A DNA stretch of 64,000 nt, from contig KV423972.1 in the NCBI GenBank assembly GCA_001632435.1, forward strand, positions 1 to 64,000, read 5' to 3'. Below are positions 1 through 64,000 of the stretch, one piece after another. Position 1 is the stretch's first letter. Each line of letters opens with the position of its first letter. The DNA is from Calocera cornea HHB12733. Its lineage: Eukaryota > Basidiomycota > Dacrymycetes > Dacrymycetales > Dacrymycetaceae. The position numbers and the translations under genes were made by a program. The notes under the pieces were generated by a model, which did no database searches, was not told the DNA's origin, and was given only the letters and a program-made list of their open reading frames with translations.

Positions 1-1083
1 GTTGTCCGGGCCACACTCTAGACCATAGGCCTGGACCCTGAAGGCCGGATTCCCTGTTGGGAAGTGCTTCTGAAGCAAGTAAGAGCCGAATAAGGAAGGA
101 AAATAGAGTGTCCCCTGACATGTCAAGTCAATGGCTATCCTAGAGCACTGGGGCTGCAGAAAGGTCTGATAGTCAGCGCCCAAGCTGCTGACAATCAGGT
201 AATCAGCCCAAAAAGTACTGATGGTATGAGTTGCTGATAGCTTTGATCAGCGGTTAGGGTCCAATACCTCCGCTGTCCACGTCAAAAGTGTGCTGTCCAC
301 ATCAAAACGTCACTGTTGGGCCTGTGGACCTTTGGCATCTCTGCTCTCCACCACCATCTTGGCTGCCTGGCTCCTTTGCTTGCTCGATGTGCTTGCCCTC
401 CTCCCTCAGTGAATGCTCAATGCAGCTCATCCTTGTTGTTTGGCCCTTCTTGCAGGACCTCCTTTTGGAGGGCCAAAACAAGTAATAATTGTGCGCATAT
501 ATGCACACATTGTCCCCTCCCCACTCAACTGATGACTTTGGGGCAGGGAACAAGATGGGGGACCTCGTAAGGTAAGCAGTGCCTGACCATACTTTTATGT
601 CATCTATTCTGACAGGCTTCAGATATCAATTGATTGTATACAAGATGGACTAACTGCTCTATGCATGGATACCTGTACTTAGCTGTAGTACTGATATTTA
701 ATGAACTAAGTTGCTGAAAAACAGCAGGCACTTCTTACTTATCATTAATGGCTGGTTATTAGTACCTTTGCCTAAGAAAGCAAGGAGCGGATAAGCAACA
801 GCTCATAGCTTCTGGTAATCAACCACTTCTAGGGTTCTAGTGGAGGCTAGGGTCCTACTTCGAGGATATCCTAGACACACAAGACAGCAACGTGAAGCTA
901 AGGCTTCTCCGGCCTAGTTCATTAACTTCAACTACTACCACTCAATCCATAGCTTCCGCCTGAGCGCAAGTACTAGTGTCCTCGTTCTATGAAAGTCTGC
1001 ATGCTCAGAAACAAAGGGGATGAAGCCCAGTGACAATTCATATTGGCATCGCCCCGGATCCTGGAGGAACTTGGCAGGCGACG
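1..1083. other. Intergenic, no gene recognised
   Basis: No reading frame here has convincing codon structure or a recognisable domain. A short imperfect direct repeat (GCTGTCCAC followed by G/A then TCAAAA) occurs twice near 268-306. The right part is the 3' flank of the Cys-rich gene that ends at 1084. Confidence 0.5.
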
Positions 1084-2566
1084 CTAAACCGCTATACATA
1101 GACCGCCGAGGCAGATGAACCCTTCGTTGCCGTCCCCGCAAACGTGCCCGCACTGACCGCAATTGTGAAGATCGCTGTTGAGGGCACTCTAATGGGCGGT
1201 TCAGTCAGCACACACAATTTATGACCGGGCACATGTAGACGTACACATCCATCGGGACAATCCGTATGAAACCTGCAGGCAGGTCGAGTGATTAGAGGCA
1301 CATCGTTACCTGGCGACGCTAAGAGCGACGGCTACTTACTCAGAATCGTAACAGCCACACACTCCACTCTGACAAGTCTCGGGCAAAGAACTCCCAGACG
1401 TCGCGAGCTTGCAGGCGTTGCCGCATGTTCCGCAATTGGAAGAAGAGTTGTCCAGGTTTGTGCAGCCCGTAATGCAATCGTCAGGCTCAGCTTCGGTCGA
1501 ACATACCTCATAGACACATTTCCCATCAGAGCAGAGGTTCCCTTCATTTGCGCTGCCGCATATATGGTCGCATGCGCCGCAGTTATAGTGATCTGTACTG
1601 AGGTCGCTCTTTAAGAAGCAGCGTGAGCGCTTGCTGCTGGGGAACTGTGGGGACACTCACGCAGCCATCCGAGCAAAGTGAATTATAGCTGCAGGACGGT
1701 CAATGTCGTATCCACTTGGAACCCGGAGGTGAGGGATAGCTCACTCAGAATCGTAGCAACCACATAACCCGCCCTGACACGTCTCAGAGTGTGATTCGGT
1801 GGTAGGCTCCCCAGCTTTGCACACGACTCCACATGCTCCGCAATTCGATGCGTCTGTGGCGAGAATCGAGCAACCACTTCGGCAAGAGGCTTCTCCAGTC
1901 GGGCAGTCCTCAAAGACGCAGACGCCGTTTTGACAATAGAATCCTTCGTTGATATCACCGCATATATGACTGCACTCGCCACAGTTGTAATGATCCGTGT
2001 TGAGATCGCTCTTCAAAGCTCTGCATCAGCGGTGATATTGCGGAACGAACTCCCAGACACTCACACAACCCTCCTGACAAAGCGTATTGTAGCTGCAGAC
2101 CGTGTCAATATTGATGCTGCACCTAGCGTGTCCAGAAGCAGCTCACTCGGCGTCATAGCAGCCACATACTCCACCCTGGCACGTCTCGGACTGAGATTCG
2201 GTGGTGGGAGATCCAGCTTGGCATGTGTGTGCGCAGCTTCCGCAATTGCCAGCGTCCGTCAAAGGGTTGACATACACTCCGCTGCAGAGGATATCGGGAC
2301 ATATTCCGCTTTGGAGAGGCACTCTGGTCCCGGTCAACGACGGGTACCACTCCAAAGTCGGCAAACACTCACGGGCAGTTCTGGCGTCGTGTTGGAGTCC
2401 CCCGGCGGATGTCGCCTGCGTTAACCTGACGGTTGACCACTATTTCTCGAAGGGGATTGGCATGGCGACCAGTCCTGGAAGGTCTGAACTTGGGAGCTGC
2501 AGCGGTGACATCGTCTGACACGAGGAATAGGCAGAGCAAAACAGACAAAACAAGCTGAGGAAGCAT
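1084..2566 (-). CDS. Secreted Cys-rich NCGxCG-repeat (STIG1-like) protein, copy 1
   Basis: Eight exons: 2373-2566, 2147-2323, 2065-2092, 1745-2010, 1661-1688, 1340-1608, 1245-1272 and 1084-1188, giving 364 residues. Exon 1 encodes a signal peptide (MLPQLVLSVLLCLFL) and a basic segment ending RRGTPTRRQNCP. The rest is repeated Cys modules with the patterns NCGxCxxxC and ETCQGGxCGCYD, which resemble the NCGxCG motif of STIG1-type extracellular proteins. Each 28-nt micro-exon encodes a (Y/H)NTLC..GC-like peptide and precedes a 266-269-nt exon. The ATG at 2566 was chosen because it starts the signal peptide; the open frame a few codons upstream begins with a non-ATG codon. Function is unknown; a cell-wall or extracellular structural or adhesive role is only inference. 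Copy 2 lies at 43613-45510 in the opposite orientation and has one extra module. Confidence 0.85.
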
Positions 2567-3610
2567 GGTGAGCAATCGACTGTGACACGAGCCCTACGAT
2601 GAGTGTGTCCAATGAGTGCCCACCACCGTTCATCTGGTCAGCTGGGGAGCAGAAATCCATGCCGAGGCTTATGTAGATACAGAGGAGATAGAGCCGTGAC
2701 TGAACGGGCGCCTGGCACCCCGTGAAACGAGTTGCGTGTCCATCCATTGACCGCAGACCATCGGCTCAGACACGACTAAGCAAGCATGGTTCGAAAAGAA
2801 GCTGGCGGAGCCGGCCACTCAGAATTCAGAACCCCAAGCCGAGAGGGGCGGAATTATCAATCTTCGGCAGGGACGTGTAACGTAAGAGACCTTACGGACA
2901 TCGAAGGGACGGATCCTGTGACGAGGATAACTTATGTAATCCGCCGGTTTCTCAATCGAATCTTTTCCATCCGATCTTTCCGTTGCACAAGGGATCCCTT
3001 TGATGATCTGCAGCGTCCGTCCCCGTGTAAGCCCCTCCTGAAAATTCCTCCTAGTTCCCAATTGTTTGCGCTCCTTGACTCACGAGATGAGCGAGGAAGG
3101 GTTGGCCGTGTCGAGAGAACTGAGCAGGCAGACTTGACCGTTACAAGATCACGATATGTATGAGTCTCTGCCCATTGTCTTATGACCGAGAGCACACATC
3201 ACGCTCCTATGAAGTGAACCATGGTAGGCAGATTCACTTCCCAAGTATTCTACAGTAGTAAGACCGGCCGCACCTAATAGCTTGCCATCCGCAGACGATT
3301 ATATGCACTCTGTCCGAGGTATCCCGACAGAGCCGGAGGGTTTGGTTTCGACATTTCGGAGAATTACAGTGTGTGAGAAGCAGCCGTGCTATGTGTTGAT
3401 GCCCAGTGTCCTATCTCCATAGTATTTGATTGCATGTTTGGCCATTCAACGGACACGAATTTACGCTACAGCTTTACACGTATTATCCGGGAGCGCTCAT
3501 TAAGGCGGCGTCTCCGCATGCGCGGCAGAGACCCTCCTGACGTTGAGCAGAATGAACGAACTTTGAAACTAGAAAGCCACCCTCCTGCGACGAGAAAATA
3601 GCTTGCCGCC
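2567..3610. other. Intergenic between Cys-rich gene and pyruvate carboxylase
   Basis: This holds the promoter side of the Cys-rich gene (conserved block at 2664-2734) and the 3' flank of pyruvate carboxylase. Open frames at 2786-3195 on both strands show no domain and no usable intron structure, so I do not call a gene. Confidence 0.5.
2664..2734 (-). promoter_or_regulatory. Conserved promoter block of Cys-rich gene copy 1
   Basis: Read on the minus strand, this block aligns with the segment upstream of copy 2 (43441-43510). Both share AACTCGTTTC, then GTG(C/T)CAGGCGCCCGT, CAGT(C/T)ACG, and a TCCTC...TACATAA element like a TATA box. It lies about 100-170 nt upstream of the ATG in each copy. 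Conservation beyond the coding exons suggests the promoter was duplicated with the gene or is under selection. Confidence 0.6.
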
Positions 3611-6600
3611 CTAATGCACAATGTCTGCGATGAGGTCTCCTTGGGAGATGCTGTCCCCTTCCTGGACCAGTATCCGCTTGATGCGGCCGGACACGGGCGC
3701 AGAGACTGTGCTTTCCATCTGGAACCGATATCAGTACCGGAGAATGTTGCGGTGCTGTGTGACTCACCTTCATCGCACTCTGGACACAGATGATGTCGCC
3801 TTTCTTGACCTCCTGTCCCTCCTTGACGCGAACCTCCACCACCACACCAGACATCGGAGCGCCGACCGAACCAGGCTCAGGCTTGGCCTTCTCCCTCGTG
3901 ATGGTCTCGATGGCAGCGGACTTGTCGTCGACTGGCACCGCGCGGACTTCTCCGTTCACCTCGAACCAGACGTCACGGGTGCCCTTGCCTTCATCAACAG
4001 GGCCGATGGCAAGAAGCTTGATGATGAGGGTCTTTCCCTTCTCGATAGAGATGTGCATCTCTTCTCCAATGTCCGGGCGACCGAGGAAGTAGCGAGTTGG
4101 GACGACGCTCAGATCGCCATACTTCTCCACGAATCCCTGATACTCTTCGAAGACCTTCGGGTACATGACATATGACGTGACGTCGACATCCGTGATGTGC
4201 TTGCCGAACTTGGCCCTCAACTCGTGCTTCAGCGCCCTGTAGTCGATGGGGGCAAGGGTAGCACCGGGGCGTCCATCTATTCTCGGCTTGTCGCGGATAA
4301 CCCGGGACCGAAGAGGCTCAGGGAACCCGCCAACGGGCTGGCCAAGATAACCCTGGAAGAATTCGACGACGGAGGACGGGAAGTCGAGTGTTTCCGCCTT
4401 GTCGATGACGTCTTGCTTTGACAGGTTGTTGGATACCATCCACTGCGCGAAGTCGCCGACCACTTTGGACGACGGAGTGACCTTGATGATATCTCCACAA
4501 AGTTCATTGGCTTCAATGTACTTCTGCTTTATCTCTGCGAAGCGTTGTCAGTCAGGGTCGCACACGCTGGGAGAGCCACGCACGCGTCCATTGGGTGCCC
4601 AGGCCAAGTTGGGCGGCTTGGAACTATTCATAGTCGTCAGGATCGCCTCGGTAACCTCAAGCCACCACATACCATCAAGTTGGTGTATTGACCACCGGGC
4701 ATCTCGTGCGCGAAGACTGAAGAGTCGGACGCGCGGACGTTCGCCTCGAAGCAGGTGTACAGCATCCGTACTTGCGACCAGTACAGGTTCAATGCCTGGA
4801 TGTCGGAGTAGCGGATACCGGTGCCGAGGTGCGTTTGCTCAAGGGCCATGCAGACAGCGCCCATGGAGGGTTGCGACGTCAAGCCAGACATGCCTGACCA
4901 CAAATGTCAATGATCTGAGCAACAGGCACGCCGAACCACGTACTGTCAATGGCGACATCGACGACGTCAGCCCCGGCGTGCGCGGCTGCGATCATGCTGG
5001 CAGCGGAGATACCAGCGGTGTCATGGGAATGTACATGGATGACCAAATCAGGGTACTTCTTGCGGATGGCGCCGATAAGCCTGGTGCAAGTTCAGAGGCT
5101 GCGCACTTCTGTAACAGGACGTACATACATGGTTGCGGCGGCAGGCTTGAGAAGACCGGCCATATCCTTGATGCCGAGAATGTGGATGCCCTCGTTGACA
5201 AGCTCGTCTACAAAGTCGAGGTAGTACTGGAGGGTGTACTTTGTCTTCTTGGGGTTGGCGACATCGCCGCTGTAGCACACGACCGCTTCGCACACACCGC
5301 CTGCCTTCTTAGCAGCGTCGATACCGAGCTTCATCTGCAGAGAAGATGAGAGAAGCTCGAAGAAGAAACATGCGGGCGACATACGTTCTCGAGGTAGTTG
5401 AGGGAATCGAAGACACGGAAGATGTCCAAGCCGTTCTCCACGGCCCGCTTGGAGAAGTCGTAGATGGCATTATCCCTGCAGGACATCAGCGATGTACCTC
5501 AATAGATACCAGCTATGACTTACGGGTAGCTGGTGTAGCCAACGCCGTTGGCGCCACGGACGAGCGCCTGGAGGGGGATGTTGGGCACGAGCTTGCGGAG
5601 CGTGCGCTAAAGAGCCAGTCAACAACGAGCCACGACGCTAGAACAGCTGGACTCACGAGCCGCTCCCACGGGTCCTCGTACAAGAAACGCATGGCGACGT
5701 CGAACGTGGCGCCGCCCCAGCACTCGAGCGAGAAGGCGTTGGCGAGCGCGTGGCTCGAGATCTTGGCAATGTTCGCAATGTCGATGGTGCGCAGCCGGGT
5801 GGCGAGCAGGCTCTGGTGCGCATCGCGCCACGTCGTGTCCATGATGAGCACGCCCGGGTACTCGCGGACGGCCTTTGCGAACCCCTCGGGGCCCTTCTCG
5901 AGGAGGATGTTCCTCCACCCGGTCTGGCAGGGCATCGTCGTGTCGATCGGGACGCCGTTGGGGTCGTCCCGGTTCTCGAGGATGGGAAGGACGATCTCGT
6001 CCTTGAGGCCGGGCTCACCGGCCTGACCCATGATGGACGAGCCGTTGACGGCGACGTCGCCGAGGTATGCGAGGAGCTTCTGCGCGCGGTTCTGGGAGGT
6101 GACGAGCTTGAAGAGCTCGGGCGTGTCGTCGATGAACGTCGTCCACGTCTTGCCGCTGATGAAGACGTCGTGGGTGAGCAGGCGGAACAGGAAGGGGATG
6201 TTGGTCTTTACACCGCGGATGCGGAACTCGACGAGCGCGCGGAGCATCTTGCGCCGCGCGACCTCGTACGTCGTCCCGCGCACGGAGACCTTGACGAGCA
6301 GGCTGTCGTAGTGCGGGGTGATCTGCGCGCCGGCGAAGCCGCTGCTGGCGTCGAGCCGGACGCCGTTGCCGCCGGCGGAGCGGTATACCTCGATCTTGCC
6401 CGTGTCGGGCTGGAAGTTCTGCGCCGCGTCCTCGGTCGTGATCCGGCACTGCATGGCGTACCCGCGCTTGGTGATCGCCTCCTGGGTGATGCCGAGCTGG
6501 GCGAGGGACGCGCCCGCGGCGATCTGGATCTGCGCGGCGACGATGTCGAGCCCTGTGATCTCCTCGGTGATGGTGTGCTCGACCTGGATGCGCGGGTTGA

Positions 6601-7820
6601 TCTCGATAAAGTAGTGCCGGCCCTCCTGGTCGACGAGGAACTCGGCCGTGCCGGCGTTGCGGTACCCGACGGCGTTGGCGAGCTTGAGCGCGTCGGTGAA
6701 GATCGCCTGGCGCGTGTCCTCGGGGAGGTGCATAGCGGGCGCGACCTCGACGACCTTCTGGTGCCGCCGCTGGACGGAGCAGTCCCGCTCGAACAGGTGC
6801 ACGACGTTGCCGTACCCGTCCGCGAGCAGCTGGACCTCGATATGCCGCGGGCGCTCGAGGAATCGCTCGATGAAGACGGTGCCGTCGCCGAAGGCGGATT
6901 TCGCCTCGGACACCGCGCGCTCGAAGTTCTCCTGGAACTCCTCCAGCTTGCGCACCACGCGCATCCCGCGCCCGCCACCGCCCATGGCAGCCTTGATGAT
7001 GACTACGGGGGCTCAGCACCTATCGCAAGTCAAGCACGCACGCAACGCACCTGGGAACCCGTGCTGCTTGACGAACACCTCTCCATCATGGTAGTTATCG
7101 ACCGGCCCCGGCGTGCCAGGGACGATCTGCACCCCGGCCTTCTTGGCGATGTCCCGCGCCTTGGTCTTGTCGCCGAGGGCGTCGATGACCTCGGGCGAGG
7201 GGCCGATGAAGGCCATCCCCGCGTCCTCGACCTTCTTCGCAAAGGTCGCGTTCTCCGAGAGGAAGCCATATCTGCGCGGGGGGTTAGCGTATGTGGAGTG
7301 AAAGTGAGGGCGACGCACCCTGGGTGGATCATATCGACGCCGTGCTCGAGTGCGATGCTCACAATCTCGTCCATGGCGAGGTAGGCCGCGACAGGGGTGA
7401 GGCCCTTGCCGACGCGGTACGCCTCGTCCGCCTGCGATGCGCGTTAGCAGAGCGGTGGGATAACCCCCCGGAGGACGGCGCACCTTCTGCCTGTGCGCGG
7501 ACAGCCTGTCCTCGTACGAGTAGATGGCGACGGTGTGCATGGCGAGCTCATGGGCGGTCCTGAACACCCTGATCGCGATTTCCTACGGGGTGCAGACGGT
7601 CAGCCTCCGCCCAACTCGACAGTAGACGCAGGGGCAAGGGTGGACGTACCCCGCGGTTCGCGACGAGGATCTTTGTCAACTGGCCGCCATGGCCCGCGTT
7701 CTTCCTGCGCAGGCCCTGGATGGTGAGGAGGGGAGTGTTTGCTGCGCTGAGTGTGCCCGAGGTGGCGACGAGGGTGTCGAATGAGACTTTGGACTCTGCG
7801 AGGAGGGTGGAATCGGCCAT
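3611..7820 (-). CDS. PYC: Pyruvate carboxylase
   Basis: Biotin-dependent carboxylation of pyruvate to oxaloacetate (anaplerosis, cytosolic in fungi). Thirteen exons: 7650-7820, 7484-7582, 7319-7431, 7051-7271, 5657-7011, 5524-5606, 5385-5475, 5129-5334, 4944-5080, 4673-4893, 4584-4623, 3768-4534 and 3611-3718. All join in frame to 1203 residues, the usual family length. Order: biotin carboxylase (ILVANRGEIAIRV near residue 51, ATP-grasp [19 protein letters not shown]), carboxyltransferase ([15 protein letters not shown]), PYC/OADA region, then the biotinyl domain. The biotinylation motif AMKM is split by the last intron exactly between K1168 and M1169. All introns are about 40-70 nt. It is divergent from the Zn2Cys6 gene at 9165, with 1.3 kb between them. 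Nothing suggests inactivation. Confidence 0.98.
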
Positions 7821-9164
7821 CCTGTGTTGTGGGCACTGTGGTGCGGGGATGGTCGAGGGGGAGGAGGAAGGATAAGGCGAGAGGGCGTGCGAGTGTGTGT
7901 GTCTGTCTGTGTCCAGTCGGGTGTCCCAGATAGCTCGCCCAGACGTGATGCGGGCGCTGCCCCGTTCCCCAGCCCCGGCCCAGCCTGCCTGCCTACATAG
8001 TGTGCTTCTTCTGCTCCCGCCGCCGTTAGCCTGTCCCAAGAATACTCCCGAAAAAGGGTCCCTGATAACTGCCCACAGGAACAAACCTGAACGAGACGAA
8101 GTCGAATCATGGCATCATCGTCCGCTGCGCCGACATGGAAAATTTCACGCCAAGGGCGGCTCCCCTCAACGCGGGGCGGCCCGCAATGCCCTGGGGAAGG
8201 GCCGCTGAGGTCCGGACCCGGAGGGACGCCGTCCGGACATTGTATGTATGGAGCGTTCCATAGCCTGCGCGTGAGCCGGTTCCAACCGACGAGGGCGGCG
8301 CGCGATCATATCGACGCTGCTGATGCAATCTTTCACGTGAGCTGGGGTAGGCGCGGTTCGCGAGCGCCTCTTTGCGATCCGCTTCATCTCATACAACAGG
8401 CGAGCCGGCGGGCCAACGGCCAACAATATGCATGGCAGCACACCTGTCTTCGCGCGTCCACTGCCCATGAGCTGTCTCTGTCCAAGTCACACCGCTACCA
8501 TCGAGATCGGATGTTATGCTCCGCGCTCGCAGCGTGACTCCCAACTTGCGAATGCGGCGCAGACCGGCGCACAACTTACTCTCTTCCCTTCTCGAACTGC
8601 TCGAGCTTCTATTCTGTTATCGAGACTATACAGCTGTCTGCCGAGGCATGGTGCGACTCGACCGACAGCCTGGGCATGTCTGCATGGAACGCGTCATTGG
8701 GAAGGAGCCTGGGACCGGCTATTACGAATTGAAGGCAAATTCACGTGCGGTTGGGTGAGCGCCAGAAGGGGATCGAAGGACTGTTGCACGGGGTACAGTA
8801 CATATGTAGCCAGATCGACAATGAAAGAAGCAGCTTTGCTTTAGGAGCCAATGACCAGGCACTACATCGAGCACTTCCATATTCGTTAAGTAGCAAAGTT
8901 ACGCATCGTGAAGCTGCGAAAGCTGTGACTGTGACTCGCTGTCAAACGTTCCCATGGCTCTTGGCGCGGGAATACGGTGCTTTGTCAGGGCGGCATGCAA
9001 CGCGCGTCACGGACGGACGGCGGCGGGCAGAGTTGTACAGTCGCAGCTGACCTCGCAGCGACGCACACCCGGCATCGAGCACCCTGTCCCACCCCCTCAT
9101 CGTCCTCATCGTCTCCGTTACACATAGCGTCCCAACTGGGTAGCAGCACCAACACGAAGCAGGG
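7821..9164. other. Divergent intergenic region, PYC / Zn2Cys6 factor 1
   Basis: This presumably carries both promoters. CT-rich stretches precede the PYC start on its strand. No additional gene is supported; the open frames on both strands have no domain and overlap each other. Confidence 0.5.
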
Positions 9165-12051
9165 ATGTCCGACAGCTCCCCCGCCCAGGGCCAGGCAGGA
9201 GCGTCGTCATCCTCCAGGGTCCATCCCGCGAAGCGGCAGAAAGCGTGCGATGTGAGTGACGGTGACGGCGCAAGCCCCTCCGCCCTTGAGTGCATGCCGC
9301 TGATATGATGATGTGGCTCTCCTCTTTCGATTGGTGCCGGTTGATAGGCGTGCCACAGGCGCAAGATCAGGTGCAACGGCGAGGAGGGGGGCGAGCCGTG
9401 TCCGTACTGGTGCGTGCGCTGTCCGGAGATGACTTGAGCTGCCGCGGCTGACTGCCGTGGGTATATATGTAGTGTCAAGAACGGGTACGAGTGCACGTAC
9501 CACCACCAGCCGAACAAGTGGCCGCCGTCCAAGGCGTACGTGGACGGGCTGGAGCAGCGCGTGGCCGCGCTCGAGCGGCGGGTCGACTACCTCAAGCGGG
9601 AGCTTGCGAAAGCCCGCAGTACGCCGGGCCGGGCGACGCCGTTCGACTCGTCTGACGAGGAGTCGGGGGACGAGTGGACCCCGCGCAGGGAGGAGGACGA
9701 GGACGAGGACACGCAGGCTGCGCTGCGCGCACTCACGGACGGGTACGAGGACCTGTGGCTGGGCAACCCGACCGGCATGCGCGTCTCGCAGGAGCCGCGC
9801 ATGTTCCACGGGCAGAGCAGTCATTTCCAGGTGGTGAACCAGCACCTGGCGGAGATGGGGAGCAAGAGCCTGGACAAGGGCCGGTTCTTCCAGCTCCGCG
9901 TCCGCCCAGAGTTCAGGATGATCGACCCGGACATCTTCGACCATGCGGACATGGCGTTCCAGCCGCCCGACTGGCCCGAGCCGGACCTCGCGCTCGCGCT
10001 CATCAACGCCTTCTTCGACAGGTGGAACAACGTCCTGCCGCTCCTGCACCGGCCGACGTTCATGCGCCAGTATCAGGATCCCGCGATGAGGCTCGACAAC
10101 ACCTGGGTCGCCGTCGCGTTCGGCGTGTTTGCCATCGCCGCAAAGTACATCGACGACCCGCGGGCGCTCGGCCCGGGCGACGGCAAGGGGCACTACTTTG
10201 ATGCGGGCATAAAGTACTGGAACGAGATGAAGTGCGTCCCCCGCATATGCATATGTATGCACCTCCCTCCAAGAAGCCGTGCTGACCCCCGTGCAGGCGC
10301 ATCGGCTCCCCGCTCTACGCGCCGCCCTCGCTCTTCCGCCTCCAAGCGCTCATCCTCTTCACCTACTTCCTCAGCGGGCAGCCTCTCTTCCCCTCCGCCG
10401 GCTGGGCACTCGTCGGCCTCGGCCTGCGCTACGTGCAGGACGCCGGGATGCACCTGAAGAAGGAGTGGCTGAAGCGCGCCAAGGCCCACCCGTTCGAGTA
10501 CGAGATGCGCAAGCGCGTGTTCTGGGTTCTCTACATGATGGAGCGCACCATGGCGCTCGAGATGGACCGCAGCTTCTGCATGCCGGAGGAGGAGTGCGTA
10601 CCCTGCTGAGCTGAGCGACGCGAGTTGCCGCTGATTCTGCGTCTAGCTACGAGGTCGACCTACTGCTCGAACTCGACGACGCGGCGCTCGACCTCCTCCA
10701 GCAGGGCCAGACCAACCCCACCGGCTTCTCGCACGGTGTCGCCGCCTACAACACCCGCATACGCCTCCTCAGGTTCGCCAGCGAGAAACGCGATTCCCTG
10801 TATGCCCTGCGGCACATCCCCTCCGGCCACCCGTCCCTGCACGAACGCGAAGCGAGCTACCTTCATGCTGTCCGCCAGCGGCTGCAGAATGTCAAGAATA
10901 ATATTCACAAGGACTTGATCTACAAGCCTGAGCAGCCGAATAACGAGCGCTTCCTGTACTCGGCCATGGTCCATATCCAGTATCATTGGGTCGAGGTGTG
11001 CCTCAGATTCTTGCGAGCCACAACGCCGACTGATCATCTATTCAGCTGATCCTGTACCGGCCCTTCTTCTCCAAAGCCAAACGGACATCCCATTCCGACT
11101 TCCCCATCCTAGCCATTTCCACCACCGCATCGCACGATATCGTCAACTGCCTCGACAAGCTGCGGACCAAGAACCTGATCCGAGGCCGGATACACGAAGC
11201 GAGCTTGGCCGGGTTCGTGGCTGGCTCTGTCATCCTGATGAACATGTGGGAGGAGAAGAACCTCAATGGCATGAAGGAGGTCGACATGTGTTTGGCCGCG
11301 CTCCAAGCGCTGGAGGACAGGTACCAGAGTCGTCATGTTGTGCATCCCCTCGCTGATTGCATCTTGGTACAGATGGCAGTTCCCTGGCTTGCTGTACGAC
11401 GCGCTGAAGAACTTTTCACTAGTCATGCAGAAGACGATCATTGGCCATTGCCCGCATTCCGAATGGAAGCCCCCCAATCCAAGGCGCCTGCCTTGCGACG
11501 GCAAAATCAAGGATGGCTGCCCGGACGGGAAATTCTGCAATGATGCTCTTCCTAGCAATCTCTCTACCAGCGTTGTCACTCCAGTTGTCACCCCAATGAA
11601 CGGTGTCGTCTCGAATGCGCCCACAATGGACACTGCTGTTGACTTTGGCCTCGCAAGCAATGCTGTCAGTCGTCCGTTTCAATCTATCAAAGAGTTTTAT
11701 TGACCTCTTATCCAGGCCGCCTTCCCTGATATATTCCTTGGTACCGAGCAAGATCCTTTCGCGCAGCCATTCTCCGCTGGTCAGACAGGCAGCTTCTTCA
11801 GCACCGCAACCTCTATCCCCATGGCTCCGCCGCAAGCCAATCAGCCCATGTTCGGTGAGGATGGATGGCTGAACGACCTCAATTTTGGCGGACACGGGTT
11901 CATGGATCCGCAATTCAATGAGTGGCTCAATTCGATGTTACTCGCTACTCAGGAGGCATTTCCCATGGACGGGGCTACTGACACCTCTAGTGCAGCCGAC
12001 GAGCACTCGAGCTGGCTGACAAGTATGCGATTGGATCAGCCTCCAAGCTGA
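9165..12051 (+). CDS. Zn2Cys6 transcription factor with fungal_trans domain, copy 1
   Basis: Eight exons: 9165-9251, 9348-9409, 9473-10231, 10297-10593, 10647-10995, 11046-11320, 11373-11664 and 11716-12051, giving 818 residues. The zinc cluster is assembled across the first three exons: KACD, then ACHRRKIRC, then PCPYCVKNGYEC (C-x2-C-x6-C ... C-x2-C-x6-C). A linker PNKWPPSKAYVDGLE and a heptad-like coiled coil (GLEQRVAALERRV) follow, then an acidic stretch. The fungal-specific transcription factor region is in the middle (INAFFDRWNNVLPLLHRPTF, GWALVGLGLRYVQDAGMH, RKRVFWVLYMMER). The C-terminus is Asn/Gln/acidic-rich, as in activation regions. The paralogue at 54407-57007 has introns at the same places, and three exons match exactly in length (297, 275 and the phase-2 zinc-cluster joint). 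Target genes are unknown. Confidence 0.93.
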
Positions 12052-12686
12052 TCTTGGTCTCGATCTCATCTCGATTTTCTTTCCCCGTTTCAGTCTCGAT
12101 TTCAATCCTGTAACTTAGCTTTTCTGCACCACTCTGTTCGTTGACATGGTACGTTAGCCGATCATCTGAATGGACCGCACGGGATGTGCTCGTCATGTAG
12201 TCAGGTGGCCCATATCCTCATCAATCGTAGCAGCGCCTGTCAGCAAATCGCTCTGTCACGGTCCCAAATCTAGCGATCGTGCGCGAGATAAACTGGCGAA
12301 GCCGCTGCAACGGGTGCAAGATCGGGATTCAAGGGTGCATTTGTGTTGTGTCGGCGATCTCCTGCGCGGCCGGAAACAAGCGGGCGGCGGTGTTCGGCTG
12401 TTCGCTTCTCGCGGACCAATAGAGAATTGTTGATAATGACACCACCAATGTAGAGCCAATGTAGATGGTCATTTTCACAGTATGGGAGAATAAACTTTCC
12501 GTCCTAGATAGAAGAATAGAATGCAGAGAGCAAGTCCCTCCCCACGGGGAGACATGGCCAGAAGTGTGATATGCCAGAGAGTGCAAAAGAAGGAGCTAGG
12601 CGCGATATATCGAACCTGGTTCTACCAAGCGCTTGGTTATCTTCCATCGCGCAACTCGGCTGCAGTTCGCGCTGTATAATCACCAA
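12052..12686. other. Convergent intergenic region
   Basis: The 3' flanks of the Zn2Cys6 gene and the monooxygenase meet here. I see no gene. Confidence 0.55.
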
Positions 12687-14874
12687 TTACACATCAAACC
12701 TATCCTGGAGGAGCCCGAAGTGGGTTGCGACGATCTGCATCGCGAGCAGTTTGGAGTTGTACCGTGTAAAGGCGAATGGTCCGGCGACGAGCCACAGATT
12801 CGGGACTATCGTCCCCATCCCGCCGTTAGCCCACATTTCAACATCAAGAAAGGAAACCACTGACCCCCACTATCCCTATAGACTCCCTTCACATGCCCCT
12901 CCTTATCGAGACCCCACACCTCTTTGAGCCCCTTGGTCGCTTCGGCACCCAACACCTTCTGAATACCTTCCTTCATCGTGAGTGTCGAGTAACTGAGACC
13001 CATCAACCCAAGTCAGCCCAGCTGTCGGAGTTCCAATGAGAATTCCGCGGACACACCCAGTAGCAAATACGACAACATCCGCAGGAAGCTCTGTTCCATC
13101 CTCAAACGCCAATGCCGTTTCGGTGAATCCCTTGATAGGGACACCCGACTTTATGCCGATCTTTCCATCGACAATGCTAGGCGGTGCTCATCAGTGCGTG
13201 GGAGTCGGAGCTAGCAGGTGAACTCACAGTTGGGAGCAGCCCACATCCAGGTAGTGCCCACCAGAGCGCTCGAAGATGATATGTCCAAGATCACGTTCGC
13301 GAAGGCGGAAGCCACGCTTCTCGAGACCCGCTTCGATCGCACTGCACATGTCCAGGAACGTGAGATTCCGAGACATGTACGCCTAAAAGGGGGGAGGCAA
13401 ACACCGACACTCACACATACTCGGCCGACGGCGGGTGCTGAGCCATCAACAGCTTGGTAAGCTGATTGGGCATCACTTCGCTGAGTCTGTCCGCATACTC
13501 AAGGGGCGGCCCATTCTCGTTGTACAGCACGCCCATGGCTGCGCGGAACGCTTTCTCCGGGAAGACCATCGTCGGGTTCCGCTGAATCATCGTTACGCTC
13601 GCGGCGCCGTTTGCGTACAGATCCGCCGCGATATCGTGTCCAGAGCAGGCGACGCCGACAACGATGGCGTGCTTGCCTTGGTACTTCTCTCCCGAGCGGT
13701 AATCCAAAGAGTGCATGACTTCACCCTGGAAATTCTCTTTCCCTGGGACGTTCGGCATAGAAGGTGTATACCCGGACAAGCCGGTCGCGAATACCAAATG
13801 CTCTGACTTAACAGTCTTCTCGTTCCCACCGACGCTGATGCTGACCTCCCAGGTACCGGTTGCCTTATCAAACTCCGCCTTCTTGACCTCGCTCTGCAGG
13901 AGCACATTGAGGTGCATCTCGCGCGCATACTCGTCGAGGAAGTCCGCGATATCCTTAATCTTCGGGAAAAACGGCGTGGACTCCGGCCACGGGCGGTATG
14001 CCAGCTGGCAGTAGTACTTGGACAAGTGCAGCTTGAAGGCGGTGTAGACGCGCTTCCAGTGGTCGCCGACTGTCGGAACGCGATCCACGATCAGCGTGCG
14101 GAAGGACATGGTGCGCAGGGCAGCAGCCAGTTGCACTGAGACCCCATCAGTGGGTGCTAAAGTAGAAAGGTGTTGTAACTCACAGCCTGCCTGCCCAGCC
14201 CCCACGATAAGCACATCTACCTCCTCCTGCTCGTTGCCACCCTCATCAGGCACCTTCAACCTCTCGAGGTCCGCTTCGTGCCCTTTCAGCTCCGACATCT
14301 GCGTGAAGACAATCCATGCCCTCCACACAATCCCTCCCTCGGCCTCCTGCTCTGGAAGAAGATTGGCGATACCACTGCACTCTGCCTGGGGCGTCTCGAA
14401 TGCGAACTGGGCCTGGACGAACTGGAGCGTGCTCGACATCGGGACATACACGGCCTTGTTGAGCGTGGCCGCGGCGGGCTTGCGCAGAGGAACGACCGGG
14501 GCGAGCAGCTTGGCAATGGCGGGCACGCCGTGGGCGCAGCGCAATGCCCACGTCAGAGCGAGATGGTCCTTCCACCAGGGCGCGGTTGACTGCGCTAGCA
14601 CCCCGCTGAGCGCGTCCACGCTAGGGGCGTTGCCAGGTTCGAGGATGCTGGACATCCTGTCGAGCCACTCTTGGGCGATCACAGTGCATTCTTCTTCGGA
14701 GAGCGGGGAAGATGGCAGGACCGAAAGCGCAATCTTGGGCAGCTCGACGCTCGGCGCAATCGGCGGGTCGACAGCATCACCGTGCAGGGGATCGACCTTC
14801 CCACTTGCGAGGGTCGCGGCTACCCCGTTGGGCAGTGTTGCGGCCGCGTGTCCGTTCAGAAGTGTGCTTGCCAT
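12687..14874 (-). CDS. Flavin-containing monooxygenase (FMO/YUCCA-like)
   Basis: FAD/NADPH-dependent monooxygenase; substrate unknown. Six exons: 14184-14874, 13417-14135, 13228-13382, 13057-13176, 12865-12992 and 12687-12805, giving 643 residues. After a roughly 200-residue N-terminal extension, the FAD-binding GAGQAG lies near residues 224-230. The NADPH-side Rossmann motif GVACSGHD is near 391-398. The ATGY motif near 560 is reconstituted across the exon 4/5 junction. A C-terminal PNLWLVAGPFAFTRYNSK element is typical of the family. The start is the ATG at 14874; the frame runs three codons further up to a GTG, which I rejected. Donors GTGTGA (exon 2) and GTCAGT (exon 5) are less canonical but are the only ones keeping frame and motifs. 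The gene is convergent with Zn2Cys6 factor 1. Confidence 0.92.
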
Positions 14875-17545
14875 TGTGTTCACTGAGATCCGACCGCAGT
14901 GCTATGTCGATCAAGCAGGATTGTCCCAACTCGTTGGGCAGCGAACGCTGGACATCGAGTCGGTCCATTGCTGGCCCATATAGCCTGGCAGCTAACACCA
15001 TCGAAGGGAATTCATAACAGCCGGTGTCAGTCACGGCTACTTGGCACTATGTCCAGCTGCACCAGGTTTTAGCAGTGGCTGCTGTCGGTGCGTCACGAGA
15101 CATGATGGTTCAGCGGTTTAGGAGGAGGTCGCGGGGACGCGGCGCTGGGACGGGCCACGCGAGGCAATTTATTTACCCCGCACTCGCTAGGGACCTCAGA
15201 CATTGCCTGGCTCTCCAATGATGGCACAGTGGTTTACCCCGCATTCCGCTGGGCCGCGAATCCACGTTTTGGGCAAATGGCTCGGAACCCCGGACGCATT
15301 GCCGGACAACAAGCTTTTCCGAACCATAATGATGTCTCACCGGAATAAAAGGCGGCTCCTGCCCAGCACACGGCAGGTCCTGCGAGCCGTTACCCGACCA
15401 GTGGCTACATACATGGCACCCTTGAAGCTTGTAATGTCGTTACAGGGAGGAACTCAAATACTGTAACCGCGTGGACCGGTTACGGCACGAACTCGCACGT
15501 ACAGCGGGACATGAACTGTGTCACAAAGCCGCTATCATAATGGCGCTGCTGATCTTCCAGTGCTCAGCGATGAAAAAGATTGCCTCCACCGGATGGTTAA
15601 TAATTTTGCGTCTTTGCTATCGTAGGCGGGAAAGATGTGTTCTTATTGATGAGGACTCTGAAAACATAAAGCAACTCCTCGGACATTATTTATCCCTGTT
15701 CGAGTACACACTTCGTTCCTCACACGTATCAGCGCCACGGCACGATCGGGCAGACCACCGCCTTCTCCGCGTACAATACTCCCGTGCCTCCGCCCAGAGT
15801 GGTCTAACACACCCATGGCAAGAAGAATGGCAAGGTCCGGCTACAATACCAGCTCCGCGATCGAGGTCCGAGGTCCGCGCCACCCCTGTGCCTTTTCGCG
15901 CCCACCCACGCCCGATCGTCAATAGACAGAAGTAAGGCTACTTGATATGAAGACAATACACGCCCACACGGGCGGCGGGTGTCCCTTACGCCAGCGCTCG
16001 GCCCGTGCTCGTGCCCGCCGGCGTTACACTGGCAAGTTCGAGGGCCCTGGCCGGATATGGCAGTGCCCACGATATTTCGCATTGTAGTGGGCGGCCTGCG
16101 CTGGTGAGACCCTTTGCTACCCTTTCTTCAATCTGGCCGAGCGAGACCCTAAGGCCGGGAGGTAATCGTCACGTAATGTATTGGCCGGGTGCTGGGCTAT
16201 TGTTAAACGTGGCAATGCCTTTTCGGTAATGAACTACTTGCAGGTTTTTGCAGGCGGCTAGGAACTTCGGAACCCTTCTATCCTCGCGTACGTCGGGGCC
16301 CGCGCGGTGCGGCGTTGTATTCGAAGTGACCGGCCCAAGCAGGGACTTATACAGCAGCGGTTCCCGCTCGGCCCTGCGGGTCCTTTGCCTCATGAGATAC
16401 ACTGTAGTGAGAACGAACAATGTCATCGAACATCAGAGCGTGCGCGAACTGGGCTCGGTCAAATTGCTCAGTAGACCCACGTACATCCAAGAGCGAAGTC
16501 AGGAACCCGACGCACCCGACGGCGGCGGCGCACCGCCAAGCCGCCTTCGTCGCGCGCAGCTTGCAGTTCCGCCGGCGCACGGCGGCCGCTCGGGCGAGGT
16601 GTTCGCCTTCCGAGCAAACATTGCAAAAGAGAAGAGAAGCAGCAGAGGCAGACCCACGCTAGGCGCCGCGAAAGCGGAAGGTCGGAGCCGGGGCGCACGC
16701 GGTTCCTGGGGTTCGGGCTGCTTCGCGCGGATGTTTTTCAAAGGGGATGTCCCATGTTGAGCGGTGGTAGGATGGATTTGGGTGTTGGGCTGGGCGAGGG
16801 GTCACCTGCCTGCAGCAGACCCGGCGGGAGGCAGGGGACCGCTTCTGGGGACTTTCCTTCTCCGCCCTGATATCCCAATACCAGGCCCTGCGCGCACAAA
16901 AGGTAGCCTGGGCCCGGGGCGCTGGGCGGGAGATGGCCGGCGCCGATGGGGCCGATTGTGATGCGCTAGTGTTGCGTGTGGCGCGGCAGCGTGGGGTTGG
17001 ATGGGTTCGACCTTCGCGGGACTGGGACTGGTGGGCGGGCTGCGGCGCTGAATGGAGCGAGGTGAGAAGAGGAAGGGTAGATTCTGGTGGGTCGGTCGGT
17101 GCGCTGGCAGCCTGTGCTGGCTCAACGCGTTTTGCAAGAACCGCGCGAATGTGAAGCGAAGCCCACTTGGCTCATCAATGAATGCCGTCGTCCTTCCAGG
17201 CTGGCGATGGGGACGATAGACAAGCGCTTCATCAGCGCATGACATCAGCCGTGCACACGGTCTTGTGGAGCAACAATACGACGCGATCGCGCTCCCTGCG
17301 GGCCTTGCCGCCTGCCGCCCCTGCTCCCTACCTCCTACCTCCTGCGTGCTGGCCAGGTCGCTGGACCCCATGGCCCGCCCCCAAAATGGCCCGCCCATCA
17401 GCCCTGCCTTCGCCTGATGACGCCGTGCTGGAATGCGAAATCCTCGACCGCGCGCAATAACAGGCTTACGGGATCGGGACAGCGGCCAATTGCGCGCAGC
17501 CCGATTCGCGGTTCGCGCTGAGCTCGGCAGTCCCCGCCCCTCCCC

Positions 17546-17565
17546 ATCCCATCCCATCCCATCCC
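17546..17565. repeat. Tandem repeat ATCCC x4
   Basis: Four perfect copies of a 5-mer within a pyrimidine-rich stretch. Confidence 0.85.
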
Positions 17566-18535
17566 GGGCTCGACCACATCTGGCGGCCGGGAGCCGGGAA
17601 GCTGGCAACGCCCGGGGTGCCTGGTGGCGCTGCACCTGCCAGCCGCCCGGGCAGGCCAAAGCGGGACGGGAAAGAGGCTCAGGCTCCCTCTCCTCCCTCG
17701 CGCATGTGGGCGAGGCCGCTTTCGCTCGCTCAGCCCTTGCCCCTGGGTGCTGCCCCTCTCAGCTCTCAGAGGGGGGAGAGGGAATGGGGCTAAGAGGGGC
17801 GGGGTGGCTGTTTTGCCTTGCGCCTGCGGTCGGAGCGGGAATCCAACGATGGCCGGTATTGGGGCTGGAAAGGACGACTGAACCCCTAGGTTGATCGGCT
17901 AGAAAAGGCATTGACGGAGAGGGGGAGGACGGCCCCAGCCAGGGGTAGCGAGTGCCCCTCCCTCCCTCCCTCCCGGCTGCGGCTGGAGAGGGGCCGTGGG
18001 ACAGCCCATCGCAGGGAGCGCGCTGGGAATCTGGAAACGGGGCCGTGGTGAAGCAGGCTGCGGGTCGGGCGGGGCCGGGTCGAGCGATCCGGTACTTTCT
18101 GTCGGGGTGCTAAACTCGTAGGGGGCCAAGCGGGCAGAGGGGCTCGGTTGGCCACCCGGGGCAGGCATGGTGAGGCTGCAGTCCCCACTGCAGGGCGGGA
18201 AGATGGCCCGAGCGGCCCCAACGGCCAGTGCTTGGGTGCTGGGCGTGGGGGCGGCTCGAGCGGCACCCAGCTCCGCTACATCTAGCACTGTAGCACGGCT
18301 GGTAAGTAGCACCCAGCGGACAATAAGATGGCCTCAGAGAAAGCCCATAGCGGAGGATATGAAACATCGGGAGCGACCCGGGTGCGCCCGCGCAGGAGGC
18401 AGAAGAGGCCCAAGAAGGCGCAGTGAGCGGGGGGGTTCAGACAGAAACATGTACGGCGCGAGACGGGTGCGGCACGCTGCCCTGATGCAGTACTGTAGCC
18501 CTGTCCTACTGCTCGCGCGGGGCGGGTCGGCTGGC

Positions 18536-18574
18536 CTGTACTGTACAGCTCCCACCGGGAGCTGTACAGTACAG
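18536..18574. repeat. Perfect inverted repeat, 18-bp arms, 3-nt loop
   Basis: The arm CTGTACTGTACAGCTCCC (18536-18553) is followed by ACC and then by its exact reverse complement (18557-18574). It lies in a non-coding stretch with further CAGTAC words on both sides. It could form a strong hairpin in DNA or RNA; its role is unknown. Confidence 0.9.
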
Positions 18575-19371
18575 TACAGCACTAGCCGTCGCGCAGTCAC
18601 TGCCGATGTAGTACTGGGGTAATTTGTGCATGTTAATGAGGATCATCCACACGTGGGCAGACAGGACAGTACAGTCAGCGGAGGCCAGCGTTCTGGGGTG
18701 CTTAAGTACGTGCTGTTCGCGCCCTGCGCGAGCGGGCGGCCAGTCGCGCCCTGGTTACGCGGGTACATTACCTGAGTTGCGGCACACCACAGCGTCCGGT
18801 GGTGAGTAGTACTAAGCCTGCGTTATCGGGCGTCACCTTCCCTACTAGCTCGGGGCTGTCTCGCAGCGAGATGGCGAGCAGGCGCATGTGAAGACGGTGG
18901 TTATCGTGAGACAACGGGGAGGGCGGCGGGTATGGCATCTGCGCAGGTCAGGTGAACCCGGGGTTGGTTTGTCTATGTGTGCACGCTGCGCCCGGGGGGT
19001 GCCACTGGCCCGCGGGGGCATGTGAGCTGCTTCGGCTCTCCGGCGGCGCGGGGGGTGGGGGGGGCTGCTGCTGTTGCTGCCGGGAGTGCCGATTCCCGTC
19101 CGGACTGCTATGTGACGTGACGCGGGGGAGGTGACACGAGCCGATGGGCGGGCGGCGGGCGGGTCATGCGCCGACAATAATGAGGACATTGGACAGACAT
19201 TACCATTACAGTGTGTGTTGTTACAATATGCTCCCGTGCACTCGTTACAGTACTCGCTCGATGCTGTCTTAGATCGGAAGCCAAGGTTCCTGGCTCGCGT
19301 TGACAGACGGAGGACGGCGAGTGGGCGAAGGGCGGAGGCAGAGGACGGCAGGCGGCGGGCGGCAGAAGGCA

Positions 19372-19391
19372 GACGGCCGACGGCCGACGGC
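19372..19391. repeat. Tandem repeat GACGGCC
   Basis: Nearly three copies of a 7-mer inside a longer GGC/GAC-rich low-complexity tract (about 19340-19400). Confidence 0.8.
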
Positions 19392-19860
19392 GGGCGGAAG
19401 AGAAGCACGGGCGCGGAGGGAAGAGAAGGATGACCGCACGGTGACATAATTGCCTGGTCAGGCCATGACGGTGGGTCTCGGGAGCATCTGGGGAGAGTCC
19501 GCCTGAAAGTGGCAGACTCGTGCTGCTGCCCAGATCGGGCGCCATCTGGGTCTGGGCGGCGTAACGGGGATCACGTACACGGGCGGGTGCTGGACCAGGA
19601 ACGCGTGCGGGTGCGGTGTGATTGCACGAGGGATGGGACGCATCCCTCCTCCCTCCCTCGCTCGGTTGGGCTGCTTCGCGCGACCTGCCAATCCCGGCGG
19701 GGGCCAATCGATGGTCCCGCTCCCCCCCTCCTGCCTGGCTGGGCACAACGGGGGTACATAAATGCCCTGCGTTGCGCCAGGTTACGAGCCCCGCAAGGAC
19801 ACCTCCTCCCCGCTCCCCGCGCCCCCCTCCCCTCGAGCGCGCTATCTCACTCCCCCCTCC

Positions 19861-19888
19861 CCACGGTCCACGGTCCACGGTCCACGGT
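19861..19888. repeat. Tandem repeat CCACGGT x4
   Basis: Four perfect copies of a 7-mer, about 350 nt upstream of the Ecl1-like start codon. Confidence 0.9.
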
Positions 19889-20234
19889 CCCCCTCCCAGA
19901 CGCACTCCCCGCAACTCAACCCAACCCAACCCCCACCCCCTCCCCGCGCGCGGTAGCCCCCTCCGGCGCGCGCCCCCTCCTGCCGCCTGCCCCACCCAGC
20001 CGACCCCTCATGTACCTGTCCCCCGACGACGAGGCGAGCATACAGCAACCCCTCTGCGCTTTCTCCCTCCTCGCAATCCCAAAGCGCGCTTACACCACCC
20101 TCTGCCCCATCGACTAGCACCCGCCCACCACACCTCAACACTATCACACTCTCACCACCCAATACAACCCCCGGACACACATCAACGCATACACGCCCCC
20201 AGGCTACCCTGTACATAGCAACCCCAGCACAAAG

Positions 20235-21387
20235 ATGGACACCAACTGGTGCCTCACCTGCTCGCGGCCCGTGCCAACCAAGCACTCCTCCGTACGCCCA
20301 TTGCCTCCCTCCCCCCCCTCCTCCCCTAACCCCCCACCAGCGCCCAGCAGCATACTGCAGCGCCACATGCGCCCAGGCCGCGTACTCCTCCCCACCCTCC
20401 CTCCCAGGCACAGCCGTCCCCCACCTCCTGCGCGCCTACCCCTCCCCCGCATCCCCGCTCAGCCCCCACCACGGCAAGCACCGCACGGCCTCCTTCGCCT
20501 CCACCGCGTCCACCGTAAGCACCGCGAGCACCACCTCGCGCGATGAGTGGGCGCGCGTGCGCGGCTCCCTCTCCCCCACTGGAGCCTCATCCTCTTCCTC
20601 CTCCGTCTCCTCCTCAGACCAGCAGCAGCAGCAACCACAACGTGGCGTGCCCGTCGCCCATCCCGCCCCGGGCCGCCCGCGCGCAAGTTCAGCAGCTTAC
20701 AAGCCCGTCTCCGCGCCCATCCACCCTGCCGCCGCCAGCTACATCTACCAGCAACAGCAGCCGCGCGTCGCCTCCCTCGGCGGCGCCGGTGCCTTCGCCA
20801 CCTTCACGGCGGACCTGCGCAGCGCGCTCCCGCCCACCCCGCCCAAATCGGCCGAGTCCGTCCACCGCGCCGTCCTCCAGCCACCGAGGGAGAGGGAGCG
20901 CACCCCCGCGCCCTCGCGCCCCGAATCGGAGGACGAAGAAGAGGCCGCCTTCCACGGGCGTGGCCACGACAGGGCCTACTACTACAAGGCCTCGCGCCCG
21001 CCTCCCTCGCGCTATGCGTACCTCGATCCGGAGAGCTTCTCCGGGGCGGGCGAGCCGCGTGAGAGCCGCGACCGGCCGGTGCACCCCATGGTCGGGGGCA
21101 GGGCCAAGCCTATCAGGATCGTGGGCACGGACGAGGGCCCGGGGGTGAAGCGCCTCGTGGGCGGGTTTGGCGAGGAGGAGGAGGAAGATGTGAGAGGGAA
21201 AGGCGGCAGGGAGGACAGGGACAGGGCCCGGCACCATCATCATCTCCACCAGCAGCAGCAGCCTCAGGGCCCGCAGCAGTATCAGGGCCAGCAGTACGCC
21301 CAGCAGGTGCAGATGCAGCAGATGGTCGGCGGCAGGACCAGGACCGTCGAGCCCGAACGGGGCAGGGAGAGGGGGAGGAGGCGCTGA
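20235..21387 (+). CDS. Ecl1-like zinc-binding protein (life-span regulatory factor family)
   Basis: Two exons, 20235-20291 and 20341-21387, giving 367 residues. The N-terminus MDTNWCLTCSRPVP, followed across the intron by YCSATCAQAAY, gives a C6-x2-C9 ... C25-x3-C29 pattern. This matches the short zinc-binding head of fungal Ecl1 proteins, which affect chronological lifespan and stress responses in yeasts. The remainder is low-complexity: Ser/Thr-rich (STASTVSTASTTS), poly-Ser, poly-Gln, and an acidic/basic C-terminus ending RGRERGRRR. It is much longer than the yeast proteins. The single 49-nt intron sits inside the zinc motif. Family assignment rests on the first 30 residues only. Confidence 0.8.
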
Positions 21388-24194
21388 GCGCCACTTGGTC
21401 CGCTCCCAGTGCGACGTGCTAGCCAAGCTCGCTGGCGACTTGCGCGCACCCATGATGCGTCCGAACCTCGAAACCGCTGTGCGGAGACGATGATTTCGAC
21501 TTGATTTCTCGATTCCAATGCACGACGATAACGAACGAAAAGAACAAAGGATTCGGTTGTCTATGATTCTCTCTTGCTCTTGCTCTTGCTCTTGTCGGCT
21601 CTCGCGGCGCTGGTCGCTCACAATTCTGCTATGTGCCTACGCGCACTCCATATCAACTACGGCTCTCGATCGACCATTTCTCTTGCTATCCACGAATCCA
21701 CAAACTCTTGAATCCCAGTCTCAACACTGTTCCACCACCACGCTCGTCTGCAACTACGAAGATCCACAAGCCTCCACTGTCCGTCTGAAGTTTCCGACTA
21801 TCTGTTTTCTCTCTCGCTCTCAAACGCACGAGATACCCTCGGCCCGATAACACCCACAAAAAAATTGTTGTGCTTGTACAGATCCTCCTTCTCTTCTCGC
21901 TCATCTCTCACGCGCCGGTGTTGTATGAAAAATCGGGGAGATCATAGACTGTCTGTTGTTGTTGAGTAGCACTACGCGAAAATGAAGGCGTGCGAATGAA
22001 ATTGCTTCTTTGGGTTGACACTATTTCTGCATGGACCAGTGCGGGTGCGGCTATGAAAGTGTTTTGGCCGTGGGGGGTACCTGAATACAGCACACGGCGT
22101 GCAACCACCAGTATTTCGGAAACGCCGATCTTACAAGCCCACTCCGACCTTACAAACCGACTCCAAACCACGCTGCACCGCCCGGCCCCCTCGACCTCAC
22201 AGTGAGCGCAGAGTCAGCAACGAACATAATTCCCGGACTCCGGAGCCCGCCCGCCGCCGCCCGCTCCCCGCAGTACACACAGGTCCACGCAATGCAGCAT
22301 GCGGCATCGCCCACTAGCAGGTTGTGCGGGCCTGCAGCTGCGGACGAACCTGTCTGTCGCCTGTCGCACCTGACCCTGCTGCTGCCAGTCAGCCCATCTC
22401 GCGAGCCGGCTGTGCACCCCGCGCCCGCTGCCGTCCCAGCCCAGACCCGCGCGGGTCTCCCGGCTGGCCCGGGGGACTGTATCTACTACTGTATGCATGC
22501 GTGTAACGCTTTGCTATATGCTCCGAGTGCGAGGGCTGCGAGCATACGGACGCTCTGGCGCTCCGGGCGGGGTTCGGCCGGCAACGGCGGACGGGGGTGG
22601 GGAGTGGGGAGTGTGGACGTACGATTCCGACGGTCGGTCCGCGCTCTTCGCCGCGGGGTTCATGGGTCAGCAATGACATGCAGGCCCAGTGTCCCGGGCC
22701 GCAGGGGGCTGTCAACACTTACTACTGGCTCTCTGCGTTCGCCCCGCCACGGCTGGCTGAGCTGAGAAGCCCAGTATCACCCGTCATCTGATCATCCGAT
22801 ATCACTAATCTTCGCATCATAGGTTGTTATCGCGATTATCAAGGTCTTGGAGCGAGACCCTCACCCCTATTCCGAGGAGTGCTGCATTGGTCGGGGGCAT
22901 ACATACTCCCGGCCAAGGACTCGGTTGACCACCCCGCCCGGATGGGCAAGGGCGAGCCGGCGGCAAGGGGAAAGATAGGGGCGTCCGTGCGCCGCCTGAC
23001 GCTGGTGACAACAATATGTTATTTGTATGAAGCCCTGCAATTGACGCAGGGATGACCGACAGCCACGGACAGGAGGTAGTTTTCAAAAGGTGCTTTGTTT
23101 GTCCGGGAAGAAGGTGCGAGCCCTGGATCGTCCGGGATTCTGGGCGGCGCGAACGTGGCGAAGGGCTTGCGCAGTGTGTCAAGAATAGGGAAGAACAATG
23201 GCTTGTGCAACTGAAGATGAGACGGCGAAAGTGGCTCGGCGTAGATGTGTTGGGTTACGAAGATGGGATGAGGTCAGCATGACCTGCTGCGTTTTGCTCG
23301 GCACTCGTTTGCGCAGACCAAAGTCGAACCTTTCCAGAGTGAATGAGCACCAGACCAGCTTCTAGTCCCCAGGAGGGCCGTGATGACCCATTCATTCGGG
23401 AAAGCAATACCACTGCGCCGTGCATGGGACACGTAACCTGCGGAAGTATCTCGGAGATGCCGATCCCGGCTTCCTGTGACGGGGATCGGGCAGAACTGCC
23501 CAGTCCGATCCCGAATTCAGAAGCCGACCGGAGGCTTGGCATTGGACTTCGTCGCGGCGACACGACAATAGAAGTGTGCGGCGGGAGGAGGAGAAGCACC
23601 GACTAAAGCCACCTCCTCTCACGAGCACCGTATGCATGCATAGTAGGCAAGGAATGAGACTCAACCTGCACATGACGCTTGTCACCTGCGGCCTAGAAAG
23701 AATATCATCGGCCTTCTTCCGAAGCCAGGCAAGATCGGCGCAACAATGGCCCAGCAACGCCGATGTTTGCTCTACGTCCGGTGTCTGCATCCACCTTTAT
23801 CTTTGTTTAATCATTGGACAGGAGCCAGGTGATAAAGCCTTTCAGGGGTGACTTTTGCATGGATGACGTGATTCAGGGGGTTGACGGTGTGGAGACCGAG
23901 TCGGCCACGCTCGGCCCGTACATAGCGCAGAGTTGGTAGCGTTGACGGTGGTGGTCGTGTGATGCAGAGTGGCATATGCGCCTTGAAAGCAGACACGTCT
24001 CCCGCAGTGCGGCCTCGTGTGCACTTACAAGACCATAACCCCAGTGATACAGAGTAGTCATGAGCAACGAAATGTGATTCCAGGTATGGACGAGTAACTA
24101 CAACATGTTTGTGAGACCCAAGTGATGAAAGGATGGTTCCACTGCGTCATCGCGCGCACATGACAGCTGCACTGGCGAGGGTAGAAGAGCTCTT
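21388..24194. other. Gene-poor region between Ecl1-like gene and MFS cluster
   Basis: No supported gene. A TTGCTC tandem run (21571-21594) lies in the 3' flank of the Ecl1-like gene. Open frames at 22202-22765 (+) and 23392-23790 (-) lack domains and splice logic. Confidence 0.5.
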
Positions 24195-25910
24195 TCAGGT
24201 ACCGTACACGAAGGTAAGCTTCCTGTCGCCGACGCGCTTGTCCGACATGTTTTCCTCTTCCAACTCTTGTGGCGTCATCGCTGCAACCTTCTTCGCTCTG
24301 GAGCGGTTCACAAAGCGCAAGGTGATGGCGACAGACGCGTATCCGAAGAAGGCCAAGATCATCAAGCCCAGGAGCACCTTCATCGAGTAGGAATACGACG
24401 GGCCATACTTCGACTGGAAGAGCTCGCTGCTGAAGACTTGAGCGAGATTGCCCCAGCTGTTGAGTGCCAGGATCAAGGCCCGCTTGCCGGGCTCGGGGGT
24501 GTTTCCTGCCAGCCATGTCGTGTTGAGAGGCGTGGCGATGAACGTCCCGGCCAGTAGAATAATGAGCGCTCCGTAACGAGAGTGGACGTTTTCTTCTGGG
24601 AGCGCCACGGTCAAGGCGAGACCGATGATGACGATAGTCAGGCCGACAAGAATGTGTGTACAGCGCTCATGGAAGCGATCCGAGGACCAGCAGAACAAAA
24701 GTACAAGACAGCCTCCAGCGACATAAGGCGGAACGGTCATGAGATTGGCTGTAGCACCAGAGTAGCCGAGACCCTGCATACTCGTTAGCTGCGGTATATA
24801 GAAATAGGCTGTCGCAGATCCGGTTGCTTACCTTGACAACGATGGGAAGGAAAGTCGTAAAGCCGGTCGGACCCATGGTAGTCAGCATACCGCATGGCAG
24901 CATAATCCACAGCTTGAAATCCTTCAGAGACTCGAAAATATCTCGCTTCGACACCTTGTAGCTCCCAGACAGATTCTCTGCCGAGTCTATAATCATACGT
25001 CTCCGCGTAGGCCCTCTCTGCTTTGCTGAGGAACCAAGCCGTACCAGGACCAGCCGGCAGCCAGAATGGCGTAACAAGGGCGAGCAAAATGGTGATACCG
25101 CCTTCGATGAGGAAGAGATACTGCCATCCCCATAGCGACCCATTGATGTTGAAAGCGCCGTAGGCGATGAGGCCGCCAAACCCTCCGGAAACGGCGTACG
25201 CGAAGAAGAAGAGCGATATTCGGAAAGCGAGGTTGAAACGTGGGTAGAACAGCGAGATGTAGGAGGAAGCTGTTGCGAAGAAACCAGATTCAAAGGCGCC
25301 GATGAGGAGGCGAAGGGCAATCAACTGTCCTTCCGTCTTGATGAAGGCCTGGCATAGGGTGAGGACGCCCCAGCAGAAGCCAGCAATGGACAGGAAGAGA
25401 GGCTGTCCCATGCGGCGTCCGATATATGTCGTGAACTAAGATATCGTCACTTGCGAGATCACTGCCAGGGTAACCAGCACATACCGGCATGAATGGTACG
25501 TAGGTCGCAATGAAAAGGGATGTGGCCGTGTTGATGGAATCCGCCGGGATACCCAAATTCGTCGTGAAGTTGTCAGTTGCCGCATTGCCGATGTTCGCAC
25601 GGTCCAACCCGCAGAAGAGATAGATCAAAGTGCAGAAGGGGACAACCATAAAGTCGAACTTGAGATTGAGCGAGTTATGGGCCTTCCACTCTTCCGGAGA
25701 TACGGGTACATATCCTCCCTGTCTGCTCTTCTGAAGCTGTTCCTGGATTTCGTGTGCCCTTGTATCGTCAACGAACTGCATCTCTTTGGCAAGCTGCTCG
25801 GCTGCAACCGCTTCATCGATGGTCTCCATATGGAGCGCCTTCGCGGAGTGAACGGCATGCTCGTGAAACTCGTTCGTGTCCTTCTCGAACTCGGAAGCCG
25901 TCGACGACAT
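24195..25910 (-). pseudogene. MFS transporter (Dal5/allantoate-permease-like) 1, frameshifted
   Basis: Exons 25485-25910, 24832-25435 and 24195-24773. It has the family signatures GLDRANIGNA, GWQYLFLIEGG, PTGFTTFLP and NTPEPGKRALI, and is closest to MFS 3 at 29648-31380 (same intron positions). The middle exon is 604 nt against 606 in that paralogue. At 25000/25001 the frame breaks: ...RAYAE is followed by an out-of-frame ACGTATGATT, where the paralogues have (K)RMIIDS. Two bases are missing. The shifted frame stays open about 70 codons and ends near 24785, which removes about half of the 12-helix carrier. This may be a pseudogene, a natural null allele or an assembly error. The anion:cation symporter class transports allantoate, nicotinate and related acids; substrate here is unknown. 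Confidence 0.85.
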
Positions 25911-26843
25911 GTTGGGCAAGAAGTTCGGTGACAATCACTCAAGGTTGACACTGGTGGGGCGACAGCGTCGCTCACAGCCTGGCGAACACCGCCCGCCTTC
26001 TCACGAGGATTATATAGGCGACGCCGCCCAGCCATAACAGTTCGCGAAGGCCGCACTCGAAAGCCATGACCGAAGCGGTTGGCTCGGTGATCAGGGAAGG
26101 CTCTATCGGTGGCAGGGGCGGCCCGCCGTACCCTGTGAGGTACAAAGGACCACAGGTCGTTTTGGGCGCTTGCGGAGTCATGGGTCGCATTTGAAAACGG
26201 CGGTGTGGAGGGAATGTATTAGTTGTGGAGGGCGCGAAGTGTCGGGATACGCCACGCGAAGACAGAAGGTATCTCGTGAACCTTGCAGAGGTCGTGTTAC
26301 AGGGGTGGGAGCTCCCGCAGCTGTCACCGAAGAGGAGCGTCCGAGCGAGTCCACGCAAGCGGTCGATGCCCTCGATCGTCGTGTGACTTTCCAGCAAGAT
26401 GCGGTACCATAATAGCGCGACTAGCATTGAATGGCATTATCCGGATTGGAGGTCTTCGGGTATTCGGGAAGATCGCCCGAATCCACCTGCGAATCTCAAA
26501 ATACACCTGTCAATGCAGTCTGATTTAGCAACAGCGGTTGAGTTGCGAGCCGCACCTGTGGTTACGGCATGTGTGACAAGAGCTCCTTCGATACTTAGTT
26601 GAAGCTCTTCTTGATACTGCTGCACGACTGGTGGCTCTCAGCTGGATCGTGGAAGTTTGTGCTGCCTTGTGACTGTCGGCGCCAATCAGGGTCCGCCCTT
26701 CTAGTGTGTCATGTGTTAGGCCGGTCCTAAGTCCGCTGAAAGCGAGGTAAAGACCCTTGGGAACCCAAATACAGTATGTATGTTACAAAGCAAAACGCAT
26801 TGTAACATTCGCAATGTCAGACTGTTACAATAGGTACATACTC
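25911..26843. other. Intergenic between MFS 1 and MFS 2
   Basis: Upstream region of MFS 1 and 3' flank of MFS 2. Near 26770-26830 TGTTACAA-type words recur. No gene seen. Confidence 0.5.
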
Positions 26844-28703
26844 CTATAACCCATACACAAACGTGTACTTCTTGTCACCCACCCTTACATCCGAAGTATT
26901 CTCTTCCTCGATTTGCTCCGGAGTCATGGTGGCCAGCTTCTTCGCTCTCGACCTGTTGGCCAGGCGGAGGAGGATGTGCACGAAGACATATCCCGCCAAA
27001 GCCACCACCATCAGACCAAGGGTGACTTGCAGTGGATAGCGATAATCGGGTCCGTATTGCGCCTGGAATAGCTCGGAGCCGATGATACCGGAAACGTTTC
27101 CCCACCCGATAATGGCGAGGCCGATAGTCCGCTTCCCGGGCTCCGGTGTGTTCCCTGCGTACCATGCACTCACAATGGGGGAGAAGACAAAGGATCCGGA
27201 CAAGAGAATGAGAAGGCCGGCATAGCGACCCCCAGTATTTTGCAGTGGAAGTGTGACTGTGATGATAAGCCCGATGATGATGATGAGCATACCGCTGGGA
27301 CAAAGTTAGTAAAACATCGGAGGATTTCAACTGAGCTTCCCGACCCCAGAATGTGAAGAGTACGCTCTTTGCGCCTATCAGAGGAGTAGGCGAAAATGAG
27401 CAGAACCAGGGTTCCGCAGACGTAAGGAGGCACTGTCATCAGGTTCGCCAAAGCACCAGCATAGCCCAGACCCTGTGAATATACATCAACATCTAGCAAC
27501 CACTAAATCAAGTAGTAGGAACTCACTTTGACGACGACAGGGAAGAAGATGGTAAAACCTTGAGGACATGTGCCCGCCAGGGTGTTCGCAAAGAGTGTGA
27601 ACCAGAGCTTCCAGTCCTTGACGATTTCAATGACATCGCGCTTCGAGATCTTGAACGTGCCGTTCAGGTTCGCAGCAGCATCAATAATCATGCGCTTCTC
27701 CGCGTATTCCCGCTCTTCTGGTTTGAGGAACCAGGCGGACTTTGGATCCTTGGACAGGAGAATCGGAATCAGGCATGAGAGAATGATTGGGATGCAGCCC
27801 TCCAAAATGAAGAGGTACTGCCATGGGTGCAGTGTACCGCTGTGGATTTGGAAGATGCCGAAGGCGATCAGCCCACCGAATGCGCCTGCAACTGCGTACA
27901 TCCCGTAGAACATGGCGAAGCGAAAGGCGAGGTCATGACGAGGGTAGAATAAGGACAGATACGAGAGGCAAGTAGGGTAGAAGCCGGATTCCGCGATGCC
28001 CATAAGCAGTCGGACGGCGATAAGCTGAGAGTCAGACTTGACGAAGGCATGACAGATCGTCAAGAGACCCCAGCAGAAGCAGATCACGGCGAGGAACCAG
28101 ATCTGGCCAAATCGCTTTCCAAATGCTGCCAGGAACTACCGGAGTATGAATAGCTGACGGGTAGGCATAACGCGAAGATCTTACCGGCTGCAGAGGCACA
28201 AACGTCGCGAAGAACAAGCTACTGGCGGTGTTCACTGAGCTGGCTGGGATGCCAATGTCGGTGCTGAAGTTGTCCGTCTGTGCATTGCCCAAGTTGCTGC
28301 GGTCCAGGCCGTTGAAGAGGTAGATCGCGATCAACAGAGGAAGTACCTGTATTCAGTCAGTCTCTGAAATCACATCATTGCAGAGATATAAGCGTACACA
28401 AAGGTCGAATTTGCGATTGAGGCGGTAATGTGCCTTACGTTCTTCCTCAGTGATTGGATGATAACCGCCTTGCCGATTGGTACGAAGCTCTTCTCCTAGC
28501 TCATCTGCCTTCGCTTGGTCCACGTAGAGTATCTCAGCCGCCAGACGATCAGCAGTGACCCCTGACATGATCGCCTCCTGGTGGAGCATGGCCTCCGAGA
28601 CATGATGTTCGTTGTTAAGACTAGTTACGTCCTTTTCGCCGGCGTGCTCGTTGTGAATGGGCGCGTCCTTCTCGGAGCTGTGGATGGACATCTTGGTCGA
28701 CAT
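26844..28703 (-). CDS. MFS transporter (Dal5/allantoate-permease-like) 2
   Basis: Five exons: 28398-28703, 28185-28346, 27527-28135, 27345-27472 and 26844-27294, giving 551 residues. It is a plasma-membrane proton-coupled carrier of the anion:cation symporter family. The soluble N-terminal tail of about 90 residues is followed by FDLCVLPLLIAIYLFNGLDRS, the family's first helix and its GLDR signature. Other landmarks are IAESGFYPTCLSYLSLFY, GWGNVSGI and NTPEPGKRTI. The fourth intron uses a GTCGGG donor, the only one restoring the frame to GGMLIIIIG. It is more diverged than MFS 1 and 3 and has two extra introns, so it is the older branch of the tandem array. All three are transcribed on the same strand. 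Confidence 0.92.
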
Positions 28704-29647
28704 GTGAGGATCCAAGGGAGGGGGAGAAGGACTGAGAAGAGGAAGTCCCCAGTCGCCAAACGATCAGTCGGGCCGTTCCATAATATACAAATCGGGCATG
28801 GGACGAATGAGGAAGCCTGTCCGAAGTGCTGGAGTCATGCGGAGAGGCGGAGTAGGATAGGGGCAGCAAAGAAGCAAGTTCGAATAGTTCCCACGGCGCG
28901 TGATTCCCCGCCCAGTGTACGTAGCAGGCGGAAGTGCCAGGGAAGAAAGGGAAGAATAGACTTGGTTCGGGGAGGAGAACAAATGCGGGGCCCCAGCGTG
29001 ATGCTAGGGTCTGATGGTCAGCGGAGGTGGAGGCCTAGTAACGTGGCTATGAATAGACAAGGAGCTTCGCAAGACGGATTCAAAAGACGCACTTCTATTC
29101 GTGTCTCCTGCTTGTCGGTGGCATGCCTTAGTTTGCACGCAGACCACGAACTGGCATATGAGCAAATCCTTCAGTACCGATACGTCTTGCTGAGAATCTT
29201 CGCCTGGGTCTTTGCATCTGGGTGCGCATATGACGGTAGGCAAGCAAGGCACCCATGACTTAGCTAGACTGAGCAGGATCAACATCGAACTAGAAGCGAT
29301 CCCGTTTGGTTGAGACTGCTATGACACGTCGCTAAGCAGGGGTTGGATGTGTGGACATTCCCGTCTCCTCCACATGTACCAACCTTGGCTTCAGCCTCCG
29401 GAAAGAACTCCAAAGAAGGTGTTGTCCCTGGTCGTATGGGTGAGGCAGGCGTTAGCGTCCTTTATGTGCGGCCACCTTCCTCTCAACTACCTTTGTCTTG
29501 GCATGTCAGGGATTCAGGTAGGACCCGCTCCCATGGAGCAGCGTTCCTGTCGCGTGAAACGTACGTCACTGGTATTCAACGTTTACAACAGGCACACCAA
29601 TAGTAGCACGAGTCTTGGCCATGGGTTTGGCCGCCCGGATTCTAAGT
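28704..29647. other. Intergenic between MFS 2 and MFS 3
   Basis: Upstream region of MFS 2 and 3' flank of MFS 3. The open frame 28581-29258 (+) overlaps MFS 2 antisense and shows no domain. Confidence 0.5.
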
Positions 29648-31380
29648 CTAAAGGCCGTAGATAAAGGTAAGCTTCTTGTCTCCGACCCTCTTGTCGGACA
29701 AGTTTTCCTCCTGCAGCTCCTCCGCGGTCATCTTCGCTACCTGCTTGCCCTTCCAGCGGTTGACGTAAAGGAGGACAACCGAGTTGGCGGTGTAGCCGAG
29801 AACCGCGAGGCACATGAGGCCCAGAAGCGCCCGCATCGGAGTCTGGTAGTCTGGACCGTACTTGGGCTGGAAGAGCTCGCTCGCGTAGACCTGGGCAAGG
29901 TTGGCCCAGTTGTTGAGCGAAAGGACGAGGGTACGCTTGCCGGGGTCGGGCGTGTTGCTGGCGAGCCACGAGGTGTTGAGCGGGGTCGCGACGAAGGTGC
30001 CGGCAAGGAGGATGATCAGCGCGCCGTAGCGCGCGTTCACGTGGTCCAAAGGCAAGGCGACGCTGAGGATGAGACCAATGATGACGACGGCCAGCCCGAT
30101 GACGATGAACAGACCACGCTTGCGATAGCGATCGGAAAGCCAAGACATCAGGAGCACGACGCATGCGCCGGCGACATATGGCGGGACCGACAGCAAGTTG
30201 GCAATCGCCCCAGAGAAACCGAGACCCTTTCTTACGTGTCAGTACAGGTTTGGTCGATGAAGCACTGAGACGTACCTTGACGACGAGAGGAAGGAAAGTC
30301 GTGAAGCCGGTAGGGCCCATGGTGGTCAGCATGGCGCAAGGGAGCATCATCCACAGCTTCCAGTCCTTGAGCGTCTCGATGATATCCCTCCTGGAGATCC
30401 GGTGGGCATCGGCGATGTTCTCGGACGAGTCCAGGACCATGCGCTTCTCAGCGTAATGTCGCTCAGCCGGTGTCAGGAACCAGGCGGTGCCGGGGCTTGT
30501 TGGGAGCCAGAAGGGCGTGGCAATGGCGAGCAGGATCGTGATGCCTCCCTCGATGAGGAAGAGATATTGCCAGCCATAGAGAGAGCCTTTGATGTTGAAG
30601 GCACCGTAGGCGATGAGACCACCGAATCCACCCGAGATCGCGTATGCGAAGAAGAACATGGAGATACGGAAAGCCAGGTTGAAGCGCGGGTAGAAGATAG
30701 AGATGTAGGCCGCCGCGGTCGAGAAGAAGCCAGATTCAAAGAGACCGACGAGAAGGCGGATGGCGATGAGCTCGGCTTCGGTCTTGATGAACGCCTGGCA
30801 GAGCGTAAGGACACCCCAGCAGAAACCGGCAACGCCAAGGAACAGCGGCTGGCCAACACGTCGACCGAGATATGTGGTTATCTAAGAAATCTGATCAAAG
30901 ACGATTTGCATAGCATCTATCGATATAGCGTACCGGCATGAAAGGCACATATGTGATGATGAACCAGGAGGTGGCCGTGTTGATAGCTGTGGCGGGCATT
31001 CCGAGGTCCTGCGTGAAGTTGTTGGTAGCCGCATTGCCAATGTTGGCACGGTCCAGACCGCAGAAGAGGTAGATAAGGGTGCAGAAGGGGATCACGTAGA
31101 GATCGAACTTCATGTTGAGGCTGTGATGCGCCTTCCACTCCTCGTCGGTGACTGGCCGGTAGCCCTGCTGCTTGCTGTGGGCCAGCTCCTCCTGGATCTC
31201 GCGCGCCTTGGTCTCGTCGACATATTGCATCTCCTTTGCGAGCTGCTCGGCGGCGACATGCTCGTCAATGGTCTCCATATGGAGGGCATTGCCGCTGATC
31301 GCGTGGGGCACGACGCCGGCATGCGACCCCTTCTCGCTGAAGCTGGTCGCATCCTTCTCGAACGTGGATTGGGACTCCAT
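29648..31380 (-). CDS. MFS transporter (Dal5/allantoate-permease-like) 3
   Basis: Three exons: 30934-31380, 30276-30881 and 29648-30226, giving 543 residues. It is an intact 12-helix anion:cation symporter-type carrier. The N-terminal tail (METIDEHVAAEQLAKEM) is nearly shared with MFS 1. Signatures are GLDRANIGNAAT, LLVGLFESGFFSTAAAYISI, PTGFTTFLPLVVK, NTPDPGKRTLV and the basic C-terminus KKLTFIYGL. The third exon must start at 30226, after AAGAAAG, to stay in frame; the nearer AG at 30231 would shift it. It is probably a functional sister of the broken MFS 1. Substrate cannot be read from sequence. Confidence 0.93.
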
Positions 31381-32269
31381 CGTTGCTTGCCCGAGATGGT
31401 GGGCGTGAAGAGAAAGACGAGGGGCCCCGCAGAAGACTTGCCTTGATATATCTGTGCGTCGGCGTGCGTCGATCGATTTCTCAGACGCCGCGGGGAAGAT
31501 GCACGTTTCGCGAAGATGGACGGACTAAATTGTGAGATGCGCATCGCGGCCGCCCCGCGGGGGAACAAAGCGAGCGGATACGTTCGGTTGCGGGCGAGAG
31601 GAAGTGGAGGGGCGGGGAGGCGCGCCCACACCATCCACACCGACTCCGGCACAGAACGCCGGGCGGGCCGCCCCATTCAATTTTGTTTTGTTTTGGGGCT
31701 GAATAGGCGCACATCTCTGCATCCGTCGACTCAGGCACCGACACAGCAACGAGCACCTATAGCTACATACACCGGCTTTTCAACGATTACTTGCTCATAA
31801 CCATCACAGCCAAACAGTGACATGAATGCTGCACCTGCTACTCTCAAGGCTGCCCAGAAGGAAGCGAATACGAGTGAGATGATTCGAGCTGTAAACGCGG
31901 CGCCATACACGGTACGAGTAGAAGATCTCAAGCTCGGCATCCGTACGTATCGCCGACCACATAGTTACCCAAATCAGTTTTCTCTGGGCACCGTTTAGAG
32001 GCCTCAAAGTCTCCCTCTGCAGCGTGTGTTCCGACTCTAGCACGGCAGCTGTACATCGTTCATAGCCCTGTCCCCTTCGCTGGTACAGTAGTAGTATGAG
32101 GGTTGACAGCTCCCATTTCCAGAGATGCCCGACAATCAGTCTACAGATCTCCATTAGGCCATCTATGTTCATACATTGTACCTTACAAATGCAGCGACAT
32201 TCTAAAAAGAGACAATGAGGAAACCCATTCTCAAGGACAGAGTCAGCCGAAGGAGCGCCCGTATCCGAA
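31381..32269. other. Intergenic between MFS 3 and secreted protein A
   Basis: Upstream region of MFS 3 and 3' flank of gene A. The open frames seen here (for example 31804-32358, minus) have no domain. Confidence 0.5.
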
Positions 32270-34239
32270 TCACTGCCTTCCCCAGCCGCCCTCCCTACGA
32301 CCCCCTCCGCCCGGGCCACCAGGCCCATCAGGGCCCCCAGGGCCCGGCCCACCCCCACCTCGGCCCCTCCCCTCCCAATGCAGCCTCGACAAACAGTGCG
32401 GCGTCGGGTCCTCCGTGCCGGTCCTTACGCCGTCGAACGGCCACTGCGGGGGTGAGCAGAGCTCGTCCGGCCCGCACGCCGGGTCGCACTTGAGCCAGAC
32501 GGCCCAGTCGAGCCAGCGCATCAGGCGCTCGACCTCCGCGCGCCAGTCCTTCAGCAGCGTGAGCTGCGCCGCGGGGGAAGTGACGGACTCGGCGCCGAAG
32601 GCCGTCGTCCACACCAGCCCGAGCGTGCGGCAGATCTCGCGCGCCGTCGCGTCCGTCGCGGACTTGAGGATGTGCTCCTGGGGCGTGAATGTGGACACGT
32701 CCATGTACCTGGTGTAGCTCGACGCGCACAGGCTGATCGCGGGCTCGAGCCACGTGCGGTTCTCCGACGCCGCCCCACCGGGCGAGGCAGGCACAGACTC
32801 CCGAGAAAGGTACGGCGAGAGCATCGTCAGCACCTGCTGCCTCGTCTCCCGCACCACGCTCGTCAAGTTCACCGGCGGCGTTGTGGCATTCGTAGGCCGG
32901 TCCACCGACGCTAACGAGTGCCGCAGGAACTCGAGCCGGTCCGCATACCGCTCCATGATGTGCCGCATGACGTTGCCCCAGTCAACGCCGCTTCCCCTGA
33001 CGCCATCACCGCGCGTGAGCACCTCCCCGAGCTCCCGCTTGAACAGCGCCCCGTCCTCCCTGGTGATGTTCAGCAGCCGGTAGAGCGCGGGGTCGTCGAC
33101 CGTGCGGCGCGCCTCAACCAAGCTCGAGTACTTGGGGTCGTAGAAGGTGATCAGGCCGGAGTAGTCGAGCTGTATGCCCGTGAGAGGGGCGAAGTTGTGC
33201 CAGTTGCCCGCTTGCAGGGCCTCGAATATCGCCTGCGACGCCGAGCGCAGGGTGCCTTCCCACCCTGCCGGCGGGTCGGGAGGGGTTTGGGGTCCGCGGC
33301 CGGGGCCACCGGGGCCACCGGGGCCACCACCACCAGGACGGCGGCGGGGTGGCTCGCCGGGTGCGCCGGTAGGTTCGGGCCAGCCGGTCGGCATGGGTCC
33401 TGGAGGTGGGGGAGGGTCGGACGGCTCCCCATGAGTGAGGAGGGGGAGCGCATGATGGTCCAGCTGCAGGCTGTCGCTCGGGATCTGCCATGTGACTGGG
33501 GCGACATTTACACTCGATACGACCTCGAAGCCGCTCGTGAAGTTGCAGTACATTATCTCGCTGTGCGTGTATTAGTACTGTACGCAGCGGGGCGAGGAGA
33601 GTAATGAGGCGTACAAATCAAATTCCATCCTCAAGAACCCGTCGATCTCGTACTCCTTGCCCCATTCACACAGGTCCACAATCCGCCCGAACGGATTCCA
33701 CCGTCCCGTGCTCACGTTCCCATAGATGACGAGATCCTGGGTATCGAGCGTGCCGGACTGCAGATTGTAGGCAGAGGCGCCGTCAAAGTAGAGCAGCTTG
33801 AGCGGGCGCGTGGCTGCGTAGGTGAAGAGGTGGCCCGCGTTGCCCCGGTTTGCGAAGAGGAGTGAGTGCTCGGCGTCGAGCGACAGCCACTCGGGGATGG
33901 CGGGGGAGACGGCGTCGCCCCGGCCGTGGAAGAGGAGGGTGCCGGGGGTGACGAATGCGGGGACGACGTTGTGCCCTACTCGCTGTCAGTGTCCTGTCCC
34001 CTCCGCTGATCCAATACATGCGTGGACGCACCATTCCTGTGATAAGTGTTCGACCAATGCTTGAGCAAGCTGGCAACCCCGTCAAATATCAAATGCCCCG
34101 TCTCGTCCCGATCAGGTGGCGCGTCCCACGGCGTGCTGGCTTCCGACTCCCCATGCGCTACTGGGCTGACGAGGGGAACCTGGGCGGCGCCCACGAGCGC
34201 GGCGACGACAGCAGCAACAGCGGCGAGCCTGGCGAGCAT
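32270..34239 (-). CDS. Uncharacterised secreted protein A (paralogue of B)
   Basis: Three exons: 34032-34239, 33615-33975 and 32270-33560, giving 619 residues. It starts with a signal peptide (MLARLAAVAAVVAALVGA). Blocks shared with B at 41103-42798 are: TGHLIFD...LLxHWSNxYHRNG; HGxxxxxxPxxxEWLSLDxEHxLxFxxxxGxLFTY; LLYFDGxSA; DTQDxxIYGNVS; RMEFDFEIMYC; GNWHNxAPxxGxQxDYxGLIxFYDPxYxSLV; and CxPACGxDxxCSxPQWPFDG. The aspartate-phenylalanine joint DFEIMYC is rebuilt exactly across the second intron. A carries a Pro/Gly-rich linker (roughly residues 225-280) and a Gly/Pro/Arg-rich tail absent from B. I do not recognise a named family; it resembles hypothetical fungal secreted proteins with possible N-glycosylation (NITR, NATT, NLTS). 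Confidence 0.88.
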
Positions 34240-34810
34240 CTTGGCCGTCCTTCACAAAGCGGAGGTACAGTGGACCGCGAGCTCGCCAGCGTGCGCCCAC
34301 CCCTGGGCCTTTATCAGAGCACCCCCGCGCAACGCCCCTGTGCGCAGCACATCAGAGATTAGACAACACCCTCCGTGGTATATTTAGGCGTCCAAATTAT
34401 GCAGAGACGTGCTGCGCAGCTCATTCGGGGTGTCACACAAGGTTGCCGTGGATCCCAGGGCCCAAGAGGCTGCTGTTCATTGCAGGCGGGCTAGAGGGCC
34501 GGGCACCTGGGACAAGCAGCATGAATGATACTGTGAAAGAAAGGGACGATTACCAGACGCTATAAAAGTTTACTCAATAGCTAATGAGCATCAGCCCGAA
34601 ACCTTCTCTGGCCCCAGCCAAGGGACGGGCATGTTCCAAGCTTATGCATCATTCCCCCACAATGTAGTCTACACAGGTGTGTCCCTTGTGCGCTCTGCCC
34701 TCCAGTAGTGCAGCGATGCGGTCATTATTTTATCCGTTCTGCCTCGGTCCCTGTCAACCTCGACTATCCACTCCCCTTCCTCAGCTCAGACCATCGCGTT
34801 AAATCAGTCC
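34240..34810. other. Intergenic, gene A / M28 protease
   Basis: Promoter side of gene A (a TATATTTAG-like box near 34380) and 3' flank of the protease gene. No further gene seen. Confidence 0.5.
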
Positions 34811-37800
34811 TCACACATGGAGCGCCCCCGCGATGCACCCGAACATGGTCACGTCGATCCCCCCACCGCCATGCTCATACAGCCACTTGTCCAGGTCGGC
34901 AAACATGCGCATGCTCGGCCCCTTGCCCTCCTCCCTCTTGCCCGGCCACATGCTCTTCTCCTCAATCCCGATGAAGTTCACCAGCAGCGGCTCGGTCTGG
35001 TTCACGGTCAGGCGGAGGCTCCACTGGTCCGCCATGTAGAAGGACGCCTCCTTGATCTTGTGCAGGGCGAAGCCCTCGACGGGCGCGTCTGGCAGGTCCC
35101 AGTCGAGCACAGACGCCTGGAAGGAGAGCACGGTCCAGATCAACCCCGGGTGGTCCACGTGCAGCGTGAAAGTGCGCGTGCCCGCGACGGGGTCGGTGAA
35201 CGCGTCGAGCGCATGGACGGAGAACTCGCCTCGCCAGCGCGAGACGTAGCCCTCGGGCGGGGCGAGGTCCATCGAGTATGCCGAGACGAGCTGTATGCAC
35301 TGGATCAGACACTGTCCCAGCGACGCGCTGGGAAACACACCTCGGATATGGGGAAGAAGACGTCCCACGCGAGCTTGTCCCCCAGCTCGGTCGTCACCCG
35401 CGGTGCCTCCTGCACCTCCGGGAAGTCCGCCGCGAGCGAGTGGACGATCTCCTCGAACCCCTTTGCGGAGCTGAGCGTGGCCACGTGCAGGCCGTAGTCG
35501 TTCGACGTGATCTGCCCCTGCCGTCAGGCGCCGCCCCGTGCACGGAACGAGAGACACGCACGTTCTCCAGATGCACGACAAAGAACCTGTTCTGGTGCAT
35601 GGCGTCAAACTCGCGCCACCCGGGCGCCGCAAACACCGCGATGATGCCCACGGTGACGGCGAGGAGGACGAGGGTGATGGTGCGCAGGGCCGGGCGGCCG
35701 AAGCGGTGCGCGAAGGGGAGGACGAAGGGGGCCATGTAGAAGGTGAGGAAGGAGACGATGGAGGCGATGATGTACTCGACCGGGGCGTCCCGCCCTAGGC
35801 GGCCTGTCTGCGCTGGGTGAGCGGCGGTGCTACCGGAGCTAGTGGTGAGAGAGCGCGCACCAGAGGGACGAAGATGTCCAGGAAACCCGCGAGCGCCTCG
35901 CTCCCGGCCACGAGGGGGATGATGCTGCCCACGGCGTACGTCCAGTGGTTGACATCCCCCGGCTCGTGCCGCAGCACCCTCACGAGCAGCTCGTTGACGA
36001 CGACGGCGACCCACAGGCTGAGCGCGTTGAGAAAGTACAGGTAGCTGCTGCCGATGCCTGCGAACTGGCCGGCGGCGGCGACGGAGGCGTAGAAGAGCAT
36101 GAGGCTGGTGAGGGACTGGTGCTCGATCGGCGGGCGCGCGGGCGGGGGGTGCACGAGCAGCTGCACCAGCACTGCGCCCAGGAGGGCCGGCGGGGAGTAC
36201 AGGGCGATGCAGAGCCATTCGCGGGCGAACCAGGAGAGGGGCTTGCCGAGGACGTGGGAGAAGAGGAAGGCGACTGCGTTCGCGCTGCCTAGTGCGCCGA
36301 GCAGGCCGCCGAGGATGCCCGCCCACGCGCGCGGGACGACGGTCCAGTCGCGGGTTGTCACGAGGGCGAGGGTGAGCGCCCAGAAGAGCAGCGAGGCGGA
36401 CATGAGGAGGGCGAGGTCGTACGAGTAGCTGATGAAGAAGCTGTTCAGCAGCGAGTAGTACACCGTCGCGGGCCGCTTGTACTCTGTGAGGTGGGGCAGG
36501 GGCGAGTCGGCCGAGGTCAGGTGCGTGAGCAGCGCGAGCACGTTCTCGGCCATGTGCTGCGCTACCCCGGGCTGGATGTTTTCGACCAAGTCCTGCACAC
36601 GCATGAGCGCCCAACCATGCCTGCTAAGCACAGCAGTCAACACACCTTGCGCGTATGATAGAGATACGAGTTGCCGACGATGGCCATGTCCAGCCCGGAG
36701 ACATTCAGATACTTCTCAAACTGGCCAAAGTCCGTGTCGCTGAGGAGGATGCCCGAGTTGAACACGTCGTTCGCGAGCACGCTGCCGTGCGGGCGCGGGA
36801 CGTGCGCGTAGGCAGCGATCATCTCCTCGCTCGTGGCTTGGAAGAGCAGCTCGGGGCCCGTCGTCCCCGCCGCTTCGAGGTTGATTGCTGCGCGGACGGT
36901 GGGCGCGAGCGGGGACTGCGTGCTGAAGAGGTGCGAGGCGTCCTGCAGCGACTCCTCGGCGTGGTTGAACACTGTCCACGCGCACGCTCATCAGCATCTT
37001 CTGCCGCACGCGCGGCACAACGCACCGCCGGAGCAGACGCAGGGCCCGCCAAAGCCCACTCACGGAAAATGACGCTCCAGTCGCCCGCCCACCCGCGCTC
37101 GACCATCACCCGCGCGACCTCCAGCATGACCCCGACGCACACGGCGTCGTCCGCCGCCCCGGGGCTGGGCAGCGTGCTGTCCAAGTGGGCGTTGACGAGC
37201 ACCGCGTGCTGCTTTGACTGCGCGGTGCCGGAGGAGACGCGCAGGACGTGGTTCGTCAGGTGGTGGTAGGACTTGTACACCCGGTGGTAGGCGATGTCGA
37301 ACCTGGTTCGGGGTCAGCTTCGCACCGCATACGCAGGGCCCAGGGCGCAGGGCCACTGAGGCTAGAACACGGCGGGGCATAAGATATAGGAGAGGACAAG
37401 AGCGCACCTGTGCTTTCCCGAGCCCTCCTGCCTCCAGACCTCGCACTCGACCTGGTCGCCGGCGCTCGCGCGCTCCTCACACACCGCCTGCAGCGCCGCG
37501 AGCTGCTCGGCCATCCACGCGTCGGCGAGGGCGTGCTCCCGCGTGCCGACGGTGCGGTAGCCGATCGTCTCCGAGAGGTGGCGGGCGACGGCGAGCATGC
37601 GGTGCTCGGAGAGCTGCGGGAGGTGTGTGCTGTTGCTGTACCTGCTTGGGGGTCAGCTTTGCCGCTGCTTCACTTCTTCGCGGTAGCGGGGGGGGGGGCT
37701 CACAGGTCTGCCACAGGCTCGGGAAGCCTTCGACGCCCCCCCGGTCAGGGAGACTGACAGGGAGGAGAGCAGAGAGGGACGGACTGGTAGTGGACATGCA

Positions 37801-37906
37801 GGGCGAGCCAGGGTATGGCTATGACGAGCGGGGCGATTATGAGGAAGAGCTCGATGAGGCTCTTGGGCGGCTGACGGCGGGCTGAGGCGGGGGTTGGTGC
37901 GGGCAT
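34811..37906 (-). CDS. PFF1: Vacuolar membrane protease, M28 family (Pff1/FXNA-like)
   Basis: Nine exons: 37785-37906, 37704-37727, 37408-37641, 37064-37302, 36646-36971, 35861-36592, 35562-35807, 35341-35517 and 34811-35299, giving 862 residues. An N-terminal helix is followed by a luminal zinc aminopeptidase domain. Its metal and catalytic residues are in NAHLDS, GAADDA, FNHAEES, NLEAAG and YHTRKD, and all are present. About eight or nine transmembrane helices come next (from YYSLLNSFFISYSYDLALLM to ALRTITLVLLAVTVGIIAV), then a C-terminal luminal domain. Exon 2 is a 24-nt micro-exon; without it the frame meets a TGA, and with it the protein reads HYQLPEPVADLYSNST. The first intron (57 nt, donor GTCCGT) was deduced from frame and is the least certain. 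Substrates of the fungal family are unknown. Confidence 0.9.
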
Positions 37907-38461
37907 GGTGCTGTGGTGTCGGGGTGTCGGGGTGTGGGTGCTGTTGGGCTGCTGGGAGTGTCGGTGTGAATCGGTGTGTGCCAGCTCGAGGCGATGGCAG
38001 CAAGTACACTGGCACACGAGGAGAGAGGGGGGCAGAGGGGGGGAGAGGGGGGGGAGAGAGGCGAGCGGTGCACTGTCGCTGTTGGACAAACACTCCCCAC
38101 GCCGGCCTAGTTCGCGCTCATCGCGGCTGACGCTCCTCCTCGATTCGCCCTTGGCTGGCACGCAGACACCGGCCCTCTTCGCGTGGCTGACACCGGCGCG
38201 CTGACCGTCCCCCGCGTCATATTCCCCCGCCGGCGCCCCGCACACAGTCGGCGATACCGCGTTCCCACATCGCCCTTAGGGCCGAGGGGCGGTGCAGAAG
38301 GATGGGCGAGGAGGACGGGGTCGCCACCCGCGCGCCCTGGCCACTTTCGCACGGGCAGACTCCGGCGTGCACGCCTCATCCCTCCCCTCCCTCCGTGCTG
38401 CGATCTGTACTGCTACTAGCTCACGAGCTCAAACGCGCACCCGGCGCACAAGGAGCGCACC
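37907..38461. other. Divergent promoter region, PFF1 / RPB7
   Basis: A G-rich stretch (about 38020-38066, CT-rich on the PFF1 strand) lies just upstream of the PFF1 start. No gene inside. Confidence 0.5.
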
Positions 38462-39256
38462 ATGTTCTTCGTAGTACGCCCCCCTCCGCCCGCCCACCCT
38501 GCCCACCCTGCCCCTTCCTGACATCCCCCAGAAAGACCTGCACCACACGATCCTGCTGCACCCGTCCTACTTCGGCAGCCGCATGCACCAGCACATCGAG
38601 CAGAAGCTGCACGCCGACGTCGAGGGCACCTGCTCAGGCGAGTACGGCTACATCATCGCCGTCCTCGACGTCATCGACGTCGGCGTCGGCCTCGTCAGCG
38701 TCGGCAACGGTCAGGCAGAGTTCGTCACCACCTACAGGGCAATCGTGTTCAAGCCGTTCAAGGGCGAGGTCCTGGATAGCGTCGTGACGAGTGTGAACAA
38801 GGTGCGCTCCATCCTTTCTTCTTGCCCTCTTCTCTCCTCTCTCTTTCCCTCATTCCCTCATTCCCTCTTTCCTCTCGCCACCGCCCGTCCGCCCCGCCCT
38901 TCCTTCTTCCCCCTCCCCCCCGGGCCCCAACACCCGCTCACCCCTCCCCCCAGATGGGATTCTTCGCCGAAGTGGGCCCTCTCCAAGTATTCGTCTCCGC
39001 CCACCTCGTCCACCCGGACATGAAGTACGACAGCGCGGCGGCCAACGCGTGCTTCGCGAGCGCCGACCAGGTCATCGAGAAGGACACGCATGTGCGGCTC
39101 AAGCTCGTCGGCACCCGCGTCGACGCGACGGAGATTGTGAGTTGCTGCTCCTGCTCCTGCTCTTCGCTTCGCTTCTCTGAGGGGACAGCCGCTGACGCGC
39201 TGTGCCAGTTCGCCATAGGGACCATCAAGGAGGACCATCTGGGGGTGATCGACTAG
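38462..39256 (+). CDS. RPB7: RNA polymerase II subunit Rpb7
   Basis: Four exons: 38462-38473, 38532-38801, 38954-39136 and 39209-39256, giving 170 residues, the normal Rpb7 length. The 12-nt first exon encodes only MFFV; the second begins KDLHHTILLHPSYFG, the conserved family start. The N-terminal RNP-like domain is followed by an S1/OB-fold domain beginning MGFFAEVGPLQVFVSAHLV and ending FAIGTIKEDHLGVID. With Rpb4 it forms the stalk of RNA polymerase II that contacts nascent RNA and initiation factors. Introns are 58, 152 and 72 nt; the second is unusually pyrimidine-rich. The gene is convergent with the dioxygenase gene. Confidence 0.97.
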
Positions 39257-39463
39257 CCGGCGGTGGGGTCGCCTCCGGAGGCTCGTGCTGGGCAGGCGCA
39301 TGCCCGGCGGGGCTGGGGTTGTTCAGAAGAGGATGGTCGGGGTTCTCATGTTGCTACATTGCCGGGCTCGTGTCGCCACACACACAACACACTGTATCAC
39401 TACTACACTAATGCCTTTGCCTCGCCCTTCGGCCTTCGCCCAGTCGGGCAGTCTTGCGCCGCC

Positions 39464-40623
39464 CTACGCGCCCACCTCGGCCCACTTGCCGCGCTCCATC
39501 TCCCTGTACGGTGCGGGGCCTTTCTCCTCCTCCAAGAAGTTGAACGTGTGCTCCGTGGTCGTGCGCAGGTTGTCCACCCTCCCGCTGACCCACTCAACGG
39601 CGACGTCCACATCCTCCCTCCGCTGCACGACCTCCCTGAGCGCCTCGGGCATCCGTACCTTCATCGGGTTGTTGTACCCGGGCGCAAAGTGGATCTGCGC
39701 GAGCATGATGCGCGGTTCGTGCGTGGGGTTCGGCCGCCCGCCGTGCCACAGCCTCAGGTCGCGGATCATCAGCGCGCCCTTGGGCACGGTGGGCTGGAAG
39801 GGGCCCTTGGCGGGCGTGGCCCGCCGGCGCGCGTCGAGCGCCTCGGCGCGGATGGTGTTGGCCGCCTGGGGCCCGACGACGACGCGCGCGTCGCTCTCGG
39901 GGGTGGAGCGCGGGAGGAGGTGCGTGCCGAGCCAGAGCTCCGTCGACCCGTTCGCGGGGGACATGCGCACCAGCCCCGTGTTGACGACGACGGCGAAGGG
40001 CGCTGCGGGGACGCGCCCGAAGTTGCCGAAGTCCGAGTGCGTCGACTGCGAGGCCGTGCCGTGCATGGCCGCGTTCTGCACGTGGGCGCGCGGGGTCAGC
40101 GCTCATGCTCGGGGGCAAGCTCGGAGGGGATGGGCGGCGTGAAGGGAGCTGGGAGGGGAGGGGAGGGGGAGGAGGGACGCACCCCGGAGTTGAACGTCAT
40201 GCGCGGCTTTCCGCCCAGGTACGCGGTCGTCACGCAGATCGCGAGCCTGTTGAGGAACGCGTCCTCGAAGAACAGCTCGGGCTCGACAGGCGGGTCGATC
40301 TGGATGTTGCCCGTTTCCTGCGTGCACCGACGCGAGTCAAACGCCGCGTCCTGGGCCGGAGGGTCCGTGCTCCGTGGGGGTGGGGGTGCACGCACCTGAG
40401 GCCCTTTGCGGAACCCGCCCTCCCAGAGCGCCCACGCGTCCCGCGTCATCCGCTCGTTCAGTGCGTCCAGGTGCGCGTGGTCCACAGCATCCTCGATCAT
40501 CACCAGCCCGTCCTCCCTCAGCGCTTGGACGGCCGCGGCGAGGTTGGAGGGCGAGAGCTGGCCCGCGGCGACCTCGGCGGGCGAGGGCTTGATGCTTTGC
40601 ACTTTGATCTCTGGGGCGGCCAT
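39464..40623 (-). CDS. Phytanoyl-CoA dioxygenase (PhyH) family protein
   Basis: Three exons: 40396-40623, 40183-40317 and 39464-40075, giving 324 residues. It is a predicted Fe(II)/2-oxoglutarate-dependent oxygenase; substrate unknown. The iron-binding HxD is THSDFG (H134, D136). The distal histidine is in RLWHGGRPNPT (H232), and the 2-oxoglutarate-binding arginine is probably in EPRIML (R243). The N-terminal LREDGLVMIEDAVDHAHLD is typical of the family. No targeting signal is seen. The gene is divergent from secreted gene B across 479 nt containing TATATA boxes and an inverted repeat. Confidence 0.93.
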
Positions 40624-41102
40624 GGTGGACTAGTTACTGACGACGGGCAGTGTCCGGGTAGATGGAGGAGGAGAACAGTCCTGCGGTGCCGGGGACGGCC
40701 CAGCGCGCGGTATATATCGACCTTGCCGTCCGAGTCGGCATCGGTCCGAGCTGCGGAACACATTGTATATATGGCTGAACCTTGGCGGGCGCCGGTAATG
40801 AATTGCGCGAGGTCAGCTGGCCGCGCGACGGTCATTAATGTCACGGTGGACAGGGGACGGAGCGAAGTTACCCCGCATGCCAAGTCCGGCCACTGCTCGA
40901 CGCCAGATAGGCGCCGGCCGGCCTAAATATAGCCATGCCGAGGGCCGGCCGGCGCCCACGGGGCCGTTGCCTCCGTCGCCCGGCTTGCTCCAGGTGACCA
41001 TGAGGTGCAGCCGCATCCCTCGCGCGACTATCAGAATTTGGGCTATGGCGGCCCGCTGCACTCGGCTCTGCTTTGTTGTTGCTCGCTTTATACCCTCTAG
41101 AC
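40624..41102. other. Divergent intergenic region, PhyH / secreted gene B
   Basis: Contains TATATA-like boxes near 40710 and 40766 on the PhyH side. On the gene B side, TAAATATA at 40924 lies between the arms of the 14-bp inverted repeat. Confidence 0.55.
40910..40956. promoter_or_regulatory. 14-bp inverted repeat flanking a TATA-like box
   Basis: GGCGCCGGCCGGCC (40910-40923) and its exact reverse complement (40943-40956) flank a 19-nt spacer starting TAAATATA. The spacer is about 175 nt upstream of the gene B start. It could be a binding site for a dimeric regulator or a cruciform; this is inference. Confidence 0.65.
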
Positions 41103-42798
41103 ATGCGATTCGGACGGTTGGGATTATTACTGGGCTTGGGTGTGCTCGCTATCGACGAGGGAAACCAGCGTCCTCTCGCCGCTGGCGGGGCCTCAATACG
41201 AAAATGGGATGCTCCTCCAGCTCACGACGCGACGGGACACCTCATCTTCGACACGGCCGTGAACCTGCTGAACCACTGGTCAAACGCGTATCATAGAAAC
41301 GGTTCGCGCCTACCTCAGGGCGCACTCCGTTGTTTCTGAAACACAAGTAGGGCACACAATCGTCCCCGCTACCGTCCCTGCGGGGACACTGATGTACCAC
41401 GGCACGAACGGAGAGTGGGGCCCCGACCCGCCCGAAGGCTCAGAATGGCTCACGCTCGACGAAGACCACGCACTGTACTTCTCCTCTCAGGACGGGCGCC
41501 TTTTCACCTACACGGCCACGCGCGACCTCAGGCTGCTGTACTTCGACGGCGTGTCCGCCGCGGTCATGCCCACCGGCACGCAGGATACGCAGGACGTGAT
41601 CATCTACGGGAACGTCTCGGAGTTCCATTGGAGCCCGTTCATCCGGATCTGCCAGCTGTGCGACTGGGCCAAGAAGCACAATGTGGACGGGTTCGTCCGG
41701 ATGGAGTTCGATTTGTATGTGACCTGCCGTGGCCGGTCAACACGCAGCTGATCCCGTGACAGCGAGATAATGTACTGCGAGTTCTCCGACGGCCTCGAGC
41801 TCGTCTCGAACCTCGACGTCGTCTCCTGCGCCAGCGATCCCCCACCCGGATGGGTCGGCTCCCAGCGGCCCCCGTTCCTCCTGGCCTACGAGACGCTCGC
41901 CTCAGGGAACTGGCACAACGCGGCTCCAATACCAGGCGTGCAGGTCGACTACGCAGGCTTGATCAGCTTTTATGACCCGAGGTACGAGAGCCTTGTACCG
42001 TTACGGAGAGAGGCGGGAGGGAGGACGCAGCATCGGTTGCTGAACATCTCGGCGTCCGATGTGAAGCTGTTCTACGACGATCTGGACGACGTCCTCACGC
42101 GCGCTCCAGGCACGAGGAGCACGCTCGACTGGCGCGGCCTGATGCGACACATCGTCGCGCAGTTCTCGGACCGGCTGCAGTATCTCCAACACCTGCTGCA
42201 CGCGCGGGACGGTCCCTCCACGCCGATCGAGACAGAGCCCCACGACCCCACCAGCCTGATATACGACATCCGCCAGCAGGTGCTCACCATGCTCGCGCCG
42301 TACATCTCGCGCGGGTCGTTCGCGGCGCTCCCCGGTGGGGCGCTGGACGACGCGTGGTTCGCACAGACCCTCCGGAGGTGCTCGGCGAGCCATACAGCCC
42401 ATATCACCACCGCGCGCCTCACGCCACAGGAGCGAGTGCTCCAGTCCGCTGTGGAGGAGACGATGCACGAGATCTGTCGCACGCTCCTGGTGATATGGAG
42501 GACGGCATACACCGCTGAAGCCGTCACGTCCTCTGACCAGCAAGTGCGCCTTATCAGGGAGTGGAAATCGGAGATGGATCGGCTGGTCGCCTGGCTCGAT
42601 TGGGCCGTTTGGCAGAGCTGCCACCCCGCGTGCGGGGATGACTATGTCTGCTCTTTGCCTCAGTGGCCGTTTGATGGGATCAGTAATGGGACTGAGAGTG
42701 AGACGGCACCGCGATGTATCTCTAGATTACACTGGCAGCCGCAACGGAGGTGGAATCCTCCTCTCCGGGGGAGCAGTTTCAAGACCTGCTTGCCGTAG
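41103..42798 (+). CDS. Uncharacterised secreted protein B (paralogue of A)
   Basis: Three exons: 41103-41301, 41351-41714 and 41763-42798, giving 532 residues. Intron positions and phases match gene A (32270-34239), including the reconstituted DFEIMYC joint. It has a signal peptide (MRFGRLGLLLGLGVLAI). Conserved blocks include TGHLIFDTAVNLLNHWSNAYHRNG-type sequence, LRLLYFDGVSA, DTQDVIIYGNVSE, QVDYAGLISFYDPRYESLV, DIRQQVLTMLAPYISR and the C-terminal CHPACGDDYVCSLPQWPFDG. It lacks the Pro/Gly-rich linker and tail of A. The ATG at 41103 was preferred because the frame upstream opens only with a non-ATG codon and the signal peptide starts here. Function is not recognised. Confidence 0.88.
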
Positions 42799-43612
42799 TG
42801 CAGTAAACCATGACCATATGATAGAGCGTAGTCGTAGTATTGTCCCAGACCGGCCGAGTCACCGCGGCGTACGATTACAAACCTGTACTTTCACAGATTA
42901 GAGTGCGACTCGCAGTTTCCAGGCTCTCTATTTACTAAAGATCCGGTCGCATGTGTCGCCATTGCTGTGACTGGTCTCGAAGTTTGTGCAGCCTACAAGC
43001 GAACAAGACATGCCCACGACGGTTCCGCAAATATTCGCCGTCTAGGCACAATCGGGGGATCAATATGGACAGAACCCAGGACGCTTGTTATTATTATGTC
43101 TAACTGATGCTTCCTGGATGCCCTTCATTCCGGGTAGAAGCCTCTTCAGCGCGAAGAACTCCATAGGGTCTGTGCCCTTCCTCGTAAGGGGCGTGTTGTT
43201 TGCCGACCGGCATTCCAGCCGCGCCGAAACGGAGGAATCCTGACATATACAGCATCCCATATAGATTTGTGACAGGACCCTGTCCATCAGGTTCTCTTTT
43301 ACGTTGCGTCCATGCCGAACATTGGGAATTCCGCCCCTCCCGGCCTTTTGACTGGCCCTTTGATGTCTTGGAAACATGCAGGATGAGGCGTCCTCCGGCG
43401 CGTACCTCAGCGGATGGTCTGCGGTCAATGGATGAAGGGGCAAACTCGTTTCTCCGGGTGTCAGGCGCCCGTCCAGTTACGTCGCTCTTTCCTCCGTACA
43501 TAAACCTGGGCTGCTCCCTGACTGGGTACTTAGATGAAGGGTCGTGGGCACTCACTGGACAGGCTCAACCACTATCTCGCGATATAATCGATTGCTGAAT
43601 CGATTACTTACT
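42799..43612. other. Intergenic, gene B / Cys-rich gene copy 2
   Basis: 3' flank of gene B and promoter of Cys-rich copy 2. Open frames at 43060-43598 on both strands overlap each other and show no domain. Confidence 0.5.
43441..43510 (+). promoter_or_regulatory. Conserved promoter block of Cys-rich gene copy 2
   Basis: Matches the block at 2664-2734 (minus strand) in front of copy 1: AACTCGTTTC, GTGTCAGGCGCCCGT, CAGTTACG, TCCTCCGTACATAA. TACATAA is a plausible TATA element about 110 nt upstream of the ATG. Confidence 0.6.
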
Positions 43613-45510
43613 ATGCTTCCTCGGCTTCTGTTTGCTGTTCTGCTCTGCTTGTTCCTTGCGTCGGACGATGTCACCGCTGCTGCTCCCAAGTTCAGACCTT
43701 CCAGGACTGGTCGCCATGCCAATCCCCTTCAAGAGATAGTGGCCAAGCGTCAAGTCAAGGCAAAGGACATCCGCCGGGGAACTCCGACACGACGCCAGAA
43801 CTGCCCGTGAGTGCTTGTCCACTTTGGACTGGCGTACCCGTCGTTGACCGAGACCAGAGTGCCGCTCCAGAGTGGATTGTGTCCCGACATTCTCTGCAGT
43901 GGAGTGTATGTGAACCCTCTGACTGATGCAGAAAATTGTGGAAGCTGCGCACAAGCTTGCAAGATCGGAGAGCCGACAACCGAGTCTCAATCCCAGACGT
44001 GCCAAGGTGGGGTATGTGGATGTTACGATGCCAAGTGAGCTGCTCTTGAATATGCTGAAGTGAAGCAACGCTATTGATACGGTCTGCAGCTACAATACGC
44101 TTTGCGATGACGGTTGTGTGAGTGTCTGGCCGTTCATTCCACAGTATCGCTTCTGATGCGACGCGTTGAAGAGCGATCTCAACACGGATCACTACAACTG
44201 TGGCCAGTGCAGCCATATATGCGGAGATATCGACGAAGGATTCTATTGCCAAAACGGGGTCTGCGTCTTCGAGGATTGTCCGACTGGAGAAGCCTCCTGT
44301 CGAAGCGGTTGCTCAATCCTCGCCACTGATGCAACGAATTGCGGAGCCTGTAATGCCGCATGCAAAATCGCTACGCCGACCACCGAGTCTCGCTCTGAGA
44401 CGTGCGAGGGTGGATCATGTGGATGCTATGATGTCGAGTGAGCTACGCGGTGTTTGAGCGCGGATGGGACGCAACATTGATATAACGTTCTGCAGCTATA
44501 ACACCCTTTGCGACGACGGCTGTGTGAGTTCCTGGTCGTTTGTTCTGCAGAATCGCGACTAATACGAGGTTTTGAAGAGCGATCTCAACACGGATCACTA
44601 CAACTGTGGCAAGTGCGGTCATATATGCGGTGATGTCAACGAAGGATTCTATTGTCAAAACGGGATCTGCGTCTTCGAGGACTGCCCTGCTGGAGAAGCT
44701 TCCTGCCGAAGTGGCTGCTCGATTCTCGCCACGGATGCATCGAATTGCGGAGCCTGTGATGCTGCATGCAAAGTTGCCACGCCGACCACCGAATCTCACT
44801 CTGAGACTTGCGAGGGCGGGTTATGCGGCTGCTACGAGTCTGAGTGAGCTCTACCTTATCCCCGCGTTCATAGCGGAGACCGCTGACCGTCTTGCAGCTA
44901 TAATACACTTTGCTCGGATGGCTGCGTGAGTGACACCACATGTTCCAGCAGCAAGCCCTTATAATACTTCTTGAAGACCGACCTCAATACAGATCACTAC
45001 AATTGCGGTGCATGCAGCCATATCTGCGGCAGTGCAGGCGAAGGTGACATCTGCTATAATGGGAAATGCGTCTATGAGGCATGTTCGACCGAAGCTGAGC
45101 CTGACGCGTGCAAAACGGGATGCACAAACCTGGACACTTCTTCTTCCAATTGCGGAACATGCGGTAACGCATGTAAGCTCCCGGCTCCCGGGGAGTCTCA
45201 GGCAGAGACATGTCAGAGCGGAGTGTGTGGCTGTTACGATCCCGTGTATGTACCCGCTGCTCACTCATGGCGTTGTGCGGAGTGACCATGATAGTGCCTC
45301 TGATCATTCAACCTGCCTACAGATTCAATACCAACTGTCCTGATGGATGTGTACGCCCACACTGTCCCACTCGTTCAGACCATTTGTGCTGACTACAATG
45401 CACATTAGAGTGACCTCAACACCGACCATTACAATTGTGGCCAGTGCGGGCATGTTTGCGGGGATGTCACCGTAGGGTTCATCTGCACGGGCGGCGTATG
45501 TGGGCGTTAG
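43613..45510 (+). CDS. Secreted Cys-rich NCGxCG-repeat (STIG1-like) protein, copy 2
   Basis: Ten exons: 43613-43806, 43858-44034, 44090-44117, 44172-44437, 44496-44523, 44578-44843, 44898-44925, 44977-45245, 45323-45350 and 45409-45510, giving 461 residues. It has a signal peptide (MLPRLLFAVLLCLFL), then the same basic segment as copy 1. Four 28-nt micro-exons each precede a large exon: two of 266 nt, one of 269 nt, and a truncated last one of 102 nt. Each large exon starts (S/T)DLNTDHYNCGxCxHxCG and, except the last, ends near CGCYD(S/V). All joints keep the same phase. Exons 3-4 and 5-6 are nearly identical tandem copies; copy 1 lacks one such pair. Disulfide-rich extracellular role inferred; no enzymatic motif. 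Confidence 0.87.
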
Positions 45511-46295
45511 GTGCGTCCCGAGCAGTAAATGGTGGAGGCTCATGTTTGACCGATCGTACAACTGCAGTACAGCAGTATTACCAGTGCAGAGTACTAGCCC
45601 TTTGGGATTAGATAGCGGTACGAGCGTACAGCGCGAGCCCTTGACCTGTCTCCTGCTTACGACTCGCTCAGATTTTTATGTACCAGTTATAGCTTTCCAA
45701 TGGCCAACCCCGCTCCGAGACGGCCCACGGGCTCCTACCACATGCCTGCTTCGCCACCACCGAAGAGATGCAAAGGAGACACGAAGTGATCTTCGGGTGC
45801 AAGTCGAGGACACCGAGTGCACTTCGGTGATGCATAGTTTTCGAGCGACAAGAATTGCCTCCTTTTCTAGCTAGATATATATACCCAGCTCAGGGGGCCA
45901 TATGCCCTTAGAGCTGATCTCCCAGGAATCCCGCTTTTCAAAGCGAACGGACCGAGTCATTAGTCTCGAATACATTTATCCTCTTTGCTTGGTCACTTGG
46001 CCAACTGGTGCCCTCGTTCGCCCTGTTCGACCTAGCCAATTACGTTTTGGCTTTGTGGGTGTCTCGACATGCCCCGAACCCTTGAGTTTGCCATTTGGTA
46101 GGCTCACGAGTGAGGGCCTTGTGCTTCGTTAGCCTGCCCTGACAATTGGCCGGAGTGGATACTACCACTTTTTATTCTAGATTTTTGGCCCAAATTTCGA
46201 CGTATTTTAGAAGATAACTCCTACCACTTTTGGACAGGCACTTGGTGTTATTCATGACACGTCTCCAGGTCAAGCGGCGGCTACATATAAAGGTT
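45511..46295. other. Intergenic 5' of the LTR element
   Basis: No gene supported. The word CTACCACTTTT occurs twice (near 46163 and 46221). A small open frame (45902-46132) has no domain. Confidence 0.45.
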
Positions 46296-46299
46296 TAAT
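46296..46299. repeat. Target-site duplication TAAT (left)
   Basis: TAAT directly precedes the TG start of the left LTR and is repeated directly after the CA end of the right LTR (52990-52993). The adjoining T could extend it to TAATT. Confidence 0.75.
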
Positions 46300-46688
46300 T
46301 GTGCTGCTAGAAAGGTAGTAGGGTTAGTATCGATAGAAATACATTTTCTTTTCTCCTTTCGAATCGAAGCAATCAACGGGTCGAATCGTCGATACGGTCG
46401 GGTTCGGCGCACGCTGGCCCGCACGGTCTTCGATTCGGACCTTCGGTATGCCGATCGGGCACAGCCCGTAGTATAGGAACCTTTCCATACGCCTTCGGGC
46501 CCTAATGCAATCTCTTCCCCTTTCGACCGCGTCGCTCATTTTGTCCGCTCATCGGCCATTCGAGGCCTCGATTCGATTCGATTTCCACATATATTATCTA
46601 TCTACTACAAGGCGATTCGATACTGCTATCGATTAGTGCCCCTCCCAGTGTCTCGCAGCCTACAGCCCGATATCTGGGTATAGGTACA
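46300..46688 (+). repeat. Left LTR, 389 bp
   Basis: Starts TGTGCTGCTAG and ends GGTACA. I found one difference from the right LTR (T/C in CCCAG[T/C]GTCTCGCAG). The 71-codon minus-strand frame inside it occurs identically in both copies and is not considered a gene. Confidence 0.95.
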
Positions 46689-46689
46689 T

Positions 46690-46707
46690 TGGAGCCCAAC
46701 GCGAGGG
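46690..46707 (+). other. Candidate primer-binding site
   Basis: TGGAGCCCAACGCGAGGG starts 1 nt after the left LTR. The leading TGG pairs with a tRNA CCA end, as expected for minus-strand priming. I did not assign the tRNA. Confidence 0.6.
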
Positions 46708-46788
46708 ATTTCTGGTTGGGGTTACTACAGCGAGCGAGCGAAAATTCGTCGGGGCGTCCAGCGACCCGAGACCCATCAGCAACCGTGA

Positions 46789-48405
46789 CGCTCTGCAGCG
46801 GCAGACCCTTTCGGAGCCAGATACCGACATATCAAAAAGCCGCCAGTTCCAATTTTTGCGGCCCCCCCGGAGGAGACGCTACCGAGGCTCGAATCCACGC
46901 GACAAGCAGACGAGGCGATATTGTCGATTCAACAATACCTTAGGAACTTTCGACGACCGAAAGGACTAACGGATGCACAATGGAAATCATTCCTCGAAAA
47001 GAGCTCGAAGTACTTCTTACAGGGAGAGGACAACCTTTATCAAAGGGACCCGAATGGAGAGCATCGCTTGTATATCGAGTTCGGAAAGCGTCTAAACGTG
47101 CTTCGAAACGTTCACGACGGCATCGGGCATCGAGGATACCGAACCGTGTATGAGCATCTTCGATTAAGGTTCTTCTGGCCGAACATGAGCGAAGACGCCA
47201 AGTGGTACCTGCGAACATGTGAGGAATGCCAGAAACAGCAGATGCGACACGTAGTCATTCCGCCCACAGTGCAACTGCCGCAGCCATTATTCTTCAAGGC
47301 TTACTGCGATACGATGTTGATGCCGTTTTTGAAAGGACGTCATCGAGGCATGCGATTCGTGCTACAAGCCAGGTGCTCGTTGACGCACTGGCCTGAGTAC
47401 ATGATATGTCGAAAGGAAACGGCGGAAGTCATCGAAGAGTTCCTGTACAAGAATGTACTATGTCGATGGGGCGCTTTAGGAGAAATCGTTACCGACAACG
47501 GGACTCCGTACGTTAGTGCGGTATCAAATCTCCAGAAGAAGTATCACCTATCGCACATTCGAATCTCCAGCTACAATTCGAGGGCCAACGGTCTGGTAGA
47601 ACAGAGCCATCGAAGCATCCGCGAATCGATAGTACGAAGTATTCCAGGAGACGTTTCGCATTGGCCTGAAGTCATACCGTCGGTTTTCTGGGCTCAGAGG
47701 ATAGCCATTCACAGCGCCACGGGTATGAGTCCGTTCTACATGGTTCACGGTATACACCCATTACTGCCTATGGACATACTCGAAGCAACGTGGCTTGTAC
47801 CGCCGCCAAATCAGCTCCTATCAAGAGAGGAATTGATATCGTATCGAGCAAGGCAACTCCTGAAGCGAACCAAAGACCTGAATGATATCGAAGAGCGCAT
47901 CTCGCGATCGAGATTTCGAAACGCTGAACGCTTCAGAGAGAAGTTTGAGAACCTGATATTCGATCATCGATTCGACACGGGGGATCTAGTACTCATGAGG
48001 AACAGTAGACACGACGGGCCCCTGCGAGACAAGACGCAACATCGGTATCTAGGACCATACATAGTGGTCAAGAGACATTCGGGCGGCGCATACACATTGG
48101 CCGATTTGGACGGGTCGGTGTTTCGACATACTATCGCGAGGTTCAGAGTGATTCCATACCTGAGCCGGAAAGACCTTTCGGGAGCGATCGAAACGGTGCT
48201 TCGAAACCTCGATAATGCCGATTACGCAGATGGACTCGACCAAGGCATGGCAACGGTAGAAGAAGTCGTTGAAAGCGACATCGAAGGTCTCGATAACACT
48301 GGGATCGGAGCCGATATCGCCGAAGACGAAGAAGAGGACGTAGACGCAGCAGATCCGGAGACCGTCAAATCTATCGAAGGACCGGAGCGTCGAATTGAGG
48401 CATGA
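46789..48405 (+). CDS. Ty3/gypsy-type integrase (no ATG at the frame start)
   Basis: Open frame of 538 codons; the conserved part begins about residue 45 (SIQQYLRNFRRPKGL). Counting from 46921, the HHCC zinc finger is H65, H70, C100, C103 (HDGIGHRG ... CEECQ). The catalytic core triad is D130 (AYCDT), D192 (EIVTDNG) and E227 (NGLVEQ). A chromo/GPY-like C-terminal segment (GPYIVVKRHSGGAYTLADL) follows, then an acidic tail. There is no in-frame ATG before residue 89 of that numbering, so it is probably expressed by fusion, frameshift or splicing from the short frame starting at the LTR edge, or from a non-ATG codon. The catalytic residues look intact, which is unusual in an element that has lost RT. 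Confidence 0.9.
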   Translation, partial: RSAAADPFGARYRHIKKPPVPIFAAPPEETLPRLESTRQADEAILSIQQYLRNFRRPKGLTDAQWKSFLEKSSKYFLQGEDNLYQRDPNGEHRLYIEFGKRLNVLRNVHDGIGHRGYRTVYEHLRLRFFWPNMSEDAKWYLRTCEECQKQQMRHVVIPPTVQLPQPLFFKAYCDTMLMPFLKGRHRGMRFVLQARCSLTHWPEYMICRKETAEVIEEFLYKNVLCRWGALGEIVTDNGTPYVSAVSNLQKKYHLSHIRISSYNSRANGLVEQSHRSIRESIVRSIPGDVSHWPEVIPSVFWAQRIAIHSATGMSPFYMVHGIHPLLPMDILEATWLVPPPNQLLSREELISYRARQLLKRTKDLNDIEERISRSRFRNAERFREKFENLIFDHRFDTGDLVLMRNSRHDGPLRDKTQHRYLGPYIVVKRHSGGAYTLADLDGSVFRHTIARFRVIPYLSRKDLSGAIETVLRNLDNADYADGLDQGMATVEEVVESDIEGLDNTGIGADIAEDEEEDVDAADPETVKSIEGPERRIEA

Positions 48406-48623
48406 GGATAATCCTCGCCTAGTCTTCCTATACCCATACCCGAAGACAGAACATATCAAGCCTTTCGAAACGGTCGATTCGATCCCACGCTCATTGGATT
48501 TTCACTCGATTTCTTACCACCGCACTAATTATCGTACATCGAATCGAGCCCCCCATTCTGGCTCCTAGTATCTCGAAACGCTACCGCTGCATATATCAGA
48601 TTCCCCCCCCCTTTTTTCCAGCA

Positions 48624-51487
48624 CTAGTCCCTCGCCCTCTGCTTCCCCTTGCCCTTCGATTTGGCTCTCGACGCCAACACCTCATCGTCGTCGTCGTCAT
48701 CATCGTCGATTTCGATGACCTCGGACGCGGCCTCGTAAATGGCGCCGGTCACGACCCGATAGCGCCTCTTTGGCTGCAACTCCTTACTGGTGACGGGAGT
48801 CACGAGGATGCGAATCTGCTCGGACTTCAGATCGTCGCTGGCGGTAACGGCCTGGCGGATGACCTTCAGGTTGTCTTCCGCAATGGCGTTCATGACACGC
48901 ATGCGAGCGAATTCCTCACTCAGGCGGTGCAGGACGGTCTCTGGAGTTCGATTAGCCTCGATTCGACGCATCGAACGGATACTCACCTAGATCAGACGAA
49001 TACGCGATGAACAGAGGACTTTCCTCTGTCGCCCAAGCGTGCTCGGGCAGCTCGTAAGTCCGATACGGGACCGTCGTACCCTGATACCCGCTGCCGACAC
49101 TAGCGGTGACGACCCTACTGGCTTCGGAGTCCTCCACCAGCTTCGTCTTCGTTTTCTTCGCAGGCGGTTCGGGCTCCTGATCGGTCTCGTCGCGCGCCCT
49201 CTTGTCCGCTTTAGGACGGCCCTTGTTCTTGCTCGCAAAGCTGCATTCGAGGCCACGAACACGGCAGGAGAGGCAGGCGACCCCATCGGGCTTTTCGAAA
49301 CCTTCCGTCGATTCGTTGGCGCGGTTCCAGCCACCGGTGCAAACGTGCTTCTTGTTAGTGCACATGCCACACTACGACCATGTGAGTCGAAACGTAGAAT
49401 CGACGCTGAAACGGAAATCGATACGTACAGGAGGGTCATTACGACGACCGGGCCTGAACAACGTCTTTCCCTGGACGAACGCCTCGTACTTCGCCCGGTG
49501 ATTCGCGGTGTAGCCTTTGGTGTACACGTCGGCGTCGACGGGAGCACCCACGAATCGATCGGGGTCGTTCTACAGCAGACGTTAGTTCAGCGACGTCGAT
49601 TCGAAATGAGGCTCTTACAGGTCCAGCGGGCTTCTTGGCCACCATCGCCTTAGGGAGGGCTTTCGACCCCGACGCCTCGGGAGCGCCTTTCGAGGAGTCT
49701 CGCACCCCAGCCGTCGATTTTGAGACAGTCGACTTTGTCGCAGTCGACTTCGAAGGCGGCTCCACAGACGACGAGAGGGCCTTCGGCGCGGTCGAAACGG
49801 TATCGACCGTCTTTTTGACGCGGGAAGCAGCCGAACGATTCGATGCCTTCGAAGCGTCGGACGCCTTCGAATCGGACGGGCCACGCGCACCCGATTTCTT
49901 CACCGACAAGGCTTTCAGAGCAGCCTTCCTAGCCTCGGGCGTATGCTCCTTGCACCACTTCTTCTGGCCCTGTTTGTCGAGCGCTTCGAAGGCCGCACAC
50001 TCCCGCTTGATTTGCTTCAAATCGAGCTCATTGTCCTGGTAATCATTAGTACGCCACATCGACGTTGTGCGGCAATCGAAACACGTACCTCCATGTCTTC
50101 AGCCGTCCGCAGCGGCTTTCGGTTCCTCGCAGCGATGTCCAGCTTCAGCAACGCCCAGCGCGAGTAGGGCATGAGGTCGTCCTTGATGGCATCCTCGGTG
50201 CGCTCGCCCGAGCCAGGCACCCATTCTTCAAAAGGGGAATGCAGCGGCGCCCCCAGGGGGAGGTCCAATTCGTCGCGAAGTGGCCCGACGCGCTGCAGTC
50301 ACGTCAGAAAACAGTAAATAGAAAGTAAACCTCACTCACATTCATTTCCTTCCACTTTTCGCGGAACCAGAAACCCATGTATCGAGCGACGGACATGGGG
50401 ACGAAGAGAAAGGCGACGGGATCGCGCCGCACCACCTTCACCAGAGCAACCTGCACACGAGTCAGTACCGTCACATCGAAACAAAGGGGAACGACTTACG
50501 CGGAACGGCTTGATGTTGCCGGGAGTGTTCGCCCATTGGACGAGCTCGTCCTCCTCTTTGGGCATCGTGGCCAGCAAGCGGTCTAGCGCCTTCGTGTCGT
50601 AATGCTGCAAGAGTGTTAGAATCGACGATGCTAGGGGATTTGACCACGTACCGCTTTCAATTCCTCCACGTCCGTTACCTCCTCCTCGACGATTCGAACC
50701 CGTTTCGGCGTTGTCGCCAGCGTCGTACTACTTGCAGTGGACTGGTGATCGATGTTAGCTGTGCTCCAGAAGCGAAGGCGGCAAACTTACCACAACCTTT
50801 GACGAAGCCTTTGACGGCGCCGTTTCGATGTTCCCCAGCTCTGGGCTGGGCGCCTGATGAAACTCAGTTAGTGTACGGACACCCACCTTCGGGCGCGACC
50901 TACCAGAACGGACTCCGCCGCGTCAACCTTTGCCTCAGGCTCCACGATTTGCACACTGTCACCAGGCGTGTCGGCGCTGACACGGCCGTCTTCGGCCCCG
51001 TTGTCCGGGCCATCGTCGCCGTCGACATCGACATCGACGCGTTCCTTGCGCTTGGGTGTGTGACCGCCTTTCTTCCTCCACGTCGCGTCGCTCAACTTCG
51101 TAGCCTTCGGCGGCGTGCTCGGCTGCTCGAGCTCCTCGCCATCGGCGTCTTCGACCACGTCTTCGTCGATACCGCCAGGCTGCGCGTACCGATCAGCGCA
51201 CACGCGCGACATGCACATTGCCCATCGACACTTACCGAAGTGGTCTCGTCCGCCGCGTCTTCCCAGTCGGGGTCGTGATCTTCTTCGATGGCGTCCTTCT
51301 CCGCAGACGCATCGATCTCCTCATCGCTATCCTTTGGGCCAACCGCCGAGCCCGTCTGCGACGCGGCGTCGCCGTCCGCCGCTTCAGTCGCTCCACGGGC
51401 AGCCTTCGCCTCCTTCACCAGACGGTCCGCCTTCTTTTCTGACGCGCGAAGCGCCGCTCCAGTCAGTTGTCTGCCGCCAGTCGCCAT
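48624..51487 (-). CDS. Antisense spliced gene inside LTR element: Zn2Cys6-like acidic/basic protein
   Basis: Eleven exons: 51236-51487, 50904-51179, 50791-50853, 50652-50741, 50500-50604, 50340-50450, 50089-50292, 49619-50035, 49429-49569, 48987-49371 and 48624-48940. All have GT-AG introns of 46-56 nt and join in frame to 786 residues. The N-terminus is charged (ATEAADGDAAS, DEEIDASAEKDAIEED). The middle contains a conserved-looking block (FRVALVKVVRRDPVAFLFVP, MGFWFREKWKEMN, PYSRWALLKLDIAARNRKP), then a Lys/Ser/Ala-rich linker. A cysteine cluster follows, CGMCTNKKHVC and CLSCRVRGLEC (C-x2-C-x6-C twice, long loop between), as in Zn2Cys6 domains. The C-terminus has an eight-Asp run and a basic tail. 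A TATAAATA box lies 117 nt upstream. The gene runs opposite to the integrase. Function is unknown; DNA or nucleic-acid binding is inferred. Confidence 0.88.
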
Positions 51488-52600
51488 TTCTGCCAGTACA
51501 GCCAGTCACAGAGTAACCCAGCAGAGCAGTCAAGTCGAGAAACCGCCCAGAGCGATGGACGTTCAAGAGCAAGACACAACGCAGCGAAACGGCGAGCGCC
51601 TCCTATTTATATCAGACGCGCCCTCGAAATGCCCCCGTTAGCCGTTCCGAAGCGATGAGACCCCTATTCCCGAGTCTTCCGTCGCGCGTCGTGCCTAGGG
51701 ATAGGCACAGTCATAGTCCCCCGCGGCATAGGGACGACGCGACGTGACGCGTCAAGGGACTCAGCTGACCGAGAATTGTTTTCGTTTCGAAGCCGAATCG
51801 AATCGAATCGAGGCACGCAACAGTTCCCAGACGAGGCCAGTTTGGATACGGGCAACGAATACAGAGTCCCCCGCGGCCAGAGAAGTACTGAGAATTGAGG
51901 ACCGAAGACAAATCGACATCGTAAGAGCCAGAAGAATGGTACGCGACAACTGGGAATATTCCGTACAAAAAGCAATTCGACGGGCATATCGATGATTCGA
52001 CGAAAAGTCGATTACAAATCGATGAGCGTATCAGCGATTCGATAAATGACCGATTACAAATCGATGAGGAATTAGGGACGCGAATAGGGGTCCGGGTCAT
52101 CGAATCATTGGACCCCTATTCATCGAAACCCCATAGGGACCTTTGGGCGCAGCCTCGAAAGGGGCATTCGATCTTCTCCCTCGACCGTCACCGTCTCGCT
52201 CCCTTGCCCGTATACCTCGCTCGCGAAATGGAGAATTCGTCCACCGATTCGTCGCCCGATGCGCTCGCAATCGCGCGTACGCTTACGCCTACTGTTACGA
52301 CTGCGAACGCGGGCCGCCGTACGCCCCTGCCTCGCGCGCTCCCGCTCATATGCGCATCCCTCGTCCTCGGCCACCTTGCGCTGAGCGACTATCGAACGAC
52401 CGATCCGACGAACCTTCGGTCGATGGCCTTCCCGTCCGCTGGCGCTCGCAACGCCCTCGGCGCCGTTTTGATCGGATCCGCCGTTACGCGCAACGGCCAG
52501 AGGACCGATTCGACGACCGAATCGACCGAGACCGTGAAGAACGACCCCTCGACATCGCTCTAGATGACTGAGGACAGTCATTCAATGAGTCCCCCGCGGA
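51488..52600. other. Internal element region between antisense gene and right LTR
   Basis: Contains the TATA box of the antisense gene. Two plus-strand frames of unclear status are present: 51744-51995 ends in a plausible basic helix (RIEDRRQIDIVRARRMVRDN); 52143-52571 is Arg/Asp-rich. AGTCCCCCGCGG occurs three times, at 51715-51726, 51865-51876 and 52588-52599. An imperfect tandem repeat built on GATTACAAATCGATGAG lies at about 52008-52068. No clear polypurine tract is seen before the right LTR. Confidence 0.5.
51604..51611 (-). promoter_or_regulatory. TATA box of the antisense element gene
   Basis: TATAAATA on the minus strand (context GATATAAATAGG), 117 nt upstream of the ATG at 51487. 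It is the only strong TATA motif I saw upstream of that ATG. Confidence 0.6.
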
Positions 52601-52989
52601 TGTGCTGCTAGAAAGGTAGTAGGGTTAGTATCGATAGAAATACATTTTCTTTTCTCCTTTCGAATCGAAGCAATCAACGGGTCGAATCGTCGATACGGTC
52701 GGGTTCGGCGCACGCTGGCCCGCACGGTCTTCGATTCGGACCTTCGGTATGCCGATCGGGCACAGCCCGTAGTATAGGAACCTTTCCATACGCCTTCGGG
52801 CCCTAATGCAATCTCTTCCCCTTTCGACCGCGTCGCTCATTTTGTCCGCTCATCGGCCATTCGAGGCCTCGATTCGATTCGATTTCCACATATATTATCT
52901 ATCTACTACAAGGCGATTCGATACTGCTATCGATTAGTGCCCCTCCCAGCGTCTCGCAGCCTACAGCCCGATATCTGGGTATAGGTACA
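52601..52989 (+). repeat. Right LTR, 389 bp
   Basis: Same length as the left LTR with one noticed mismatch; TG...CA ends. Confidence 0.95.
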
Positions 52990-52993
52990 TAAT
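52990..52993. repeat. Target-site duplication TAAT (right)
   Basis: Copy of 46296-46299 directly after the CA end of the right LTR. Confidence 0.75.
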
Positions 52994-53102
52994 TGCACCT
53001 CTGCCGTATAATGTGGTACACCAGGACTATGAACTATGCTATACACTGGTATGTATGCGCCCTCTTATTGCTGATGGGACGACAGACTGACCGCGTCCCC
53101 AT

Positions 53103-53897
53103 TCAGTACGTACATTGGCCCAGCAACACTCCCTGACCGTTGGCACAACACCATACGCTCATCGCTGGCACTGCACAGTGACCACTGCCTTCATTTGGAT
53201 TGGTGATTTGGCATAGGTTAGATAGGCAGTTATTCCCGCATAGACCACAATTGGCGTAATCCGAGACCATATTTATACGTATTGCGCTCGCCTGGGCAGC
53301 GTAGCCATCTGCGAGAGGAGTAATCAATGATACGAGTTGAGAGGGAAAAGTATGCTGGAGAGCGAGAACTTCCTGGGCATGGCAAGCGGCACACATATTG
53401 TAGTCGCAGTATTGCTCGAAGTTGCAGACGTTCCCACATGCACCGCAGTTGTTTCGGTCGTCGGTCAAAGACAAACACGTTCCCGTCTCGCGGCAATAGT
53501 GCGGGCTGTAGTACAAGACGTCATCTTCGTCATCATCACTCTACTTTGCTACGGGCCTCACGTTTCGGGAGGACAGCAGTGTCCGCCACTGCACACAAAA
53601 GCACCGGAAGGGCACTTGAATGCGCAGGCCCCACAATTTTCATTGTCCCCATTGTCGACGTTCACGCACTTGTTGCCACAAACCGTCCTGATCACGTCAG
53701 ATCAGTGTCAGACTCCACCCGTCTCCCGGAAAATCACGGCAGCAAGCACTCATCTGCCGGACAGTCGCACGAGTAGTCGTTTCCATACAAACCACCGTCC
53801 ATTGGGACTGACCAGCAAATCTGGCCGTTTGTGCAAGCATCCGTGCAGCTCCCACATGTCTCGGTGCCAAGAGCGGATACGCCGGTGCCGCCGCAGT
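53103..53897 (-). CDS. Third Cys-rich NCGxCG-type gene, 5' end missing or unresolved
   Basis: Minus-strand pieces all carry the same Cys idiom: 53897 downward gives NCGGTGVSALGTETCGSCTD...; about 53690-53590 gives TVCGNKCVNVDN...ENCGACAFKCPSG; and 53540-53103 gives HYCRETGTCLSLTDDRNNCG...CGNVC, then YANCGLCGNNC, stopping at 53103. The spacing differs from copies 1 and 2 and no 28-nt micro-exon is visible, so this is a distant member. I could not find a start codon or signal peptide upstream of 53897, nor a clean splice between the second and third pieces. It may be a 5'-truncated pseudogene beside the LTR insertion (right LTR ends 113 nt from its stop) or a gene with unresolved exons. Confidence 0.6.
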
Positions 53898-54406
53898 TGA
53901 TTTCCCTATCGGCTCGGCTCAGCGACTTTTTTGGTCCGAGCTGGAGCTGCGCCGTGAAAGTGGCTCAGCATCAACTCGGCTTCGGCTCGAGCCACAGCTC
54001 CGGCTTGCGTTAGTTTAGGTCGACTTGAGCTGGGATCTTTCTCACAATAGTCATCCCGAAGACCCATCAGAGGAATTAGATGCTCAATTCGTCCAGCTGT
54101 GCACGACCAATGACATGAATACTTGTATCAATGATCTTTGCGACTCGGCCGTCGCAGTTTGGCAGCCAGAAGATCGAATTCGACGTGTTAAGTCCGAGGA
54201 GATAACGACACGGCCGGAAGGTGCAGCGCCGCAGCGACGCGACGCGAAGCGACCCTGAGCGGCACAGCATGATCGCATCCTCGAAGCAATCTCAGGGCGG
54301 CTTGCAGAGTCATCTTGTAAACATTACCACCCACTGCTCTATCTACTTTGCCATTCATTCTAGTCTTTAATCTTGATATCTGTAACTTCCTCAGCAATAT
54401 CACCTA
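53898..54406. other. Intergenic, Cys-rich remnant / Zn2Cys6 factor 2
   Basis: Contains repeated GGCTCG/CTCGAGCC words around 53910-54000 and the promoter side of the transcription factor. No gene recognised. Confidence 0.5.
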
Positions 54407-57007
54407 ATGGAATCGAGAGTGTCTGCGAGGAGGACCAAAGCGTGTGATGTGAGTCAATCATCACTCGGGGTGGCTTGGCGGCCAGCTGATGCTCGCCAGG
54501 CGTGTCACAGGCGCAAGATTCGGTGCGATGGCCAAGAGGGGAACCCAGAACCATGTACATATTGGTGCGCCGTATGGCTCGCTATAATGAAGCACGGACT
54601 GACATTTACACTCAGTGTGAAGAATAACTACGAGTGTCACTTTACCTACCGTCCAAACAAGTGGCCACCGTCCAAGACATACGTTGATGGGCTGGAGAGG
54701 CGGGTGGACTACCTCGAGCGTCGCGTTAGCACCCTCCGACAAGAAGTGGCTCGACTTCGAGAAGGTGGAGGAGTTGCATCTGGCTACATCTCATCCGAGT
54801 CGGACGAATTCGAATCGGTCTCACCACCGCGCGATGACGAGGACGATGAGGCCTCTGAGGCGTTACGAGAGATGACAGAGCGATATGAGGGTCTGTGGTT
54901 ATCTCCACCGACAGGCATGAAGGTAAATCAAGAGCCGCGCATGTTTCACGGTCAAGCATCCCATATGCACGTTCTGAACCGCCAAATCGCCGAGCTGGGC
55001 GAGCAGAGCCTTGAGAAAGCGAAGGCGTTCCAGCTGCGTGTTCGTCCCGAATTCCGCACTCTCGACCCACATCTGTTTGACTTCGACACTGTGGACTTGG
55101 GTACTCACCCTCCCGACTGGCCTGAACCCGATCTTGCCAAGCTCCTGATCGACGCCTTCTTTCACCGCTACAACAACGTCTTCCCGTTACTGCATCGACC
55201 CACCTTCATGAGGCAGTATTCAGATCCAGCCACAAGACTTGAGGCTGACTGGGTTGCACTGGCATTCGGGGTATTTGCAATTGCTTCGAAGTACGTTGAT
55301 GATCCGCGTGTTCTGCCGGAGAGCGGCAATTGGCACAACGCTGGGCAGAAGTACTGGAAGGAGATGCGGTGCGTCCTGCTGTCTCCATAACCCCGAGCGG
55401 TTTCTGAATTCTTGCTCATTAGACGGGTGATGTCTCCGCTGTATGCACCGCCAACGCTTATGCGGCTGCAAGCGTTGGTCCTGTTCGTCTGGTATTTCAG
55501 CGGATCTCCGCTATTCCCCTCGGCCGGCTGGGCGCTCATAGGTCTCGCTCTGCGATACGTCCAAGACGCAGGGATGCACCTGAAGAAAGAGTGGACAAAA
55601 CGCGCGACGGCCCATCCATTCGAATATGAGCTGCGGAAGCGAGTATTTTGGGTGTTGTACTTGATGGAGAGAACGTTGACGCTGGAGATGGATAGGAGCT
55701 TCTGCCTCCAGGAGGAGGAGTGGGCATAACAGCAGATGCATATCCTAAATGTGCTAATTGTTTGCATAGACATGATGTCGACCTTCCGTGCGAGCTGGAT
55801 GACTCCGGGCTGGATTTGCTGCAGCAAGGCCAAAAGAATCCATCGGGCTATTCACTCATAATGGCTTCCTTCAACGCACGGATGCGGTTGCTCAGCTTCG
55901 GCAGTCGAAAGCGGGGCGAATTGCGCGCGATTCGGCGCTTATCCAAGGAGTCCGATCTCGTAGACCGCGAACGCAATTGGTTGCACAGCATCCGCACTAA
56001 ACTCGATCATTATATGGCAAATCTACCCGACAATTTAAAGTACAACGAAGACGAGAAGAATGACGATGACTATAACGTCCTCGCTCTCTTGCAGTTGCAG
56101 TATCATCAAATCCAGGTAAATTGATTAGCTGCTGTTCTGAGACATCTCTGATCCCCTGTAGTATGCCATGTATCGTCCTTTCCTTTCCAGCTCGAAGAGA
56201 GCGATACATGCGCAGGAACATATTCTGGAGATCTGCTGTGAAGTGTCAAGGTCTGTTGCTCGCATATTGGACATGATGCGACAACGAAATTTGGTGATCG
56301 GACGTATTCATGAGACTTCTTTGGGCGGGTTCATTGCGGGTACTGTTCTTCTCATGAACATGTGGGAGCTTAAGACCTATGATCACATGGATGACGTTGA
56401 GAAGTGCATCAATGCGATACAGACAATTGAGGACCGGTGCGCATCAATCTAGACGTCGAGATTCTGGATACTGACCTTGCTGTCAAACAGCTGGCAATGG
56501 CCGGGACGAGTCCGCGACGTCCTCTGCAACCTCCAAGAGGTCATCCGTATAACGATCGGAAACGCTTCTGGGGTGACGCAACCATCTGAGAGCAGTACAG
56601 ACGGGGTCGAGATGTCCGAAGCTGTGGTAATGGAGACACCGCAAGTGAGCCAATATGGCTGCTTCCCGCTCTTCCCCGCTGATTGACTATCATAGAATCC
56701 GTTCTCCTTCGGCGCATCCGATGGTACCCAGACGACGGCAAGCTACCATAGCTTTGCACCCTCTTTACCCGATGCTATTGTCTCCGCACCAATCGTCGAC
56801 CTCTTCTCGGAACCGCAGCTTCCTGTTCAAGCGCTGTTCGGCGACCAAACGATGTCAGTGGATGACTGGTCCTTCCCTAATCAGCCAGTCATCGATAATG
56901 AATTCTCTGACTGGATGAACAACATGATCTTCACCGTCCAACAGTCCGGTGATCTGACTAGCTCGCTGGATAGTTTCAACCCGGGCAGTGATGCCCCGCC
57001 TGCATAG
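54407..57007 (+). CDS. Zn2Cys6 transcription factor with fungal_trans domain, copy 2
   Basis: Eight exons: 54407-54448, 54500-54564, 54616-55368, 55423-55719, 55770-56115, 56162-56436, 56491-56644 and 56696-57007, giving 747 residues. The zinc cluster KACD/ACHRRKIRC.../PCTYCVKNNYEC is built over the first three exons, as in copy 1 (9165-12051). Linker PNKWPPSKTYVDGLERRV, acidic segment and the fungal transcription factor region follow (IDAFFHRYNNVFPLLHRPTFM, GWALIGLALRYVQDAGMH, RKRVFWVLYLMER). All seven introns fall at equivalent positions; exons 4 (297 nt) and 6 (275 nt) have identical lengths. The C-terminus has diverged and is shorter. It is a nuclear regulator; targets are not deducible. 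Confidence 0.93.
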
Positions 57008-57892
57008 CCCTGGACAGACCGGCGAACTTCTCATTTGCGGCTCGCACCTCCTCTGGGAACCTCACCTCTCACTCGCATGTAATATTGACGCACACCCCCG
57101 TGTATTTTTGTAGGATGTTTTATAATGGCAAACTGCTTATCGTCACCTATCATGCCCTCCGCGTCGTCGTGGTCCGATGATCATCTGGGGGCGTTGGATT
57201 GACTACACGTTGCTTCCGAACCGGTAAATATGCGCGTCTCACGCAACAGGCTGGAATTACTGTATAAGGAGCTGGTAACTTCTGTGTTGCTTGTAACTCA
57301 AGGAACACCAGAACCTACGGAGTGCCACCTATGGAAAGAAGTCATATGCACACACACAGAGTCCACTTCAAGCTGTGCATTAAGTGGAAGTGGATTCTCT
57401 CCACGGTGTACACAGCAGAACACGGCCCCGCCTGCACCGTAACCACCATCAAGATTGTCAATCGCACAGACAATGTTCGTCGGAATTGATCTGTACTGGT
57501 CATATGCCAAGATCTTAGAAAGACTGCATTATGCGACCTAAGCTACCCATACAGGCCAGCAGCTCAACCCGGAGAGAAACCTGACCGTAATAGAGAAAGA
57601 AAAAGGCAGAAAGTGTAGCATAACATTGCGACTTACTGGAATAGAAATAAACGGCAGTGAACACATGCCGTGAGCGAGCTAGGGACGGCACGCCCGACAG
57701 GGTTGGGAAACATAAAGTATGGTATCGCCGTAAGCCGATCCAATGACGAAGTAGAACTGAATATACCTCAAAGAAGAAAGCGGGGATAGAATGGAAACGA
57801 GGTGACGAAGTCGTGAGATCTCAGAGATTGTTCTGGGTATCGTGAGTGAGAACATCCATTTTGGTATATTGCGTAGGCATCGGTCCAAGCAT
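57008..57892. other. Convergent intergenic region
   Basis: 3' flanks of Zn2Cys6 factor 2 and the RhoGAP gene. Small open frames (57230-57442 +, 57298-57510 -) overlap and show no domain. Confidence 0.5.
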
Positions 57893-60800
57893 TTATGGCC
57901 GGGGTGACAATGGCTGAGGCGGTCTGGGCGATAACGGCAGGCCGACCTTTACGATTGGGCGCATATCCGTCTGTGATGCAGGTGGAGCCAGTTGCAAGCC
58001 CCTTGCATTCGCCGTCATACGCGCTTTAGAACCGTTCCCGTTCGGCTGCGCCTGCGTTGGGGTCTGGTTCACATCGAACACCGCTTGCGTGGCAGAGCTG
58101 GGCATTGGGACACTGTTGTGATCATCGCCTGTCCCATTGCTTTGCCCAGAGGTAGAACGGCTGTCGTGTATGCTTGAGCCGTCAAGATCGGCATCTTCGG
58201 TTTCGGTGCCCGACTCTTCAGGCAAGAGGTTGTCGGAATCAGAAGCTTCTTCCAGGTCCTCTACTTGGGCTGCACCAATGGTGAGTACTGCAGATGACGA
58301 CCAGTAAGCGGACTCACGCTTCAATGACCGGCCCGAGAGGCCCAAGAGTTGGTCAGCAGCTCCGCTGGCGTAGCTCCGGGAGTTCCGGGAGCCTGGTGTA
58401 CCAGTCTCGCCGCTAGCTCTCTTCGGCTTATATTCGAGGTCTTCCCCGGCTTCAAGCCCCTTCAATTCCTCGGCGTCAACCACCTCCTCTTCTACATCCG
58501 GCTCTTCTTCACCACCCACGCTGAAGACATGGTTGAACTCGGCCAGCATAAGGCTGAACACGCCGGCTGGTATACCGAGCGTGGGCGAGAAGACGATGCC
58601 CACGTTACGCATGTTCATTTTGTTCTCCTGCGAATGCTGGACGATGAGGATCAGATGAGCAGTCAAGGCGCGCAAGAGAGAGTAGTTTGGTAAAGGTAGG
58701 GCAGCTACGAGCGAGGCAAGCTCAGCGATCCGCTCTTCCGGGTCGAGCAGATCTATCAAGGACATATCAACACCACAGTTAGTAGCATGTCTTTGTTCAC
58801 ATACCGATAACAGCCAAGAACCGAAGATGCAGTTCTCTCGTGAGCACGCTCGTCGGGAGCTCTCTCAAGAATCCCTTCAGCAGCCCGGCGACCGCATGTA
58901 AGTCCCAGTACTCGTCAGCCTTGAGCAGGTCCACGTCTCCTTCAGTATTGAACCGCTCCCTGAGGGCCTTAACGACCGCGCTGCTGCCGCTCAGCCTGTA
59001 GATGCCCTCTTCGCGCTCTGCACCACGCGCTTCGAGGTACTCGATGCACCGGAAGACAACCGCAGGGAGATTGGCGATGCTCGCGACCGCCAGACTGTCT
59101 TGCAGAGGGACGCCGAAGACCGCGTGAGCTGGAGCGATTGGCCCCATCCCTGGCTGTCCAAGCTGCCCGCTCAACGAGCCCTTGGAGTCGTTGCTCCTTC
59201 CAAAGTTCCAGAATCGGCCCGACTTTGCCTTTCGGTCCCTGTCGTTCCCCACCATCGGGTCCGCAAGCAGGGTGCTGCTGCTCGTGGAGCCTGTGACGGT
59301 GCGGTGCGAGGCAGAGGGTGGGATGCCCGGCTCGCGGGACTTGACCGGTGTGACGTTCTGGCCGCTGGTGAGCCTGGCGGCGGCGGCGGTCCCCAGGCTG
59401 TGCACGCGCTGCTCCGCCGGGGCGGCCATACCGCGCGAGCCGTCAGAGTACGTTCCGAGGGAGGAGTTGCTCCTCGGCATCGCCTGCAGCGTGTCGAGCG
59501 CATTGGGCATGCTGGCAGATAAACCCAGGAGGCGGGGCGAGTCCGGGCCAGAGTACCCAGATATATGCGGGGCAGGGGCGAGCTGCGGCCCAAGGGCAGG
59601 GAGAGCACCGCCCGGTGGGCCGGGAGACGGAGGCGGCGGTGCGACATGGAAGAGCTTTGCGTTCTCCGCGTCTGGGACGAGTTGGGAGATGGGCACGGGA
59701 GCCTGCGCCATGCGGGAGATGGAGATATCGTCCTTGCTCATGATCCTGCTCCTCGTGCGCGTAGCGCTGTCCGTGCTCGCGCGGGGCTCGCTCTCCGCGT
59801 CCACCTCGTTGCCGAGGAATACAGTGGGGAGCGAGGGCCCGACGTACCGCACCAGGTGCTCGACCCACGAGTCGCGCTCCTCGTCGCTCTCCGCGCAGAG
59901 GACGTGCTTGACAGGCGCCTTGCCCTCCCGCTGCTCGATGATGAGGAACGCGTGCCGATACGCGTTCTCGTCGTCCATCTCCGAGCCGGCCGAAGCGGTG
60001 CTGAGGACGCTCGAGGTCTGCTCACGAGAGAGTGTGAGCGAGGAGGAGCTCGAGGAGGGCAACGGCGACGCGCGCTGCTGTCGCCCGATCTTTGCGTTCT
60101 GCAGCTGGATCGACCCGAGGTGGGCGCCCCCTCTCTGCACACCTAATCAGCGCCATCTCCAGACCGCATCCCGAAGACACTCACACTCTCGTAATACTCC
60201 AGCACCTTCCCCCCAAGAACAAAGTACCTCGTCTTCCACCCCCCAAAGTTCTTCCCCCTCTTAGTCAGGTACCCCTCCTTATACCCCTCCCTCACGACGC
60301 CCCCGCCAACAGCACCACTGGCCGCCCTCGCCCTGCTCAAGTCGCTTGTAAAGAACGCGCAAATCGCGCGCCGCGTCTCGATAGCGAGCGGGAAGACGAG
60401 CAGGCCCTGCAGGTACGTCGTCAGCGCGGCTTTGCGCTGGTCGGACTTGACGGGCGCGTGGTCCCGGAAGGCCTTGCCCTCGGGCAGCGTGCCCAGCTTC
60501 TTCTGCATCGTCCTGCCTAAGCCGGAGCGCACCATGGTGTCAAGGGCGAGGATGTCGCTGTACAGTTTCTCGACTGCCCAGGGCTGGCGCTGGGCCGGCC
60601 CGAGCCCTCCCCCGAGCTCGGAAACGCTGCTGCTCGGGCTGGCCCCCTGACCCTGCGGCGCGGGGTCGCGCGAGGAGGGTGTGGCGTACGGAGGCGGGGA
60701 GACGGCGATGTGGAAGGAGAGCACGTCCTTGCCCCGGTCGTTCGCGCGGATCGTGCTGTGCGTGATGAGGATCTGGGTGAGGGGCAGGTCCGCCGGGGTG

Positions 60801-62440
60801 AGGTACGGCTGCTGCTGCTGCTGCATTATGCTCTGCCGGAGGGATACGGGCGAGAGCGGCCCGGGGGAGGGAGAGGCATCCCGCCTCGGCTGCATGGGTC
60901 CTTGCGACTGTGCACCACCTGGGATGCCCTGCACCCCAGCAGGCTGGAACGGCATCGGCTCTTCCCCTTCCCCCCTCCGCTGAGCATACACCCCCGCTGT
61001 CGCCGAAGTCGGCGCAGGCGTAGGCGGCAAAACATTGACGTTTATCCCTGCGGTGCGCTTTGGCGATTGGGGCTGGGAGGGGAGGAGGAGGTGCTGGGCT
61101 TGACTTTGACCTTGCGCTTGGGCTTGGGCTTGACCTTGTGCTTGGGATGGGTCGTCAAGCGGCACGGAGGGTGCGGGGCGTATTTGGGCAGAGGATTGGC
61201 CCGGCTGGGCCTGTTGGCCTGGCTGGGTGAGATGGAACGGCTGGGCGAGTGCGAGGGGTGCGGTGGGAGCGGGTGGTGGTGGTGGTGGGTACGTCGGCGC
61301 TGGTGTTGGGGAGGGGTGACGTGCCTGTGCCTGCGCCTGTGCCTGCGCCTGCGCCTGTGCGTTTGCCGGTGCTGCAGCTGCAGCTGGGGCCGGTGCCGGT
61401 GCCGGTGTCTGCGCCTGTGCTGCCGCCGGCGGGGCCAGTTGTGCCGGTTGTGCCTGGGAGCGAGCCTCGAACGGCGCGCCCAGTGCATACCCCAGCTCGC
61501 TCTGCTCCCCCGCTAGCCCGCTCGCGTGGCGTCTCTCTTCCCTCCCCTGCACAGGAGCCGGCACCGGCAGGCTCCCCGTGCGTGTCGGTGTGGAGGGGGA
61601 GGAGAGTGGCAAGCTGGAGAGGGTTATGGGTGCTGGTGCTGCTAGCGGGGGCAGGATGGGGGGCTCGGAGGAGACGCTCGCTGCGGCTCTCGAGGCTGAT
61701 GCAAAGGTTGAGGTTGCTGGTGCTGGTGCTGGGGTGGGGAAGGCAGGGGAGGGGAGTGAGGCCGCCAACGAGCGGGAGGCGGCGCTGCTCGAGATTGAGA
61801 TTGACGCAGGGGCCGAGGCGGCCGGGTGGGGGAGGTCCGCGCTCGTCTTCCTGAGCGTGGGGGACATGGGCAGCGGCGCGGGCGCAGGACGCTCCTCGCT
61901 CTTCCCCCTCTGGCTGCCCTCCCGCTCCCGATCACTCTCCTTCGCGGCGTCCTCCCGGTCCGTATCGTCCCTCTCCCGCCGCCGCTCCTTGTCCTTATCC
62001 CTCTCCCTGCCAAGCGCGCGGTCCCTCTCCCCACGCAGTCGCTCACAGTCCCTCTCCAAGCTCTTCTGCATGACGCGTTGCCGCTCGATGAGCTTCCACA
62101 GCTGGGCGTTCTGGCCCGCGAGGGTGTTGCGCTCCGCTAAGACCTGCTCGAGCGCGGCGAGCGCCGGGTTCTCCGCTGCGGCATGGAGGGAGAGGGCCGC
62201 GTCGAGGGAGAGCTGCTTGCTGCTTGTCGGGCTGTGGCCTAAGGACGCAGCGGGGGAGGACGGCCCTGCCCTCGCAGGCGGGGGTGTGAGGAGGCCGGGG
62301 GCGGCGCGGGGAGAGAGGGCGGACTCGGCGGTGAGGACGCGCCTGTGCTCGGGCGTGTGGAAGGCGGAGGGGAGCGAGGGCGTGGTCGGGTTCGATGGGT
62401 TGGGGTTGTATGGGCCTGATCCGGCGGGCACGGTGGACAT
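57893..62440 (-). CDS. BEM3: PX-PH-RhoGAP protein (Bem3-like)
   Basis: Exons 60185-62440, 58805-60134 and 57893-58752, giving 1481 residues. An additional in-frame 48-nt intron is likely (58270-58317; GTGAGT...GGTGCAG), which would give 1465. The N-terminal coiled coil (LAERNTLAGQNAQLWKLIERQ, then Arg/Glu/Asp-rich) is followed by a Pro/Ala/Gln-rich stretch with QA repeats. A PX domain lies at about 550-695 (LTQILITHSTIRANDRGKDV). A PH domain lies at about 715-850, begins EGYLTKRGKNFGGWKTRYFVL and is interrupted by a Ser-rich insert. The RhoGAP domain lies at about 1095-1280: arginine finger in EGIYRLSGSS, plus LLKGFLRELP and NMRNVGIVFSPTL. In yeasts Bem3 stimulates Cdc42 GTP hydrolysis at polarised growth sites. 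All key GAP residues are present. Confidence 0.95.
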
Positions 62441-64000
62441 CCTGCAGCAGGGGGCCAGTGCCCGGTCGATGTCTAGAGTGGCGGAGAGTGAGCACGGGAC
62501 TCGCCCGAGCAGGTCCGGCGGGGGAACAAATTGAACAGCCGCTCACAGACTCGGCCGCGTGGGTTTGGGAATGCCGTGGGAAGAAGAGGTGCGAAGGGAG
62601 TGCGGGGATGCTGGCGGTCGGGGCGTGGGCGCGATGCTGCGTGGGCGTGGTAGGGTCCGAGCGGGTGTGGGAGGAGGATGGCGACGGGGCGTGTGTGCCC
62701 GGGCGTCCGTGATGCAAGGAGTCCGCCGAACCCTCGGAGGGCAGTCAGTCGTCACAAGCAAGCACAAGCCTAGACGAGCTCGTGTGACTGTCCCCTGTCG
62801 CAGCGGTGCAAGTGGCCTGCAATGGGGCACTATGGACGGGCGCGGTGGAACGTCCGAAGCGGGGACACGAGCACGCGACGACGACGACGACGGCGACGGC
62901 GGCGGACAGGCGGACTCAGTCGGTGGCACGGCTAGCCTAACTAGTTCATGTCCCACCCGCGGAGACGGAGGGCTGAGCCTATTTCGACGACGCGTGGGAG
63001 GCCAGGGAAACTTAGATCCCGTCCGCGTCTGGAGAGGCCTGGGAAGCGCTATTTCCGGCTGACGTGGCTCCTGTCCCAACCCCCTCCCCTGGTGGGCCTT
63101 GTGGTGTTGTATACTCTGCGGTGGGTGTATGCGGCTGCTGTCCCAATAGCGGGGCTTCAGCTTCTTCCAGCGGGTCGAGCGGGCGTCAGATCGATGGCAT
63201 TGCACACTGCGATCAATCGCGCGCCGCACTCGCCCCACGCTCCTATTTCAGCACACCTTGAAACCCAAACGCAGACCACGACCCCGTCACGTAAGAGCGC
63301 CGCAGGGGGCATCATACACCTCGTATCATCATTGATCGAGCTGAGGCGAGGGCCTGAGAAGGGGCGCGCCGCGTGAAACGTAATATCAGCAACGGTACAG
63401 CCTGAGTCGCCTGGCACTGCTTTCGATTGTGAACGGAACTGAACGAGAGGAAGTTCGAGTTATCTCGAGCTGACCAAGGGCGACCGAGCGCGGAGCATAT
63501 GCTGCGGTCAGTGGGTACAAGTAGTATGAGCACTTACAAAGGTAAAGTGGCCTGGCACTGCCAGCTTTCAATTGCCGTTTCTGGGGTATGCAGCTCGAGC
63601 TGAGCTCAACTGAACTGGAGTACCGCGCACTGTATTTGCAATCATTTCGAGCTGACCAAGGGCGACCGAGCCCTGAGCATAAGCTGTGACAGTGTGGTGC
63701 CGGTGCCCGTATGAATGAATAAGGATAACTCTGGGCGGCGGGGCTGGCTTCTTCGCTGACCAACGTCGCCGCGGCGCGGTATTAATATGCCCGGAGTGCG
63801 AGTGCCAGTGCCCGGCCGTGTTCTTGGCCTGGTCCTGGTCCTGTACAACTCCTGCATGTTGCCCGACTGCGCTCGCCGGCGTTGACGTCCTGGGGCGCAC
63901 CCACCCCGTCTCCCAGCACCCAGCCAGCCCGCCCAAGCAGCCTCCCCGGGGCCACCTCTCACATGCCGGTACAGTACACACCGGCAGTGGTCCCCGGGCC
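62441..64000. other. Upstream of the RhoGAP gene, to the window edge
   Basis: Promoter side of the RhoGAP gene, then non-coding sequence with a repeated 25-bp segment (63465-63489 and 63647-63671). No gene recognised; a gene beyond the right edge could begin here. Confidence 0.5.
63465..63671. repeat. Direct repeat, 25-bp core, two copies
   Basis: A 25-bp segment starting TCGAGCTGACCAAGGGCGAC is perfect at 63465-63489 and 63647-63671. Flanking words (CCTGGCACTG, GAGCATA) are also repeated in the same order, so this looks like an eroded duplication of about 140-180 bp. Confidence 0.75.

Follow-up and report, generated by a model that had tools for sequence, protein, structure and literature searches.

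The window analysed here, a stretch of 64,000 nucleotides on contig C59 of an assembly of 32.1 Mb and 302 contigs, harbors a Ty3/gypsy-type LTR element (46300-52989, 6690 bp) that carries a multi-exon gene, ASG1, on the strand opposite to its integrase (Table 1). The preliminary description of this DNA had proposed a young LTR element of 6.69 kb, and this was borne out by the LTRs and by the TAAT target-site duplication. The LTRs are 99.74% identical, which indicates a recent insertion, and the LTR ends of elements of this family read TG...CA. Moreover, the primer-binding-site-like sequence next to the 5' LTR lies on the plus strand, and the sense of the element is therefore plus. In the integrase ORF, homology to integrases begins at 46831 and an ATG is absent near the ORF start; Pfam matched Integrase_H2C2 (6e-17) and rve (0.011, under the rve cut-off).

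The ASG1 gene, read from 51487 to 48624, consists of 11 exons separated by ten GT-AG introns of 46-57 nt each, and its 786 codons end in one stop. Splice chaining without coding knowledge gave too many introns (14), and the ten yielding the 786 codons of the preliminary description were retained. The resulting protein is identical in 786/786 residues to CALCODRAFT_483673, deposited from the jelly fungus Calocera cornea HHB12733, which confirmed the complete 11-exon antisense gene described earlier.

Table 1. Positions of the features of the gene-bearing element in the window
Feature	Position	Strand	Remarks
Target-site duplication TAAT, left	46296-46299	.	exact, 4 bp
5' LTR	46300-46688	+	389 bp, TGTGCTGC...GGTACA; 388/389 identical to 3' LTR
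Primer-binding-site-like TGGAGCCCAACGCGAG	46690-46705	+	adjoins 5' LTR; same place in C20 and C5
Integrase ORF	46789-48405	+	538 codons, stop to stop
Internal deletion junction	46835-46836	.	about 4.35 kb missing relative to sister copy C20
Antisense gene ASG1	48624-51487	-	in the interval from integrase ORF to 3' LTR; convergent with pol
ASG1 exons 1-6	51487-51236, 51179-50904, 50853-50791, 50741-50652, 50604-50500, 50450-50340	-	
ASG1 exons 7-11	50292-50089, 50035-49619, 49569-49429, 49371-48987, 48940-48624	-	
Zn2Cys6-like double cluster, C-x2-C-x6-C ... C-x2-C-x6-C	49243-49371	-	residues 554-596, directly after a phase-0 intron
ASG1 conserved core	50340-50741	-	about residues 198-299; phase-0 introns after R262 and N299, common to other families
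Putative TATA box TATAAATA	51604-51611	-	-124 from ASG1 ATG; kept in 7/7 copies read
Inverted repeat GTGCCTA/TAGGCAC	51691-51708	.	beside promoter-proximal motif
CCGCGGGGGACT motif, promoter-proximal	51715-51726	-	-239 from ATG
CCGCGGGGGACT motif, second site	51865-51876	-	-389 from ATG
Inverted repeat ATGACTG-AGGA-CAGTCAT	52564-52581	.	counterparts next to LTR in ASG2 and ASG3 elements
CCGCGGGGGACT motif abutting 3' LTR	52588-52599	-	at the expected polypurine-tract position
3' LTR	52601-52989	+	389 bp; 1 mismatch (99.74%) to 5' LTR
Target-site duplication TAAT, right	52990-52993	.	exact, 4 bp

Recurrence of the gene and its introns

The window copy belongs to a family of 11-kb elements and has itself undergone an internal deletion. 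Two sister copies, C20:252936-263988 and C5:255616-267077, measure about 11 kb each, and the former contains in order a Gag ORF with a CCHC knuckle (CLWCGAVEHWAKDC), an assembly gap into which its RT falls, pol, the antisense gene and the 3' LTR. In the window copy, the first 534 bp of the element are fused to the start of the integrase, and the approximately 4.35 kb of gag-PR-RT-RNase H present in C20 are gone. This copy encodes no reverse transcriptase and was presumably mobilised in trans with its antisense gene kept intact. Exact 4-bp target duplications flank all four two-LTR copies read (TAAT in C59; CCTG, ACAC and GCCG in C20, C5 and C88), and the identity of the LTRs within a copy is 99.7% in the window, 99.7% in C20, 96.6% in C5 and 97.7% in C88. 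The primer-binding-site-like sequence was read in the window, C20 and C5.

When the ASG1 protein was compared with its own genome, at least 61 matches were obtained in eight loci, each on its own contig and every one in element context; a donor gene outside elements was not found among these matches. At seven of the eight loci (C59, C20, C5, C88, C36, C63 and C201) the gene has a family LTR about 1.1 kb upstream; three of these copies (C36, C63 and C201) extend past the contig end. The eighth locus, C21:209907, is a remnant and is convergent with what is left of an integrase. Furthermore, a search with the family LTR gave 33 matches, 12 of them within the eight loci; at the other 21, some of which are at contig ends, no gene was matched.

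Five ASG1 copies were compared in ten pairs. The GT...AG dinucleotides were retained in 50/50 intron instances, and in every pair the introns (10-19% divergent) had changed more than the coding sequence (4-9%). Substitutions were enriched at codon position 3 in all ten pairs (p <= 3e-6), and dN/dS, which had been proposed as a check, was 0.17-0.24 throughout; the integrase gave 0.08-0.22 in six pairs of four copies. Of the four complete copies, three (the window, C20 and C88) have an intact ASG1 frame and one (C5) a broken frame; in C36 the frame stays open as far as the contig end. In the three copies with an intact frame, length changes are confined to introns, with zero in coding sequence. 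A similar pattern was observed for the second gene, ASG2. Matches to it lie in 11 contigs, with several stops in some of the copies; the figures were taken from three copies (C21, C247 and C2), whose introns are 11-21% divergent against 3-5% for coding sequence, with GT...AG in 24/24 introns and the available part free of stops. Judged by these comparisons, exons and splice sites are under purifying selection in the two families tested.

Among relatives of the integrase, C21:199698 (50% identical) and C251 and C127 (42-43%) also have a multi-intron antisense gene, convergent with pol and between LTRs. At C37:61572, a decayed integrase piece (47% identical), no recognisable antisense exons were present in the open-frame list. 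ASG2 (C21:196975-199267) encodes 614 aa and has 8 introns; its element context was checked at 3 loci. ASG3, found in 3 contigs and checked at 2, encodes about 577 aa and has 6 introns, the third of which has a weak donor (GTGCCG) and is a guess. ASG4 was located by following the CCGCGG motif described below, and could be read through two introns to the contig end at C119, through one intron to a gap at C17, and at the gene start alone at C250. Counterparts of the antisense gene are known from four element families, and the place between pol and the 3' LTR is retained in those where pol was observed, namely ASG1, ASG2 and ASG3. In the pol of ASG2, Pfam gave the order RVT_1 (1e-4, under the cut-off), RT_RNaseH and Integrase_H2C2. 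The recurrence between LTRs in one orientation, a check that had been set beforehand, was observed in the window family and in further families.

Plain sequence similarity between the families is weak. BLASTP gave E values of 0.003-0.004 for ASG1-ASG4, 0.006-0.008 for ASG1-ASG2, 0.13-0.26 for ASG2-ASG4 and above 1 for ASG3, and hhalign gave E 0.0076 at a probability of 5%. In a MAFFT alignment blind to introns, however, two introns, both in phase 0, fell in identical columns in ASG1 (after residues 262 and 299), ASG2 (74 and 117) and ASG4 (202 and 239). A phase-0 intron after Arg is present in four of four families (GPAIR| in ASG3, which is without the second shared intron). Moreover, in the three families for which that part is available, ASG1, ASG2 and ASG3, the cluster begins, with its first Cys, immediately after a phase-0 intron, and the final intron is in phase 1. 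These common positions and phases indicate that the introns are older than the families.

Strong intron-like signals were also counted by strand. ASG1, ASG2 and ASG3 gave 9, 7 and 4 antisense against 1, 0 and 0 sense, and shuffled sequences gave 0.4-0.8 (0.5 for the window). As a control, the regions behind the integrase of four distant gypsy-type integrase matches in this genome (open frames >1300 codons), taken without fixed LTR borders, gave 0, 2, 0 and 0 antisense and 2, 1, 0 and 1 sense. At one control locus, C170, a 424-codon open frame lies antisense to the integrase.

Zinc cluster and CCGCGG sites

The double C-x2-C-x6-C cluster noted in the preliminary description was found again at residues 554-596 of ASG1, as CGMCTNKKHVC-x21-CLSCRVRGLECSF. 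The cluster of ASG2 is CERCDASDKVC-x8-CTACHMLAKPCSF, i.e. C-x2-C-x6-C-x8-C-x2-C-x6-C, and that of ASG3 is CHPC-x15-C ... CGHCRDVTKGQCSF, with x15 inside the first cluster; the ASG4 reading ends at a contig end ahead of this region. The Zn2Cys6 (Gal4-type) pattern is CX2CX6CX5-12CX2CX6-8C, a spacing that ASG2 has and that ASG1, with its x21 loop, and ASG3 do not. The likeness to fungal Zn2Cys6 factors thus comprises the ASG2 spacing, the UniRef name of the ASG2 relative P0006, which begins 'Zn(2)-C6 fungal-type d', and the CGG-type sites treated below. The differences are a cluster located mid-protein or later, few basic residues, and the long loops of ASG1 and ASG3. In addition, Zn_clus was absent from the Pfam matches listed for the three ASG proteins, as was TRP28 (PF04195); no domain was found in two of them, and the third had DUF7018 alone (E 0.06, under the cut-off). 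The ASG1 protein has long charged low-complexity stretches, an AlphaFold model of the antisense protein was unusable (mean pLDDT 36), and PDB sequence searches with it gave no useful match. The antisense protein is Zn2Cys6-like and probably DNA-binding.

Upstream of the gene, the window family has its own conserved putative TATA box; a box like TATAAATA was not seen at the corresponding place in ASG2 or ASG3. Further upstream lies a 12-bp CCGCGG motif, CCGCGGGGRACT, which has 65 sites in the genome, multiple copies of one element each being counted, against 7 for the reversed pattern. Fifty-six of these sites are in or beside antisense-gene elements and 9 are elsewhere; the former comprise 18 at ASG1-gene loci, 9 beside ASG1-family LTRs where no gene was seen, 17 at ASG2 loci and 12 at ASG4-type loci (3 of the 12, on C156, assigned by motif context alone). 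The ASG1, ASG2 and ASG4 elements, hardly alignable otherwise, typically have two or three sites each, and in all three families one of them is 197-239 bp ahead of the antisense ATG; among the window-family copies, C5 retains one exact site and C88 two. Behind several sites stands an inverted repeat; its two arms vary from site to site, but their complementarity is preserved. CCGCGG consists of two back-to-back CGG half-sites of the type bound by Zn2Cys6 proteins, and the sites are candidate CGG-type binding sites.

The motif also abuts the LTR in ASG1 and ASG2, and a similar block suggests the same for ASG4. The ASG4 loci have, in addition, a counterpart of the inverted repeat at 52564-52581. 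No exact motif was found in ASG3 elements, and the first cluster of the ASG3 protein has a different spacing. At the LTR border of ASG3 there is a purine run, GGGGGGGA, where ASG1 and ASG2 have AGTYCCCCGCGGA; the LTR-abutting motif may therefore be the equivalent of a polypurine tract, and this possibility is the main weakness of reading the sites as operators.

Readings of the antisense gene

Starting from the anatomy of the element, the recurrence of the gene, the selection on it and the shared introns, all established by sequence comparison, we favour, with a probability of roughly 0.58, the reading that ASG1 is an ancient accessory gene that belongs to the elements of a Ty3/gypsy lineage, lies on their antisense strand, is spliced, and probably encodes a DNA-binding protein that regulates the element. 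The introns pass through retrotransposition, since in the genomic RNA, which is the sense strand, they read CT...AC and remain unspliced. This route had been suggested in the preliminary description, and the ten introns kept in five copies agree with it; the introns have outlasted many rounds of retrotransposition. Transcription of the antisense gene would start from its own promoter, the host would splice the transcript, and translation would yield a DNA-binding nuclear protein of Zn2Cys6-like type. This protein might bind the CCGCGGGGRACT sites that lie upstream of the promoter of its gene, perhaps also those beside the 3' LTR, and such binding could tune antisense against sense expression of the element.

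A more specific form of this reading is tentative, and we would not yet put it at even odds. It holds that the reverse strand is a self-contained control unit, composed of a multi-intron Zn2Cys6-type regulator gene and its own CCGCGG operators at the promoter and the LTR border. The introns, derived from the common ancestor of the families, would act as a strand lock, in that antisense-derived mRNA alone would be spliced to a functional message and genomic RNA would carry the gene inert. Several observations count against the favoured reading as a whole, namely the broken gene of C5, the C37 relative without recognisable exons, the long antisense frame at the control locus C170, the weak similarity between families, the ASG3 elements without the exact motif, the few exact sites of C5 and C88, an LTR-abutting motif that may serve reverse transcription rather than transcription, the lack of a listed Pfam Zn_clus, the unusable AlphaFold model, and a protein that the searches found in C. 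cornea only, though related pol is widespread.

An element-owned antisense protein might instead have a non-transcriptional role, such as nuclear import, RNA export or chaperoning, integration targeting, or an env-like or anti-silencing function, with the LTR-side CCGCGG serving as a reverse-transcription or packaging signal. Consistent with this are the long charged low-complexity stretches of the protein, the inverted repeat with a AGTYCCCCGCGGA or AGTTCGGGGGGGA block at the polypurine-tract position in ASG1, ASG2 and ASG3 (and a similar block in ASG4 loci), and the inverted repeats beside several sites, which vary in sequence and keep their self-complementarity as RNA hairpins do. The further site upstream of the antisense ATG in three families, the Zn2Cys6-like cluster and the name of P0006 argue in the other direction, and we regard this role as unlikely, although a serious competitor. 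It is quite improbable that the gene came from the host in a single capture and has since been mere cargo, useful to the host or to nobody. In favour of this, ten spliceosomal introns and a zinc cluster of fungal type are what one would expect of a host gene, and the orientation permits capture with introns. However, no donor for the captured host regulator suggested earlier was found in this genome, the ASG1 matches obtained (at least 61) all lying in the eight element loci; the gene, with the same intron positions, is an old component common to four families; and selection is seen between element copies. For the same reasons of recurrent loci, further families and selection, a single chance insertion or capture was rejected, while a very old capture is possible as the ultimate origin.

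The antisense transcript could also act as an RNA, by silencing of or interference with the sense RNA, its reading frame being incidental; antisense noncoding retroelement transcripts have been described in the accessible portions of PMC7264820 and, for a fungus, PMC10648671. The codon-position bias, the dN/dS of about 0.2, the frame intact in three of four complete copies and the restriction of length changes to introns strongly disfavour this explanation, which we consider very improbable. Replacement of Gag by the antisense gene, another earlier suggestion, would suit the window copy, which is without gag, but that copy is a deletion derivative and C20 carries both a Gag ORF with its knuckle and the antisense gene, and this proposal was rejected. 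Overall, the earlier interpretation stood with respect to the spliced antisense gene and the survival of its introns; Gag replacement fell, and host capture found no support in this genome.

Distribution and known systems

A search with the linker and integrase part of the ASG2 pol (residues 700-1240) gave 571 proteins at E <= 1e-60 among 7,996 scored. The relatives are 45-52% identical in the 120 listed, and Leucocoprinus, Candolleomyces and Mycena are among the names, so that the pol lineage is widespread. In these three genera, pol shares 46-48% identity with the ASG2 pol. The antisense protein was not found outside C. cornea in two database searches, each of which scored about 8,000 candidates sharing exact words and would therefore miss distant relatives.

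A Boty-like element of Botrytis cinerea with an antisense gene, brtn, was reportedly described by Zhao et al. in 2011. It is known here from citing papers alone, which mention it in the portions available (PMC8365987, PMC4227169 and PMC5987419), and it resembles the present case in that a gypsy element of a fungus carries one more gene, on the antisense strand. According to the same partial sources, the Boty-like Gag-Pol has a chromodomain, whereas Pfam lists none in the integrase ORFs of the C. cornea elements. In plant Retand elements, antisense ORFs between pol and the 3' LTR are typical. As far as the available text goes, the plant Retand/Tat-type gypsy elements (TRP28 domain; Grande gene23 and RIRE2) share with the ASG genes the place, the antisense orientation and retention throughout a lineage, and the suggested DNA binding and the own promoter in Grande resemble the reading favoured here. 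The ASG genes differ in having no listed TRP28/PF04195, in their zinc cluster and shared motif sites, and in 6-10 introns with positions conserved between families; the word 'intron' is absent, by word count, from the main text of the two papers on these plant elements.

The HTLV-1 antisense gene HBZ encodes a bZIP protein. It is likewise an antisense-strand gene of a retroelement, while the ASG genes encode a zinc-cluster protein, have many introns and, in the window family, a putative TATA box inside the element. The antisense genes of HTLV and the antisense promoter in its 3' LTR are mentioned in passages of the same two papers.

The statement of the preliminary description that no named fungal retroelement has this layout was thus too strong, in view of what the partly available literature says of brtn and of the Retand antisense ORFs. 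Antisense ORFs at this place are already known in plants and Botrytis; the spliced gene with conserved introns adds to a known kind, and what is new is the spliced variant rather than the category. No description of such a spliced gene was found in the literature searched, which was largely without subscription journals, and by word count 'antisense' and 'intron' are absent from the available text of a 2011 survey of fungal LTR elements (PMC3248453).

Each cycle of an LTR element is expected to remove spliceosomal introns; the introns conserved here across diverged families constitute a natural record that antisense introns can be heritable through reverse transcription over long times. Furthermore, fungal gypsy elements gain a candidate for a regulator of their own, for which binding sites are predicted, and the role of LTR-element antisense genes thereby becomes testable by a binding assay. 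Genes of the ASG type in the C. cornea genome are currently annotated as hypothetical or Zn(2)-C6 proteins.

The 3' LTR border and the adjacent sense frame

A canonical polypurine tract was not found before the 3' LTR in the elements carrying the antisense gene ASG1 or its counterpart ASG2 from a further family (C247:26669, C2:2282 and window 52588). At these sites, its position was occupied by a conserved inverted repeat together with AGTYCCCCGCGGA, and this replacement suggests that plus-strand priming of both kinds of element is unusual.

The small sense ORF near this border was uninterrupted in six of seven ASG1-family copies, and a 12-nt length variation among the copies preserved the frame. 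In C20, a sister element with Gag and Pol, the ORF was cut to 39 aa. A Pfam scan of the frame around the ORF returned no match.

Features in and around the elements
Feature	Position	Strand	Context
Small sense ORF (MENSSTDSSPD...), 111-115 aa	window 52228-52563	+	between ASG1 and 3' LTR
Open stretch, antisense strand of ASG3 element	C251:11542-12190 (L028)	+	upstream of ASG3, within LTRs
424-codon open frame	C170:55800-59294 (L053)		other gypsy-type element, same genome; antisense to and downstream of integrase
Direct repeat, 300 nt, 82% identity	window 44054-44353 and 44460-44759		left of element
Frame like host fungal Zn2Cys6 transcription factor (ACHRRKIRCDG..), by eye	window 54386-55390	+	~1.4 kb right of 3' LTR

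Further antisense frames

The open stretch accompanying ASG3, another counterpart of ASG1, is perhaps a second antisense gene of its element. By eye, its acidic end resembles the C-terminus of ASG1. The 424-codon frame on C170, one of the control loci, may be an unrelated insertion.

Surroundings of the window element

Judged by eye, the DNA to either side of the element codes for cysteine-rich sequence, so a cysteine-rich gene cluster may have been its insertion site. No relation of the Zn2Cys6-like host-type frame to ASG1 was evident.
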